Positions 1 to 64,000 of a DNA stretch of 64,000 nt are shown here, one piece after another. Each line of letters starts with the position of its first letter. The stretch's first letter is position 1. The notes below the pieces were generated by a model. That model ran no database searches, was not told the DNA's origin, and saw only the letters and a program-made list of their open reading frames with translations. This DNA is from Methylicorpusculum oleiharenae (lineage in GTDB: Bacteria; Pseudomonadota; Gammaproteobacteria; Methylococcales; Methylomonadaceae): positions 5,176,492-5,240,491 of the forward strand of contig NZ_WUTY02000001.1 of the NCBI RefSeq assembly GCF_009828925.2. Reading direction: 5' to 3'. Made by a program: the position numbers and the translations under genes.

Positions 1-150
1 TTTGACGGCGGTGAGTAAATCCTCACCTTTTTCCAAGTGGCCAGCCGGTTGATTAAATGCCAGCCCTTTTGAGGTTTCCTCCTCAACCAGAAGAAAGCGA
101 TTATCTTCTTCTACGATTGCGGCAACAGTAACATGGGGTTTCCAAACCAT
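1..150 (-). CDS. nudJ: Nudix hydrolase NudJ, partial (N-terminal 50 residues)
   Basis: The reading frame starts at the ATG at 150 and runs off the left edge. The visible protein begins MVWKPHVTVAAIVE, the typical opening of NudJ-type Nudix phosphatases, which act on nucleoside di- and triphosphates and on thiamine pyrophosphate precursors. The beginning of the Nudix box is visible (GHLEKGE, matching G-x5-E) before the cut; the catalytic REUXEE part is outside the window. It is transcribed away from clpS. The family call is good; the exact substrate cannot be judged. Confidence 0.85.
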   Translation of the reverse strand, partial: MVWKPHVTVAAIVEEDNRFLLVEEETSKGLAFNQPAGHLEKGEDLLTAVK

Positions 151-289
151 TCATTCATACTCTGAATTTTGGGGCGGCCATTGTACTTCATTTACTAAAG
201 ATATGTGGTTAAAGATTGAAATTTACACTTGTAATCATTATGTTAAACTCTATGTCGAACTCACTTTGTTTTAGACTGTATTCAAATGT

Positions 290-613
290 ATGTCTGATTT
301 AATTCCATCACGAGATAGCGATGTCGGGTTGGCTACTCAGGAGGCTAAGCCTCAACTGAAAAAACCCCCATTGTATAAAGTCATTCTCTTGAATGATGAT
401 TTCACCCCTATGGATTTTGTCGTAGAGATTTTGATTGAATTTTTCAACATGTCACTTGAAAAGGCGACTCAGGTCATGCTTCAAGTTCATACCCAGGGCG
501 TTGGCGTCTGCGGAACCTATTCCAAAGATGTCGCGGAAACAAAAGTTCACATGGTCAATAAATACTCGAGGGATCATCAGCACCCTTTGATGTGTTCAAT
601 GGAAAAAGCGTAG
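290..613 (+). CDS. clpS: ATP-dependent Clp protease adaptor ClpS
   Basis: ClpS is the N-recognin that captures proteins with N-degron residues (Leu, Phe, Trp, Tyr) and hands them to ClpAP for degradation. The 107-aa protein has a flexible N-terminus of about 25 residues, then the folded core. The substrate-pocket residues align with E. coli ClpS: N35, D36, D37, T39, M41 and H67. It lies 12 bp upstream of clpA, as in most gammaproteobacteria. I see no convincing Shine-Dalgarno before the ATG at 290. With bpt and aat a few kilobases away, the window holds both the tagging and the recognition arms of the bacterial N-degron pathway. Confidence 0.97.
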
Positions 614-625
614 GGCGGAGAAATT

Positions 626-2896
626 ATGTTAAGTAAAGAGCTAGAGGTCACGCTTAATAACGCATTTAAAAATGCCCATGACAAACGTCATGAGTTCATA
701 ACGGTTGAACATTTGCTGCTGGGATTGCTCGACAATTCAACAGCAAGGCCGGTTTTAAAAGCTTGCGGCTGCGATATCCCTAAACTTCAGAAAGAATTGA
801 ATCAGTATATCGATGAAACAATTTCTTTAATTCCTGAAGGCATTCAACGAGAAACCCAACCGACACTGGGTTTTCAGCGGGTTTTGCAACGGGCTGTTTT
901 TCATGTTCAGGCGACTGACAAAAAAGAAGTCACAGGTGCCAATTTGTTCGTAGCCCTGTTCAGTGAACAGGACTCTCATGCGGTTTATCTGCTGAACAAA
1001 CATAACATTTCCCGGCTGGATGTCGTCAACTACCTTGCTCACGGCGTTTCCAAACTTGATTCGGATAATGAAAATGAAGCCGATGGCGAGTCCGATATGC
1101 CCAGCAGCATTTCCGAATCGTCAGAAAGTCCGCTGGATAAATATGCCACCAATCTTAATGAAGAAGCCAGACGCGGCAATATTGACCCTCTGATAGGTCG
1201 TGAAATTGAAGTTGAACGCACCATTCAGGTTCTGTGCAGAAGACGCAAAAACAATCCCTTACTGGTCGGTGAGGCGGGCGTAGGCAAAACGGCAATAGCT
1301 GAAGGGCTTGCCAAACGGATCGTCGAGGAACAAGTCCCCGAAGTCCTGAACGGCTGCACGATTTATTCGCTTGATCTGGGCGCCTTAGTAGCAGGCACCA
1401 AGTACCGCGGCGATTTTGAAAAACGTCTGAAAGGACTGATCAATCAATTGAAAAAACAGCCTGAAGCCATTCTTTTCATTGATGAAATACACACCATAAT
1501 TGGAGCCGGATCGGCCTCGGGCGGCGTCATGGATGCTTCCAATCTCATTAAACCGGTGCTCGCATCCGGTCAGCTGCGCTGCATTGGCTCAACTACGTAC
1601 AAAGAATATCGCGGTATTTTTGAAAAAGATCATGCCTTGGCCCGCCGCTTCCAGAAAATTGACGTGGTAGAACCTACCGTCGAAGATACTGTGTTGATTT
1701 TGAAAGGCTTAAAATCACGGTTTGAAGAACATCACGATATCAAATATTCTCACGAAGCCCTGCGATTGGCGGCTGAACTGTCAGACCGCTACATTACTGA
1801 CCGCCAATTGCCTGACAAAGCCATTGACGTGATTGACGAAGCAGGCGCAAAACAGCGGTTGCTTCCGGCATCAGAGCGCAAACAAATCATTGATACCCTT
1901 GAAATTGAGGACATCGTTTCCAAAATTGCCAGGGTGCCTGCCAAATCAGTCTCTTCCAGTGACGCTGAGAAACTTGAAGCATTGGAAAAAAATCTTAAGA
2001 TGCTGGTATTTGGTCAGGATGAAGCCATCTCTGCGCTTGCCTCTGCTATCAAACTATCCCGAGCGGGTCTGCGTGATACCCAGAAGACGATCGGTTCTTT
2101 CCTGTTTTCAGGACCTACAGGGGTAGGAAAAACAGAAGTCACCCGTCAGTTGGCAAAAGTTCTAGGCGTTGAATTGATCCGGTTTGATATGTCCGAATAC
2201 ATGGAAAGACATACCGTTTCAAGATTGATTGGCGCACCTCCCGGCTATGTAGGTTTTGATCAGGGCGGCTTATTGACCGAACAGGTTAACAAGCATCCTC
2301 ATGCCGTATTGTTACTTGATGAACTGGAGAAAGCGCACCCAGATGTATTCAACCTGTTATTACAGGTGATGGATCACGGCACGCTGACTGACAACAATGG
2401 CCGCCGGGCTGATTTTCGCAATATCATCCTGGTGATGACTACGAATGCAGGCGCATCCGAAGGCAGCCGGGCATCGATTGGCTTCACTCATCAGGATCAT
2501 GCGACCGACAGCTTGAAAGCGATAGAAAAAATGTTCTCTCCAGAGTTTAGAAACCGGCTGGATGCCATCATTCAATTCAAACCACTGGACATTTCTATCG
2601 TAGGTCACGTCGTTGACAAGTTTATTTTTGAACTTGAAGCGATCTTGACTGAAAAAAATGTCACTCTGATGCTTGATACAGACGCCAGGCTATGGCTTGC
2701 CGAAAACGGATGCGACCCAAAAATGGGAGCAAGACCCATGGCCAGACTTATTCAAGAAAAAATCAAGAAACCGTTAGCAAATGATCTGCTCTTCGGCAAA
2801 CTGGTGAAAGGCGGACACGTCCGGATTTTTGTGGAAAATAATGAACTAGCCTTCTCAATAGAAAGCAAAGAACTTGCTGTATCAGAGAGAAGTTAA
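626..2896 (+). CDS. clpA: ATP-dependent Clp protease ATP-binding subunit ClpA
   Basis: ClpA is the hexameric AAA+ unfoldase that feeds substrates to the ClpP peptidase. The 756 residues match the family length (E. coli 758). An N-terminal ClpS-binding repeat domain covers about 1-145. The first AAA+ module has Walker A GEAGVGKT at 215-222 and Walker B FIDEIHT; the second has GPTGVGKT at 496-503 and [14 protein letters not shown]2-small C-terminal domain follows ([19 protein letters not shown]). The start at 626 follows GGCGGAG, a reasonable ribosome-binding site. It is co-transcribed with clpS and ends at an inverted repeat shared with the convergent infA. clpP is not in the window. Confidence 0.98.
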
Positions 2897-2912
2897 GAGA
2901 AAAAGCTGCGCT

Positions 2913-2936
2913 TTCCCGTCGGTTGAAAGACGGGAA
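2913..2936. terminator. Bidirectional hairpin between clpA and infA
   Basis: A perfect 8-bp inverted repeat, TTCCCGTC / GACGGGAA with an 8-nt loop, fills the 40-bp gap between the convergent clpA and infA. Read leftward it is followed by a T-rich run (GCTTTTTCTCTT), as expected for an intrinsic terminator of infA; read rightward it directly abuts the infA stop codon. Confidence 0.65.
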
Positions 2937-3155
2937 CTAGCGCATGCGGAATGTTATTCTTCCTTTGCTCAGATCATAAGGCGTCATTTCAACTTTAACC
3001 TTATCACCTGTTAAAATTCTGATGTAATGCTTACGCATTTTTCCGGAAATGTGGGCCGTTACAACGTGTCCGTTTTCAAGCTCTACTCTAAACATGGTGT
3101 TTGGAAGGGTTTCAACAACCTTACCTTCCATTTCAATTTGATCTTCTTTTGACAT
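2937..3155 (-). CDS. infA: Translation initiation factor IF-1
   Basis: IF-1 binds the ribosomal A site and assists IF-2 and IF-3 during initiation. The 72-residue length is exactly the family size, and the S1/OB-fold sequence is typical: [13 protein letters not shown] at the start, then [27 protein letters not shown] and KGRITFRMR at the end. Its position downstream of clpA and convergent to it matches E. coli. It is likely monocistronic. Confidence 0.98.
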
Positions 3156-3262
3156 CTACCTTTTCCAAGCATTTTAAAGCCGCGAATCATACCACAGACT
3201 CAGTGGTTTTAATAGCTACATATGCTTGATCAATGGAGATGTACGCGATTCTTACAGAATGT

Positions 3263-4051
3263 CTATGCTGCTTTTTTTCGGCCATAAGCCATCAAACCTA
3301 CCAATCCAGTTCCCATCAAGAGCATTGCACCGGGAACAGGGACAAAATCAGGCGTCGTTGTAATAAGCAGTGAATCGTAACCCGAGGTTGATTCAAAACC
3401 CATGTTGTCTTGAATAGGTCTGACATCGCCTATCTTTTGCAAATTGACGTTATTGATATGATCATCATTACCAAAATCAAAGTACATTGACTCCCCATTG
3501 CGTTTTAGCATTACGTCATAAAGTAAAATGGCTGAACTAAAATCAGCATCCACTACATCAACTATACCTAAACCCAAAGCATAAAGACCCGCAGTAAAGT
3601 CACCAGGCAATAACCATGAAACTGACCTTTCGTTCGTGTACTTGTCAAATTCTGAGGTGCCTACAGGAAAATCAGAATATTCCGATTCAGGCTCCACATA
3701 ATCCAATACCTGAACTACACCACTTAAAGTCACATAAACATAATCGTTGTATGTTTCGTCAGGAACTGAAATATCCTCTTTCGTCAATAATCTGTATTTA
3801 AAAGAGAGTTCATCATTTGCCAGAAGATTGACACTGCCTTTGACAGCAGATCCTTCTACTCCGACTGCAACGCCCTCAACTACAAAATCATTAATCGGCA
3901 ATTCGAAACCCAAATCAGCTATGGCACCAGGCGCTAGAGAATGAAACTCTTCAAGGACAGAAACTTGCTGAGAAGAGTCTGACAAAACCTGAAAAGACAT
4001 TAAGAAAAGAGCGCCGCCTATCAGTAATAACGGGTTAGATTTTAATTTCAT
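3263..4051 (-). CDS. Exported protein with VPxPG (PEP-CTERM-like) sorting tail
   Basis: A 262-aa protein of unknown function. Residues 1 to about 24 form a signal peptide (MKLKSNPLLLIGGALFLMSF). The middle is acidic, beta-rich and has no recognised domain; several stretches (AGLYALGLGIVDVVDADF, LLITTTPDF) suggest a beta-sandwich. The C-terminus carries the tripartite exosortase signal: VPVPGAMLL, a hydrophobic helix (GTGLVGLMAYG) and a basic tail (RKKAA). This resembles the PEP-CTERM/VPLPA-CTERM class, whose members are cleaved and anchored or released by an exosortase (EpsH/XrtA family), often alongside exopolysaccharide export. No exosortase is in the window. Confidence 0.75.
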   Translation of the reverse strand: MKLKSNPLLLIGGALFLMSFQVLSDSSQQVSVLEEFHSLAPGAIADLGFELPINDFVVEGVAVGVEGSAVKGSVNLLANDELSFKYRLLTKEDISVPDETYNDYVYVTLSGVVQVLDYVEPESEYSDFPVGTSEFDKYTNERSVSWLLPGDFTAGLYALGLGIVDVVDADFSSAILLYDVMLKRNGESMYFDFGNDDHINNVNLQKIGDVRPIQDNMGFESTSGYDSLLITTTPDFVPVPGAMLLMGTGLVGLMAYGRKKAA

Positions 4052-4111
4052 GCCGGATCAACCTTATATAAAAAAATAATTTAAATTCATTTAGCCTCAC
4101 AAAACAATGCT

Positions 4112-5128
4112 CTAAGCTGAAAGCGCTATTTTTTTAATCGTTTCAACCCAGTCATCGCCACTGTTTAAACTTTCCACCAGCTGTATCTTTTCTCCGCCGT
4201 GTTTATGAAATATCTCCTGGTATTCAGTACCAATTTCGTAGACAGTTTCAAGACAATCCGCAGTAAATGCGGGCGAAAAAACCAGCAATTTTTTGGCACC
4301 TTTCAACGCAAGTTCTTCGATGACTTTATCACTGAAAGGCGTTAACCATTTATTGTCCAACCGGCTTTGAAAGCTCAAGGTAAATTTGTCTTCGGGTATA
4401 CCCAGTTTTTCAACCACGGCTTTTGTGGTTTGGTAACAAGCCGCTTTATAACAGTAATAATTAGTCTCTGTTAAGCTCTCTTCGCAATCATGATCCTTGC
4501 ATAAGTACCCATCATTATAGACCTTATCAACCTGTCTTTCAGGTAAACCATGGTAGCTGAAGATAATGTGATCATATTGATTAAGATCGTATTTTTTACC
4601 TCGATTGACAATGCAATTGATAAAGTCATCGTTATCAAAATACTGGGAAATAATTTTAATCTCGGGAATCACCCACCACCGGCTGACGATTTCCATAAAC
4701 CTTTGTAAAGCACTGCCTGTGCTGCTGGATGCATATTGTGGAAATAACGGAAAAACGATAATTTTATGAAAGCCTTCCTTACGCATGCGTTCCAGCACAA
4801 CATCCATACTCGGATTTTTGTAACGCATAGCCATCTCAACTTTTATGTCGCCGCCCACGGCTTTTTGTAGCTTATTTTGCAGATCAACCGTGTGTTTCAG
4901 TAACGGCGAGCCATATTCCTTGTCCCAGATTGCCTTATAAAGCTTCGAAGAACTGCCGGAGCGAAACGGCACAATAATACAATTGACCAGAATTTTTCTG
5001 GCTAACCAAGGAATATCAATCACTCGCGGGTCATTTAAAAACTGACTCAAATAGCTTCCTACATCCCATCGGCTCGGACTATCAGGGGTTCCCAAATTCA
5101 AAAGCAAAATGGCGGTTTTTGATTTCAC
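4112..5128 (-). CDS. hemH: Ferrochelatase
   Basis: HemH inserts Fe2+ into protoporphyrin IX, the last step of protoheme synthesis. The 338-aa protein has the family hallmarks: LLLNLGTPDSP near the N-terminus, the metal-ligand region FSYHGLPERQ, a cysteine-rich insert (DHDCEES, CYKAACYQT), SFQSRLDNKWLTP, and FSPAFTADCLETVYEIG carrying the catalytic glutamate. The start at 5128 gives the canonical N-terminus (MKSKTAILLLNLGTP). It appears monocistronic, between the sorted protein and a short repeat element. Confidence 0.97.
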   Translation of the reverse strand: MKSKTAILLLNLGTPDSPSRWDVGSYLSQFLNDPRVIDIPWLARKILVNCIIVPFRSGSSSKLYKAIWDKEYGSPLLKHTVDLQNKLQKAVGGDIKVEMAMRYKNPSMDVVLERMRKEGFHKIIVFPLFPQYASSSTGSALQRFMEIVSRWWVIPEIKIISQYFDNDDFINCIVNRGKKYDLNQYDHIIFSYHGLPERQVDKVYNDGYLCKDHDCEESLTETNYYCYKAACYQTTKAVVEKLGIPEDKFTLSFQSRLDNKWLTPFSDKVIEELALKGAKKLLVFSPAFTADCLETVYEIGTEYQEIFHKHGGEKIQLVESLNSGDDWVETIKKIALSA

Positions 5129-5261
5129 TGATTGTTTTCCTTTTCAAAACTGTAACTTAAAGTGGTTTTAAACAATTATATAACGAGAAAATTGAATACT
5201 GTACAAACTGGAAACAATGCCGGTAAATCGGGCCTTGCTTTCATAATGCCATGCTCCTATT

Positions 5262-5400
5262 AATACCTTGCGCACTTCAAATTTCGGCAGTGTCTAAGGA
5301 GGCAACGGGTTGTTCGGCAAAGGCTTTGCCAGCATGGATGGTTTTACGGCGTCCTTTGACGGGCACCCCGGTGGCCGAATTTCGATCTACGATGAGTGTA
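5262..5400 (+). repeat. MITE-like element, family 1, copy 1 (degenerate ends)
   Basis: About 139 bp nearly identical to the stretches at 16434-16570 and 59166-59326 (the last inverted). The shared core includes CGCACTTCAAATTTCGGCA, AAGGAGGCAACGGGTTGTTC, GGCGTCCTTTGACGGGCACC and GAATTTCGATCTACGATG. The ends are imperfect inverted repeats meeting in AATTTCGGCA / TGCCGAATT. In this copy the outer TATACC/GGTATA tips have decayed (ATACC at the left, GTGTA at the right). No protein-coding role is credible. Confidence 0.8.
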
Positions 5401-5407
5401 AACCGGC

Positions 5408-6127
5408 TCAACCTGTTTCATCCTCATCACCCGGATAATCGACCCATTGCTTGCCATCGAACAACTGTAAGGGTTGGTAATTACTTTTATAAGCCATTTT
5501 TTGGCACTGTTTTATCCAAAATCCGAGGTAAAGCCAGTCCAGCTTTAGTTGTCTGGCGTGTTCAATTTGCCAAAGAACAGCATATACACCCGGACTGTAA
5601 TCAGAAAAGTCCGGATCAAAAAACGTATAGACTGCGGACAAGCCATTTTCAACTTGATCGACAACCGCTACCGCAAACATTGCGCCCTCATTACGGAATT
5701 CTACAAAATGCGTATTACACCAATGACTGCCAAGAAACCCCATAAAGTCATCTGCTTCCAATTCCAAATTGCCGTGTTCGTTATGCCTGCTGGCCAGATA
5801 TCGCTTGTACAAAGCAAACTGACCGGCATCGAATAGATCCGGCTTGATAACAACTTCGGTCTTTTGGTTACGCGCAATACAGCGCTTTTGGCTGCGATTG
5901 GGCATAAACTCAGACACCTTGAGCCGCGTTGGAATACACGCATTACAAGACGTGCAACTCGGCCTGTAAACATTGTCACCGCTGCGGCGAAAACCCAAAG
6001 CTATCAGATCAGAATACAGTGCGTTATTAATAGCCTCGGAAGGATGCACAAACGCGGAGCGCGCAATATGATTTTTAAGGTAACCGCAGGGATATTCACC
6101 AGACACATAAAGATTGATGGTTGTCAT
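5408..6127 (-). CDS. bpt: Aspartate/glutamate leucyltransferase (Bpt/Ate family)
   Basis: Bpt transfers Leu from Leu-tRNA to proteins with N-terminal Asp or Glu, creating primary N-degrons read by ClpS. The cysteine motif typical of the R-transferase family is present ([17 protein letters not shown]), followed by [11 protein letters not shown], then the catalytic GNAT-like half with [20 protein letters not shown] and [18 protein letters not shown] place the start at the ATG at 6127, giving 239 residues and a 4-bp ATGA overlap with the aat stop; an upstream TTG at 6139 would extend it by four residues. It is translationally coupled to aat. E. coli lacks this enzyme, whereas Vibrio vulnificus has a characterised one. 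Confidence 0.94.
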
Positions 6128-6819
6128 CGCGCTTGCCAAGCATCCGGCCCTGGTCCGAGATCACAAAATTTGTGTAAAAGATCAATGAATTCCTGCCGGT
6201 CTATTTCCTCTGCGCCTAAACTGAGCAGGTGATGCGTCTTGACCTGACAGTCAATCAACCGATAATTCCATTGCCTGAGTTTTTCAACAATAAAGGCAAA
6301 AGCCACTTTGGACGCATCCGTTCGCGTATGAAACATCGATTCGCCGAAAAAAACCTGTCCAATTGCAACGCCGTATAGCCCTCCTGTCAGTTCTCCGTTA
6401 CACCAGGCTTCCACCGAATGGGCAACCCCCATATGGTGTAAATCAATATAAGCGTCTTTGATTTCATCCGTAATCCAAGTACCGGACTCATGATTCCGAG
6501 GCTCTGCGCATCCGTCCATAACTTGCTCAAACGCTTGATCATAGGTCACAACATAATCACCTTTTCGCAGCCTTTTGGCGAGGCTTCGCGAAACGTTCAA
6601 CTTTTCCGGAAAGAGCACCAGGCGAGGATCGGGCGACCACCAAAGAATGGGCTCGCCAGGGTTATACCAGGGAAAAATACCTTGTCTATACGCATTGACC
6701 AGCCGAACAGGAGACAAGCAACCACCTACAGCCAGCAATCCATTCGGATCCGGCAAGGCAAGGTAAGCGGGCGGAAACGGCTCGCTGTCGTTTAGGGGAT
6801 CAAGAACAGCCAGTTGCAT
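6124..6819 (-). CDS. aat: Leucyl/phenylalanyl-tRNA-protein transferase
   Basis: Aat adds Leu or Phe from aminoacyl-tRNA to proteins with N-terminal Lys or Arg, marking them for ClpS-ClpAP. The 231-aa sequence has the family signature in order: [94 protein letters not shown] and [16 protein letters not shown]. It is the upstream partner of bpt. Its position after clpS-clpA-infA and before trxB mirrors E. coli gene order, apart from the inserted hemH and the sorted protein. Confidence 0.97.
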
Positions 6820-6875
6820 GGTCTCTCATCACAAATTGAACTTCATTGCAAACTACTCGCCCGCTTGGGATGGAA

Positions 6876-6972
6876 GGTGTAGGTGATTGATTAAAAAGGC
6901 TTCTGCAACAGGAATGTTGCAGAGAGCTATAGGGACGTATTCATTCGTCCTTTGAAATCAAGCCACTACACC
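6876..6972 (+). repeat. MITE-like element, family 2, copy A
   Basis: A 97-bp element in the aat-trxB gap, matching 52593-52690. The termini are inverted repeats: GGTGTAGGTGATTGATT at the left and the complement of CTTTGAAATCAAGCCACTACACC at the right. The interior holds a small hairpin (TGCAACAGGAATGTTGCA) and AGGGACGTATTC.TTCGTCCTTTGA, a module also found inside family 1 elements. Confidence 0.75.
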
Positions 6973-7054
6973 CAACAATAGGGGAGGAGGTGGGCAAGAT
7001 ACTTTTATTATTTCAAGTACGGGGAACATTGACCCATTCACCCCTCAAGCCATT

Positions 7055-8368
<1,314 letters not shown>

Positions 8369-10654
8369 ATGTCTGCAGTGATAGAAGAAAAAACAATTCG
8401 TGGATTACGAGAAATAGCATTGCTGGGTCTGTCCACATTAGCCGTGTTTTTTTTAATTTCCCTGATTACTTTCAGCAATGAGGATTCAGGATGGTCTCAT
8501 AGCGGAACGGGCCAAGCGATAGCCAACGCAGGTGGCATGGTGGGGGCGTGGCTCTCTGATTTCTGCCTGAGTTTGTTTGGCATCATGGCTTATCTTTTCC
8601 CTATCATGATTGGCTGGCATGGCTGTTTGGTCTATTCCCAGGGCCAATCGAACAACGGTAAATTCGTATTAAGCCTCAGATGGCTTGGCTTTATTGCCAC
8701 CACCTTATCCGGAACTGCGTTACTTTATCTTCATCTACTGAGAGCACCTATTGAATTACCTCGAAACACCGGCGGCATTCTGGGTCAGGAAATCGGCGAT
8801 TCATTGGTCGTGATATTCGGCGATTCCGGCGCAACCTTATTGTCTCTGGCGGTTTTATTGGCAGGAATCACTTTATTTACCGGCGTGTCCTGGTTAAAAG
8901 TCATTGATGATGTAGGCAAATACTCATTGTTGCTTTGCCGTTTTTTGACTCGGCACTTATTAAAACTGACTCATGATGAGCTTGCACCCGAAACCTATGA
9001 CGAAGAAGCGACGACACCCGCGCAAACCCGAAAAACTGAAGCCAAAGCACGCAAAAAGACCGCGCCATCCGTTTTTCAACCTGAACAAATCCTTGAAAAC
9101 AAACCCAAACCCGCTCCAAAACAACCCATGCGAGTCGACCTTTCAAAAGTCAGCTCAGGACAATTGCCTACTGTAGATTTACTGGATGAGCGCGATACGC
9201 GGGTAAAAGGTTATACCAAAAGCGAACTGGAAGACATGTCACGCCTGGTTGAAGATATCCTGCAGGACTTTAACGTGGTCGTTGAGGTAGTTTCGGTTCA
9301 TCCAGGCCCTGTCATCACCCGATTTGAATTACAACCGGCCGCCGGCGTCAAAGTCAGCCGCATCAGCAGTTTATCCAAAGACTTGGCCAGGGCCTTATCA
9401 GTTTCCAGCGTCCGGATTGTCGAAATCATTCCCGGCAAATCTGTCATAGGCCTTGAAATTCCCAATCAAGAACGCGAAATAGTCAACCTGAAGGAATTAT
9501 TGGCCTCCAGCGGATTTGAGAAAGCCAAATCCGCACTGACCTTAGCGCTGGGAAAAGATATCTCAGGCATACCTGTGGTAGCGGATCTCGGCAAAATGCC
9601 ACATGCCCTGGTTGCCGGTACCACCGGCTCGGGAAAATCGGTCGCGATCAACACAATGATCCTCAGTCTGCTCTATAAGTCGACGCCTCAAGACGTCCGA
9701 ATGATCATGATCGACCCAAAAATGCTGGAATTGTCCGTGTATGAAGGCATCCCTCATTTGCTGACGCCGGTCGTCACCGATATGAAAGAAGCCAGCAATT
9801 CTCTTCGCTGGGCAGTGGGCGAAATGGAACGGCGCTATAAACTGATGTCCAAAATGGGGGTGCGCAATCTGGCCGGTTTTAATCAACTGATCAATGACAC
9901 CGCCGAAAAGGGCGAAACCATTCGCGATCCTTTCTTCGTTCTGGAAAGACCTTTAGAAGATGGGGAGGAATTTCCTACGCTGACTACTTTACCCAGTATC
10001 GTTATTGTCATCGATGAGTTGGCAGACATGATGATGATTGTCGGCAAAAAAGTTGAAGAACTGATCGCCAGACTCGCCCAAAAAGCCCGGGCTGCCGGTA
10101 TCCATTTGATTTTGGCAACACAAAGGCCATCGGTCGATGTCTTGACCGGTTTGATAAAAGCTAACGTGCCGACCCGTATTTCGTTCCAGGTCTCTTCACG
10201 TATCGATTCCAGGACCATTCTGGATCAAGGTGGGGCTGAAACCCTTTTAGGCAACGGTGACATGCTCTTCCTGCCTTCCGGCACCAGCATTCCGATCAGA
10301 GCGCACGGCGCTTTTGTCGATGACCATGAAGTTCATCGAGTCGTTGAATTCTTGAAAAAAACAGGACCGGCTAATTATCTTGAAGAAATTACTCAGGAAA
10401 GATCCGATAGCAGCGACGGTTTCGGCGGAAGCACCAGTGACGATAGCGAAACAGACCCGCTGTACGACGAAGCGGTCATGTTTGTAACTGAATCCCGTAA
10501 AGCCTCGATATCCAGCGTTCAAAGGCGCTTTAAAGTGGGCTATAACCGCGCTGCGCGCATGATTGAAGACATGGAATCGGCAGGTATTGTCAGTTCAGCC
10601 GAAACCAATGGCTCAAGAGAGGTTTTGGCACCGCCTCCCCCTAAAAAAGATTAA
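8369..10654 (+). CDS. ftsK: DNA translocase FtsK
   Basis: FtsK is the septal DNA pump that moves the terminus region to the XerCD/dif site during division. The 761-aa protein has an N-terminal membrane domain (about residues 15-190, four hydrophobic segments), a short linker rich in Lys, Ala and Pro (about 205-265), an alpha/beta motor with Walker [15 protein letters not shown] near residue 418 and Walker [13 protein letters not shown], and the C-terminal winged-helix gamma domain (from about 695: [20 protein letters not shown]) that reads KOPS. The linker is much shorter than in E. coli (1329 aa), as in many gammaproteobacteria. The start at 8369 follows TTTAGGGAAC. Confidence 0.98.
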
Positions 10655-10657
10655 CCC

Positions 10658-10861
10658 GTGAACAATCCTGTCATCATTGGCTTGATAGCAATGCTGCTGC
10701 TCGCATTTTTGGGTGGATTGCTATTAGCCCGGCGTAAAAAGCAGGAAGAAAAGCAAATTAGAGTCATTTTTTTTGTATTTTATTTCTGGCTTCTCGCCTT
10801 TTTTCAACTCACCCTGTTTTCAATCATTTACTTTTTTAATTCTAAGTTCAGCTGGTTTTAA
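10658..10861 (+). CDS. Possible small membrane protein downstream of ftsK
   Basis: A GTG-started frame of 67 codons beginning 3 bp after the ftsK stop. It would encode a hydrophobic segment (IIGLIAMLLLAFLGGLLLA), a highly basic stretch (RRKKQEEKQ) and a second Phe-rich hydrophobic segment. The TM-then-charge layout is plausible, but there is no clear ribosome-binding site and the C-terminal half is AT-rich and low in complexity. No family is recognised. lolA, which follows ftsK in many gammaproteobacteria, is absent here. Confidence 0.3.
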   Translation: MNNPVIIGLIAMLLLAFLGGLLLARRKKQEEKQIRVIFFVFYFWLLAFFQLTLFSIIYFFNSKFSWF

Positions 10862-11059
10862 TTTTGAAAAAATTATTTTAAACAATCACTTATTGTTTAT
10901 TCCAAACCAACCGGCTCATCAACCATTAAGTATTCTTACTGCATCAACTCACAAATCTGAATATTTTCAGCATAAATACTAAAAAGTTCAGCTTAAATCC
11001 TTATAGCGGCATCTATAATATAGGCTGAATTTGCCGCTTAATTTCCAGGAGACGTTTAT

Positions 11060-11695
11060 ATGTTCAGATTCCAAACAATCACTTTATTGTTTTTAGCCTC
11101 GCTGGCTCTTTCAGGATGCGGGCCTATGTATTATTCCGATGAAGTTGACGATGATGATTTAGTTGAAGTCAGTTACGATGCGGTTGAGGATTTAATCAAA
11201 AATCTGAGACAGCCCTTACCGCGCGGCAGTCTTGTAGTGATCAATTCATTGGTCAATACCGATGATTTAGGTCAGACGCTGTCATTCGGTAGGATTATAT
11301 CTGAGCAGATTTCTTCAGCGTTACACCGGTCAGGCTATCAGATCATGGGAATGGAATTGCCTACTGAGATCTTCGTGAAAAGTGACAGCGGCATTTTACA
11401 TCTTTCCGACACGACCAAAGCCGATCTGAACAAAGTAGGCGCCAGCGCTCTGATAATCGGCGTATTCGCGCCTGGTAAAGAAAATGCCTATATTTCATTA
11501 AGAGTGGTTGACATAGAAACCGGGCACTTTATCTCAACCTCTGATTTATCAGTTTCAATGGGTCCTGATGTTAAAAACTTGCTCAAAGCAAAGAAAATAG
11601 AAAAAGTCGAAAAGGAAGCGGATAAGGCGGTAGAAGCCGAACCCGAAAAGGCAGATACAGACGAATCAAAATCAGAATTTGAGCCGTTACAGTAA
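11060..11695 (+). CDS. FlgO-family lipoprotein
   Basis: A 211-aa lipoprotein: signal peptide with lipobox LALSGC and lipidated Cys20, then an acidic linker (DEVDDDDLVEVSYDAVEDLI). The FlgO-like domain (about residues 40-170) shows LVVINSLVNTDDL, LSFGRIISEQISSALHRSGYQI, ALIIGVFAPG and ISLRVVDIETGHFI. FlgO of Vibrio is an outer-membrane protein linked to flagellar function, but no flagellar gene is nearby, so a flagellar role is not implied. The C-terminal 35 residues are a Glu/Lys-rich tail. The start follows CCAGGAGACG, a strong ribosome-binding site. Confidence 0.8.
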   Translation: MFRFQTITLLFLASLALSGCGPMYYSDEVDDDDLVEVSYDAVEDLIKNLRQPLPRGSLVVINSLVNTDDLGQTLSFGRIISEQISSALHRSGYQIMGMELPTEIFVKSDSGILHLSDTTKADLNKVGASALIIGVFAPGKENAYISLRVVDIETGHFISTSDLSVSMGPDVKNLLKAKKIEKVEKEADKAVEAEPEKADTDESKSEFEPLQ

Positions 11696-11708
11696 GAAAA
11701 CTCAAATG

Positions 11709-11738
11709 TCACTTCCCCGTTTTGATTAGGGGAAGTGA
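11709..11738 (+). terminator. Hairpin downstream of the FlgO-like gene
   Basis: A perfect 10-bp stem, TCACTTCCCC / GGGGAAGTGA with a 10-nt loop, starts 13 bp after the stop codon and ends 57 bp before the convergent sdhE. No long U-tract follows (TACAACATTTAT), so the terminator call rests on position and stem quality. Confidence 0.6.
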
Positions 11739-11795
11739 TACAACATTTATATAAGCAGCGATTGGGATTTAATTCCGGTTGAATAACCGCGAATG

Positions 11796-12053
11796 TCAGG
11801 GACTGACGGATTGACTTGGCGGCACTGAACGAATTTTTTCAACGATGAATCTCAAGTTCTCAGTTTCTGCTTGCTGCTCACCCATCAATAACGGCATTAA
11901 GACATTATCTTGTAACGTCAATAATTCAACAAACCAGGCTTGTTCATCTGGAGACGCGCATTCGTAACATGCCTCCAGATACCGCATTAACATCAAATCC
12001 AGCTCCAGTGTGCCGCGGCGGCATTGCCACCGCAGTTGACTGATATTAGCCAT
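11796..12053 (-). CDS. sdhE: Succinate dehydrogenase flavinylation factor SdhE
   Basis: SdhE (SDHAF2/YgfY family) promotes covalent attachment of FAD to SdhA. The 85-residue protein contains the family motif RRGTLELDLMLMRYL (the RGxxELD core) and the second helix region DEQAWFVELLTLQDNVLMPLLMG. It is the last gene of the sdh operon; its start overlaps the sdhB stop by one base, so it is almost certainly translationally coupled. Having an assembly factor in the same operon as its client is common in gammaproteobacteria. Confidence 0.93.
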   Translation of the reverse strand: MANISQLRWQCRRGTLELDLMLMRYLEACYECASPDEQAWFVELLTLQDNVLMPLLMGEQQAETENLRFIVEKIRSVPPSQSVSP

Positions 12054-12838
12054 TAGCCCAGTTTTCTTTGAGTCAGCAGCTTTTTGGTTTCCGCAATCGC
12101 TTTAGCCGGGTTTAACCCTTTAGGGCAGGTATCGGTACAATTCATAATCGTGTGACAACGATACAACTTGAAAGGATCTTCCAACTCGTCCAGACGTTCA
12201 CCGGTACTCTCATCGCGGCTATCGACAATCCAACGATAAGCTTGTAACAAAATAGCAGGACCTAGATAACGGTCACTGTTCCACCAGTAACTTGGACAAC
12301 TGGTCGAACAACAAGCGCAAAGCACGCATTCATAAAGCCCGTCCAACTTGGCCCGGTCCTCTTTACTTTGCAGTCTTTCGGAATCTGCCGGCGGTGGCGT
12401 TTGGGTTTCTATCCACGGTTTGATGGACGCATATTGAGCAAAGAAGTGCGTCATATCGGGCACCAGATCTTTGACCACTGACATATGCGGCAAAGGAAAT
12501 ATCTTGACGGTATCCGGATAATCGCTGATCGCCTTAGTGCAGGCCAGCGTATTCTTGCCATTGACGGTCATCGCGCACGATCCGCAGACCCCTTCGCGGC
12601 ATGAGCGCCGGAAGGTCAAAGTGCTGTCGATTTCATTCTTTATTTTCAGTATGGCATCCAGCACCATAGGTCCACAGGTATCCATGTCGATTTCATAAAT
12701 ATCGATACGGGGATTCTCGCCACTGTCCGGATCCCAGCGATATACTTCAAACCGGCGTATATTGGTCACTCCTGATGCGGCTTTGAAGGTTTTACCTTCT
12801 TTTATGACTGAATTTTTGGGCAGCGTAAATTCTACCAT
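12053..12838 (-). CDS. sdhB: Succinate dehydrogenase iron-sulfur subunit
   Basis: SdhB carries electrons from FAD to quinone through three Fe-S clusters. All three cysteine sets are visible: [21 protein letters not shown] for [2Fe-2S], [17 protein letters not shown] for [4Fe-4S], and [17 protein letters not shown] for [3Fe-4S]. The length, 261 residues, is slightly longer than E. coli (238) because of an N-terminal extension. The start abuts the sdhA stop with one shared base. Part of sdhCDAB-sdhE. Confidence 0.98.
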
Positions 12839-14622
12839 TAGTAAACCCTCTCTTTAGGTGGAATGACGTCAACTTCGTCAGATAATGTGTACATATGAAC
12901 CGGCCTGTAGTCGATTGTGACTTTATCGTCATTCAGCCACGTCAGTGTATGTTTCATCCAGTTTGCATCATCTCGTTTAGAAAAATCTTCTCTCGCATGA
13001 CCGCCACGGCTTTCTTTTCTATTAGCCGCTGCATTAATCGTGACGGAAGCTTGCGCCAACAAATTATCCAACTCCAATGTTTCCACCAGATCGGTATTCC
13101 AAATCATCGATTTATCGGAGACTTTAACATCTTCAAACGTAGCGCGTATTTCCGCAATCTGTCTGGCACCTTCTTCCAGTGTTGCACCGGTTCTAAATAC
13201 AGCCGCTTTCGTTTGCATGGATTTTTGCATGTTCAAGCGAATTTCAGAAGTAGCGAGACTGCCATTGGCATTACGAATTTTATCAAACCGTTCTATCGCT
13301 TTATCGCAAGCATTTTTAGCCAGCGGCTTATGAGACGAGCCAGGTTTGACTAATTCAGCACAACGAATTGCTGCAGAACGGCCAAAGACCACTAAATCCA
13401 ACAAGGAGTTGGAGCCCAATCGATTAGCACCATGAACCGATACACAGGCCGCTTCTCCTATGGCCATCAAGCCGGGCACAATGTGATCAGGATTGCCGTC
13501 TTTTAGCGTAACAACTTCGGCCTTATAGTTGGTGGGAATGCCGCCCATGTTGTAATGGACAGTAGGCAATACCGGGATAGGCTGTTTAGTTACATCTACA
13601 CCGGCAAAAATGCGAGCCGTTTCAGCGATACCGGGCAAACGTTCATAGATAATTGCCGGATCCAGATGCTCGATATGTAGATAAATATGATCTTTTAATG
13701 GGCCTACGCCACGGCCTTCATTGATCTCAATCGTCATTGCCCGACTGACCACATCCCGCGACGCCAAATCTTTGGCAGAAGGCGCGTAGCGTTCCATAAA
13801 ACGCTCACCCTCGGAGTTGGTCAGATACCCGCCCTCACCTCTCACGCCTTCGGTAATCAAACAACCCGAACCGTAAATGCCGGTAGGATGAAACTGAATA
13901 AATTCCATATCCTGCAGCGGCAAACCGGCACGCAGGACCATGGCATTGCCATCACCGGTTACGGTATGCGCAGAAGTACAAGAAAAAAAGCTGCGCCCAA
14001 AACCGCCGGTTGCCAGAACCGTCATATGGCCTTTAAACAAATGTAATTGGCCATCTTCCAGACACCAAGTCAGCACACCCCGGCATTCATCACCCTCCAT
14101 AATCAAATCGAGTGCGATATATTCGACAAAGAATTCGGCATTATGCTTGAGCGCTTGCTGGTACAGCGTATGCAAAATCGCATGACCGGTCACATCGGCC
14201 GCCGCGCACGTACGCTGAGCCTGACCTTTACCGTAATGCGTAGTCATCCCGCCAAATGCACGCTGGTAGATTTTACCTTCAGGAGTCCGGGAAAACGGGA
14301 CCCCGTAATGTTCCAGTTCAATAATGGCCGGTATTGCTTCGCGGCACATGTATTCTATGGCATCCTGATCGCCTAACCAGTCAGACCCTTTGACGGTGTC
14401 ATACATGTGAAATCGCCAATCATCCTCACCCATATTGCCGAGCGCGGCACTGATGCCTCCCTGAGCGGCTACGGTATGACTGCGCGTAGGAAAAACTTTG
14501 GAAATACAGGCTGTTTTCAACCCTTTTTCGACCATGCCAAATGTTGCTCTAAGTCCTGCGCCTCCTGCCCCAACAACAACGACATCGTGAGAATGCTCAA
14601 TTATTTTGTAACTTCCTGACAT
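12838..14622 (-). CDS. sdhA: Succinate dehydrogenase flavoprotein subunit
   Basis: SdhA oxidises succinate to fumarate. The 594-residue protein has the FAD-binding [16 protein letters not shown], the covalent-flavin histidine motif [17 protein letters not shown], the substrate site around [43 protein letters not shown], and the C-terminal [16 protein letters not shown]. Length and motifs match the family. It sits between sdhD and sdhB with 3-bp and 1-bp junctions, so the four subunits form one transcription unit. Confidence 0.99.
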
Positions 14623-14625
14623 GAT

Positions 14626-15006
14626 TTACCCTACCAATATAATTTTAAAAACGGCTATCAATGCGGCCAATGCAAACAACAGGAAAACCAAATTGACGGA
14701 CCAGACAGCAACGATTTTGATGCCTTCCTGGGACACGTAATCTTCAATGACAACTTGCAAACCCAGTGCCGAATGATAGAAAACAGCCAGAACCCAGGCA
14801 ATAATGCACACCGAGTGAAAAGGCTCATTCATCCATGCCACCGTCTCTTGATAAGGGGCATTTAAAGTCATATCGAGCAATATTACTAACCAGTAGGACA
14901 ACGGGACCAGCGCGACGGCTGTTACTCGCTGCAACCACCAATGTGAAGTCCCGGACTTGGCAGAGCCCAGTCCTTTAACCTTTGATAATGGGGTTCTAAA
15001 ATCCAT
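14626..15006 (-). CDS. sdhD: Succinate dehydrogenase membrane anchor subunit SdhD
   Basis: SdhD is one of the two membrane anchors that bind heme b and ubiquinone. I place the start at the ATG at 15006 (protein MDFRTPLSKVKGLGSAKSG), giving 126 residues and a 13-bp gap after sdhC; an upstream ATG at 15027 would overlap sdhC. Three hydrophobic helices follow, with VFYHSALGLQVVIEDYV containing the conserved His and the Asp-Tyr near the quinone site. The N-terminal GSAKSGTSHWWLQRVTA motif is typical. Confidence 0.95.
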   Translation of the reverse strand: MDFRTPLSKVKGLGSAKSGTSHWWLQRVTAVALVPLSYWLVILLDMTLNAPYQETVAWMNEPFHSVCIIAWVLAVFYHSALGLQVVIEDYVSQEGIKIVAVWSVNLVFLLFALAALIAVFKIILVG

Positions 15007-15019
15007 AATTAACAGCCTA

Positions 15020-15394
15020 TTAAACAAAAATGAAAGTAAATAAGGTCAAAGAAAAAGAAGCGATCAGTTCTTTAATCGCCAAACTGTCCAGATTTTCTTT
15101 TTCATACGTTTTGCCCATATCCCATATCAAATGGCGGACACCGTGCACCAAATGAAAAAACAAGGCGTAAATGAAGCCCCAATACATCAAACGAAATAGC
15201 CATATATCCATGACCTCCTGCATTGATGCATAAGAATCAGACCCACCGGCTATGGCTGAAACTAAATAGACAAACAGGAACAACCCAAAGGACAGCATCA
15301 CACCGGTCATCCGATGAGTAATGGAAACTATGCCGGTCAGGGGTAGCCTGTAAACTTGAAGATGGGGTGATAAAGGTCTGTTGTTGTGATTCAT
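15020..15394 (-). CDS. sdhC: Succinate dehydrogenase cytochrome b556 subunit SdhC
   Basis: SdhC is the second heme-binding membrane anchor. It begins MNHNNRPLSPHLQVYRLPLTG (start at 15394, preceded by GGAATTGGAT), then has ITHRMTGVMLSFGLFLF in helix 1 and HLVHGVRHLIWDMG, which holds the heme-ligand histidine and is the family signature. Length is 124 residues with three membrane helices. It is the first gene of the operon; upstream lie a 640-bp non-coding leader and the small SDHAF4-like gene on the same strand. Confidence 0.96.
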   Translation of the reverse strand: MNHNNRPLSPHLQVYRLPLTGIVSITHRMTGVMLSFGLFLFVYLVSAIAGGSDSYASMQEVMDIWLFRLMYWGFIYALFFHLVHGVRHLIWDMGKTYEKENLDSLAIKELIASFSLTLFTFIFV

Positions 15395-15430
15395 ATCCAA
15401 TTCCGAATGGCTTAAGTTAAAAAAACGACC

Positions 15431-15468
15431 GTTTTATACAATCACTTTGATTGTTTGGCTTATAAAAC
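15431..15468 (-). promoter_or_regulatory. Nested hairpin in the sdhC leader
   Basis: Outer arms GTTTTATA / TATAAAAC enclose an inner hairpin CAATCA-CTT-TGATTG, ending about 37 bp upstream of the sdhC start. In the transcript it would form a two-tier stem in the 5' leader; as DNA it could be an operator overlapping the -10 region. Confidence 0.35.
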
Positions 15469-15608
15469 AACCCGCCGAAAAAATTTAGTTAAAAACTCAA
15501 ATAGCATCCATTCATCTTTAAAATTCTCTTCTGGAAAAATAATCCTTGAATTTGGTGCTGTCCTGTAAAGCTTAGGAAACTTGAAATCGATAACTTTTCA
15601 ATAATTTT

Positions 15609-15624
15609 TGTACTGCTCAGTACA
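15609..15624. promoter_or_regulatory. Palindrome TGTACTG-CT-CAGTACA upstream of sdhC
   Basis: A 7-bp perfect inverted repeat with a 2-bp centre, flanked on both sides by T5/A5 runs that extend the symmetry. It lies about 215 bp upstream of sdhC. Its shape suits a dimeric repressor or activator; the factor is unknown. Confidence 0.35.
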
Positions 15625-16034
15625 TAAAAATCTCATTAGAATCTGTAAATCCGGTTTAAATTGAGTAGCGTAGGGTTTGATAGGTATCAGCATGCACAAA
15701 TATTGCCAAAAAAAACGCCTCACCCTTAGGGCTAAAGTAACCCTGTGATTTAAAAAGTAAAGACAGGCAAAAATAAAAGCCTGATAGGTTGCGATAAAGC
15801 CTTAAAGTTTAGTAGACGCACCTTTTAAGTGCCGACTATTTCAAATTTCGCACCTAATGAAGCCATTATCCGCGTTTTGTGTCATTTTTACCGAAAAATA
15901 AACCAAAATACTGGTTGAAACCGGCCTATTAGCCGATAAAGGATCTTGGCAAAATTCGCTTGAGAGAAGACGCTGACGAAATAAACCAGGCCTGTTAAAG
16001 TTGAGGCATATCCATCAGGCCCAACTCATCCAGA

Positions 16035-16202
16035 TTAAAAGTCTATGCATCGTCCTTTTTTTTCCCAATCGCCAAACCGGGTTGGCTCTGGGCCATTACG
16101 GCCTCCGATTTCTTCAACATTATCAGTATCAATCGTAGGGGTTGAGTCAGATAATTCCTCTGCTTCATTGATACTTTTCTCTTTTTCAGAAAGTTCTTTC
16201 AT
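16035..16202 (-). CDS. SDHAF4-like (DUF1674) succinate dehydrogenase assembly protein
   Basis: A 55-residue protein starting at the ATG at 16202 behind a strong AGGAG site (CAGGAGATAAAT). The acidic N-terminal half is variable; the C-terminal half carries the DUF1674/SDHAF4 signature GGRNGPEPTRFGDWEKKGRC ending IDF. In eukaryotes SDHAF4 binds flavinylated Sdh1 and protects it from oxidation before assembly; bacterial members are presumed to act similarly. Lying upstream of sdhC on the same strand fits this role. With sdhE at the other end, both ends of the locus carry an assembly factor. Confidence 0.88.
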   Translation of the reverse strand: MKELSEKEKSINEAEELSDSTPTIDTDNVEEIGGRNGPEPTRFGDWEKKGRCIDF

Positions 16203-16800
16203 ATTTATCTCCTGAATTTCAATTGCCAGGGCCTTAGCCCTAAACGACCACGTTTATTTTACTCGGATCTGTCTCTAATAAGATGAGGAAATGCTTTATA
16301 AACCATTAGCACCACCTTTCTATTCCGGAATCGTCTTGAACAAGCGCCTGGGATTAGCATCTTTGCGACGAAAGATACTCCCTCATCAAGATCCATGTTA
16401 CTAACGCCTCCGAATGAAGAACCCGGATGCATTTATACCTTTCGCACTTCAAATTTCGGCAGTGCCTAAGGAGGCAACGGGTTGTTCGGCAAAGGTTTTG
16501 CCTACATGGATATATTACGGCGTTCTTTGACGGGCACCCCGGTGCCGAATTTCGATCTACGATGGGTATATCTATCCGCCTAAATAATATTAAATGCGTA
16601 TTTCAACTGAATGACAAGAAAGTGAACAATCGGGGACAACGGCAAATATTTGCCGCATGAATGGCGACATATTTTTGACCAAGGCCAATCAGCAGCCATA
16701 AAAACTTAGGTAATTGATTGTTTATATTATAAATATAACTTTATGGCACGTTACTCGCTTTGCTCAAGACAAGTTAAAGTCTTAGAGCAAGGGGTCTATC
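16203..16800. other. Intergenic region upstream of the diguanylate cyclase
   Basis: Divergent 598-bp region. It contains the family 1 MITE-like element at 16434-16570. Between 16700 and 16800 an AT-rich stretch (TTATATTATAAATATAAC) probably holds the promoter of the GGDEF gene. I see no further genes. Confidence 0.5.
16434..16570 (+). repeat. MITE-like element, family 1, copy 2 (best-preserved ends)
   Basis: A 137-bp element bounded by TATACC and GGTATA. The first and last 28 bp are imperfect inverted repeats: both read TATACC, then about 11 diverged positions, then AAATTTCGGCA or GAAATTCGGCA. It matches copies at 5262-5400 (same orientation) and 59166-59326 (opposite). Frames through it are not conserved between copies. 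The TA at each tip would fit an element that targets TA dinucleotides. Confidence 0.85.
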
Positions 16801-17685
16801 ATGTCCAACAAAGTCGCCAATTTAGCCTTAGTTAGCAACGTTACTTTTGAAGCCTCAAAAGCGGTAAATCTCCACCATTATGATCTCAGCAGCGCTTTAC
16901 AAACGAGTCTCGAGTTTAATCAATTGGTTACCATTTTCAGCGAAAAGATACAAAACCTGATTCCACACAGTGGCTTTGAATATGTCAACAACAAATTCGG
17001 CATCGCCATAAAGAACGGCATTATAACGCGCAATTCCTGTTCCTATGCGATGAAAGTAGAAGAGCAACAGTTAGGCGAACTCAAATTTATGCGCCGTCAT
17101 AAATTTGACCCAAAGGAAATGGATTTATTGGAATCGTTGCTGTGCTGCTTAATTTACCCACTAAAAAACGCAACGCTTTACCATCAAGCCATCGACATGG
17201 CCTTCAACGATCCGCTCACAAACACGCGCAACAGAACTTCATTTAATGAATGCCTGAGAAGAGAAATTCAATTGGCCCATCGCAATCATTTAGATTTAGC
17301 GGTCATTTTTTTAGATATTGATCACTTTAAAAAAGTCAATGACATCTACGGTCATCAATGTGGGGACTCCGCGCTGGTAGCCGTTGCAAAATGGATAAAA
17401 GAGAGCATTCGGGGCAGCGATATCCTTTATCGGTATGGCGGTGAAGAATTTGTCATTTTACTCAGTGATACCGACAAGGAAGGCGCCGAGTTATTAGCGG
17501 AGCGTGTTCGCAGCAATATAGAAAATCATACCTTGGCCTTTGACATGGGAACCTTAAAACTAACGGCAAGTTTAGGAATCAGCCATTTACGCACTGACGA
17601 TCAAGCAGAACAACTTGTCAGCAGGGCTGATGAAGCCATGTATACCGCAAAAAAACTTGGCAGAAACCGGGTGGTTATTCGTTGA
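16801..17685 (+). CDS. Diguanylate cyclase (GGDEF domain)
   Basis: A 294-aa cytosolic protein likely making c-di-GMP from two GTP. Residues 1-125 form an N-terminal region without transmembrane segments that looks like a divergent GAF-type sensor. The GGDEF domain (about 135-294) begins DPLTNTRNRTSFNECL, has FLDIDHFKKVNDIYGHQCGD with the metal-binding Asp, and the active-site loop GGEEF at 213-217. The inhibitory I-site RGSD lies five residues before it, so product feedback is expected. It is a lone gene with a GGGG-containing ribosome-binding site. The signal sensed is unknown. Confidence 0.93.
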   Translation: MSNKVANLALVSNVTFEASKAVNLHHYDLSSALQTSLEFNQLVTIFSEKIQNLIPHSGFEYVNNKFGIAIKNGIITRNSCSYAMKVEEQQLGELKFMRRHKFDPKEMDLLESLLCCLIYPLKNATLYHQAIDMAFNDPLTNTRNRTSFNECLRREIQLAHRNHLDLAVIFLDIDHFKKVNDIYGHQCGDSALVAVAKWIKESIRGSDILYRYGGEEFVILLSDTDKEGAELLAERVRSNIENHTLAFDMGTLKLTASLGISHLRTDDQAEQLVSRADEAMYTAKKLGRNRVVIR

Positions 17686-17774
17686 TGATCAAAAATCGCT
17701 TCACTGCTTCAATGGAGAAGCGACTGATCAATAAATTGTCCAGCAATCCGGAATTCAGAATAGGAACACCAACA

Positions 17775-18728
17775 TTAAAAACGGGGTTTACTTTTACCTT
17801 TTGATGTCACAATGGTTCTGTTTTCCTTTTTTCGTGTTTTATCGTATGAGGTGCTTTGATCAACAACTCTCTCTTTCGCCAAGCCCACTGAATCAAGCAA
17901 GTCATTCAGCTCATCCATTGTCAATTCATAAAACGAATGGGCTTTAAGTCCATCCGGCATTCCGATGGCGCCATACCGTATCCGAATCAATCGGCTTACC
18001 GTGACGTTTTGGGATTCCCACAAACGCCGGACCAAGCGGTTACGGCCTTCGGTCACCACCACGTGATACCACTTGTTAGCGCCTTCGCCACCCTGAAATT
18101 TAATATCATTAAAACGAGCGATGCCGTCTTCCAGCTCCACTCCTTTTTTTAATTTTTCAAAAACCGCCTCGTCAACATCACCCAGAATACGCACCGCATA
18201 CTCCCTCTCCAATTCGGAGGAAGGATGCATCAAGCGATTGGCCAATTCACCATTGTTTGTCACCAGCAACAGTCCAGCCGTGTTGATGTCCAGGCGTCCG
18301 ACAGCAATCCAGCGACCTGTGTGCAATTTGGGGAGCTGTGTAAAAATAACGGGGCGGCCTTCGGGATCGTGGCGGGTGACTACTTCGCCGGTTGGCTTGT
18401 GGTAGATTAAAATCCGGGTAGGTTGCTGAGCATATCGCTGCCAGTGAATGATGCGTCCATTCAGTTGCAGGTGATCTCCGGGTTGCAGCTTATCCCCCTG
18501 CTTAACAATCACACCATTGAGCATCAAACGGCCTTCATCAATCCATCGCTCAATCTCCCTTCTTGAACCCACACCTCCGCGAGCCAGCACCTTGGAAATA
18601 CGTTCGTCCCCTGTCGGCAAATTAGCCGACGGCGCTTTCGGTGCTGCCAAGGCCGGTTTTTGTTTCGACGGCTTCGGTCGATTCTTCATTGTTTGGGCTT
18701 TGTTGTGGGTTGGTTTCTTGTTGTTCAC
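17775..18728 (-). CDS. rluB: 23S rRNA pseudouridine(2605) synthase RluB
   Basis: RluB isomerises U2605 in 23S rRNA. An S4 RNA-binding domain (ERISKVLARGGVGSRREIERWI) precedes the RsuA-type catalytic domain with GRLDINTAGLLLVTNNG, whose Asp is the nucleophile, then LEREYAVRILG and EGRNRLVRRLWES. Basic tails flank both ends. The ATG at 18728 gives 317 residues but overlaps scpB by 107 bp out of frame; ATG 18689 also overlaps, and only a TTG at 18620 would not. Which start is used is open, because the first 40 residues are a low-complexity basic extension. Last gene of the yoaA-to-rluB run. Confidence 0.93.
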   Translation of the reverse strand: MNNKKPTHNKAQTMKNRPKPSKQKPALAAPKAPSANLPTGDERISKVLARGGVGSRREIERWIDEGRLMLNGVIVKQGDKLQPGDHLQLNGRIIHWQRYAQQPTRILIYHKPTGEVVTRHDPEGRPVIFTQLPKLHTGRWIAVGRLDINTAGLLLVTNNGELANRLMHPSSELEREYAVRILGDVDEAVFEKLKKGVELEDGIARFNDIKFQGGEGANKWYHVVVTEGRNRLVRRLWESQNVTVSRLIRIRYGAIGMPDGLKAHSFYELTMDELNDLLDSVGLAKERVVDQSTSYDKTRKKENRTIVTSKGKSKPRF

Positions 18729-19287
18729 TGTTTACCTGTAAGAGCTGTTGATCGTGTTCTGCTAAAGCATTTAAATCGGCCATTTCCTGTAGGGTCGGCA
18801 ATTCACTTAAAGCAGATAAATTAAAATAATCCAAAAATTGTTTTGTGGTTCCGAATAAGGCGGGCCGACCTGGAATTTCTTTATGGGCAACGACTCTAAC
18901 CCACTCTCTTTCCAATAGCGTTTTGATAATGTTCGAACTGACTGCGACCCCACGGATATCCTCAATATCACCGCGCGTAACAGGTTGCCGGTAGGCGATA
19001 ATCGCCAATGTTTCCAATAACGCGCGTGAATATTTGGGCGGTTTTTCTTCAAATAAACGTCCCACCCACGGTGAAACATCCGCCTTGACTTGAAAACGAT
19101 AGCCGCTGGCCACCTTTTTTAATTCAATTGCCCGGTGGGCATAATCATCTATCAATAGTTCCACTGCCGCCTGGATATCGTCTAACTCCGGCTGTTCCAG
19201 TTCGGGAAAAACCTGCTGCAATTGTTTGACCGACATTGCCTTGTTTGAAGCAAACAATAACGCTTCGATGATGCGCTTTAAGTCCAT
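18622..19287 (-). CDS. scpB: Segregation and condensation protein B
   Basis: ScpB is a winged-helix kleisin-interacting protein that works with ScpA and SMC in chromosome condensation. The 221-aa sequence begins MDLKRIIEALLFASNKAMS and contains ALLETLAIIAYRQPVTRGDIEDIRGVAVSSNIIKTLLERE and GRPALFGTTKQFLDYF, the family core. The C-terminal 50 residues are Gln/Glu/Asn-rich and are the part overlapped by the rluB N-terminus. It follows scpA by 10 bp. No smc gene is in the window. Confidence 0.95.
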   Translation of the reverse strand: MDLKRIIEALLFASNKAMSVKQLQQVFPELEQPELDDIQAAVELLIDDYAHRAIELKKVASGYRFQVKADVSPWVGRLFEEKPPKYSRALLETLAIIAYRQPVTRGDIEDIRGVAVSSNIIKTLLEREWVRVVAHKEIPGRPALFGTTKQFLDYFNLSALSELPTLQEMADLNALAEHDQQLLQVNSEQQETNPQQSPNNEESTEAVETKTGLGSTESAVG

Positions 19288-19297
19288 ATAAATTTGA

Positions 19298-20122
19298 TTA
19301 TTGCTGAACTGAAACTGCAGAACGTAATTTTACATGCACCGCATCAAAAGGTTCGGGTTGAATAATATCAATCAAACCTTCTTTGCTGAGCTCCAAAATG
19401 GCCAAAAACGAAACGACTACGCCGTGACGCCCTTCGAATCGTCCGAAAAGCTGCGTAAAAACAAGACTTTTCATATCTTTTAAACTATCCAGAATCGATG
19501 TCATCCGCTCCCTCACCGAGAGCGGTTCTTTGACAATTTGATGATGGCTCAATTGTTCTGCACGCTTTAAGACATCCTGAAAAGCCAACAGCATCTCTTT
19601 TAAACCGACATCCGGCAAACGCTTGTTTACGGCGATCTGTGACGCATCGACGTCAATCTCGAACATGTCTCGCTCCATCCGGGGCAACAGGTCAATTTCT
19701 TCGGACGCTTTTTTAATACACTCGTATTCTTGCAGCTTACGAATTAAAAAAGCCCTGGGATCGTCTTCTTCATTGTCTTCTTCAGACTGCCGGGGCAATA
19801 ACATCCGCGATTTTATTTCTGCCAGAACGGCGGCCATTACCAGATATTCTGCAGCCAATTCAAGCTGAAGATTACTCATCATGTCAATGTAGGTAATGTA
19901 CTGGCGAGTAATTTGAGCAATGGGAATATTCAGAATATCCAGATTCTGCCGCCGGATCAAATACAGCAGCAAGTCCAGCGGACCCTCAAATGCATCGAGA
20001 AAAACTTGTAAGGCATCAGGAGGAATATATAAGTCCTCAGGCCAATCGACAAAAGGCGCTCCGCCGACTGATGCCAGAAGATCGTTATGACCGGAAGGGC
20101 TCAAAGAGTCGGCCTGCTCCAT
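19298..20122 (-). CDS. scpA: Segregation and condensation protein A
   Basis: ScpA is the kleisin subunit bridging SMC heads. I use the ATG at 20122 (MEQADSLSPSG), giving 274 residues; the open frame continues to 20260, but that part overlaps the protease gene and is not conserved-looking. The kleisin N-terminus is clear (FEGPLDLLLYLIRRQNLDILNIPIAQITRQY), followed by EYLVMAAVLAEIKSRMLLP and the C-terminal winged helix (VVSFLAILELSKEGLIDIIQ). Acidic linker in the middle. Operon partner of scpB. Confidence 0.95.
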   Translation of the reverse strand: MEQADSLSPSGHNDLLASVGGAPFVDWPEDLYIPPDALQVFLDAFEGPLDLLLYLIRRQNLDILNIPIAQITRQYITYIDMMSNLQLELAAEYLVMAAVLAEIKSRMLLPRQSEEDNEEDDPRAFLIRKLQEYECIKKASEEIDLLPRMERDMFEIDVDASQIAVNKRLPDVGLKEMLLAFQDVLKRAEQLSHHQIVKEPLSVRERMTSILDSLKDMKSLVFTQLFGRFEGRHGVVVSFLAILELSKEGLIDIIQPEPFDAVHVKLRSAVSVQQ

Positions 20123-20186
20123 TACATTAAACAAAAGCGGTTGTTGGCATTTGAATAAGCATCTGATTGTCGAACCAATGAATGCA

Positions 20187-20840
20187 TTACAACCCGGCCA
20201 AATCAAAAAATAACTTTTGGATGACAAACATAGGATAACCGAGCACCAGTTGCAAGACACCGGTATACATCAACACAATAAGAATGATGAAGCCGTATCG
20301 CTCTAAACTGTTGTAATACCAGGCCCAACGGTTCGGCAGCATGCCGGTCAAAATTCGGCTTCCGTCCAGCGGCGGTATCGGCAGCAGATTGAGTAATGCC
20401 AATACCAAATTGATCGTGATGCCGGCTATCCCGGTGTAGATCAGAGGCAGCGATACAAAGTCCAGATTAAGGATGACACCCAGCCGCGCCAATAACGCCC
20501 AGCCTGTCGCCATCAAAATATTCGAGACCGGACCTGCCAGGGCAACGATAGCCATATTTTGTTTAGGATTTTTAAAATTTCTGGCATCGACCGGAACTGG
20601 TTTTGCCCAACCGAATATAAATCCTGTAAAGGTCAGCAGTAATATACCGGGGATAATGATGGTGCCCAGCCAGTCAATATGCTTGATAGGATTTAAAGTC
20701 AAACGGCCTTGCAGAAAAGCCGTGTTATCCCCGTATTTTTTTGCCATCCAGCCATGAGCAACCTCATGCACGGTAATCGCAAAGACGACCGGCAACACCC
20801 AAACGACAATCCGTTGCACCATACTTAATTCGTTCATCAT
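20187..20840 (-). CDS. Site-2 protease family membrane metalloprotease (M50, Rip/YwhC type)
   Basis: A 217-aa polytopic membrane protein. The zinc site HEVAH lies at residues 25-29 inside the first helix, and the third ligand region NLLPIPPLDGSRIL is near residue 165, the standard M50B arrangement. At least five hydrophobic helices. The small family without PDZ or CBS domains is common beside scpA-scpB and YciO genes in proteobacteria; its substrate is not established. It lies 14 bp after yciO. Confidence 0.9.
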   Translation of the reverse strand: MMNELSMVQRIVVWVLPVVFAITVHEVAHGWMAKKYGDNTAFLQGRLTLNPIKHIDWLGTIIIPGILLLTFTGFIFGWAKPVPVDARNFKNPKQNMAIVALAGPVSNILMATGWALLARLGVILNLDFVSLPLIYTGIAGITINLVLALLNLLPIPPLDGSRILTGMLPNRWAWYYNSLERYGFIILIVLMYTGVLQLVLGYPMFVIQKLFFDLAGL

Positions 20841-20854
20841 GACGGTATTCTCTT

Positions 20855-21478
20855 CTATTTTTCCAACATGGGTGCCTGACCTTTACCCTGCCTGATAATT
20901 TCGGCAGTCTGTCCTGAAAAGGAGATAATGGTCGTAGGTTCGTACTTAACAACACCTCCATCGATAACCAGATCGACCTCATGCTCCAGTCGCTCTCTGA
21001 TTTCATAAGGATCAATCATCGCATCCTCCTCCCCCGGCAACACCAGTGTCGAACTGAACAGGGGCTCATCAAGGTTTTCAACTAACTGTCTTGCTATTGC
21101 ATTATTGGGAATACGGATACCTATGGTTTTTTTCTTGGGATGTTGCAAGCGGCGCGGCACCTCACGGGTGGCGTCCAGGATAAAGGTGAAAGCCCCCGGC
21201 GTCAGCGCTTTGATTAACCGGTGCGCATCATTGCTGATTTTCGCAAAGGTCGAAATTTGCGTCAGATCTTTACAGACCAAAGTAAAGTTATGTTTATCAT
21301 CTAACTGACGGATCCTGCGAATCCTGTCCAGCGCATGTTTATCACCCATGTGACAGGCTATTGCGTAGGATGAATCAGTTGGATAAACGATAACCCCGCC
21401 GCTGTGAACAATATCGACAGCTCTCACAATCAAGCGTGCCTGGGGTGTTTCGGGATGTATTTGAAAAAACTGAGCCAT
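20855..21478 (-). CDS. yciO: YciO-type Sua5/YrdC-family protein
   Basis: 207 residues of the Sua5/YciO/YrdC fold that binds RNA and nucleotides: GGVIVYPTDSSYAIACHMGDK, RIRRIRQLDDKHNFTLVCKDL, LTPGAFTFILDAT and KKTIGIRIPNN. The opening (AQFFQIHPETPQ) is typical of YciO rather than of TsaC. TsaC makes threonylcarbamoyl-AMP for tRNA t6A; YciO paralogues are less active or uncharacterised. Adjacency to tsaB, another t6A gene, is suggestive of a link to that pathway. Confidence 0.88.
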   Translation of the reverse strand: MAQFFQIHPETPQARLIVRAVDIVHSGGVIVYPTDSSYAIACHMGDKHALDRIRRIRQLDDKHNFTLVCKDLTQISTFAKISNDAHRLIKALTPGAFTFILDATREVPRRLQHPKKKTIGIRIPNNAIARQLVENLDEPLFSSTLVLPGEEDAMIDPYEIRERLEHEVDLVIDGGVVKYEPTTIISFSGQTAEIIRQGKGQAPMLEK

Positions 21479-21522
21479 GACGTTTTAATTTCGCCAATTC
21501 AAAAACCGGGCATTATACCTCA

Positions 21523-22209
21523 TTATCGCTCAGATTCTTTCTTTGCGACTTTGTCTCTCAGATAAACGGGCATCGCCTCTTCAACTGGAACGGCCTTTCC
21601 GGCAAGCATGCCCTGCGCGCCCAACGAAGCCACAGCCGCAGCTCGCGGCAAACGGTCCGCGTCAAAAGAAATAACACTTTGCGTTAATTTAGCCAGCAAG
21701 ACCTCGGAGTAAACACGCCAGGCACTGCCCACCCCGATACCTTTTTGATGGCACGCGTCAGCCTGATCAGCGGGTATCACGCTCTCTTTACCTGCCAATT
21801 GGGCAAAACCGTTTGCGTCACGTTGATAAACCGCCCAAAATATTTCGGTTAACCGTGCGTCCATGGCGCTAAAAGCCACGGATGCGTTAGTAGAGTCAAA
21901 CGCATCCTGCGCTAAAGCAGCAAGCGTGGACACAGGCACAACAGGCAAGTCTGCGCCAAAGGCAATTCCGTGAATGACTCCGGTCGCAATCCTAACGCCT
22001 GTAAAAGACCCGGGACCACAGCCAAAGGCGACAGCATCCAATTGTTGAGGCCGTAAATCAGCCTCGGCCATCAGTGATTCGATCATTGGCAAAATGCGTT
22101 GAGTATGGATCCGGGGGGCCAATTCGAAGCGCTCACGGATTTCCCCATTAATCAGCAAAGCTGCAGAACAGGCTTCAGTTGCCGTTTCAACTGCAAGTAA
22201 TTTCATCAC
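21523..22209 (-). CDS. tsaB: tRNA threonylcarbamoyladenosine biosynthesis protein TsaB
   Basis: TsaB is the non-catalytic ASKHA-fold partner of TsaD in making t6A37 of ANN-decoding tRNAs. The 228-aa protein has LLAVETATEACSAAL at the N-terminus, HTQRILPMIESLM, and the family motif FGCGPGSFTGVRIATGVIHGIAFG. It overlaps the yoaA stop by 4 bp (ATGA), so the two are coupled; the same pair is adjacent in E. coli. tsaD and tsaE are not in the window. Confidence 0.95.
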   Translation of the reverse strand: MMKLLAVETATEACSAALLINGEIRERFELAPRIHTQRILPMIESLMAEADLRPQQLDAVAFGCGPGSFTGVRIATGVIHGIAFGADLPVVPVSTLAALAQDAFDSTNASVAFSAMDARLTEIFWAVYQRDANGFAQLAGKESVIPADQADACHQKGIGVGSAWRVYSEVLLAKLTQSVISFDADRLPRAAAVASLGAQGMLAGKAVPVEEAMPVYLRDKVAKKESER

Positions 22210-24182
22210 GTATTCTCATCTTGAAAAAAAGCTTTTACGTCTTCAATATTCCGGGTCCGCCGCATTGAAGGTACGCTGTCGAGAAAAATCTGCCCATATG
22301 AACGTTTTAAAAGCCTGGGATCACACACCATCAGCACACCTTTGTCATCCACATCCCGAATCAGACGACCTACACCCTGACGTAATGCAATCGCTGCAGC
22401 AGGAATTTGGTGTTCGAAAAATGCGTTGCGACCTTGCCGTTCCATTGACGCCAGCCTGGCTTTCAGGACCGGATCGCCCGGAGCTGCAAACGGCAGTTTA
22501 TCGATAATTACACAGGATAAGGCATCCCCCCTGACATCGACACCCTCCCAAAAACTGGAAGTGCCCAATAAAACCGCATTACCGGCTTGTTTAAAAGCCT
22601 CCAACAACAGCCCTTTTGGCCGGGTTCCCTGAACCAGTAATGGATAAGGCATTTTTCCAGCCAGCAACTCCGCCGCCTGATTCAGTGCGCGGTAACTGGT
22701 AAACAAAAAAAACGCTCTACCTTTACTGGCTTCCAGAACAGGCAAGGCAAATTCAACAATACGCTCCGTAAAATTAGGTGTGGAGGGCTGCGGCAATCCC
22801 TTGGGATGATAAAACAAGGATTGGTTGGCATAATCAAACGGACTCTCCCAACTCTGACAGATTGGCTCGGTCAGTCCGAGACTGCGTGAAAAATGATCGA
22901 ATTTATTGGCAACACTCAATGTTGCAGAAGTAAAAACCCAGGTAGCAGGATGCAGTTTCATGAAGGCGCGAAACTCAGAGGCAATATCCAGCGGCGTTCG
23001 GCTTAGCGTGAAGGTTTTTTTATGCGTTTCATACCAGCGTATCCATTTTCCATCATGGTCCTGCATGATGAGCTTGAATTGCTCGCTCAACTCCTGAGCT
23101 CTTTTGAAACAGCCTTCCAGTGTTTTGGTTTTAACTGAGGCCAGTTCCAACTGATCCTGCAAAAATTTCAGCTTTTGACCTAATTCTGTCAGCGCCTCAC
23201 AGATCGCCTGATTATGTTCGATGTCCTCCCAATCCCCTTTTTTCAATTCAAGCCCAAATGACAATCGCGCCGCTTTGATCTGAAGATCCAGTTCTTCGCA
23301 AGCAGTACGTAAATCGGGCATATCGGTAGCATCTTTAAAATATTCAACCAACGCATCTTTAGCCAAATCATCTAATTGCCTGGCTCCGAATGAAATACCC
23401 AAAAAATTGGAGGCGGTATCGGCCAACTGATGCGCTTCGTCAATCACTACCAGCTCAGCATCGGGCAATAACTCGCCAAAACCAATTTCCCGTATCGACC
23501 AGTCAGCGCAAAGCAGGTGATGATTGACCACCAGAATATCCGACTCCTGCGCCTTTTTTCTGGCTTTAACCAGAAAACACTGTTCATAGTCAGGGCAATC
23601 AACACCCAGACAATTGTCTGCCGTCGACGTAGCTAAAGACCACACAGGATTAGCCTCACTCACATCCTGCATTTCTGCAATATCGCCGGATTGCGTGCGT
23701 TTGGCCCATGACTGAATTTTTGTCAATGCCGAGGCGTCTTCCTTACTGAAACCCAGAGCCGAATTGAGTGAATTATCAAGCCTAAATGAACAAAGATAAT
23801 TGCTTCTTCCCTTTAACAAGGCCGCGACAAACGGCACTGTAACGGCCTGTCGGATAACAGGTAGGTCATTAAAAAACAACTGATCTTGTAGATTTTTCGT
23901 TCCGGTGGAAATGATGGATTTTTTTCCCGATAAAATAGCAGGGATCAGATAAGCAAATGTTTTGCCTGTGCCGGTGCCGGCTTCCGCAATCAAGTCCTTC
24001 TTTTGGTCAATCGATTCGGCAATGGCTAACGCCATTTCTATTTGCGCAGCACGAGGCTTATAGCCTTTAATGACTTTAGCCAGCGGCCCATCACTACCAA
24101 AAAATGCTTCCAGTTCAATCACTCTAATAACAGGCTGATAACAAAAGATGGAAGTGTACGCAGGAACATCGTCAGTATTCAA
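22206..24182 (-). CDS. yoaA: ATP-dependent DNA helicase YoaA (DinG family, Fe-S)
   Basis: A superfamily 2 XPD/DinG-type 5'-3' helicase; E. coli YoaA works with HolC in fork repair. The 658-aa protein has Walker A AEAGTGTGKTFAYL, four cysteines for the [4Fe-4S] cluster (YLCSFRLDN, CLGVDCPDYEQC), the VIDEAHQL box, and the C-terminal motifs LGTSSFWEGVDVRGD and RQGVGRLIRDVDDKG. Similarity is closer to YoaA than to DinG in length and motif wording. The ATG at 24182 lacks an obvious ribosome-binding site; a GTG at 24122 directly before IELEAFFG is an alternative start. Confidence 0.94.
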   Translation of the reverse strand: MNTDDVPAYTSIFCYQPVIRVIELEAFFGSDGPLAKVIKGYKPRAAQIEMALAIAESIDQKKDLIAEAGTGTGKTFAYLIPAILSGKKSIISTGTKNLQDQLFFNDLPVIRQAVTVPFVAALLKGRSNYLCSFRLDNSLNSALGFSKEDASALTKIQSWAKRTQSGDIAEMQDVSEANPVWSLATSTADNCLGVDCPDYEQCFLVKARKKAQESDILVVNHHLLCADWSIREIGFGELLPDAELVVIDEAHQLADTASNFLGISFGARQLDDLAKDALVEYFKDATDMPDLRTACEELDLQIKAARLSFGLELKKGDWEDIEHNQAICEALTELGQKLKFLQDQLELASVKTKTLEGCFKRAQELSEQFKLIMQDHDGKWIRWYETHKKTFTLSRTPLDIASEFRAFMKLHPATWVFTSATLSVANKFDHFSRSLGLTEPICQSWESPFDYANQSLFYHPKGLPQPSTPNFTERIVEFALPVLEASKGRAFFLFTSYRALNQAAELLAGKMPYPLLVQGTRPKGLLLEAFKQAGNAVLLGTSSFWEGVDVRGDALSCVIIDKLPFAAPGDPVLKARLASMERQGRNAFFEHQIPAAAIALRQGVGRLIRDVDDKGVLMVCDPRLLKRSYGQIFLDSVPSMRRTRNIEDVKAFFQDENT

Positions 24183-24486
24183 GCGTAATTAAAATGTTTA
24201 TGTCATTCACTGATCTTTATTAAGGCAGCCATGATCATTGATTTTTTCATGGCAGGTGAATAACACGCCACTCATTCTGAGTGACGGAACAGTCAAGCTC
24301 ATCGCCTTTATCCGTAACCCGATGAATATTAAACTGTTTATTGGGTTGTCAGTTTGTTTAAAAAGCTTGAATTTGATACGAAATATCGGATTATGCAAAC
24401 TTCATCACAAAAGATACCAAAAACGACTTTACTTTCTAATGAGAATTGTTATTATTTACATGACAAACAATTCCAGGAGATTCACA
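24183..24486. other. Divergent intergenic region yoaA/bfd
   Basis: 304 bp; an open frame continues upstream of bfd but its sequence is not protein-like. The only recognisable signal is the Fur-like site at 24438-24456 close to the bfd start. Confidence 0.5.
24438..24456 (+). promoter_or_regulatory. Fur-box-like sequence upstream of bfd
   Basis: AATGAGAATTGTTATTATT, 30 bp before the bfd start, matches the 19-bp Fur consensus GATAATGATAATCATTATC at 11 positions by hand count. Iron-repressed bfd is well documented in enterics and Pseudomonas, which makes the assignment plausible. Confidence 0.6.
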
Positions 24487-24678
24487 ATGTATGTTTGCGT
24501 TTGTAAAGCAGTAACTGACAAGCAAATAAAATCGGCTATCAGCAATGGCTATTGTTCTCGTAAAGACCTGAATCAATGTTTGGGCGTTGGAACTGTTTGC
24601 GGCAAATGTTCGCCGCATGTAAAACAGTTGCTTGACGAACACCGCGCGCAAACGCCTATAATGTGGGCTGCTGCGTAA
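24487..24678 (+). CDS. bfd: Bacterioferritin-associated ferredoxin
   Basis: Bfd carries a [2Fe-2S] cluster and donates electrons to bacterioferritin to release stored iron. I use the ATG at 24487, which follows CCAGGAG and yields MYVCVCKAVTDKQI, the family N-terminus; 63 residues. The four cluster cysteines are C4, C6, C38 and C41 (VCVCK and TVCGKCSPH). The C-terminal tail is typical (LLDEH). It is followed by bfr on the same strand; a Fur-like site sits in its promoter. Confidence 0.95.
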   Translation: MYVCVCKAVTDKQIKSAISNGYCSRKDLNQCLGVGTVCGKCSPHVKQLLDEHRAQTPIMWAAA

Positions 24679-24863
24679 GAAGCATTGGCAGGTTTTATAT
24701 TTATCTTTCAGGTAAATTTGTAACGTTTAAATAGCTGAGCTTGAATGAAGTTTGCAGGAAAACCTACCTTTCTGGAATTTGACTGCTACTTATGCCCTTA
24801 ACTTTAAAGCCCTCACTGCCATATTGCCCTTGCGCGTCCATTTATCAAATCCACGAGGCAAAA

Positions 24864-25328
24864 ATGAAAGGCGATCCAAAGGTTATTGAATTTCTCAACA
24901 AAGCGCTTGAAAACGAACTGACCGCTATCAATCAGTATTTCTTACATGCTCGCATGTATAAAAACTGGGGCTTTTCTAAACTGAACGAAAAGGAATATCA
25001 CGAATCGATCGATGAAATGAAACACGCCGATCGCCTGATTGAGCGGCTTTTATTTCTGGAGGGATTACCAAACCTGCAAAATCTTGGCAAACTGTTAATT
25101 GGTGAAAATCCGCAGGAAATGCTGTCTTGTGATCTTAAGCTTGAATATCAGGCCGTCCCGCTTTTAAAAGAAGCCATAATCTATTGTGAAACGGTCCAAG
25201 ACTTCATTTCCAGAGAATTATTTGAAGCCATCCTCGAAAGTGAGGAAGAACACATTGACTGGCTGGAAACACAATTGGAACTGATTGAACAAATCGGTCT
25301 GCAAAACTATTTGCAATCTCAAATGTAA
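24864..25328 (+). CDS. bfr: Bacterioferritin
   Basis: Bfr forms a 24-mer that stores iron and binds heme at subunit interfaces. Start chosen at the ATG at 24864 ([19 protein letters not shown]) after CGAGGCAAAA, giving 154 residues. Ferroxidase ligands are all present at E. coli numbering (E18, E51, H54, E94, E127, H130), as is the heme ligand M52. It is therefore a complete, heme-binding, catalytically active type. Genes bfd and bfr lie 185 bp apart. Confidence 0.97.
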
Positions 25329-25342
25329 CTTCCCCGTCAAGC

Positions 25343-25363
25343 AGGGCGAATTCTATTCGCCCT
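25343..25363 (+). terminator. Intrinsic terminator after bfr
   Basis: AGGGCGAAT-TCT-ATTCGCCCT forms a perfect 9-bp stem with a 3-nt loop, starting 14 bp after the bfr stop and followed by AATTTGTT. Confidence 0.75.
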
Positions 25364-25414
25364 AATTTGTTAAAAAGTTAAACCCTCAAAACAGCCTTTT
25401 TGAACGGGTCGAGG

Positions 25415-25984
25415 CTAGCGTCTTGGCCTGCTGATTATATTGACGCTGTCATTGGTGATTCCCTGATTGACGCTACGATTTTGATTTCTATCAATCACCG
25501 GGGCTTTATTATGTTTCTTGTCACCGTAGTGATCTTTGCGATGATTCCGCCAATCGTTTTCTCTATATGGAACGGCTAACGGATAATAGGGCTGATAGAT
25601 GTTGACTGAAGGTTGCTGCTGAAGGAGTTCGAGTTCCCGGCGTTTGGTTTCCGCCAAGTCTTCCTGAGCATTGGCGCTACGCTTTAAGGCTTCGATTTCT
25701 TCCAACCGGGCATTCTCAGCACGCCTTTCCTGTTCTGCTTTTTTTATTTTGGACTCTTTTTCGTCCTGCTCGAGTTGCCACTGCCTCAAACGAGCTTCAG
25801 ACTCAACCCTCTGCTCTGGCGTCATTTCTTTAATTTTTAAAGAATCTTGTTGCGCTTCTGATGGACACTCATCATCTTGAAAATGCACTTTTCCGGATGG
25901 AAAGGTGCATTTAAAAACCTGGGCCTGCGCAGATTCAATCGTCACAAAAACGGTGACGGTTAATGCTATTAGGATGATCTTCAT
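25415..25984 (-). CDS. DUF4124 domain-containing exported protein
   Basis: A 189-aa protein starting at the ATG at 25984 after GAGGTG. Residues 1 to about 21 are a signal peptide (KIILIALTVTVFVTI, cleavage near AQA). The DUF4124 motif follows (QVFKCTFPSGKVHFQDDECP), a short domain with two cysteines found in many gammaproteobacterial periplasmic proteins of unknown function. The middle is a charged coiled-coil (QEEKQ-like Glu/Arg/Lys repeats, about 60-125), and the C-terminal tail is basic and Asn/Arg-rich. A scaffold or peptidoglycan-associated role is only a guess. Confidence 0.75.
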   Translation of the reverse strand: MKIILIALTVTVFVTIESAQAQVFKCTFPSGKVHFQDDECPSEAQQDSLKIKEMTPEQRVESEARLRQWQLEQDEKESKIKKAEQERRAENARLEEIEALKRSANAQEDLAETKRRELELLQQQPSVNIYQPYYPLAVPYRENDWRNHRKDHYGDKKHNKAPVIDRNQNRSVNQGITNDSVNIISRPRR

Positions 25985-26038
25985 AGGACACACCTCATCG
26001 GTCTGATGTGGCATTAAGGATCAAAGACCCTTTAAATC

Positions 26039-27980
<1,942 letters not shown>

Positions 27981-28322
27981 GTTAGTCTGTTCAATCCGCT
28001 TCTAAAGTCACATTAGAAGATATAGCATTGCTGCAAATTATGAATACCCGCGCTCATTAGAGAGCTTGGAATTATGCTTTTAAATAATAGGGTTCCGCTT
28101 GTCAATCACCGAAATCCAGGCAAACACTTCAACAAAACCTGAATTGATCCCGCACACCCTGTTAAGGAAAATGCCGAACCCGCTAAACAAACGTCACAGC
28201 CAGAAATCACAAAGGCACAAAGTCAATCACAACTTTGTGCCCCATGACTGCGTCAAAAAGCCGCACTATGAACCTTACAGGGCCATCTGTCCAACTTTTT
28301 GTCGGCGTGATGGCTCCATAAA
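27981..28322. other. dnaK-dnaJ intergenic region
   Basis: 342 bp with no credible gene. It contains the hairpin at 28214-28241 about 80 bp after the dnaK stop and otherwise nothing I recognise. The size suggests separate regulation of dnaJ-dapB or a processing site. Confidence 0.45.
28214..28241 (-). terminator. Hairpin downstream of dnaK (partial terminator or processing site)
   Basis: A perfect 9-bp stem GGCACAAAG / CTTTGTGCC with a 10-nt loop. In the leftward direction it is followed by TTTGTGATTT, a weak U-tract, so partial termination between dnaK and dnaJ is plausible. Confidence 0.45.
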
Positions 28323-30254
28323 CTATTTTTTATCGTCTTCTTTAACTTCCTCAAACTCAGCATCGACCACCCCATCATCCGCTGTCGATGAACTTGATCC
28401 GGAACTTTGTCCTTCGGCTTTGGTTTCAGATTCATCTTTTTGAGCATAAACGCGCTCGGCCAGCTTACCGGAAAGTTCAGTCAGCGCATTGGTTTTAGCT
28501 TCAATGACGTCAATATCGCTACCTTTAATCGCATCCTTCAAATCTTTAATGGCGGACTCAATCGCTGACTTCTCTGAAGACTCAACTTGACCTTCCAATT
28601 CCTTCAAGGATTTTTCTGTCGCATGAACCATACCTTCGGCATGATTGCGGGCACCGACCAGTTTGGCAATTTTGCGGTCTTCGTCTGCATGAGCTTCCGC
28701 ATCTTTGATCATACGCTGGACTTCATCTTCGCCAAGACCACTGGAGGCTTTGATGACAATAGATTGTTTTTTACCCGTCGCCTTGTCTTTGGCCGAAACA
28801 TTCAAGATACCGTTTGCATCAATATCGAACGCCACTTCGATTTGCGGCACACCGCGCGGTGCAAGTGGAATATCGGACAAATCAAACCGGCCCAACGATT
28901 TGTTGCCGCTGGCCACTTCGCGTTCGCCTTGCAATACATGGACGGTAACGGCCGTCTGGTTATCTTCTGCTGTCGAGAAAACCTGTGAGGCATTGGTCGG
29001 TATCGTTGTGTTTTTTTCAATCAGTTTTGTCATGACGCCGCCCATCGTTTCTATACCCAACGATAATGGCGTTACGTCCAGTAACAACACGTCTTTAACT
29101 TCCCCGCCTAACACACCCGCCTGAATCGCAGCACCTAAGGCAACTGCTTCATCCGGATTTACGTCTTTACGAGGCTCTCTGCCGAACAAGGATTTAACAA
29201 AATCCTGTACACGCGGCATACGAGATTGACCGCCGACTAGAATAACATCATTGATATCGGACGCAGACAGGCCTGCATCTTTAATTGCCATCAAACAAGG
29301 CGCTTTGGTTCTTTCAACCAGATCTTCAACCAGAGATTCCAGTTTTGCCCGCGTCAACTTGACGTTCAAATGCTTTGGACCTGATGCATCCGCTGTGACA
29401 TAAGGCAAATTGATATCGGTTTGTTGCGTTGAAGATAATTCGATTTTTGCTTTTTCAGCTGCTTCTTTCAAACGCTGTAATGCTAAAGGATCATTATGCA
29501 AATCAATACCGGAATCTTTTTTAAATTCATCCGCCAGAAAATCGATGATTCGCAAATCAAAATCTTCACCACCGAGGAAGGTATCACCATTGGTGGATAA
29601 CACTTCAAACTGATGCTCACCCTCGATTTCAGCTATTTCAATAATAGAAATGTCAAAAGTACCGCCACCCAGGTCATAGACTGCAATTTTCATGTCACCT
29701 TTGGGCTTATCCATACCGAACGCCAAAGCTGCCGCTGTGGGTTCGTTAATAATCCGTTTGACATCCAGACCCGCAATACGTCCGGCATCTTTTGTGGCCT
29801 GTCTTTGTGAATCATTAAAATAAGCGGGTACAGTAATAACCGCTTCTTTGACTTCTTCGCCCAGATAAGCTTCCGCATCTTTTTTGAGCTTCATCAAAAT
29901 CCGTGATGAAATTTCCGGAGCAGCCATTTTCTTGCCATGACACTCTACCCACGCATCACCATTATCAGCCGGTATGATTTTATAAGGCACCATTTTGATG
30001 TCTTTTTGTACAACATCATCTTTAAAGCGTCTACCGATCAAGCGTTTGATTGCAAACAAGGTATTTTCAGGATTGGTTACTGCCTGGCGCTTGGCAGATT
30101 GCCCGACCAGTACTTCACCGTCTTTGGTAAACGCGATGATAGAAGGCGTCGTTCTTGCACCCTCGCTATTTTCAATCACGCGCGCCGTTCCGTTTTCCAG
30201 CACTGCTACGCACGAGTTAGTGGTTCCTAAATCTATGCCAATAATTTTAGCCAT
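28323..30254 (-). CDS. dnaK: Chaperone DnaK (Hsp70)
   Basis: The ATP-driven folding chaperone. 643 residues, the usual length. N-terminal ATPase signatures [27 protein letters not shown] and [10 protein letters not shown]; the interdomain linker [10 protein letters not shown]; the substrate-binding domain; and a disordered acidic tail ([11 protein letters not shown] then [14 protein letters not shown], the conserved EEVKD-like end). The start follows CTGGAGAATTCA. It is the third gene of hrcA-grpE-dnaK-dnaJ. Confidence 0.99.
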
Positions 30255-30320
30255 TGAATTCTCCAGACTTGATATGAGATTGTTTAAGTTAGTAGTTATA
30301 TAAGGGCTGTTTTGTTATCT

Positions 30321-30968
30321 TCAAGCCTGCTCATCTATTTTGGGTGTATTTTCAGGCGGCTTTTCTTCCGCCTTTGCAACCACAACCATTGCGGGCCGTA
30401 ATAAGCGGCCGTTTAATACATAACCTTTTTGAAAAACGTTCAAAACGGAATTAGGCTCCGCATCTGCCGAAGGTTGCATAGCCATAGCCTGGTGTAATTC
30501 AGGATTGAAGGGCTGGCCTATCGGATTGACGACTTCAATATTGAATTTTGTAAAAACAGATTCGAACTGTTTAATCGTTAATTCGCTGCCTTCACGGAAT
30601 TTTTGGACTTCGGGACTCTCGCCACTTGCAGCCTGCAAGCCAAGTTCAAGACTATCGAGCACGGCTAATAATTCTTTTGCAAAACTTTCCAGCGCGTACT
30701 TATGAGCGCTTTCCAAATCTTTTTGAATACGTTTTTTCAGATTTTCCATTTCTGCCTGAAGACGCATAGCCCTATCCCAATTTTCAGAGGCTTTTTGTTC
30801 GGCCTGTTCCAGCTTTTTCTGCAGCTCTGCCGATAAATCCTCTTGGACTTCAGGCGGCTGCACGGCAACTTCTTCGGTTGGCGGCTCCTGAATTTCGGGT
30901 GTTACTTCAGCCTCAATTTTTAGTTCTTCTTGGTTCGCTGCCTCTGGCAACTCCTGCTCGTTACTCAT
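30321..30968 (-). CDS. grpE: Nucleotide exchange factor GrpE
   Basis: GrpE releases ADP from DnaK. A 215-aa protein with an acidic, Pro/Glu-rich N-terminal region (about 1-50), a long coiled coil (KLEQAEQKASENWDRAMRLQAEMENLKKR) and the beta-domain ending in GYVLNGRLLRPAMVVVAK, the family signature. The length is a little above E. coli (197) because of the N-terminal extension. Second gene of the operon, 66 bp before dnaK. Confidence 0.97.
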   Translation of the reverse strand: MSNEQELPEAANQEELKIEAEVTPEIQEPPTEEVAVQPPEVQEDLSAELQKKLEQAEQKASENWDRAMRLQAEMENLKKRIQKDLESAHKYALESFAKELLAVLDSLELGLQAASGESPEVQKFREGSELTIKQFESVFTKFNIEVVNPIGQPFNPELHQAMAMQPSADAEPNSVLNVFQKGYVLNGRLLRPAMVVVAKAEEKPPENTPKIDEQA

Positions 30969-31029
30969 TATCTAAAACTCCGGTTTATATTTTGGTGTCG
31001 TGCTGATGCAAACTGTCAATTAAGCGTAA

Positions 31030-32088
31030 TCATGGGGCCAATGTTTTCGGATTCAAGGCTGCACCCAATAATTTTGCCGTCAGATCAACAAAAGGAATCA
31101 CTTTTTCATAAGCCATGCGTGTAGGACCGATAACCGCTAACACCCCCACCACTTCATCGTCTATAGAGTAAGACGAAGTCACCAAACTGCACTGATTAAA
31201 AGGTTGATAGCCGGATTCCTCACCGATAAAAATTTGGACGCCTTCAGCATTAAGGCATTGATCAAGCAAATGAATCACATTGTGTTTTTGGCTAAAGGCG
31301 TCAAAAAGCTGTTTTAGACGATCAATATCCGACAGTTCGGAAAAGCCCATCAAATTGGTCTCACCACTGATCACACAATCTTCAGAATTCTCGTCCTGGT
31401 CTAACGCCAATTTAGCCATTTGCACGACATCCAGCATTTCCTGATTCATCCGTTCCTGAGCGACTTTCAACTCCTCAATCACCGCTTTTTTTACTGCGGC
31501 CAAACTACGTCCGGAGTACATAGTGTTGATGTAATTGGCGATTTGCTGCAATTCCGAGGGAGAAAACTCGCGGGAGGTATGGATAATCTTGTTGTGAACC
31601 TCTTGTTCATTCGTTACCAAAATAACCAATACACGGGTATTCGATAAAGGCAGAAATTCAATATGCCGCAAACTAACCAGTTCTCTTTTAGGCAACGTCA
31701 CTACACCGGTCATTCGGGTCAAATCGGACAACAACTTTGAAGCAACGCCAATAGATTGATTAATATCGTTTTTTGCAACCAAACTGCTTTGAATAAGATT
31801 GAGCTCACTGATTTCAAGCGGCTTCACGGTCAACAGTGAATCAACAAACAAGCGATAACCGCTTACGGTTGGAACTCTCCCTGCCGAGGTATGCGGCGAA
31901 TGAATAAGACCAAGATCTTCCAGATCGGCCATCACATTCCTGATGGTAGCGGGACTTAAATTAAGCGCCGGATCTTTGGACAAAACTCTTGACCCTACCG
32001 GTTGACCATCATAGATGTACCGTTCAATCAAGGATTTAAGTAACAGTAAAGATCTTTCGTTTAAAGCCTGATTTTTTTTCTCAACCAT
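31030..32088 (-). CDS. hrcA: Heat-inducible transcription repressor HrcA
   Basis: HrcA represses heat-shock operons by binding CIRCE; its folding depends on GroEL. The 352-aa protein has an N-terminal winged helix (RSLLLLKSLIERYIYDGQPVGSR, then LSPATIRNVMADLEDLGLI) and a C-terminal dimer domain. It heads the operon and lies 15 bp downstream of a perfect CIRCE, so it autoregulates. Presence of hrcA/CIRCE distinguishes this organism from E. coli, which relies on sigma-32 alone. Confidence 0.97.
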   Translation of the reverse strand: MVEKKNQALNERSLLLLKSLIERYIYDGQPVGSRVLSKDPALNLSPATIRNVMADLEDLGLIHSPHTSAGRVPTVSGYRLFVDSLLTVKPLEISELNLIQSSLVAKNDINQSIGVASKLLSDLTRMTGVVTLPKRELVSLRHIEFLPLSNTRVLVILVTNEQEVHNKIIHTSREFSPSELQQIANYINTMYSGRSLAAVKKAVIEELKVAQERMNQEMLDVVQMAKLALDQDENSEDCVISGETNLMGFSELSDIDRLKQLFDAFSQKHNVIHLLDQCLNAEGVQIFIGEESGYQPFNQCSLVTSSYSIDDEVVGVLAVIGPTRMAYEKVIPFVDLTAKLLGAALNPKTLAP

Positions 32089-32103
32089 CTATTCGCTCCG
32101 ATG

Positions 32104-32130
32104 TTAGCACTCTATAAAGCAGAGTGCTAA
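32104..32130. promoter_or_regulatory. CIRCE operator
   Basis: Perfect CIRCE: TTAGCACTC, nine-base spacer, GAGTGCTAA. It lies between the -10 region and the hrcA start, the classic position for HrcA-controlled repression of hrcA-grpE-dnaK-dnaJ. Confidence 0.97.
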
Positions 32131-32134
32131 CAAA

Positions 32135-32163
32135 AAATTATCAGCAAACCCTTTACTTGTCAA
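32135..32163 (-). promoter_or_regulatory. Sigma-70-type promoter of the hrcA operon
   Basis: On the minus strand, TTGACA (32163-32158) is followed after 17 bp by TAATTT (32140-32135); a 15-bp spacer gives GATAAT as an alternative -10. The CIRCE begins 4 bp downstream, overlapping the expected transcription start. Confidence 0.7.
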
Positions 32164-32484
32164 ATCAATAAATTAACAAAAACATTCGCTTAGCGAAGCT
32201 TAATGGGTAAATCAAATATTATTTTTGGTTTTAACCAAACAAGAAGCCATATTTTGTATAATCTCGCACCAACCCTACAACAACTTTTACAAATAGATAC
32301 TTAAAGTACCTGTACATTAACACTCTGAATTAAGTTATTTCGATTTTTCCGTAAAACGGCCAAAAACGCAGGATTCCCGTTTAGCTCTAAAACTGACTGA
32401 AGCCAGTCTTTAAAACCCATTCAATCGATAAATTTAATTGCATGACCCAAATAACTTAAAAGTAATTCGGCAAACCGGAGATCA
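32164..32484. other. Divergent intergenic region hrcA/nadK
   Basis: AT-rich non-coding. It contains the palindrome TTTGGTT-TT-AACCAAA at 32224-32239 and a TATAAT at 32257-32262 facing nadK, without a good -35. The palindrome sits where a nadK regulator could bind. No gene seen. Confidence 0.4.
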
Positions 32485-33360
32485 ATGCATACACTGTTCA
32501 AAAAGATTGGCATTATTGGAAAATCAAGTGACCCGGGTATTGCTGAAACATTAACCTTGCTCTATCAATTTTTGCAGCGGTGCCGATACCACGTCTTTGT
32601 TGATGCGCAAAGCGCAGGATTTATTGACGAATCCGACGTCAAGACCTGTGCTGCCGAAGAAATGGGACTGCATTGTGATCTGGTTATCGCTGCAGGCGGT
32701 GACGGGACTTTTTTATCAGCGGCGCGCGCCATTGCGCCTTACAACATTCCACTGATTGGCGTTAATTTAGGCCGATTGGGGTTTTTGGTGGATATTTCTC
32801 CCGATGTGCTTCTGGTCAAACTCAACCAAATTCTCAACGGTGCATTCCGGGAAGAAAAGCGCTTTTTACTGCACACCAAAATCATCAGGGACAATGCGGT
32901 CATTCATGAGCAAACCGCCGTCAATGAAGTGGTGATCCACCGCTGGATTACGCCGAGCATGATAGAGATTGTTACCCATATTGACGGGGTTTTTCTTAAT
33001 TCACAGCGCTCCGATGGCCTGATCGTCTCTACGCCGACCGGATCGACCGCCTACTCATTATCGGCCGGGGGACCGATACTGCATCCTTCGCTAAATGCAT
33101 TGGTCTTAGTTCCGCTTAACCCGCATACCCTGACAAACCGCCCAATAGTAATAGATGATTCCTCTCATATTGAAATCAGCTTTTGCCAGACCAAACAAAT
33201 CAATGCCTTGGTCACTTGTGATCACCTGGAAATCCCTGACGTTTTGATCAGCGATAAAATTTTAATCAACAAAGACCCAAAACCGATTAGAATTCTGCAT
33301 CCCGAAGGACATGATTTTTATCATATACTTAGAAAAAAACTTAACTGGAGCAGCAGTTAA
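32485..33360 (+). CDS. nadK: NAD kinase
   Basis: NadK phosphorylates NAD to NADP. The 291-aa protein shows the kinase motif AAGGDGTFLSAAR, the NE/D pair region (EQTAVNEVVIHRW), the glycine-rich STPTGSTAYSLSAGGPI, and NPHTLTNRPIVI. Start at 32485 after CCGGAGATCA. It is followed by recN after 9 bp, the widespread nadK-recN pairing. Confidence 0.97.
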   Translation: MHTLFKKIGIIGKSSDPGIAETLTLLYQFLQRCRYHVFVDAQSAGFIDESDVKTCAAEEMGLHCDLVIAAGGDGTFLSAARAIAPYNIPLIGVNLGRLGFLVDISPDVLLVKLNQILNGAFREEKRFLLHTKIIRDNAVIHEQTAVNEVVIHRWITPSMIEIVTHIDGVFLNSQRSDGLIVSTPTGSTAYSLSAGGPILHPSLNALVLVPLNPHTLTNRPIVIDDSSHIEISFCQTKQINALVTCDHLEIPDVLISDKILINKDPKPIRILHPEGHDFYHILRKKLNWSSS

Positions 33361-33369
33361 CTCAAACAC

Positions 33370-35049
33370 ATGCTATTAAATCTCACAATCAATGATTTGG
33401 CCGTGGTTCAATCGCTTGAACTGGCGCTTGAAAAGGGCATGTCGGTGCTGACCGGCGAAACGGGGGCCGGAAAATCCATTTTACTGACCGCGTTAGGTCT
33501 TGCCTTGGGTGACAGAGCCGATTCGGGTTATATCCGGCCGCATTCAAAGCGGGCGGAAATTAATCTTGAATTCGACCTATCCGATGCACCCTTAGCCAAA
33601 ACCTGGCTGGAAAACAATGAATTGGACCATGAAAATCAGTGTTTGATTCGCCGGGTGATCAGTCAGGATGGACGTTCAAAAGCCTTTATCAACGACCGCC
33701 CCGTGACCTTGCAATCACTGCAAGATCTGAGCGAGAAGCTGGTCGAAATTCACGGCCAACATGCTCATCTGACTTTGCTGCACAACGACGAGCAACGCCG
33801 CCTGTTAGATGACTTTGCTCAAAACCAGGGCTTACTCGAACAGCTTCAGGCCTGCCATCAGAAATGGCTTAATACCAACAAATCACTCAAAGCGTTATTG
33901 AAAGCCAATTCGGATAAAGCCGAACGCGAAGAATTACTGAAATTTCAGATAGAAGAGTTACAACAACTGGATCTGGACCATTTCAACTACACGGAGTTGA
34001 CGGAAGAACACAGCCAACTGGCGCATTTAGGTGAGATTTTAACCGTCGGACATCAGCAGCTCGATGTGCTGTACGAAAACGACGAAATGTCGATTCACCA
34101 CCTGCTAGGGTATTCCATTAATGCGTTAACGGATCTCAGCCGTTTTGCTCCGGCGCTCGAAAGCGTGAGCACCCTCCTCACTGAAGCGCACATTCAGATC
34201 GAAGAAGCTTCTCAACAATTACGCAGATACATGGACAGCCTGGAAGCCGATCCTAAGCGACTATCCTGGCTGGATAATCAAATCGGCATCATTCAGAACT
34301 TAAGCCGAAAACACCAGGTAATACCTGAGCAATTACCCGAACTGGCGATAAGGCTTGATGAGGAATTGGCCAATCTGACGCACAGCAGTGAACGCATTGA
34401 AGAACTGAGTGCCGCATCCGTAGCTTTGCTGACCGAATACCGCAAATTGGCCGACCAGTTAAGCGAGGCACGCAGAGAAGGCGCGCTCAAACTGCAAACT
34501 CAAATCACGACGATGATTAAAGAACTGGGTATGCCGCAAGGTGATTTTATGGTTAGAATTTCGCCGTTTGAAGATGAAACACCTCGCCAGCAGGGTCTTG
34601 ATAAGGTCGAATTTCTGGTTAGCGCAAACCCAGGATTACCCCCAAAACCCCTAGCCAAAGTGGCATCCGGAGGTGAATTATCAAGAATCAGTCTGGCCAT
34701 CCAAGTGACAACGAGTAACGACAAATCAACACCCACCATGATATTCGACGAAGTCGACTCCGGGATTGGCGGCGGCATAGCAGAAATTGTCGGACAAAAA
34801 CTGCGGCGCTTGAGCCATAACAGGCAAGTCATCTGTGTCACTCATTTACCGCAGGTTGCGGCTCAGGCCCATCATCATCTTTTTGTTGCCAAAAACAACC
34901 AGTCCGAAATGACGTCCTCTACCGTCTCACAACTTGATGAACAACAACAAATAGATGAAATCGCCCGGATGCTGGGCGGCGTTAATATCACAGAAAACAC
35001 GCTGGCACATGCCAAGGAAATGCTGATGACCGGAAAAAATGAACCATGA
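33370..35049 (+). CDS. recN: DNA repair protein RecN
   Basis: RecN is an SMC-like ATPase that acts early in double-strand-break repair. The 559 residues have Walker A GETGAGKSILLTALGL, a long coiled-coil middle (about 150-370) and the C-terminal ATPase half with the ABC signature ASGGELSRISLA and Walker B TMIFDEVDSGIGG, then ICVTHLPQVAAQAH. Complete. I see no LexA box by eye in its short upstream gap, consistent with read-through from nadK. Confidence 0.97.
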   Translation: MLLNLTINDLAVVQSLELALEKGMSVLTGETGAGKSILLTALGLALGDRADSGYIRPHSKRAEINLEFDLSDAPLAKTWLENNELDHENQCLIRRVISQDGRSKAFINDRPVTLQSLQDLSEKLVEIHGQHAHLTLLHNDEQRRLLDDFAQNQGLLEQLQACHQKWLNTNKSLKALLKANSDKAEREELLKFQIEELQQLDLDHFNYTELTEEHSQLAHLGEILTVGHQQLDVLYENDEMSIHHLLGYSINALTDLSRFAPALESVSTLLTEAHIQIEEASQQLRRYMDSLEADPKRLSWLDNQIGIIQNLSRKHQVIPEQLPELAIRLDEELANLTHSSERIEELSAASVALLTEYRKLADQLSEARREGALKLQTQITTMIKELGMPQGDFMVRISPFEDETPRQQGLDKVEFLVSANPGLPPKPLAKVASGGELSRISLAIQVTTSNDKSTPTMIFDEVDSGIGGGIAEIVGQKLRRLSHNRQVICVTHLPQVAAQAHHHLFVAKNNQSEMTSSTVSQLDEQQQIDEIARMLGGVNITENTLAHAKEMLMTGKNEP

Positions 35050-35146
35050 CAAAGTTACGCACTAAACGGCAAGGCACATCCGCCGCATTAGGCGTCGTAA
35101 TTCAGAGCGCTATTGATTCTAGAGCCGGTCCAAAGCGACAGGCACC

Positions 35147-35764
35147 ATGACGAAAATCTGGCTGGTCATTTTTTTTGCCGGATTTTTCTGGTCGGGCTTT
35201 GAACCAAAAGACCAATTAACCTGGTTTTTGGAAGTATCACCGGCTCTGATTGGCTTGTTTGTGATGATAATTTCCCGGCAAAGGTTTCCTTTGACGCGTT
35301 TGGTTTATGGTTTGATTCTGATTCACAGCTTGATTCTAATGATTGGCGGTCACTACACATATGCCGAAGTACCACTGTTCGATTGGCTAAAACAGCCCAT
35401 GGAATGGGAGCGTAACAATTACGATAAACTAGGTCATTTAGCGCAAGGATTCATACCGGCAATTATTGTTAGAGAGATTTTTATTAGAAAAGCAGTGCTC
35501 ACCAACCTGTCCTGGTTAAATTTTATCGTGACTTGCATTTGTCTGGCGATCAGTGCATTTTACGAATTGCTGGAGTGGTTGGTAGCCACGTTAAGTCAGG
35601 ATGCCGCAACTGCCTTTTTAGGCACGCAAGGTTATGAATGGGACACGCAATCCGATATGGCTTTCGCACTTTTAGGCGCCGTGACTGCCCTGTTGACTCT
35701 GACACATGTCCATGACCGGCAAATCAATGACCTGACAAACCGCCAACCTCCCCATTTTCGATAA
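35147..35764 (+). CDS. yjdF: DUF2238 inner-membrane protein YjdF
   Basis: A 205-aa polytopic membrane protein of the DUF2238 family (E. coli YjdF). About six hydrophobic segments; conserved acidic and aromatic patches between them (WERNNYDKLGHLAQGF, FYELLEWLVA, GTQGYEWDTQSDM) are family-typical. Function unknown. It lies 97 bp after recN and 28 bp before the amidohydrolase gene, but there is no clear functional tie. Confidence 0.85.
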   Translation: MTKIWLVIFFAGFFWSGFEPKDQLTWFLEVSPALIGLFVMIISRQRFPLTRLVYGLILIHSLILMIGGHYTYAEVPLFDWLKQPMEWERNNYDKLGHLAQGFIPAIIVREIFIRKAVLTNLSWLNFIVTCICLAISAFYELLEWLVATLSQDAATAFLGTQGYEWDTQSDMAFALLGAVTALLTLTHVHDRQINDLTNRQPPHFR

Positions 35765-35792
35765 ACTGACTGCTCATTAAAGCATTACCATT

Positions 35793-36680
35793 ATGAAAAC
35801 AAACCTTACTGTAAGCGCCGTTCAGCAGCCCTGCGATGCAGACAAGCAGACCAATTTAAATTTATCCATTACCAAGATTCACGAAGCCAAAAACCTGGGC
35901 GCCGACTTGGTTGTTTTGCCTGAATTACATTTGGGACCTTATTTCTGCCAGAGCGAAGATTACCAGTTATTCGCCACCGCAGAACCTATTCCGGGACCTA
36001 CTACATCTGTTCTAGCAGACGTGGCAAAAGAACTGGACGTGGTGATTGTTTCAACCATTTTTGAAAAACGGGCACCGGGGCTTTATCACAATACCGCTGT
36101 CATTTTCGATAAGGACGGCAGCATCGCCGGAAAATATCGAAAAATGCACATTCCGGATGACCCGGGATTTTACGAAAAATACTATTTCACTCCAGGCGAC
36201 ATCGGCTTTAAACCGATTGAAACATCCGTAGGCAAGCTAGGCGTGATGGTTTGCTGGGATCAGTGGTTTCCAGAAGGCGCCAGACTGATGGCCCTGGCTG
36301 GAGCCGAATTATTGATTTACCCAACGGCAATTGGCTGGGATCCCGACGATACTGAGGCTGAGAAAAAACGGCAACTGGACGCTTGGATTACTATTCAGAG
36401 AGCGCATGCCGTTGCCAACGGTATTCCCGTTATCGCCTGCAATCGTATCGGTTTCGAGCAATCGCCGATTGACACTAATACCGGCATTGATTTTTGGGGC
36501 AACAGCTTCATAACCGGCCCTCAAGGAGAGGTATTAGTCAGCGCTAACGCAACGGAACAAAAGATACTAACCTGTGAAATAGACAAGGCCCGAAACGAAA
36601 AAGTAAGGCAAATTTGGCCTTATTTGAGAGATAGGCGTATTGATGAGTACGGAGATATCACTAAACGATTTATAGATTAA
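35793..36680 (+). CDS. aguB: N-carbamoylputrescine amidase
   Basis: AguB is a nitrilase-superfamily amidase that converts N-carbamoylputrescine to putrescine, CO2 and ammonia. In the 295-aa sequence the Glu-Lys-Cys triad is visible: LPELHLGPYFCQ, GKYRKMHIPDDPGFYEKYYFTPGD and GVMVCWDQWFPEGARLMAL. PTAIGWDPDDTEAEKK and VIACNRIGFE are typical of AguB rather than of other nitrilases. The usual partner, agmatine deiminase aguA, is not adjacent in this window on either side. Confidence 0.9.
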   Translation: MKTNLTVSAVQQPCDADKQTNLNLSITKIHEAKNLGADLVVLPELHLGPYFCQSEDYQLFATAEPIPGPTTSVLADVAKELDVVIVSTIFEKRAPGLYHNTAVIFDKDGSIAGKYRKMHIPDDPGFYEKYYFTPGDIGFKPIETSVGKLGVMVCWDQWFPEGARLMALAGAELLIYPTAIGWDPDDTEAEKKRQLDAWITIQRAHAVANGIPVIACNRIGFEQSPIDTNTGIDFWGNSFITGPQGEVLVSANATEQKILTCEIDKARNEKVRQIWPYLRDRRIDEYGDITKRFID

Positions 36681-37006
36681 TCAAATCCGTACTACATTGA
36701 GTTCGGGCTTATTCGAGTTACAAACCCGGTTCCTCATGTTTTAAACTGATTATAGAGAGTAAAAGCACCTCAGTCACTACACTGATGATCTTTTCAAAAC
36801 GATTCAAACTTATGCCAACAATAACTTCTCGGAGTCATCTGTATCAGGTATTTAAATTGCGTTGAAGAGAACCAATTCATTATTCATGCAATTTAATCAT
36901 CGGGAAGTTATAAGCCATATAACTATACTGGAATCTGCCTTACTCAATACCTATGTAATACAATTAACCCTCTATTGAACAACGCAACTTTATTAATCCC
37001 GGTCCT
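36681..37006. other. Convergent intergenic region aguB/H-NS-like gene
   Basis: 326 bp, AT-rich, no gene, no strong terminator hairpin and no repeat shared with the rest of the window that I can see. Confidence 0.4.
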
Positions 37007-37321
37007 TTAAACTTCAAATTCAGACCGATCGCGCCCGCTATCCAAAAGTGTTTGCAACCATCTTGGCGTGACGCCTCTTCCTGTCCAGGTTTTGCTGGGA
37101 TCCTGTGGATGCCGGTATTTAATCGGCACTTTCAATCCTTTACGGGTCAGTTTTTTATCGTTCTCTATTATTTCGACACTGACATCAATGGCAGCGGCCA
37201 ATTCTTTAATTTGAGCAATAACGTCTTTACGCTTATTAGCTAATTTTGTTTTTAAAGCTTTTTCTGCGTTGAGTATAACCTCTTGCAATTCATTTTCAGA
37301 AAGTTCCTGATACTCAGTCAT
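37007..37321 (-). CDS. H-NS-family nucleoid-associated protein
   Basis: A 104-residue protein with an N-terminal oligomerising coiled coil (ENELQEVILNAEKALKTKLANKRK) and the C-terminal H-NS DNA-binding motif YRHPQDPSKTWTGRGVTPRWL, containing the TWTGRG hook that inserts into AT-rich minor grooves. It is shorter than E. coli H-NS (137), similar to HvrA/BpH3-type proteins. It stands alone, between AT-rich spacers on both sides; autoregulation is likely but not shown. Confidence 0.9.
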   Translation of the reverse strand: MTEYQELSENELQEVILNAEKALKTKLANKRKDVIAQIKELAAAIDVSVEIIENDKKLTRKGLKVPIKYRHPQDPSKTWTGRGVTPRWLQTLLDSGRDRSEFEV

Positions 37322-37557
37322 TAGTATTTCTCACCTTAAATTCCTAAACATAACAATATTCTTTGATAACCCATCATTTATCTTAAAAGGTTATCGACGG
37401 CTGATCATATCAAATACGGATGCATTATCCAAATATGTTCAATTAAAATTAAAACGGAATCGATATATTCATCGATTGTTTATTTAAAACTATAAATTAT
37501 CATGCTCTAAAAAAATTGCTAGGCTTAAAACAAAAAATTGATGTTAACAAAATAGCT

Positions 37558-38280
37558 TTACCTGGTTTTTACGGTGAAATTTATTTTGTGATAAATCCTA
37601 CCCTGCTGATCTATCAACCTGACCGACCAGTTTCCCTCGGCCGCAGGAGTAAACAGTTTGCTGGTTGAAACTCGCCAATGATCCTGCTTAACCAGTATGG
37701 GGGTTCTTAACTTTTCTTTTCCGTTGTGCAGCCACTGATGGTAAAGCTTTAAGCCTTTCATGTTGAAAAGCTCGGTATAATAAAATATACCTGTTGCTTT
37801 GCTTTTGGCCACTCTTATTGGAGAGACCACTTCATCCATGGGTTGATTATCATGAATACCCGAAGTTAATGAAGCTCGCGCAACTCTATACTGTTTTTGG
37901 GATGACGGGTCTGAGACCATGCTTTCAACCTGTGACTCTGTATTTTGATTTGCTGGGGACAAATTAACTGGAGGGCTTTTATCTGCTGCATTATCTTGAT
38001 TAAGTACACCCTTTTCATCTTCAGACTTTGGCGTCTGGACGTCAGTATCATCTAAAAACTCGGCTTCAGTTTTTATACCTTGAAGCTCATTATTTTCCGG
38101 TTGACTGTTATCCAGATAAACATAAGGCAAAACGATAAGCAGTAAAATCAAAGACGAGACAATCAATATACGTTTAATATTCCATTCTGTTATTTGAATT
38201 TCATCATTAAGCTGATTTGTATTTTTACCCGCTTTATTGGGATGATTTATTTTTATGATTATTTTCTTTTGCTCTGCCAT
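37558..38280 (-). CDS. DUF2914 domain-containing membrane protein
   Basis: I use the ATG at 38280 (MAEQKKIIIKINH) because AGGAG sits just upstream; 240 residues. One transmembrane helix (about 37-55: ILIVSSLILLLIVLPYVYL), then a Ser/Gln/Asn-rich periplasmic linker (about 60-130), then the DUF2914 domain (about 135-240): VARASLTSGIHD, YYTELFNMKGLKLYHQWLHNG, WRVSTSKLFTPAAEGNWSVRL. This beta-sandwich-like domain recurs in proteobacterial envelope proteins of unknown role. Confidence 0.82.
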   Translation of the reverse strand: MAEQKKIIIKINHPNKAGKNTNQLNDEIQITEWNIKRILIVSSLILLLIVLPYVYLDNSQPENNELQGIKTEAEFLDDTDVQTPKSEDEKGVLNQDNAADKSPPVNLSPANQNTESQVESMVSDPSSQKQYRVARASLTSGIHDNQPMDEVVSPIRVAKSKATGIFYYTELFNMKGLKLYHQWLHNGKEKLRTPILVKQDHWRVSTSKLFTPAAEGNWSVRLIDQQGRIYHKINFTVKTR

Positions 38281-38825
38281 AACACCGCTCCTATCCATTA
38301 CCTTTCGAGATTTGGCAACAACCAACCCATTCATTTTTCTTTCAATATAACATCTATTTGTTAATACTCATACAGACCAAAAGTCAACGCTTATAAGCAA
38401 AACAATGGAATTATCAATAAGCATCCATCCAAAATAATCTCTCTATTTCTGATTGAGAGTTATAGCGTCGAAAGTTTACTGTTTCTTACAACTCAGCCTT
38501 CAACTGAAAAAATACTGATCGGCTATAAATTGACCTGACATTGAAAAGTATTACAGGGTAAATAAATTTTCTGGACACTTAAAAATCAGCTTATATATAT
38601 GAGGTCATAGACCAAAGAGATCGACCAATATCGACAATTTTAACTTGCGGCTTTTAGCAATCCGTATTCAGTCTGGATCAGGATGATTTTAAAATCAAAA
38701 AATACGCTAATCCCTTCACGTGAAGCTCTAACATTTTTCATATGTTTGTGGATTTTAACGTTTGGTAATATAACATTTTCGACCTAAGATAGGCCCAACT
38801 GCTAAAGAATTAACGGAATACATCA
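38281..38825. other. Divergent intergenic region upstream of sucA
   Basis: 545 bp, AT-rich, divergent. It should hold the sucA operon promoter; I find no convincing -35/-10 pair, CRP site or gene. Confidence 0.4.
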
Positions 38826-41654
38826 ATGAGCGACCTCCTTAAACTGTTTCGAGAATCTTCATCCTTGTACGGCAGCAATGCCAATTTTATAGAAGAGTTG
38901 TATGAACAATATCTTCAGGACCCGGACTCAGTCGAAGATAGCTGGAAACAAAAGTTCGGCCATATTCGAAGCGACTCTATTCAGGAAACAGCGCATAGCC
39001 CAATCATCGAACGCTTCGCTTCATTAGCCCAACAATCTCAGGGCCGGCTAGCCAAATTACAAGGCTTTACGGAGCAGAGTGTCAAAAAGCAGTCGGCGGT
39101 CGCACGCCTGATTAATCACTATCGGGTTCGTGGTCATCAGATTGCAACGAATAATCCTTTACACACTACAACTCCGTATTTTCCTGATTTGGATCCTGCC
39201 TACTATGGATTGACTGAACTGGACATGGACACGTTGTTCGACACAGGAACGTTGTACGGCGTTGACCGGCTCCCCTTAAGAGATATTATTACCACTCTAA
39301 AAGAAATTTATTGCGGCAATATCGGAACAGAGTACATGCATATTGTCGACACCGATATGAAACGCTGGATTAAAAACCGGCTGGAAGGCGCCAAGATTCA
39401 CCATAAACTGTCGGCCGACGAACAAATGTCGACACTTTTATTTCTGACCGCTGCAGAAGGCATAGAAAAATACCTGCACAATACTTTTGTAGGCCAAAAA
39501 CGCTTTTCACTGGAAGGTGGCGAATCATTAATTCCTATCTTGGACAACATCCTCCAACGAGCAGGTGAGAAGCAAACGAAGGAGGTTGTGATCGGAATGG
39601 CGCATCGCGGCCGATTGAATGTCCTGGTCAACATTCTCGGAAAAAATCCAGCCAAGTTGTTTGAGGAATTTAAAGGCATACACATTCCCGCACCCGGGAT
39701 GAATTCCGGTGATGTTAAATATCACATGGGGTTTTCTTCCGACATAGTTACGCCTGGCGGACCGATTCATGTGACATTGGCATTTAACCCTTCGCATCTG
39801 GAGATTATCAACCCTGTAGTGGAAGGATCGGTCAGAGCAAGACAAGACAGAGACCCCAGAGCTGACAGCCATAACACTATTTTACCGATTCTGATTCATG
39901 GCGATGCCGCGTTCGCAGGACAGGGCGTTGTGATGGAAACACTCAACATGGCAGGAACGCGCGGCTTTTCAACCGGCGGAACCGTTCATATTGTGGTGAA
40001 TAACCAAATCGGCTTTACCACCAGCAACCCGGCCGACGCCAGATCCACGCTTTATTGTACAGACGTGGCCAACATGGTTCAGATTCCTGTTTTCCATGTC
40101 AACGGCGATGATCCCGAAGCGGTTTTATTTGTCGCAAAAATGGCGCTGGATTTTCGCATGACGTTTAACAAGGATGTGGTGATTGACCTCATTTGTTACC
40201 GCCGACTAGGCCATAACGAAGCGGACGAACCGGCGACGACCCAACCACTGATGTACAAATACATCAGGAACCGGCCAACGACACGCCATATATTTGCCAA
40301 TAAGCTGATTGAAGACGGCGTAATTTCCAAAGAAGATGCCACTCGAATTGAACAGGACTATGTCCGGAAACTCGAATCGGGCCAAGTCGTCTCCAGGCCG
40401 ATTGCCACTGAAAAAGTCTATTCTTATTCGGCCATATGGGATAAATACCTGAATAAAAAATGGACTCAAGCCTGCAAAACCGCGGTCTCCCTGGACGTGA
40501 TACGTTTTTGCAACAAACAATTACAACTATTGCCCACCGGTTTTGAATTGCACCCTCGGGTCGGCAAAATAATGGACAGCCGGAGAAAAATGGCCGCTGG
40601 CGCACTCCCGTTAGATTGGGGATTTGCCGAAAATATGGCTTATGCAACCTTGGCTATGGAAAAATATAATGTCAGATTAACAGGACAGGATGTTGGCCGG
40701 GGCACGTTTTTCCACCGCCATGCCGTTCTTCACAATCAAATCGACGGCAGCACTTATCAGCCACTCAGCCATCTGGATCCCAATCAGGGTCGTGTTCAGA
40801 TTTATGACTCTTTGCTTTCAGAAGAGGCGGTATTAGGCTTCGAATACGGTTACAGTTCAACCACCCCCGACTGCCTGGTCATTTGGGAAGCGCAATTCGG
40901 TGATTTCGCAAACGGCGCGCAAGTAGTAATTGACCAGTTCATTACCTCCGGAGAAACCAAGTGGGGCCGCCTCAGCGGCCTGGTCATGTTGTTGCCCCAT
41001 GGATATGAAGGTCAAGGCCCGGAGCATTCATCCGCACGACTTGAACGGTATATGCAGCTCTGTGCCGAACATAATATCCAGGTTTGCACGCCAACGACGC
41101 CGGCTCAAATCTTCCACCTGTTGCGCCGCCAGATGATCAGAACATACCGCAAACCCCTGATCATTATGAGCCCCAAAAGTCTTTTGAGACACAAGCTGGC
41201 CGTATCTACACTTGAGGACCTGTCCAAAGGTAAATTCCAGACAATCATCAGCGAAACTGATTCGATAAACCCAAAAAACGTAAAGCGAATGGTGCTCTGT
41301 GCCGGGAAGGTTTATTTCGATTTACTGGAAACCCGCCGTGAAACTCATACTGAAGATGTCGCGATAGTGCGTATCGAACAACTTTATCCTTTTCCTGACA
41401 AACGGTTTAAAGATGAAATCGCTAAATATCCAAATCTTGAACTGATGATTTGGTGCCAGGAAGAACCCAAAAACCAAGGCGCCTGGTATCAAATCAGGCA
41501 TCATTTCGTCGATACGCTTGCTACTCAAATCAACTTGCAATATGCTGGCAGAGCGGCCTCCGCTTCGCCGGCCGTTGGTAATTTTAAAAAGCATCTCGAA
41601 CAACAAAAACAAGTCGTAGAATCCGCTTTATTCGGTAACTACAAAGGAAAATAA
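38826..41654 (+). CDS. sucA: 2-oxoglutarate dehydrogenase E1 component
   Basis: The thiamine-diphosphate subunit that decarboxylates 2-oxoglutarate and passes succinyl to lipoyl-E2. At 942 aa it aligns end to end with E. coli SucA (933). Visible landmarks: [13 protein letters not shown] near the N-terminus, [106 protein letters not shown] and [10 protein letters not shown]. No key residue looks lost. sucB follows after 1 bp. Methanotroph SucA homologues exist although enzyme activity has often not been detected. Confidence 0.97.
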
Positions 41655-41655
41655 C

Positions 41656-42942
41656 ATGACCATTGAAGTCCGCGTTCCCGCTCTTCCGGAATCAGTTGCC
41701 GATGCAACGCTTATAAACTGGCACAAAAAACCCGGTGATTGGGTCAATAAAAATGAAAACCTTGTTGATCTTGAGACAGATAAAGTCATTCTTGAAGTAC
41801 CCTCACCCAACTCAGGAATATTGAGCCAGATTGTCAAAGAAGATGGCGCCCTCGTTTTCAGTAATGATGTCCTGGCAATACTGGACACTGAAGCCTCTTC
41901 AACCTCATCCGACACCAGCCCTGCTGAAAATAAGGCAGAAGCCGTTATTGCACCGGCATCTGCGGCAAGCCCTGAAAAGATGGTTGAACAACCCGCATCC
42001 ACAGCCGCCCAATCTTTGGAGGCCCATCTGAGCCCTGCCGTTCGCCGCCTGATCGTCGAGAAAAACATTGATCCAGCGCAAATCAAAGGCTCAGGCAAAC
42101 ATGGACGGCTGACTAAAAACGACGTTATTGAATATTTGAGTGATGAACCGCCTATAGAGCAACGGCCTATGCCGGTCAGCCCTATTGAACCTGAAAAGCC
42201 CATCGCACCGATAGAAGTGAAGACGGTAGCCGCTGCCGGCATTCGTCCCGAGCAACGAGTGCCTATGACTCGGCTGAGAGCAAAAATTGCCGAACGCTTA
42301 TTACAGGCTCAACAAAATGCCGCCATGTTAACCACTTTTAATGAGGTTAACATGCATAACGTCATGGAGCTTAGAAATCAATACAAAGGCCGTTTTGAAG
42401 ATAAACATAAAATCAAGCTGGGTTTTATGTCATTTTTTGTTAAAGCCTCTATTGAAGCTTTGAAAAAGTTTCCAGCAGTGAACGCCTCAATCGACGGAAA
42501 CGACATCATTTATCATGGCTATTACGACATCGGCATCGCTGTATCAACACCCCGAGGCCTGATCGTCCCTGTTTTACGCGATGCGGATCAACTGGATTTT
42601 GCCGGCATTGAAAAAAGTATTGCCGATTACGGTAAAAAGGCCAAAGAAGGCAACATCAGCGTGGATGACCTGACGGGAGGCACTTTTACTATTACCAATG
42701 GTGGCATCTTCGGATCAATGCTCTCAACTCCCATCCTAAATCCGCCTCAATGCGCGATTTTAGGCATGCATGCTATAAAAGAGCGGCCAGTCGTTGAAAA
42801 TGGTGAAATAATGATCCGCCCCATCATGTATCTGGCCTTGTCCTACGATCATCGACTAGTCGACGGTCGTGAAGCAGTGCAATTCCTGGCTACTATCAAA
42901 GAATGTCTAGAATCGCCTGCTCATCTGCTTCTAAATATTTAA
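41656..42942 (+). CDS. sucB: Dihydrolipoyllysine succinyltransferase (E2 of OGDH)
   Basis: E2 carries succinyl groups on a lipoyl-lysine and transfers them to CoA. The 428-aa protein has one lipoyl domain (about 1-75) with the modified Lys in [14 protein letters not shown], an Ala/Pro linker, the peripheral subunit-binding domain (about 125-160: [19 protein letters not shown]) and the catalytic domain ending with the active-site [16 protein letters not shown]. All catalytic positions are intact. Between sucA (1 bp) and lpd (13 bp). Confidence 0.97.
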
Positions 42943-42955
42943 ACGGTATATTGCC

Positions 42956-44392
42956 ATGTCAAAATATGAATCAACGTACGATGTTATAGTGTTGGGCGCC
43001 GGTCCTGCTGGTTATGTGGCAGCTATTAGAGCGGCGCAATTGGGCTTAAAAACAGCTTGCGTTGATAACTGGATGAGCCCTGACGGTAAAACCAGTTTGG
43101 GCGGAACTTACATAAATGCAGGCTGTATTTCATCAATGGCGCTTTTGGAATCTGCCAAAATCTACCATCAGATTCGGCATGACATCAAAGACCACGGTAT
43201 ATCCGTAGATAATATCAGCCTTGATGTTCCTAAAATGATTGCCCGCAAAGACAAAAAAGTCGATATGCTCAGCAAGCAAATCAAGCAGGTTTTTGCTGAT
43301 AACGGCATTGATTTTATTCATGGCTCAGGCAAACTGATGAATGCCCGGCAAGTTTCGGCAACACCTCCTAACGGCGGCAAACCGATTATTCTTAATGCAA
43401 AAAATGTGATCCTGGCGACCGGGTCTTCACCCATTGAACTTAACTGTGCGGCTATAGACAACGATGTCATCATCGATTCGACTGCAGCGCTGAGCCTGCA
43501 AACCGTCCCAAAAAAGCTAGGTATCATAGGTGCAGGCATCATTGGCCTTGAGATTGGCGGAATCTGGAATAAACTGGGCTCAGACGTCACACTGCTGGAA
43601 GCCCAGGAAATATTCCTGCATGTAACCGATCAACAAATATCACTGGAAGCCTACAAAATTTATACCGATCAAGGTTTAGATCTGAGAATGGGCACCCGGG
43701 TTATTTCTGCAAAACGATCTAAAGATAAGGTAATCGTCGAATATCAGGATCAAGAGGGTAATCACACCTTGAAACTGGATAAACTGATTGTCGCTTCCGG
43801 ACGAAAACCCAATTCCGAAAATATTGCTGCACCTGAAGCAGAACTGGTTTTAGATGAAAATGGTTACATTCATGTCGATGAAAAATGCTGCACCACTGTC
43901 CCAGGTGTCTATGCCATTGGCGATTTGACCTTACTCGGCCCGATGCTGGCTCATAAGGGACTGGAGGAAGGCGTTTTTGTTGCCGAGCAAATTGCAAACA
44001 TGGAAACACCTATTAACTACGATATTATCCCGAGTGTTATCTACACGGATCCGGAAATCGCCTGGGTGGGCCATACCGAACAGGCCGTTCAAGCCATGGG
44101 TATTAAATACAATACCGGTGTATTCCCACTGAAAGCCAATGGCAGGGCAGAAGCCATTGACAAAACGGAAGGCCTGGTCAAAATCATCACCAACGCTGAA
44201 ACCGATATAATCATGGGCGTCCACATCATCGGAATAAATGCATCCGAATTAATCGCAGAAGCTGTTTTGGCAATGGAGTTTTCAGCCAGCTCGGAAGATT
44301 TGGCCAGAACAATTCATGCGCACCCGACCATTTCCGAGGTCCTCCATGAAGCCGCATTAGCCATTGACAACCGTTCACTGCACTTACCTTAA
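42956..44392 (+). CDS. lpdA: Dihydrolipoamide dehydrogenase-like protein lacking the first redox cysteine
   Basis: By sequence a full-length E3 (478 aa): FAD motif VLGAGPAGYVAAIRAAQLG, NAD motif IGAGIIGLEIGGIW, second FAD motif GVYAIGDLT, and the C-terminal dyad HAHPTISEVLHEA. However, the redox motif normally GGTCLNVGCIPSK reads GGTYINAGCISSM. Tyr52 (codon TAC at 43109-43111) replaces the interchange cysteine, Cys57 is kept, Pro becomes Ser and the following Lys becomes Met61. The disulfide that oxidises dihydrolipoamide cannot form, so normal E3 activity is not expected. Operon position after sucAB argues that it descends from the OGDH E3; a second, canonical lpd elsewhere may serve the complexes. 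Confidence 0.9.
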   Translation: MSKYESTYDVIVLGAGPAGYVAAIRAAQLGLKTACVDNWMSPDGKTSLGGTYINAGCISSMALLESAKIYHQIRHDIKDHGISVDNISLDVPKMIARKDKKVDMLSKQIKQVFADNGIDFIHGSGKLMNARQVSATPPNGGKPIILNAKNVILATGSSPIELNCAAIDNDVIIDSTAALSLQTVPKKLGIIGAGIIGLEIGGIWNKLGSDVTLLEAQEIFLHVTDQQISLEAYKIYTDQGLDLRMGTRVISAKRSKDKVIVEYQDQEGNHTLKLDKLIVASGRKPNSENIAAPEAELVLDENGYIHVDEKCCTTVPGVYAIGDLTLLGPMLAHKGLEEGVFVAEQIANMETPINYDIIPSVIYTDPEIAWVGHTEQAVQAMGIKYNTGVFPLKANGRAEAIDKTEGLVKIITNAETDIIMGVHIIGINASELIAEAVLAMEFSASSEDLARTIHAHPTISEVLHEAALAIDNRSLHLP

Positions 44393-44446
44393 GCTAAAAC
44401 CCAAGCACAAAATACCGGTGATTCTGACCGTCTCACAATGACTACC

Positions 44447-44480
44447 GGTTGAGGAGTATCCAATAGCCAGCTCCTCAACC
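44447..44480 (+). terminator. Hairpin downstream of lpd
   Basis: A perfect 10-bp stem GGTTGAGGAG / CTCCTCAACC with a 14-nt loop, followed by TCTTCTTACC. It sits 54 bp after the lpd stop and about 57 bp before the next gene, so it likely ends the sucAB-lpd transcript. Confidence 0.6.
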
Positions 44481-44536
44481 TCTTCTTACCCGCCGGTGAT
44501 CACCGCACTTCTGAAGCTTCAGACTGTGTTACTACC

Positions 44537-46822
44537 ATGAGTGACCAACCCCTTCACATCAGACTCAGCCGTAAGACTCATAATACCTGCTTCCAGGCAG
44601 CGCTGATCAGTTTGATGGGAATAGTTCTAAGTTTGAGTCCATTGGGCGCTTATTTTGAAGAAGAAATGGGCCTCGCCTGGTTATTCCATATGAGAGGCCC
44701 TGTTACCCCTCCCGAAGAGGTAGTCATTGTCAGCATTGACAAATCCTCTGCAGAAATCTTGCGCTTACCGGACGACCCTGAAAAATGGCCGCGTTCTTAT
44801 TATGCCCAACTGATAAATAAACTGAATCAGCAAAGGCCCTCGATCATTGGTTTTAATATCATTTTTGAGGAAAGCAGGGATGCCGAAAGCGATTTGATGC
44901 TCGCTCAAGCGATGAAAGAAGGCCGCAACATTGTGCTGAGCAATTATTTAAAACAAAGCACTCTTTCTTCCATCGGACCTTTAAACCAGTTCAGATACGA
45001 AACCATCATAGAACCGATTCCCATCTTGAATCAGGTCGCATTGGGAACTGCGCCATTTCCTCTCCCCAAATCATCATCCAGCATCAAACAATTCTGGGCG
45101 TTTAAAAGCAGCGCCGGCGATATCGCCACATTTCCAGTCGCCGTGTTCCAATCTCATCTGCTGAAACAGGCTTACCCGGCAATTTTGGAACTGATCAAAA
45201 CAACAGCACCGGAACTTTCCGCTCAATTTCCTCCTGATTTTGAAGGGTTGGTAAACACTCAGGATAATTTTGAAACCATACAAATCGTCCAATCAGTATT
45301 AAGCAAACAGAGATTGACAGATGACGTTCCCCATTCATCATCTGCTATCAAAGCTACACAGGGAAATGCCCACCTTTTAAAATCCTGGGCTGCCTTGCTT
45401 AAAGAAAATGACAGTCTGCTGCTTAATCATTATGGAAAAGCCGGCACCCTTACCACAATCCCTTTTTATCAGGCATTAGTCAGTGACATACTGAACCCCG
45501 ATCTTTTTAGCAACAAGATTGTCCTGATCGGTTACTCAGAAAATATCATGGAAGAAAAAAACCGCGGATTTTACACCGTCTATTCTGAACAGGACGGCAG
45601 CACGATAAGCCCCATTGAACTTGCTGCAACTGCAATTGCCAATTTACTCGAGCATAGCTGGCTCAAAGCCCTACCCGTTGCTTATCAGCTGGCTTTGCTG
45701 GTTTTATGGAGCATGTTCTTATCTCTGGCCTGCCGGTTTTGTTCTTTTTCGGTCTTATTAGCCGTTATTGCATCATCATCCGCCGCTTACCTCAGTCTCG
45801 CCAGTTACTGCTTTAACCAGCATTACTTATGGCTGCCTTTATTCATTCCGATTGTTGTTCAAGCGCTTTCAGTTATCGTCACCGCGGCGGTTGGACATTA
45901 TTTAGAGGGAAAGCGCGAACACAAAAATATGTTTAACGCATTCAGCCGCTATGTACCCTCAGACATGGTAAATAAAATGGCCGGCCACGGCAGTCTTGAC
46001 GGTTTAAACAGTCTGGGTGAGCTTATCAATGGCGTCTGCATGGCCAGCGACGCAGGGCAATACACATCCTTGTCCGAGTCCTTGTCCCCTAAAGCCCTAA
46101 GCACGTTGATGAATCATTACTACGGCACTTTATTCCCGGAAGTGCAGCAACACGGAGGCATGATTTCCGACGTAATTGGCGATGCGATGCTGGCAATTTG
46201 GGCTAAATCGGATCATAACGACAAAGCGTTGAGAACCAGGGCCTGTCAAGCCGCTTTGGCTATTCAACAGGCGGTCGACAGGTTTAACCGCTCTCAACCC
46301 CACACACTCAACACTCGGCTTGGGCTTCATTACGGTGAAATGCACCTGGGCAACGTCGGATCAACTGATCATTTTGAATACCGGGCTGTCGGCGATGTTG
46401 TTAATACCGCAACCCGCATAGAAGGACTAAACAAAATCCTGGGCACCCGCATTTTAGTTACAAACGAGGTTGTCCATGATCTTGATCATTTTATAAAGCG
46501 GGAACTGGGGCTTTTTATTCTCAAAGGCAAAACCCACCCCGTGTGTGTCTATGAATTAATCGGTTTAAATTTATCCGGCCTTGTAAATCCCGCGGATAGA
46601 GCCAAAGATTTTGAAAACGCCCTGCATTTATTTCAGTCTTATCAATGGACTCAGGCTCATGATTCATTTTTAGCAATAGCCGAAAGGTATCCGGATGATG
46701 GGCCTGCTCGTTTTTATTTAAATTACCTCACACATCAACCCGCCCCATCAGAAGATCTAATCATTGATTTCAAACAAAAAAGCGTCATCGACTTAGGTAA
46801 TATTACCACTGCCTTGCAATAG
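44537..46822 (+). CDS. CHASE2-domain class III nucleotide cyclase
   Basis: A 761-aa membrane receptor. One N-terminal helix (about 20-40) is followed by a periplasmic CHASE2 sensor (about 45-370, with VIVSIDKSSAEILRLPDDPEKWPRSYYA), then three helices (about 376-456) and a class III cyclase domain (about 495-640). Metal-binding aspartates are present (MASDAGQY and VIGDAMLAIW), as are the transition-state Asn and Arg (GDVVNTATRIEGL). The adenine-selecting Lys position reads Asp (SDVIGD) and the partner Asp reads Glu (FEYRAVGD), so ATP specificity is not certain. A helical repeat-like tail ends the protein. The following gene encodes a FecR-TPR-barrel protein. Confidence 0.88.
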   Translation: MSDQPLHIRLSRKTHNTCFQAALISLMGIVLSLSPLGAYFEEEMGLAWLFHMRGPVTPPEEVVIVSIDKSSAEILRLPDDPEKWPRSYYAQLINKLNQQRPSIIGFNIIFEESRDAESDLMLAQAMKEGRNIVLSNYLKQSTLSSIGPLNQFRYETIIEPIPILNQVALGTAPFPLPKSSSSIKQFWAFKSSAGDIATFPVAVFQSHLLKQAYPAILELIKTTAPELSAQFPPDFEGLVNTQDNFETIQIVQSVLSKQRLTDDVPHSSSAIKATQGNAHLLKSWAALLKENDSLLLNHYGKAGTLTTIPFYQALVSDILNPDLFSNKIVLIGYSENIMEEKNRGFYTVYSEQDGSTISPIELAATAIANLLEHSWLKALPVAYQLALLVLWSMFLSLACRFCSFSVLLAVIASSSAAYLSLASYCFNQHYLWLPLFIPIVVQALSVIVTAAVGHYLEGKREHKNMFNAFSRYVPSDMVNKMAGHGSLDGLNSLGELINGVCMASDAGQYTSLSESLSPKALSTLMNHYYGTLFPEVQQHGGMISDVIGDAMLAIWAKSDHNDKALRTRACQAALAIQQAVDRFNRSQPHTLNTRLGLHYGEMHLGNVGSTDHFEYRAVGDVVNTATRIEGLNKILGTRILVTNEVVHDLDHFIKRELGLFILKGKTHPVCVYELIGLNLSGLVNPADRAKDFENALHLFQSYQWTQAHDSFLAIAERYPDDGPARFYLNYLTHQPAPSEDLIIDFKQKSVIDLGNITTALQ

Positions 46823-47066
46823 GAAAGTTTATGAACATACAATGAACTGAAGCGAAATTTTGTGATAAGGTTCATTTACTTTTTTGCAAATCGCTGGACA
46901 GTAAACTCATTTTTTAGAGAAGCTTTACGCCTCTAAATTTTGCTGCATGCATTTGCATCAACTGCTTATCCCGGACCCGTCTCTCCTTGTCATTTTCTGA
47001 AATCGACTACGATTGACTCAAGAGGTGGCGAGCCTAAGCGCCTAATTTATTTGCAATCATCTTAAA

Positions 47067-50000
47067 ATGAACAGAATCGCTCAAGGTTACCTTTTATTAG
47101 TCCTTCTTACTTGCTCTTGTACGACCTGGGCGAAGGGGGACTGCGAGCAGTGGATCGCCAAATTGGCATCCGGACAGGGAAAGGTTGATATCCAGCATCC
47201 GAGTGATACACAGTGGCTATCAGTTAAACAGGAAGAAATTTTTTGTCCAGGTGATAAAATCCGGACCGGCAAAAGAAGCCGGGCAACATTATTACTGAGC
47301 AATCAAACCCTTGTCACGCTGGATCAAAATTCCACACTGATTTTTTCGCAGCCTGAAGAGGAAAATATTCCATGGCTTTTAAAGCTACTCCAAGGGTCCG
47401 GATTTTTTAGAAGCAGGCAGACACAACAACTGAATATCCATACGCCTTTTATCAATGCCGTCCATGAAGGTACGGAATTTCTGGTTGAAGTCGACGCAAC
47501 GCAAACCCAAATCAGTGTTTTTGACGGACAAGTCGCCGCTCAAAATGAGCTTGGCAAGATTTCCATACGTCAGGGCTTTACGGGGCTTGCCTCCGCTAAT
47601 CACCCCCCCCACATTCAAGCGTTAACGATAAAACCGGAAGATGCCGTGCAATGGTCTCTCTATTATCCGCCCATTATTGACGACTCATCCGGTGGCCGTT
47701 TTGCCGCTGACAACAATCTGATTCCGGCTTTGGAAGCTTATAGGCAAGGACATAGCTTTCAATCTCTTGCCGCTCTTGATGCGGTGCCGGCTGAACAGCA
47801 CAATGTCCATTATTTAACCTTGAAAGCCGCTCTTCTCCTTACCGTCGGCAGAGTCGATGAAGCCGAGCCCTTGATTAATCAGGCACAACAACTTGAACCC
47901 ACCAGCAGTGATGCGTATGCGATAAAAGCCGTTATCGCTGTCGCAAAAAACCAGCAACAACAAGCATTGGAATGGGCCAATCAAGCCGTGACTGCCAATC
48001 CAGAATCTTCGATCGCAAAAATAGCCCAGTCCTATGCCTATCAATCCTTATTTAATATTGATGAGGCATTAAAATCCACTCAAGCAGCCGTTAGATTAGC
48101 CCCTGATAACGCCCTGGCCTGGGCAAGACTGACAGAATTACACCTCTCGATGAGCGACCAGGACGCGGCTCTTCTAGCCGCTCAAAAATCCAGTCAACTT
48201 AATCCTCACCTTGCCAGAACACAGACTCTTACCGGTTTTGCCAATTTGGCCCGGACCAACATAGAACGGGCAAAAGAAGACTTTGAACAGGCTTTGGCGC
48301 TTGACTCGTCCGACCCTTTGGCACGATTAGGGCTGGGTCTATCGAAAATCAGAAAAGGTGATATCGAAGCAGGAAAAACCGATCTGGAAACCGCAGTCAA
48401 TCTGGACCCCAACAATTCCGTTTTGCGCAGTTATCTCGGCAAAGCCTATTACGAATTGAGAAACTCGGACTTTGCGAGTACCGAATTTAAAATTGCGAAA
48501 GAAATGGACCCCAAAGATCCTACCCCCTGGTTTTATGATGCGATATTAAAGCAAACCACCAATCGGCCGGTTGAAGCGCTCCATGATATGCAACACGCAA
48601 TTGAATTGAATGATAATCGGGGCGTGTATCGATCAAGATTATTGCTGGACGAGGATTTAGCCGCCAGAAGCGCAAGCTTGGGTAGAATTTATAATGATTT
48701 GGGCTTCCAGGAGTTAGGTCTGCTGGAGGGATGGAAATCAGTCAACATTGATCCCACTAACTTTTCTGCACACCGGCTAATGGCCGATAATTATTCCGTC
48801 TTACCCAGACATGAAATTGCGAAAGTCAGCGAATCGCTGCAAACTCAATTACTGCAGCCGATCAACATCACGCCGGTTTTACCTCAAATGGCGGAAACAA
48901 ATCTGAAAAATGTTGACCACCTAGGCCCTGGCAGCCTTTCCCTGAATGAATTTAATCCTTTGTTCGCCCGCAATGGTGTCGCCCTCAGAGCCTCTGGCAT
49001 TGCTGGAAGTCAGAACAGTTTAGGGGATGAAGTCATTCTATCGGGTTTATGGAATCAATTTTCCATAAACCTCAGCCAGTTTCATTATCAAACCGATGGC
49101 TACAGAACAAATGATCATATTAAGCAAAATCTCTATAGCGCGTTCACACAGATCGCGTTAACGCCCAGCACTAGCGTGCAACTCGAACTCCGAAAAAAAT
49201 CAACTGAATATGGCGATATAGCACAAAGAATAAATAATTTTCACCGGCCAAATTACCGCGATCTTTTCGACGAAGAAACTATCCGAGGGGGCCTTAAATT
49301 CTCCCCCAATAAAAGTCATACTGTTTTGTCATCTTTTATCTATAAACACGCCAAACAGCATACTTCAGATAATGAAAATTTCGATACGCTGACAATCCAT
49401 AATGACGATCGTACCAAAAGCAATGGCTATCAATTAGAGTCACAGTACTTATTTCATGGCGAACGCTTTAATTTGATTTCTGGCGCAGGGTATTCTAACC
49501 AGCCTTATAAACAAAATAACTTATTTCAAGCAACAGAAGAGGGTGAACTTATCTTCGTTGAACCCTTTACTGTTTCAGAAAAAATTGAATATCACAACTT
49601 TTATGCTTATACACCTATTGTATTAACTTCTTTTGCCAAAATGACTTTAGGCTTAAGTGTTGACACGCTTAATCAATCGGAGCAGGATCAAACACGAATA
49701 AACCCCAAAGTTGGTTTAATTCTCAACCCAACGGACTGGACAACGCTGCGTTACGCCTCATTTAGCACAATGAAACGCCCCGTATTATCGAACCAAACGC
49801 TGGAACCTACTCAGGTTGCTGGATTTAATCAATTTTTCGACGATACTAACGGAACATTTGCATGGCGGCACGGCATTGGTTTGGATCAACGATTGTCTAC
49901 TGACTTATTCGGAGGTGTGGAGTTAACTAAACGCACATTAACTGGAGGTGGCAGATCTGATCGCGATGAGTATTATCATCGAAGTTATCTAAATTGGACA

Positions 50001-50423
50001 CCTACTGTAAACCTGGTATTGAGTGCCGAGTATGGTTATGAGAATATTAAGAGAGACTATGTTAATGATACACAAGACTCTACCAATCCGGCAGAAACCC
50101 TAACTCACACTTTGCCGCTAAGTGTCGCTTATTTTATGGAAAGTGGCTTGTTTGCAAAAGTTACCAGTACCTATGTTAACCAAAAAGTAGATTTTGTGGC
50201 TGAAACAAGCGGCACGGATAGACTAGACAGTCAGTTTTGGAACACTGATTTTTCGATTGGCTACAGACTACCCAAAAGATATGGCTTGATTAAACTGTCT
50301 ATCAATAATATTTTTAACCATAAATTCGACTACCAAAGCCCTAATAGCGGAACGGGTGAACCCCTATCCTCACCCTATCAACCTGAAAGGTTTATCTCTT
50401 CAACTATTAACCTGGCTTTTTAA
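47067..50423 (+). CDS. FecR-TPR-outer-membrane beta-barrel fusion protein
   Basis: An 1118-aa exported protein combining three modules. A signal peptide (1 to about 22, ending CTTWA) leads into a FecR-type beta domain (about 35-170: PGDKIRTGKRSRATLLLSN, then LNIHTPFINAVHEGTEFLVEV, FDGQVAAQNELG). At least nine TPR-like helical hairpins follow (about 235-590; ALALDSSDPLARLGLGLSK, TAVNLDPNNSVLRSYLGKAY). From about 630 (LNEFNPLFARNG) the sequence is aromatic beta-strand rich and ends in STINLAF, the terminal Phe expected of a BAM-assembled barrel. No TonB box or plug is obvious, and no ECF sigma factor is nearby. Function unknown. Confidence 0.85.
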   Translation: MNRIAQGYLLLVLLTCSCTTWAKGDCEQWIAKLASGQGKVDIQHPSDTQWLSVKQEEIFCPGDKIRTGKRSRATLLLSNQTLVTLDQNSTLIFSQPEEENIPWLLKLLQGSGFFRSRQTQQLNIHTPFINAVHEGTEFLVEVDATQTQISVFDGQVAAQNELGKISIRQGFTGLASANHPPHIQALTIKPEDAVQWSLYYPPIIDDSSGGRFAADNNLIPALEAYRQGHSFQSLAALDAVPAEQHNVHYLTLKAALLLTVGRVDEAEPLINQAQQLEPTSSDAYAIKAVIAVAKNQQQQALEWANQAVTANPESSIAKIAQSYAYQSLFNIDEALKSTQAAVRLAPDNALAWARLTELHLSMSDQDAALLAAQKSSQLNPHLARTQTLTGFANLARTNIERAKEDFEQALALDSSDPLARLGLGLSKIRKGDIEAGKTDLETAVNLDPNNSVLRSYLGKAYYELRNSDFASTEFKIAKEMDPKDPTPWFYDAILKQTTNRPVEALHDMQHAIELNDNRGVYRSRLLLDEDLAARSASLGRIYNDLGFQELGLLEGWKSVNIDPTNFSAHRLMADNYSVLPRHEIAKVSESLQTQLLQPINITPVLPQMAETNLKNVDHLGPGSLSLNEFNPLFARNGVALRASGIAGSQNSLGDEVILSGLWNQFSINLSQFHYQTDGYRTNDHIKQNLYSAFTQIALTPSTSVQLELRKKSTEYGDIAQRINNFHRPNYRDLFDEETIRGGLKFSPNKSHTVLSSFIYKHAKQHTSDNENFDTLTIHNDDRTKSNGYQLESQYLFHGERFNLISGAGYSNQPYKQNNLFQATEEGELIFVEPFTVSEKIEYHNFYAYTPIVLTSFAKMTLGLSVDTLNQSEQDQTRINPKVGLILNPTDWTTLRYASFSTMKRPVLSNQTLEPTQVAGFNQFFDDTNGTFAWRHGIGLDQRLSTDLFGGVELTKRTLTGGGRSDRDEYYHRSYLNWTPTVNLVLSAEYGYENIKRDYVNDTQDSTNPAETLTHTLPLSVAYFMESGLFAKVTSTYVNQKVDFVAETSGTDRLDSQFWNTDFSIGYRLPKRYGLIKLSINNIFNHKFDYQSPNSGTGEPLSSPYQPERFISSTINLAF

Positions 50424-50426
50424 CCG

Positions 50427-50447
50427 AAATTATTCCAGAAATAATTT
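50427..50447 (+). terminator. AT-rich hairpin after the barrel gene
   Basis: AAATTATT-CCAGA-AATAATTT, an 8-bp stem starting 4 bp after the stop and followed by ATTTGTTT. It is weak thermodynamically and could allow read-through into the lipoprotein gene 30 bp further on. Confidence 0.35.
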
Positions 50448-50476
50448 ATTTGTTTAATTTAAAAAGGGTATGAAAC

Positions 50477-50878
50477 ATGAATATGATCAACTTAGCTAAA
50501 AAATCCATTATTGTGGTATCAATAGCTGGAATGACTGCATGTAACAGCGATAATTTTTTACCAAAAGATACCAGTGAAATAATTGTCATCACTAAGAACA
50601 GTGAATTCGTCTTGTTGAATAATGAGGGCAAACCAATTTTGTCCTGTGAAGAACGGGAAAAAATAGGTGATAAATGTCGCGCGCCGGCAGGAGAGTTTAA
50701 AAAACTTTGTCAGGCTGATACTCCAGATCCTGGCTTGAGCAATCCAGAGACAAGCGATAAAACCGGCCAGGTAAAAGATGTAAAACTTGGTTATTGTATA
50801 TTCGAATTCAAAATCAACCCAACATGCCGAACTTACGTTAACCGGATTACTGGGAGAGAATATGAAAAATGCTGGTAA
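50477..50878 (+). CDS. Small lipoprotein of unknown function
   Basis: 133 residues with a lipoprotein signal peptide (KKSIIVVSIAGMTAC, lipidated Cys near residue 22). The mature part has seven more cysteines (SCEE, DKCRAP, KLCQ, GYCIF, PTCRTY and EKCW among them), suggesting disulfide bonds in the periplasm or at the outer membrane. No family recognised. It starts 54 bp after the barrel gene, in the same orientation; its base composition is AT-rich like the 3' part of that gene. A partner or plug-like accessory of the barrel protein is a reasonable guess only. Confidence 0.65.
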   Translation: MNMINLAKKSIIVVSIAGMTACNSDNFLPKDTSEIIVITKNSEFVLLNNEGKPILSCEEREKIGDKCRAPAGEFKKLCQADTPDPGLSNPETSDKTGQVKDVKLGYCIFEFKINPTCRTYVNRITGREYEKCW

Positions 50879-50911
50879 TCTCGGATAAATTAATAGTTAA
50901 GTGGAACTTCC

Positions 50912-51577
50912 GTGTATCAAGAACTCCTGAACACTTTACAAAAAATCCCTTTTCTGGCGAGTGTTCCGCAGGAATCACTGGCATCGCTTTCTGCGCATGC
51001 CAAAACAACGCACTTTCCAAAAGATGCTTTTATCATTACTGAGGGTGACGATACGCATTCGATGTTCATTCTGCTGAGCGGCAAGGTACGTGTATTCACC
51101 AGTGATGATGAAGGCAAAGAAATCACATTGGCCATTCAGGAAGCGGGGTCTTTTTTCGGCGAATTGGCGTTATTGGGCGATGAACCTCGTTCTGCCTCAG
51201 TAGTGACTACCGAGAAATGTCTGTGCGGCATCATTTCAAAATACGATTTCAAACAGTGGTTATTGCAAAATCCTGAAATTTGTCTGGCGCTTTTAAGCAC
51301 ACTCTCCGATAAAGTCAGACAACTGACCGACAAAGTCAAACAACTGGCTTTATCCAACGTTTATGAGCGGACCATTCGAGTCTTGAAAGATATGGCGGTT
51401 GATGAACAAGGTATTCCTGTTATTCATAACCGACCGACGCAACAGGAATTAGCCAATATGGTCGGCGCTTCCAGAGAAATGATCAATAAAATCATGAAGG
51501 AACTCACCAAAGGCGGCTATGTAGAAATTGATCATAAGACGCTTAAAATTGTAAATAAACTTCCCGTATCCTGGTAA
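50912..51577 (+). CDS. Crp/Fnr-family transcriptional regulator
   Basis: 221 aa with a GTG start at 50912. The cyclic-nucleotide-binding domain (about 15-130) keeps the phosphate-binding cassette: FFGELALLGDEPRSASV contains the Glu and the Arg-Ser pair used by CRP to hold cAMP. A long C-helix (LSDKVRQLTDKVKQLALS) leads to a winged helix with the recognition stretch TQQELANMVGASREMINKIMKEL. No Fnr-type cysteines are present. A cyclic-nucleotide-responsive regulator four genes from a nucleotide cyclase is suggestive. It could regulate the cluster or act globally. Confidence 0.92.
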   Translation: MYQELLNTLQKIPFLASVPQESLASLSAHAKTTHFPKDAFIITEGDDTHSMFILLSGKVRVFTSDDEGKEITLAIQEAGSFFGELALLGDEPRSASVVTTEKCLCGIISKYDFKQWLLQNPEICLALLSTLSDKVRQLTDKVKQLALSNVYERTIRVLKDMAVDEQGIPVIHNRPTQQELANMVGASREMINKIMKELTKGGYVEIDHKTLKIVNKLPVSW

Positions 51578-51707
51578 GACTTGTTTTGAGTTTAATCTAT
51601 GTTCCTTCATTTAGCCTTGTACACATAGATGAATTCGTAGAAAAAACGTTGTCATCATTACCCCAGTTCTTTAAGCTTGCCCACTTTCAAATACTATCGG
51701 TTAATCC

Positions 51708-52562
51708 ATGAGCGCAATCATTATTGATGGCAAAAAAATCGCACTTGAAGTCAGAAAGAGCTGGAAAGAAAGAGTCGATCGACTCAAGCAACGCGGCATT
51801 CTGCCGGGACTTGCGGTCATCATCGTTGGCAACAATCCTGCATCACAAGTCTATGTTCGCAACAAAATAAAAGCCTGCCACGAGGTCGGCATTCATTCTG
51901 AACTGATTGACCTGCCGGAGGATGTCAGCGAAACGCAGTTATTGATGACAATAGAGAACTTAAACCAGACGCCAATTATCAATGGCATATTAGTTCAACT
52001 GCCTTTACCCAAACACATTGACGTCAATAAAGTGCTGGAAACCATCAGCGTTGAAAAAGATGTTGATGGCTTTCACCTTTATAATTTGGGCGCCTTGATG
52101 TCTGGTAATACCATTTTTCCACCCTGCACGCCCTTCGGCGTTCAATGCTTGCTCGAATATTCGAACATTCCCATTGAAGGGCAAAATGCGGTGATCGTTG
52201 GTCGCAGCAATATTGTTGGGAAACCGATGGCTATGATGCTTTTACAAAAAAATGCCACCGTGAGTATTTGCACCTCTAAAACCCGCGACCTTAAGCAGTT
52301 CACATCGCTGGCTGACATTCTGGTTGTAGCAACAGGAAAACCCAACCTGATTACATCGGACATGGTCAAACCGGGAGCTGCGGTGATTGATGTAGGGATT
52401 AACCGGCTTGAGGACGGTCGATTGGTCGGTGACGTAGATTTCGAAGGCGTCAAAAAGGTAGCCGGTTATATCACGCCTGTTCCAGGAGGCGTCGGTCCGA
52501 TGACCATTACGATGCTGGTAGCCAATACCGTAATTGCTGCAGAACAGGCCAACCAGGCCTGA
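51708..52562 (+). CDS. folD: Methylenetetrahydrofolate dehydrogenase/cyclohydrolase FolD
   Basis: FolD interconverts 5,10-methylene-, methenyl- and 10-formyl-tetrahydrofolate, central to one-carbon metabolism. The 284-aa enzyme has [29 protein letters not shown] with the catalytic Lys in the YVxxK motif, [13 protein letters not shown], the Rossmann stretch [14 protein letters not shown] and the C-terminal [15 protein letters not shown]. Complete. It is probably independent of the signalling cluster upstream. Confidence 0.98.
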
Positions 52563-52592
52563 GTTGTATCTGCTAACCCTTCCCATTTTAGT

Positions 52593-52690
52593 GGTTGTAG
52601 GTGGTTGATTGAAAAGGCTTTTGCAACAGGGATGTTGCAGAGAGCTACAGGGACGTATTTTGCGTTCTTTGAAATCAAGCACCTACAACC
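52593..52690 (+). repeat. MITE-like element, family 2, copy B
   Basis: 98 bp, the better-preserved copy of the family seen at 6876-6972. The ends form strong inverted repeats: GGTTGTAGGTGGTTGATTG at the left and the complement GGTTGTAGGTGCTTGATTTC from the right. The interior hairpin TGCAACAGG.ATGTTGCA and the module CTACAGGGACGTATTTTGCG are shared with copy A. Confidence 0.8.
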
Positions 52691-52729
52691 TTAATTCAAA
52701 GCGAGCGCGTAGTTACCCTCAGTTTTATA

Positions 52730-52948
52730 TTACTTTAAGTACGAGAACAGATGAATCGCAAGACTGATTAAAATACTGACCACAATCATGGATGTGACCG
52801 GTATAAATACCCCTTTATTTTCCTCCTCTATTCTGATATCCCCGGGCAAGTGACCAAACCAGCTGATTAATCCCGGGGCATAACTGACCACAAGCCCAAA
52901 AATCATTAATATTCCACCCACCAGTATTAATATCTTGCCGATTGACAT
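52730..52948 (-). CDS. DUF2905 small membrane protein
   Basis: 72 residues from the ATG at 52948, which follows GAGGAGG. Two hydrophobic helices flank the conserved loop FGHLPGDIRIE, the family signature of DUF2905 proteins, which are widespread and uncharacterised. It follows the cyclic-nucleotide-binding gene by 20 bp on the same strand, forming a two-gene unit. Confidence 0.88.
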   Translation of the reverse strand: MSIGKILILVGGILMIFGLVVSYAPGLISWFGHLPGDIRIEEENKGVFIPVTSMIVVSILISLAIHLFSYLK

Positions 52949-52968
52949 AACGCCCTCCTCTAAAGGTT

Positions 52969-53442
52969 TCACAGTAAGTGCTGGTCTATCCCATGCGCTT
53001 TAAGTCCCCACGCCAGCAAATTTTCAACACGCTGATTGGCACGGTTAATCCTTTCTATAAAAATCGCAAACAGCTGTTTATAAAATTTATATCCGGGTTC
53101 AGGATTCTTTTCGAAGTAGGCATTTAACATCCTGCCATTGACTTCAATCGCATGCCCGCCTGTCAGGGCAGTCACTGTCGCGATTCTGGGCAGAAATTCA
53201 AGCAAACATATTTCACCAAAAATATCGCCCGGATTTAAATCGCAAAAGCCCGACTGTATCCGTTTTTCATCGATCGCTATATACCCAGAAACCCTGAGAC
53301 TGCCCTCTTCGACCAAAAATAAGGATTGACCGATCTCACCTTCTTTAACAATAAGTTGCTGTTCATAAAAAGGAAATCGTCGCCAGGCAAGGCCTTCTTC
53401 AAAATCCGGATCAACAATTATTTCATGCAGAATATTGCTCAT
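52969..53442 (-). CDS. Stand-alone cyclic-nucleotide-binding domain protein
   Basis: 157 aa consisting of one cNMP-binding beta-roll (about 25-140) with QLIVKEGEIGQSLFLVEEGSLRV and a phosphate cassette FGEICLLEFLPRIATV, which keeps Glu and Arg. There is no helix-turn-helix, so it is not a transcription factor. The C-terminal helix is short. It may sense cAMP or cGMP, or be a degenerate structural relative. It lies within 9 kb of the cyclase and of the CRP-like gene. Confidence 0.85.
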   Translation of the reverse strand: MSNILHEIIVDPDFEEGLAWRRFPFYEQQLIVKEGEIGQSLFLVEEGSLRVSGYIAIDEKRIQSGFCDLNPGDIFGEICLLEFLPRIATVTALTGGHAIEVNGRMLNAYFEKNPEPGYKFYKQLFAIFIERINRANQRVENLLAWGLKAHGIDQHLL

Positions 53443-54203
53443 TAACCTTATCCATTGGGTGCCGTTTGAAGAGGAGCATTGATCGATTTGTACAAAACCA
53501 GCCGGTTATCTTAAAAAATCCGCGATCTCAACTGCTCGCCAGGATCTTTAATTAAGCACTGATGGATTTTGCATTTTTCAGTTAAAGTTTACTGCACAAA
53601 TAATCGTTTTGAATTAAACTCAAGCTTAATTAAAAATATATTAGAACATTTCGGATTCTAGTTTAAGTCATAAGAACTTTTTATAATTACTTTAATTTTA
53701 ATCGTTTTTGGAGCCTATTTGTTCGTAATTATCCAGGCATCTTCTATCGACTGGGTAATAAAAGGGCTTGATCTGATTCTGTTTTTCAATGAAGATACAG
53801 TCGTAAGCGAATGAAAAATGGTCAACATCGTAAATTTGCTTTGATTCTGAAAAAAGGACTTTAAACAGTTACCCGCTCTTACTTAAAGAATCCTAAATTT
53901 CAACATATTCTATTTAGTGCATTAAAGACGTTTTTATTCTGAAAAACTCCAAAGTCATCAACATCATCATTCAAGAACTGAATGAATTAGCCTTAGACGG
54001 ATTGAGGCGTTATGTTTTGTATGGTTACTTAAAATAATAAAAAAAGATGGCTGCTTTTCAAATAAGCAAACTCGAGCCAAACACCCCCACCGACAAATCG
54101 GTTAATTAATAACGCCAAATCAACAATATCCAATCGAGCGCAGGTTTTTTATTTTTTAAAGTGATTATTTATTGATACAAACACATCCAACGGAGCTTTT
54201 ACG
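53443..54203. other. Intergenic region upstream of the PEPCK candidate
   Basis: 761 bp, AT-rich. A short non-ATG frame at 53921-54037 reads somewhat protein-like but has no start codon or ribosome-binding site. A CGGAG site precedes the downstream gene. No repeat, hairpin or RNA that I can support. Confidence 0.4.
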
Positions 54204-57200
54204 ATGAACACGTTAACAACACCTCAGCAAGATGACGCAACCAGACAAAAGCGGTTTGAAGAGGTGCAACATATCAATTTGCAACTCGCTGCGCTGGGCC
54301 AGCCCATTTGTGAAGCTGAAAATGATCAACAAACCCTTAAAATCGCCGACAGTCTGCTTAAAAATTATTTGCAGCAACGGCGCTTGCTTGCCAAGTACCG
54401 CTGTCCTGCCGATCAGCGCATTCAGGACTATTTAAACAGTTATCTGAAAGATAACGGTGTTGAGCTTAACGTTAAGCTACCCGGAGAGTCGTTTATACTC
54501 GAACACAAGGGTATAGCACGGGAGCTTTCGGTACCCTATCAGCAAAATGAATTCCATTCGGCCTATGTTGATTCTTACCGCATGGCCCAAGGCGTTCTGC
54601 ATAATCCGCAGAACGACAGACGGACCACAAAAGGTGTATTTCATATTGTCGAAGGCGGTCTTCCTGTTCCGGCTGACAAAAAAGAAGTGCCTATCGAAGC
54701 TTACGCCGGCATTTTGCAAGCCGCATTAAATCCACCCGATGATCTTTTGGCACTGCCTTTTACCAGTGCACAGGATAATCCGGCAAAGGTTTGGGTATCC
54801 TTGCTGTTAAGACCCATCGTAAGACCTAAAATATCTGAAAGCAAGCCAGAACAATCGATGGAAGTGCGCTTTTTTGCGCCGGGCGGTTTGGTTGCTAATC
54901 TGGATTTTGTCGAATCGATTTTTGGCAATGGTGGAGACCCCTATTTGCCGCATAACGACGCCGCGTTGGATATCAATCACTGGACCGGCACAACCGGCTG
55001 CATTATCTTGGCACCGCATTTAGTTCGTCTGAAAAAGAAAGAGGTCGGTCTTCCTCATTATGATCAGGCAACAGACCGTCAGCGTAAAGAGGGCATGTGC
55101 TGGAAAAGTGATGATGAATTGTATAACGACGGCACACCCTTTAAATTGGTTTGCAGGGACATACGAGGCGTTATCGTAACCATCATTGCAGACAATTATT
55201 TCGGTTACAGCAAAAAAGAAAACAAATCGCAAATCAGCTACTCAGCCAACCTGCGGGGTGACTGTGAAGAAGAACACTCCGGTGGTGCTTTGGCTTTTTC
55301 ACAGGTCAATTTAGGGGAAACCTATTTACCGCTAAGTACTGATTTTGACCCGGACTATTCGTTCGAAAATGTTTATGCCAAATTGGCCGCTGTCATTGAT
55401 TTGAAGCCCGAGGGGTATGCCATAGACAAAACACATCCTGAAATCATTTATGTACCTGAAAACGCACAGGTTAATATTCAGGAACAAAAGATCAACTGGG
55501 AAAAAAATGGTCAACAACAGGCGATCAAACTGCTGGTCGACCATTACTATGTGTATCCCAATGGCTTCAAAATCCATATGGAGCGCCACCCGCACGCGCC
55601 CAGCTGGCGATTGATCGGTACCCAGCCGGAAGGCACATTCTGCCATAAACCGTCTACTGTATCGGGTGGAGGAAAATCGGAAATATCCAAGTCCATTGCA
55701 GGTGCCATCATTTCAGGTGCCATTTTTGTCGATGACTTTGATAAAGATATGGATTTTGTGGCCCGTATTTTCGAGCGCGATTACTCCGGCCGTTTTCGTG
55801 ACCCTGCCAAACAAGGGCAGGACCAACGGAGTTTATTAAGCAATAAACGCACACTCGGCTCAGTGATAAAACTACTGACGCCTTCGGTCTCTGACTATAA
55901 CGACGAATACAACCATTGGCTGGAAGCAATACCTCAACACATTCTCGCCCTGGTATTGATGATCAAACGATTCTATAAAGAGGAATGGGGACAAAATTGG
56001 CGAGAACATTTTTCGGTTGACTTGGTCAACAGTTATCCTGGAAACGAACTCAAATTTCATGGCCGCAAGCTGGTTGCCAGTTATTTGCGCGTCGGTTTTG
56101 ATGCCAAAGGTGCATGGCGCGTATTTAAGCTGCGTCAGGACTTTATGGCTTCAGAGAAGGTTCAACTGGAAGATGACATAACCGCGTCGACCGTGGTTAG
56201 GTCGGATTCCCTATGCGGCCTTAATCCCGCTTACACTAATCCAAGCATCAAGCTCGTAGAAAACTGTGAACAAAGCTTTTTTCAACGCCCGGATGATGCG
56301 GTTCATCGGGGCACCGATTTACAAACTGAATTAGATTTGTCCGGAACCAACAACTTCATTTCAAATTTCCAACCCTTAACGCCTGAAGACGCTCAAGAGC
56401 TGATCGAAGATGTCATTCATTTTGAAGAATTCAGCGCACCTATGCAGAAAGTGATTTTACGGGCTGCACAGGGTAAAGAAGGTGAATTTTTTGTTTCATC
56501 CGCTCATCCAAGAATTGTCGATGGCAAGCCAAGCTTGAACGTTCGCTATTTACAGCTCCGTCCGGATCTGGCAAATCCTCTGATGCGTTATCTCGCAGAA
56601 ATGTCGACCCGCCTTTCCAGAAAGTTGAACATAGATCAACCGGTTTATTTTCCGGTCAACTCGGTTCTGGCAGGACGCAGGAACAATCCACAGGAAATTG
56701 CAGCCGGTATCAGACCTTTAGCCGTTTACAACCCGATTCATTATCAGGAATTGCCTGAGTTGTTCATGGATTACATCTGCAGCTTAACCGGAAAATCCCC
56801 GTCAACAACCGGAGCAGGTTCTGAGGGCGCATTAACCAAAGGTCCTTTTAACGCACTGAGCGCGACATCGGATCTTAACACGGCACTGGTCTCAATGATC
56901 TTGTGTGACTACGCAGGCTTTTCAACCAGCGCCGGTTACATTGGTTCGCAGCGCCGTATCGATCATGACATTAGTTTGTTAATTCCTGAACTTTGGTCAC
57001 GTTTAACAGTTGAGGAACGCGATCCCCGTTACTTGATCGAGCACGGCCATCTGGAAAAAATGGAAGACTTTGAGCATCAAGGCCGCACCGTTTATGCCAG
57101 TCGGTTGGGTTATCGCATCACCGAGCGTTTTGTGCATACCAATTTCGGTAAAATATTCGACTACCCTAGTGCTGTTTTCGATGAGGCGATGCTGAAACCT

Positions 57201-57668
57201 GAAACCCAGGATCTTGATGCTTTCGTAGACGGCATTGACAATATTTACGAAGCGCAACAACGGGTCGCACAGATGTATATTGAGGATGGTACCGTCGAAG
57301 ACGCGTGCCCACCTTTAAAAGCGCTTATCTATATCATGGCGGAAGGCCAATATGAAGGAAAAGCGATTGATGACCCGGCTATCCGTAGCATGTTTACCCG
57401 CGACTACCTTTTAGCCAGTGATTGGTATCAGGAACGACTGGAAATCAAGCAACAGCGTGACAAGCAGTTATGGCAAAGACACTGCGACTATATCAAATTC
57501 AGATTGGGCGAGATCGAACCAGGTGATACGGTTATACAAGAGCAATTAACCGAAAAACTGAATACAGCTGAACGCATGCTTTCAGCTTTGAATGATTCAA
57601 ACTATACGCAGACTTTGATCGGCACGTTGGGTACCGATTGGGTTCACCGCAAGGCGCTTAATAGTTAG
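54204..57668 (+). CDS. Candidate PPi-type phosphoenolpyruvate carboxykinase
   Basis: A large soluble 1154-aa protein without signal peptide or membrane segments. Around 487-493 it has a P-loop-like SGGGKSE, and 22 residues later VDDFD (from 509), the spacing and wording of the kinase-1/kinase-2 pair of PEP carboxykinases. Upstream stretches such as QISYSANLRGDCEEEHSGGALAF look like a conserved active-site region. The size matches the PPi-dependent PEPCKs (about 1100-1200 aa) described in Entamoeba and propionibacteria, which interconvert oxaloacetate plus PPi with PEP, CO2 and phosphate. I recognise this by recollection of the family, not by a search; an uncharacterised large protein is the alternative. 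Monocistronic. Confidence 0.55.
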   Translation: MNTLTTPQQDDATRQKRFEEVQHINLQLAALGQPICEAENDQQTLKIADSLLKNYLQQRRLLAKYRCPADQRIQDYLNSYLKDNGVELNVKLPGESFILEHKGIARELSVPYQQNEFHSAYVDSYRMAQGVLHNPQNDRRTTKGVFHIVEGGLPVPADKKEVPIEAYAGILQAALNPPDDLLALPFTSAQDNPAKVWVSLLLRPIVRPKISESKPEQSMEVRFFAPGGLVANLDFVESIFGNGGDPYLPHNDAALDINHWTGTTGCIILAPHLVRLKKKEVGLPHYDQATDRQRKEGMCWKSDDELYNDGTPFKLVCRDIRGVIVTIIADNYFGYSKKENKSQISYSANLRGDCEEEHSGGALAFSQVNLGETYLPLSTDFDPDYSFENVYAKLAAVIDLKPEGYAIDKTHPEIIYVPENAQVNIQEQKINWEKNGQQQAIKLLVDHYYVYPNGFKIHMERHPHAPSWRLIGTQPEGTFCHKPSTVSGGGKSEISKSIAGAIISGAIFVDDFDKDMDFVARIFERDYSGRFRDPAKQGQDQRSLLSNKRTLGSVIKLLTPSVSDYNDEYNHWLEAIPQHILALVLMIKRFYKEEWGQNWREHFSVDLVNSYPGNELKFHGRKLVASYLRVGFDAKGAWRVFKLRQDFMASEKVQLEDDITASTVVRSDSLCGLNPAYTNPSIKLVENCEQSFFQRPDDAVHRGTDLQTELDLSGTNNFISNFQPLTPEDAQELIEDVIHFEEFSAPMQKVILRAAQGKEGEFFVSSAHPRIVDGKPSLNVRYLQLRPDLANPLMRYLAEMSTRLSRKLNIDQPVYFPVNSVLAGRRNNPQEIAAGIRPLAVYNPIHYQELPELFMDYICSLTGKSPSTTGAGSEGALTKGPFNALSATSDLNTALVSMILCDYAGFSTSAGYIGSQRRIDHDISLLIPELWSRLTVEERDPRYLIEHGHLEKMEDFEHQGRTVYASRLGYRITERFVHTNFGKIFDYPSAVFDEAMLKPETQDLDAFVDGIDNIYEAQQRVAQMYIEDGTVEDACPPLKALIYIMAEGQYEGKAIDDPAIRSMFTRDYLLASDWYQERLEIKQQRDKQLWQRHCDYIKFRLGEIEPGDTVIQEQLTEKLNTAERMLSALNDSNYTQTLIGTLGTDWVHRKALNS

Positions 57669-57685
57669 ATAAACCGATGCTGTTT

Positions 57686-57718
57686 AGGAAGCGCACCTTA
57701 AAAAAGGGTGCGCTTCCT
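57686..57718. terminator. Strong hairpin between the convergent PEPCK candidate and symporter genes
   Basis: AGGAAGCGCACC / GGTGCGCTTCCT, a perfect 12-bp stem with a 9-nt A-rich loop, 17 bp after the stop. It lacks a long U-tract but lies in a short convergent gap, fitting a bidirectional terminator. Confidence 0.65.
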
Positions 57719-57738
57719 GACTTGGCGAGGGGTAAAAC

Positions 57739-59139
57739 TCAACGCTGACAAAAAGCAGCTCTTCTTTCAATCACACACTTTTCATAGCAAGCCAAAAGGA
57801 CATAACTGAAAATGGCAGCTCCCAGCGACCATAAATAAGGCGTCTGTAGCTCAAGCCAGTAATTGCCTGCCAGCCACATTACCAATCCTGAAATAAGCCC
57901 CGCACCGGCACTCAAACTCCCGCCAAATCGGGTAAAAAGACCAAACACAACGACGGTTATCACGCCCGCACTGCCAAAGGCGGACGCTTCTTCAACCAGG
58001 GTATAGACCCGTCCGGCATGCAACGCCAAACCATAAGCAATAAAACCGCAAACCATGACAGCAGCTCTGGCAATCAGCACCTTACTCCGCTCATCCGGAT
58101 GCCCCAAAACCGGCACGATCAGGTTGTGAGAAATTAATGCAGAAGCGGCCAGTAATGCGCTATCCACAGTGGATAAAATTGCCGATATCAGCGCCCCGGC
58201 AAAAATCACATAGAGAAAAGAATTAAGATAGGTTTGCGCCAATTGCGGCAATATTTGCTCAGGATGACTTAGATTAGGCAGCAGTCCGTAACCGAGCAAA
58301 CCCGTTGTTACCGGAATCAAACCCACAGCGAGATAAAGCAATCCGCCCCCCACACAGGCTCTCCGTGCGATTTCGGGTGAACGGCTGGCCAGGACGCGAG
58401 ACACCAATTCTTGTGACATTAACGAACCACAGACCGGTATCGCCCAGAGTTCAACGGTATCCAGCCAGGAACTCGAAGAACTTTCATTAAAAAATCGCAA
58501 ACGTTCGGGTTCAATTTTACTGATGGCAGCTTGCCAACCACCATTGGCTTCAACGACTAACACCAGTAAAATCATTAAACCGATGATCAATGCCACACCT
58601 TGCACGGCATCGGTAATCACATCAGCCAGTAAACCGCCGTAAAGTGTATAGATAATCACAACGGCGGCGGCGCAACTGATCGCCAATTCGACCTGAAAAC
58701 CGCCCGTCGACGACAAGACCTGCCCGAAAGCTCTGATCTGGGCCGCCGCCCACATAATCGTCCCGGGCACCATCATTAAAACGGCTAATCGTTCTATGTT
58801 GACCGAATAGCGTTGTTTGAATAAATCGGCTAATGTCGTCATTTGCCTTCGCCATAGGGGTATTGAAAACAATAAACCCATGACCACCAGGCAAAGAGAA
58901 TAGCCGAAAGGATCAATGGTGGCGCCAGACAGACCTTTCTCATAAACGGCACCCGCTGCACCGATACAGGTTTCTGCACCGAACCAGGTCGCAAAAACGC
59001 TTAAAGTGGCAAGGCCGGTTCCAAGACTTCTTCCTGCCAGCAAATAGTCTTCTTCGTTGTTGATCTTTTTAGAAACAACGATTCCGATCACTAACTGGAT
59101 CAGTATGTAAACAATAATGCCCAGCAGAACCCAATTCAC
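57739..59139 (-). CDS. Sodium:solute symporter family protein
   Basis: A 466-aa membrane protein with about 13 hydrophobic helices, of the SSS (LeuT-fold) family. Features: NNEEDYLLAGRSLGTGLATLSVFATWFGAET near the N-terminus, then DPFGYSLCLVVMGLLFSIPLW, GGLLADVITDAVQGVALI and ALISAILSTVDSALLAASALISHN, which contains the conserved Ser/Asp sodium region. The substrate cannot be told; relatives carry proline, pantothenate, sugars or monocarboxylates. It is a single gene with a MITE-like element upstream. Confidence 0.88.
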   Translation of the reverse strand: MNWVLLGIIVYILIQLVIGIVVSKKINNEEDYLLAGRSLGTGLATLSVFATWFGAETCIGAAGAVYEKGLSGATIDPFGYSLCLVVMGLLFSIPLWRRQMTTLADLFKQRYSVNIERLAVLMMVPGTIMWAAAQIRAFGQVLSSTGGFQVELAISCAAAVVIIYTLYGGLLADVITDAVQGVALIIGLMILLVLVVEANGGWQAAISKIEPERLRFFNESSSSSWLDTVELWAIPVCGSLMSQELVSRVLASRSPEIARRACVGGGLLYLAVGLIPVTTGLLGYGLLPNLSHPEQILPQLAQTYLNSFLYVIFAGALISAILSTVDSALLAASALISHNLIVPVLGHPDERSKVLIARAAVMVCGFIAYGLALHAGRVYTLVEEASAFGSAGVITVVVFGLFTRFGGSLSAGAGLISGLVMWLAGNYWLELQTPYLWSLGAAIFSYVLLACYEKCVIERRAAFCQR

Positions 59140-59486
59140 ATTCAGTCGAGACCCCTTACGCCTTTTATACCCATCGTAAATCGAAATTCGGCACCGGGGT
59201 GCCCATCAAAGGACGCCGTAAATACATCCCTGTAGGCTCTATGCGAGCTTCCATGCTGGCAAAGTCTTTGCCGAATACCCCGTTGCCTCCTTAGGCACTG
59301 CCGAAATTTGAAGTGCGAAAGGTATATACTGAAAAATCGTTCGATTTTGTTAACGGTACGGTATGCGCCTGTGTCGAGGCCCCAGTAAAGCCGTGCCCAG
59401 GGCTTGAAGGCGGCATACATGCTGACGACAGTCCTGCTCTTTTAGAAACCAGACGTTTTTCGATCCAATAGGCGTCACTGTTTTTG
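59140..59486. other. Intergenic region nadA/symporter
   Basis: 347 bp between nadA and the downstream symporter, both leftward. The MITE-like copy 59166-59326 fills almost half, placed directly upstream of the symporter start, where it may supply or disturb promoter sequence. Open frames through it are not genes. Confidence 0.5.
59166..59326 (-). repeat. MITE-like element, family 1, copy 3 (with 24-bp internal expansion)
   Basis: 161 bp, inverted relative to copies 1 and 2, with intact TATACC/GGTATA tips. It differs by about 24 extra bases in the middle (reading GAAGCTCGCATAGAGCC on the minus strand), followed by TACAGGGATGTATTTACGGC. That last module is the same one carried by family 2 elements. 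Confidence 0.85.
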
Positions 59487-60584
59487 TTAATGAATCGACA
59501 GCATATTGTCCAGCGCTTTCCGGGCTAAAACAGCTTCTTTCTCAGGCACTTGTATCCGGTTAACCACATGACCTGCCGCGAGGTTTTCCATTACCCAGGC
59601 CAAATGCTGAGGATCCGTTCTAAACATCGTCGAGCACATACAAACGGTGGGCGACATGAAATGAACATTTTTGCCCTGATCTTTGGTCAATTCGTTCAAT
59701 CGATTGACCAAATTAAGCTCCGTACCGACCAGCCAGCGGGTACCCGGTTCGGCGTCTGCCACCACTTTTAGGATGTACTCCGTTGAACCCACATAGTCCG
59801 ATTTTTCGCACACTTCGAAACTGGCTTCGGGATGCGAGATGACTTTAGTTTCCGGGTATCGCTCCAGAAAGCGGTCAATGTGTTCGGGCTTGAACATTTG
59901 ATGCACTGAACAAAAACCCTTCCAGAGAATGATTTTGGCTTGCCTGATCTGCGCTTCAGTCAATCCGCCCAAAGGCTGTTCAAAATCCCAGGTCACCATT
60001 TCATCCAGAGGAATACCCATGCGATAGCCGGTATTACGCCCTAAATGCTGATCTGGAAAAAACAACACTTTTTCGCGTCTTGAAAAACTCCATTCCAGAA
60101 CTTTTTGCGTATTCGATGACGTACAGACAATACCGCCATGGTCTCCGCAAAAGGCTTTTAAATCTGCCGCCGAATTGATGTAGGTGACGGGGGTCACCGT
60201 TTCATCAGGATCCAATAAGTCCGAAAGCTCTTGCCAGCATTTGTTCACTTTAATGACATTGGCCATATCGGCCATCGAACAACCGGCAGCCATATCAGGC
60301 AAGATGGCGATTTGCTCGGGCCGAGACAAAATATCGGCAACTTCAGCCATAAAATGAACGCCGCAAAATACGATATATTCGGCTTCCGAAGCCGCTGCGT
60401 TCCGGGAGAGCTTTAATGAATCACCCGAAAAGTCGGCATGTTTAAATACCTCATTCCGCTGATAATGATGCCCCAGAATCACACAACGAGCGCCTAGTTT
60501 TTGCTTAGCGGCAACAATACGCGCGTCGCACTCATCATCATCTAGTAAGGCATAATTTTGGATGGGTAAAGCAGTGGATATCAT
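59487..60584 (-). CDS. nadA: Quinolinate synthase A
   Basis: NadA condenses iminoaspartate with dihydroxyacetone phosphate to quinolinate, using an oxygen-sensitive [4Fe-4S] cluster. The 365-aa sequence shows ILGHHYQRNEVFKHADFSGDSLKLSR, the first cluster cysteine region FCGVHFMAEVA, CSMADMANV, CTSSNTQKVLEWSF, GFCSVHQMF and CMCSTMFRTDPQHLAW. It matches the family in length and order. Its leader carries overlapping inverted repeats next to the ribosome-binding site (60592-60632). nadB and nadC are not in the window. Confidence 0.97.
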   Translation of the reverse strand: MISTALPIQNYALLDDDECDARIVAAKQKLGARCVILGHHYQRNEVFKHADFSGDSLKLSRNAAASEAEYIVFCGVHFMAEVADILSRPEQIAILPDMAAGCSMADMANVIKVNKCWQELSDLLDPDETVTPVTYINSAADLKAFCGDHGGIVCTSSNTQKVLEWSFSRREKVLFFPDQHLGRNTGYRMGIPLDEMVTWDFEQPLGGLTEAQIRQAKIILWKGFCSVHQMFKPEHIDRFLERYPETKVISHPEASFEVCEKSDYVGSTEYILKVVADAEPGTRWLVGTELNLVNRLNELTKDQGKNVHFMSPTVCMCSTMFRTDPQHLAWVMENLAAGHVVNRIQVPEKEAVLARKALDNMLSIH

Positions 60585-60591
60585 ATTTTGA

Positions 60592-60632
60592 ACCTAAATC
60601 ATAGGTAAGGTTTACGTTTAAACACCTTACCT
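60592..60632 (-). promoter_or_regulatory. Overlapping hairpins in the nadA leader (possible RNA switch or operator)
   Basis: In transcript order: AGGTAAGG, 14 nt, CCTTACCT (8-bp stem), and then ACCTA-TGATT-TAGGT (5-bp stem) whose 5' arm reuses the ACCT of the first stem. The TAGG of the second stem's 3' arm is the only Shine-Dalgarno-like sequence, 7-11 nt before the ATG. The two stems exclude each other. A DNA-binding regulator site would explain the symmetry equally well. Confidence 0.4.
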
Positions 60633-60736
60633 GTTATTGAACTGTATTGTTTTGGATGCTGTTTAAAAGCTAATACCCGAAACAGACTGTACAAATATCA
60701 GCATAACTCAAAAGCGGGAGTGTTACCCATGATCCT

Positions 60737-61303
60737 TTAATACAACGCGTTTTGAAGTAATGACATGGCACCTGCTCCGCCTTGCTGCTGAACATATTGC
60801 ATGACCACCGGCACAAATTGACTGATCATATTTGAGTTCATACCCAAAGCTTGAAAAGAACTCGCCAGTGACGCCAAGTTACCCAAACCGCCTGCTTGAG
60901 TGCCCAACAAACCGCTGGCGGCTCCCAGCAAAGAGGAATTAGCCGCGGTTGGAACCTGCGGGGCATTTGATAAATACTGATCCATACCCGGTACAGCTTT
61001 ACTTAATGCTGAAAAGTCAGAAACGTTCATACTTTGCTTAGCGACTGAAAAAATCGAGCCCGCGCCGCCTAAAGCCTGAACGGGAGAAATTCCCAGCTGA
61101 TTGACTAAGATATTGACCAAACCCAACCCGCTACTGTCACTCGCGGCATTACCCAAAACACCGGCCAAAGGTGCTTGCTGATTAACTGCGGACTGAGCAG
61201 TTCCTAATCCGATGCTTTGAACTGTGCCTTGTTGCGCTGGGACGCAACCGCCAGCCAGCCCTATCAAAGAAGTTATAACGGCTGCATTTTTTAATAGTTT
61301 CAT
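60737..61303 (-). CDS. DUF2780-type lipoprotein
   Basis: 188 residues with a lipoprotein signal (AAVITSLIGLAGGC, lipidated Cys20). The mature protein is Gly/Ala/Ser/Leu-rich and low in charge; the DUF2780 (VcgC/VcgE-like) region shows LVNILVNQLGISPVQALGGAGSIFSVAK and ALGMNSNMISQFVPVVMQYV. Proteins of this family are exported and of unknown function. It has a long non-coding upstream region containing a MITE-like element. Confidence 0.82.
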   Translation of the reverse strand: MKLLKNAAVITSLIGLAGGCVPAQQGTVQSIGLGTAQSAVNQQAPLAGVLGNAASDSSGLGLVNILVNQLGISPVQALGGAGSIFSVAKQSMNVSDFSALSKAVPGMDQYLSNAPQVPTAANSSLLGAASGLLGTQAGGLGNLASLASSFQALGMNSNMISQFVPVVMQYVQQQGGAGAMSLLQNALY

Positions 61304-61694
61304 AATTGACTCTTAGACAGGCCAGATGGTGGCTTGGTGAAAAAGGGTAAACAACCAACGTGCGATTGTTGTTTTGCAGAATCCATTGCAGCAAATTCCC
61401 AGTTTGAACTTTATGTGGCGGCTTTGAGGGTTGGCGTAAGGCTTGCGAGTAACGCCGTAGAACCCTCGATGGGGGCTTGACGGCAGCATCCCTGCTGCCG
61501 ACATCCCGCAAAGGTTACGCCTCTCCCTGTTAATCATCAAACTGGGAATTGCTGAAATCCATTGACCGAAGCAAGCAGATAAAGCCTCGGCTGGGTTAGA
61601 CTGTTGTTAACCCAACTAATGCCTGTCGTTTTCAGCAGCATGGAAGGCATGATGCTACAACTTGACCGTTCCATGCTTGCCTGGGCTCGCTCTT
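61304..61694. other. Intergenic region aspS/DUF2780 gene
   Basis: 391 bp. It holds the MITE-like element at 61389-61555 and, between it and aspS, further symmetry: TGGGTTA..TAACCCA near 61592-61612 and GCATGGAA / TTCCATGC at 61638-61676. The latter could form a structured 3' end of the aspS transcript. No gene. Confidence 0.5.
61389..61555. repeat. MITE-like element, family 3, with 9-bp target duplication
   Basis: 167 bp flanked by the direct repeat AATCCATTG (61380-61388 and 61556-61564). The terminal inverted repeats are CAGCAAATTCCCAGTTTGA and, from the other end, TCAGCAATTCCCAGTTTGA. Inside is a strong hairpin GAGGGTT-GGCGT..ACGCC-GTAG-AACCCTC and a second CGGCAG..CTGCCG. No coding capacity. 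A 9-bp duplication is typical of IS4/IS5-like and Tn5-type transposases. Confidence 0.85.
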
Positions 61695-63485
61695 TTAATC
61701 CCGCTTTTCTTCCTTACCCGCAGGTTTGCGGAGTTTAATTCCCAATTCTTTCAATTGCTCCTCACTGACAAAAGCAGGTGCATTAAATAACGGGCAGGCT
61801 GCCGTTTGCGTTTTCGGGAAAGCGATCACATCGCGAATCGAGTGAGAACCGGTCATCAACATCACCAATCGATCCAGACCAAAAGCAATACCGCCGTGAG
61901 GTGGCGCGCCATACTTTAAAGCGTCGAGCAAGAATCCAAATTTTTCCCGGGCTTCTTCGTGACCAATACCGAGAATATCGAAAACGGTTTGCTGCATCGC
62001 AGTCCGGTTGATACGAATCGAGCCTCCGCCAACTTCAGTACCATTTAAGACCAGATCGTAAGCGCGCGATAACGCCTGTCCTGGATTTGCGACCAAGTCT
62101 TCTGAAGAACAGCTTGGCGCAGTAAACGGATGATGAATTGCAGTAAAGCGTTTGGCTTTGTCATCCCAAGCGAACATAGGAAAATCGACCACCCACACCG
62201 GTCTCCACTCACCTTCGAGCAAGTTGCGGTCAATACCCAGTTTGACACGAAGCGCGCCTAGCGCTTCATTCACGATAGCGGTTTTGTCGGCGCCGAAAAA
62301 GATCAGATCACCATTTTGAGCACCGACTTTTTTCATCACGTTGGCCCAAACGGTATCGGGCGCAAATTTAACAATGGGAGATTGCAAGCCTTCGATACCG
62401 GCGGCTAAATCGTTGACTTTGATGTAGGCCAAACCTTTGGCACCATAAATTGCGACAAACTTAGTCAATTCATCAATATCTTTCCGGCTTAAATCGCCGC
62501 CGTTCGGCAGCCGCATCGCCACTACACGACCGTCCGGGGCGTTGGCAGGCCCTGAGAACACCTTGAAATCGACATCTTTCATTTCATCGGCAATATCGAC
62601 AAGTTCCAGCGGAACCCTTAAATCAGGGCGGTCGGAACCATAACGGCGCATGGCTTCCTGATAGCTTATGACCGGAAATTGCGCGCCCAGGTCAACATCA
62701 ATGATGTCCTTGAACAGACGGCGAATCATTTCTTCCATGACTTCCATGATTTGCTGCTCGTTCATAAACGAGGTTTCGATATCGAGCTGAGTAAATTCAG
62801 GCTGACGGTCGGCCCGCAAATCCTCATCCCGGAAGCAGCGTACGACCTGATAATAACGATCCATTCCCGCTATCATCAGCAATTGTTTGTACAACTGCGG
62901 CGATTGGGGTAAAGCGAAAAAGGCATTTTGATGAGTACGGCTGGGCACAATGTAATCCCGTGCGCCTTCAGGAGTCGCTTTCGTCAGATAAGGTGTTTCG
63001 ATTTCGAAAAACTCATGATCATCCAAAAACTGACGTAAATGACGCGTCACATCGCGGCGGACTTTCATCTTTTGTTGCATTACCGTGCGGCGCAAGTCTA
63101 TGTAGCGAAAACGCAGCCTCGTTTCCTCATTGACTTCTATATCGCTTTCCAATGGGAACGGCGGAGTTTCCGATTCGTTCAACACTTCAATATGCTTGGC
63201 CAGCACTTCAATAGCGCCGGTTGCCATATTCGGATTATGCGTGCCTTCAGGACGTTCTCTGACAATACCTTCAATGCGCAGAACATATTCGCTACGCACG
63301 CTTTCGGCCAGAGCAAATGATTCCGGTTCATCTGGATCGAATACGACCTGCACTAAACCAGCGCGGTCCCGCAGATCGATAAAGATGACACCGCCATGAT
63401 CTCGGCGCCGATGAACCCATCCGCAAAGGGCAACGGATTGGCCTAGATGTTGGGCAGTTAATTCTCCACATTTGTGGCTACGCAT
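61695..63485 (-). CDS. aspS: Aspartyl-tRNA synthetase
   Basis: AspS charges tRNA-Asp. 596 aa, the bacterial length. The N-terminal anticodon-binding OB fold ([23 protein letters not shown]), class II motif 2 ([21 protein letters not shown]), the bacterial GAD insertion (about 290-410), and motif 3 ([27 protein letters not shown]) are all present. The C-terminal tail is basic. Whether it also charges tRNA-Asn cannot be decided here. It follows the FmdB-type gene by 68 bp. Confidence 0.98.
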
Positions 63486-63553
63486 AGAATGTTCTCGTAT
63501 TTGTCCAAAAAGAGCCGATATTACTGGCTAAGATGCATCAGTGCAAGCCAAGG

Positions 63554-63838
63554 TCAACTGCTGGTTTTACTGCAGGCGCCTCCGCCCGACGATGCGGCCG
63601 GTTTTTTTGATTCCGAAGTACTGGGAGCAGAGTCACCCGCGACATTTTTTTTGGTGCCGCTCTTAAAATCGGTTTCATACCAGCCGCCGCCTTTAAGCCT
63701 GAATCCTGCGGCTGAGATTTTTTTCATTAGCTGAGGTTTACTGCATGCAGGACAATCTATTAACGGCTGTGCATTCAGCTTTTGCAGGGCCTCATATTCA
63801 TGACCGCAGGATTGGCATTGATATTCGTAAATGGGCAT
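63554..63838 (-). CDS. FmdB-family zinc-ribbon protein
   Basis: A 94-residue protein with two CxxC knuckles (YQCQSCGHEYEALQ and DCPACSKP) forming a zinc ribbon, then the conserved FRLKGGGWYETDFKSG. The tail is Ser/Gly-rich and low in complexity. The FmdB/regulatory-protein family was named from a putative formamidase regulator; its true role is unclear. Being upstream of aspS is a common arrangement in proteobacteria. Confidence 0.93.
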   Translation of the reverse strand: MPIYEYQCQSCGHEYEALQKLNAQPLIDCPACSKPQLMKKISAAGFRLKGGGWYETDFKSGTKKNVAGDSAPSTSESKKPAASSGGGACSKTSS

Positions 63839-63937
63839 CTTTTTAATCTCCGAAAATAAACTAATTTATGAGGGTCAATTTTATTTTTTCAAGTTCCATG
63901 CGCTAGAATGCAAGTTTTGCGACAGATCAAACCGCTT

Positions 63938-64000
63938 ATGAAACGATTGACTATAACCCGGCCGGATGACTGGCATTTACATTTGAGAAACGGGGACATC
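63938..64000 (+). CDS. pyrC: Dihydroorotase, partial (N-terminus)
   Basis: The frame opens with ATG at 63938 and runs off the right edge after 21 codons. The visible protein, MKRLTITRPDDWHLHLRNGD, has the zinc-binding HLHL motif of class II dihydroorotase (PyrC), which closes carbamoyl-aspartate to dihydroorotate in pyrimidine synthesis. Divergent from the FmdB gene. Confidence 0.88.
   Translation, partial: MKRLTITRPDDWHLHLRNGDI

Follow-up and report, generated by a model that had tools for sequence, protein, structure and literature searches.

What is a dihydrolipoamide dehydrogenase (E3) for, once it has lost the cysteine that makes it one? In E3, the first cysteine of the active-site pair carries out the exchange with the sulfur of the lipoyl group, and its partner forms the charge-transfer complex with the flavin. 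The question is raised by the third gene of a sucA-sucB-lpd operon in Methylicorpusculum oleiharenae, part of a 64,000-nucleotide stretch of genomic DNA that was analyzed as a whole (the window). The gene is an open reading frame of 478 aa (42956–44392, + strand) whose active-site motif reads GGTYINAGCISSM. An initial annotation, made from the letters alone, had proposed that Tyr52 replaces the interchange cysteine in this protein and Met61 a conserved lysine. The codons bear this out, and the change extends well beyond the window: the first cysteine is absent from 40/40 rows of an alignment of the surrounding Methylococcales clade, versus 0/80 rows of canonical E3s. The features of the locus, in window coordinates, are these:

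38826..41654, + strand: sucA, 2-oxoglutarate dehydrogenase (OGDH) E1; frame intact, Pfam E1_dh, Transket_pyr, OxoGdeHyase_C and 2-oxogl_dehyd_N above cut-off
41656..42942, + strand: sucB, E2 dihydrolipoyl succinyltransferase; Pfam Biotin_lipoyl, E3_binding and 2-oxoacid_dh above cut-off, and alignment
42956..44392, + strand: E3-like flavoprotein without redox dithiol; open reading frame, TIGR01350, AlphaFold2 model with Foldseek
42995..43012, + strand: FAD-binding GAGPAG, Gly14/16/19; glycines 40/40 in the clade alignment
43109..43111, + strand: Tyr52 codon TAC, replacing the interchange cysteine; codon positions on the sequence
43124..43126, + strand: Cys57 codon TGT, second (charge-transfer) cysteine; present in the window protein, lost in 12/40 clade rows
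43136..43138, + strand: Met61 codon ATG, replacing the conserved Lys; Met/Ile/Leu/Val in 39/40 clade rows
43529..43546, + strand: NAD-binding GAGIIG, Gly192/194/197; glycines 40/40 in the clade, Glu199 likewise
44321..44338, + strand: His456 to Glu461, the E3 catalytic dyad; intact in the window protein, 26/40 in the clade

The E3-like gene had been placed directly after intact sucA and sucB, and so it lies: both frames are open, their Pfam domains score above cut-off, and the gaps are 1 base between sucA and sucB and 13 bases between sucB and the E3-like frame. By Pfam and alignment, SucB has the lipoyl motif ETDKV, an E3-binding domain and the motif DHRLVDG. Divergent to sucA lies a gene for a DUF2914 protein (Pfam; 37558–38334, − strand), and downstream of the operon are genes for a CHASE2-cyclase protein (44537–46822, +) and a FecR-TPR protein (47067–50423, +). 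Similar DUF2914 proteins (26–86%) recur at 22 further loci in the set searched, spread over ~20 genomes that all belong to the degenerate-E3 clade, and inspection by eye shows a similar start ahead of sucA in genome G017; their absence at canonical loci is not a fair test, because there is less DNA upstream of sucA there.

The window protein has the FAD and NAD glycine motifs, the fold and the His-Glu dyad of an E3; it lacks the CxxxxC dithiol (Tyr52/Cys57) and the active-site lysine (Met61). It scores 482.5 bits against the dihydrolipoyl dehydrogenase model TIGR01350, above the cut-off of 408.8, and annotation based on this model would name the gene accordingly. Among solved structures, the E3s of Pseudomonas and Azotobacter are its best matches. 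An AlphaFold2 model (mean pLDDT 83.2) has P. aeruginosa LpdG as its top Foldseek match (TM 0.89), and pLDDT drops below 50 in segments 53–55 and 325–329, that is, at the altered site and at an inserted residue near the GD motif. Compared with the canonical OGDH E3s (P. aeruginosa LpdG, P. fluorescens and A. vinelandii E3), it is thus alike in fold, FAD/NAD motifs and position behind sucAB, at ~50% identity, but differs in having neither dithiol nor lysine, and in the inserted residue and a lost arginine near the GD motif. Another E3-like flavoprotein, the soluble transhydrogenase SthA/UdhA, has a dithiol site that is altered as well, and the window protein falls below the cut-off of the corresponding model (Si-specific transhydrogenase, NF003585; 292.1 bits vs 465). 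It falls below that of the NAD(P)H-quinone dehydrogenase model NF005883, too (252.7 vs 479), the model that covers LpdA of Mycobacterium tuberculosis.

Two other assemblies of the genus (G001 and G002) have the same motif as the window protein, which, with the clade-wide absence of the first cysteine, rules out a sequencing error or a mutation of the strain. The clade set of 40 rows includes three near-identical rows of the window’s genus and excludes the near-copies L054 and L078, which likewise lack the first cysteine; the canonical set of 80 rows leaves out the PDH-type L002 and L052 and probably contains one record twice (L045/L068). The broken L051 is excluded from every motif count, and one further alignment comparison used a clade set of 37 rows, without L010, L011 and L050. 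Among canonical operon-type rows, including a Cycloclasticus-type sister lineage, Cys52, Cys57, Lys61, His456 and Glu461 are each present in 80/80. In the clade, position 52 is Tyr in 24 rows, His in 9, Phe in 5, and Asn and Ser in one each. Position 57 is Cys in 28, Ser in 9, Gly in 2 and Asp in 1, and both cysteines are gone in 12/40; position 61 is Met in 19, Ile in 10, Leu in 7, Val in 3 and Lys in 1. The alignment of sucAB-linked lpd genes across Methylococcales that had been suggested as a check thus finds Cys52 in 0/40 clade rows and Lys61 in 1/40.

Other positions are held more firmly. The FAD glycines 14/16/19, the NAD glycines 192/194/197, Glu199, Gly322, Asp323, His333, His454 and Pro457 are conserved in 40/40 clade rows, and at position 215 Glu is retained in 35 rows, with Asp in the other 5. 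His456 is retained in 31/40 and the full His-Glu dyad in 26/40. It had been argued that the gene cannot be decaying since its dyad is intact; this is right for the window gene but not for the clade, where the dyad is not intact in 14/40 rows and the orthologue of one genome (G009) is broken. The histidine that is invariant across the 40 rows is His454, not the catalytic His456. Beside the GD motif, a one-residue insertion at 325 is found in 37/40 clade rows (it is missing in L036, L047 and L050) versus 0/80 canonical rows, and Arg327 is found in 79/80 canonical rows versus 0/40 clade rows. Because the residues of the FAD and NAD motifs and the fold are kept while the thiol residues vary, it is the residues of thiol-disulfide exchange that appear to have been given up in the clade. 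The earlier expectation that the normal E3 mechanism should be lost gains support in this way, the dithiol and lysine being gone clade-wide.

This loss apparently had a single origin. On a tree of 68 rows, with the active-site columns (47–64) removed, the 40 rows without the first cysteine form one side of one branch (SH-aLRT 99); the tree was made by a quick method, with no bootstrap and with 28 of the 80 canonical rows. The canonical rows of families f7 and f8 are the sister of the degenerate clade, L050 (from G052) sits on a long branch and is placed unsurely, and the second cysteine requires at least 7 changes. For independent losses elsewhere in the class, the degenerate DNA pattern GGT-[Y/F/H/L]-x-N-[A/V]-G matched 4/369 genomes (two of the same family, and two with unrelated sequences), and a reversed-pattern control also matched 3; because the pattern is narrow, losses outside the clade may exist.

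The E3-like gene is under strong purifying selection in the window’s genus. For three pairs of this genus, dN/dS (NG86) is 0.040, 0.033 and 0.028, compared with 0.058, 0.082 and 0.088 for sucB and 0.026, 0.017 and 0.029 for sucA, which together with the open frame rules out a pseudogene in the window. Other clade pairs give 0.030–0.141 (8 pairs with finite dS, several of them near-saturated; 3 more have no finite dS), and canonical genes give 0.035–0.041 in f7/f8 (3 finite pairs) and 0.017–0.160 in Pseudomonas and Burkholderiales lpd (6 pairs, similar dS). Among the window, L139 and L140 the E3-like gene evolves more slowly than sucB, but the median ratio of its distance to that of sucB is 1.43 across the clade (378 pairs, 28 genomes) versus 1.01 in canonical genomes (325 pairs, 26 genomes), sets of unequal depth (median SucA distances of 0.33 and 0.58, respectively). 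By domain (35 clade rows, 29 of the 80 canonical rows), relative tree length is 1.50 in the clade versus 1.27 in canonical E3s for the FAD domain and 0.50 versus 0.81 for the central domain, and little changed for the NAD domain (0.98 vs 1.07) and the interface domain (0.65 vs 0.67). E2 docking occurs in the interface domain, whose relative constraint does not exceed that seen in canonical E3s, so this comparison lends docking no specific support. The invariant cofactor glycines and the low dN/dS nonetheless mark a protein under selection, and the lost catalytic residues mark one that should not carry out lipoamide chemistry.

The gene is widespread among relatives but not universal. A panel of 61 genomes (the source genome and 60 relatives) was searched with the protein (E 1e-60) and with SucA, and motifs were aligned. 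sucA is present in 59. Of these, 35 have an open orthologue without the first cysteine, one (G009) a broken orthologue, 7 (families f7 and f8) a canonical one, and 16 none at this threshold; 15 of the 16 have PDH-type genes alone, and G006, 77% complete, has nothing. The window’s own family, f1, accounts for 32 degenerate, 1 broken and 4 absent among 37 genomes, and f2, f5 and f6 have one degenerate gene each. Of the 80 best among the matches listed in a scan of named genomes, 73 are canonical (Pseudomonas, Halomonas, Burkholderiales, Competibacteraceae, Cycloclasticus and others); the other 7 are degenerate and include rows from Crenothrix polyspora and an uncultured Methylobacter. A search of plasmid proteins returned 111 records, every one below 60% identity. 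A pmoA-family gene occurs in 53/61 genomes, including the source genome; its presence alone does not separate degenerate from canonical, because four degenerate genomes (G005, G033, G037 and G040) have no match and 6 of the 7 canonical f7/f8 genomes have weaker ones.

The order sucA-sucB-lpd is contiguous in 34/40 clade rows, and in 4 more sucB lies upstream, while sucA is either cut off or located elsewhere. The gene stands apart from both in G017 and G052, yet its frame is open, which speaks against a mere operon hitch-hiker there. In G017 (loci L153 and L186) the separate E3-like gene still reads FINAGCISSM, and its contig also carries an intact sucAB that no lpd follows, at a distance of 1.7 Mb as written or ~400 kb if the contig is circular. 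This separate gene adjoins an ORF that resembles a transposase by eye. In G009 the orthologue (L051, 4259–5667) is in three pieces behind open sucA and sucB. Because it is broken there, and absent from 16/59 genomes, the E3-like gene must be dispensable in places.

From where, then, would the OGDH complex obtain a working E3? The second lpd gene for which a search of the source genome had been advised is there: two E2 genes score above cut-off, sucB and one other, and the latter adjoins a canonical lpd with the motif GGVCLNVGCIPSK. All 8 PDH-type lpd genes examined have this motif. A DNA pattern for canonical CxxxxC, which also picks up other disulfide reductases, matches in 60/61 genomes, and a GGVC-type match occurs in 58/61 (not in G006, G046 or G049). 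Two GGVC-type canonical E3 motifs per genome were seen in G016 and G024. Genomes with sucA but without an operon-type E3 must use the PDH-type E3, provided that OGDH works in them at all. Judging from gene content, OGDH quite probably draws on the PDH-type E3 in carriers of the E3-like gene as well. Elsewhere in the source genome, two loci (C1:2432625–2433467 and 4846782–4847624) have identical Pyr_redox_2 scores (171.7 bits, 944-aa frames), which looks like a recent duplication.

Judged by its residues, Irc15p of Saccharomyces cerevisiae is the closest characterized analogue of the window protein. It, too, is an E3 paralogue with the first cysteine changed to Tyr and the His-Glu dyad kept (PMC6296175), but its second cysteine is Ala and it arose by duplication in yeast, with a link to microtubules, whereas here the resident E3 of the sucAB operon has itself changed. 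The bacterial protein is an ancient parallel to Irc15p, with tyrosine at the same position, presumably reached independently. Irc15p is described as a FAD dimer that NADH reduces; it shows no activity with lipoamide, glutathione or cystine, accepts ferricyanide, DCPIP, MTT and menadione as substrates, and produces peroxide (PMC6296175). LpdA (Rv3303c) of M. tuberculosis resembles the window protein in being E3-like with one cysteine missing, but it also lacks the His-Glu dyad; the same source gives it as a quinone reductase that reduces no disulfides (PMC6296175). On the strength of the E3 mechanism and of the behavior of these two enzymes, we would be surprised if the window protein did not bind FAD, accept electrons from NADH and prove inactive with lipoamide.

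The explanation that we favor, at a probability of about 0.52, is that the OGDH-operon gene encodes a pseudo-enzyme derived from E3 that docks on the OGDH complex beside an E3 borrowed from PDH. By tree and alignment, Cys52 and the lysine were lost once from an ancestral dihydrolipoamide dehydrogenase dedicated to OGDH, at or near the base of the methanotroph-containing Methylococcales clade. Without its dithiol, the protein should be unable to pass electrons from SucB-bound dihydrolipoyl to FAD, to go by the E3 mechanism and the characterized homologues, and the lipoyl groups of OGDH would be re-oxidized by the canonical E3 encoded beside the PDH-type E2, as gene content implies. The Tyr52 protein has been retained by purifying selection, with its fold and binding motifs, as a flavoprotein that would bind FAD and probably NAD(H). 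The weakest step is the site of action: the protein would sit on the E3-binding domain of SucB, next to the working E3, and could there adjust the assembly or activity of the complex. The tighter central domain, the invariant FAD and NAD residues, the E3_binding domain of SucB, the contiguity of the operon and the open gene away from it in G017 and G052 were counted in favor of the explanation as a whole; the interface-domain result, the faster evolution relative to sucB across the clade and the breakage or absence of the gene in places were counted against it. That the retained role lies at the OGDH complex is our best single guess, and an evenly balanced one.

The alternatives named at the outset—use of another E3, a new FAD/NAD enzyme, a structural subunit—all stay live. 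The protein could be a free-standing NADH:acceptor flavoenzyme (a diaphorase, quinone reductase or peroxide-forming oxidase) whose operon position is merely historical. We think this doubtful but far from negligible: the cofactor glycines are invariant while the residues of thiol chemistry vary, the frame is intact even where the gene has left sucAB (G017, G052), the insertion at 325 and the lost Arg327 would alter the surroundings of the flavin, and Irc15p and LpdA are precedents (PMC6296175), but sucA-sucB-lpd is contiguous in 34/40 rows, and neither the quinone dehydrogenase model nor that of the transhydrogenase is matched above its cut-off. Or E3 supply might have moved to the PDH-operon gene, leaving the OGDH-operon E3 a relic that is being lost lineage by lineage. 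The broken orthologue of G009, the 16/59 sucA-bearing genomes without one, the faster evolution relative to sucB (1.43 vs 1.01) and the seven or more changes of the second cysteine would all be expected of such a relic; dN/dS values of 0.028–0.040 in the window’s genus and 0.030–0.141 in other clade pairs (several with near-saturated dS), cofactor glycines kept in 40/40, and a position 52 that is Tyr, His or Phe in 38/40 rather than random letters would not, and we consider slow decay unlikely.

That the protein is a lipoamide dehydrogenase still, by some unusual chemistry of Cys57 alone, strikes us as very improbable. Cys57 and the His-Glu dyad are indeed retained in the window and the nearest genera, but both cysteines are gone from 12/40 rows with open frames, Lys61 is lost in 39/40, and Irc15p, which has no dithiol, is reported to fail with lipoamide (PMC6296175). 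The docked pseudo-E3 that we prefer might, at its most ambitious, be an NADH-sensing brake on the methanotroph TCA cycle—a catalytically dead dimer, able to bind FAD and NAD(H), in competition with the canonical E3 over the docking domain of SucB. This is an unlikely elaboration, and we offer it as speculation.

Whether OGDH works in type I methanotrophs is disputed in print, and a full TCA cycle in these organisms is argued over because the OGDH genes are present and the activity undemonstrated (PMC5023229, PMC5802761). It is reported that in gammaproteobacterial methanotrophs the genes are there but activity was never demonstrated, as of 2015 (PMC5023229), that extracts of M. alcaliphilum 20ZR have OGDH ‘N.D.’ and PDH at 120–290 nmol/min/mg (PMC5802761), and that M. 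capsulatus Bath has no in-vitro OGDH activity (PMC8527097), the reaction being blocked in its model (PMC6288188). For Methylomicrobium buryatense 5GB1, on the other hand, the oxidative TCA cycle is said to be complete during growth on methane and to run little on methanol (PMC6456754, citing Fu 2017; repeated in PMC10602362). In Methylomonas DH-1, OGDH is highly expressed and the sole annotated 2-oxoglutarate route, and an sdh mutant accumulates succinate, with data not shown in the source (PMC6373157). In-vivo flux alone does not prove OGDH, because other routes from 2-oxoglutarate to succinate have been proposed; for 20ZR, succinate-semialdehyde dehydrogenase activity is described and a branched cycle with such routes favored (PMC5802761). 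The suggestion that the altered E3 leaves the complex inactive, and so explains the missing OGDH activity, is thus not established: 5GB1 (PMC6456754) and DH-1 (PMC6373157) stand against 20ZR (PMC5802761).

Among the titles and abstract openings of open-licence literature, a partial coverage that makes for a weak negative, there was no report of a missing cysteine in a methanotroph E3. What makes this E3 homologue without a dithiol notable is its place: in a large group of methane oxidizers, it is encoded by the E3 gene resident in the OGDH operon. Should the brake be real, the ratio and redox state of pseudo-E3 and canonical E3 would set OGDH flux, which would account for OGDH genes that are present and expressed, for activity that goes undetected in extracts, and for an oxidative cycle that is reported to run on methane but hardly on methanol. 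Brake or not, the OGDH complex of some thirty genera in one family acquires a concrete, testable molecular feature: the E3 encoded with it should not be its working E3.
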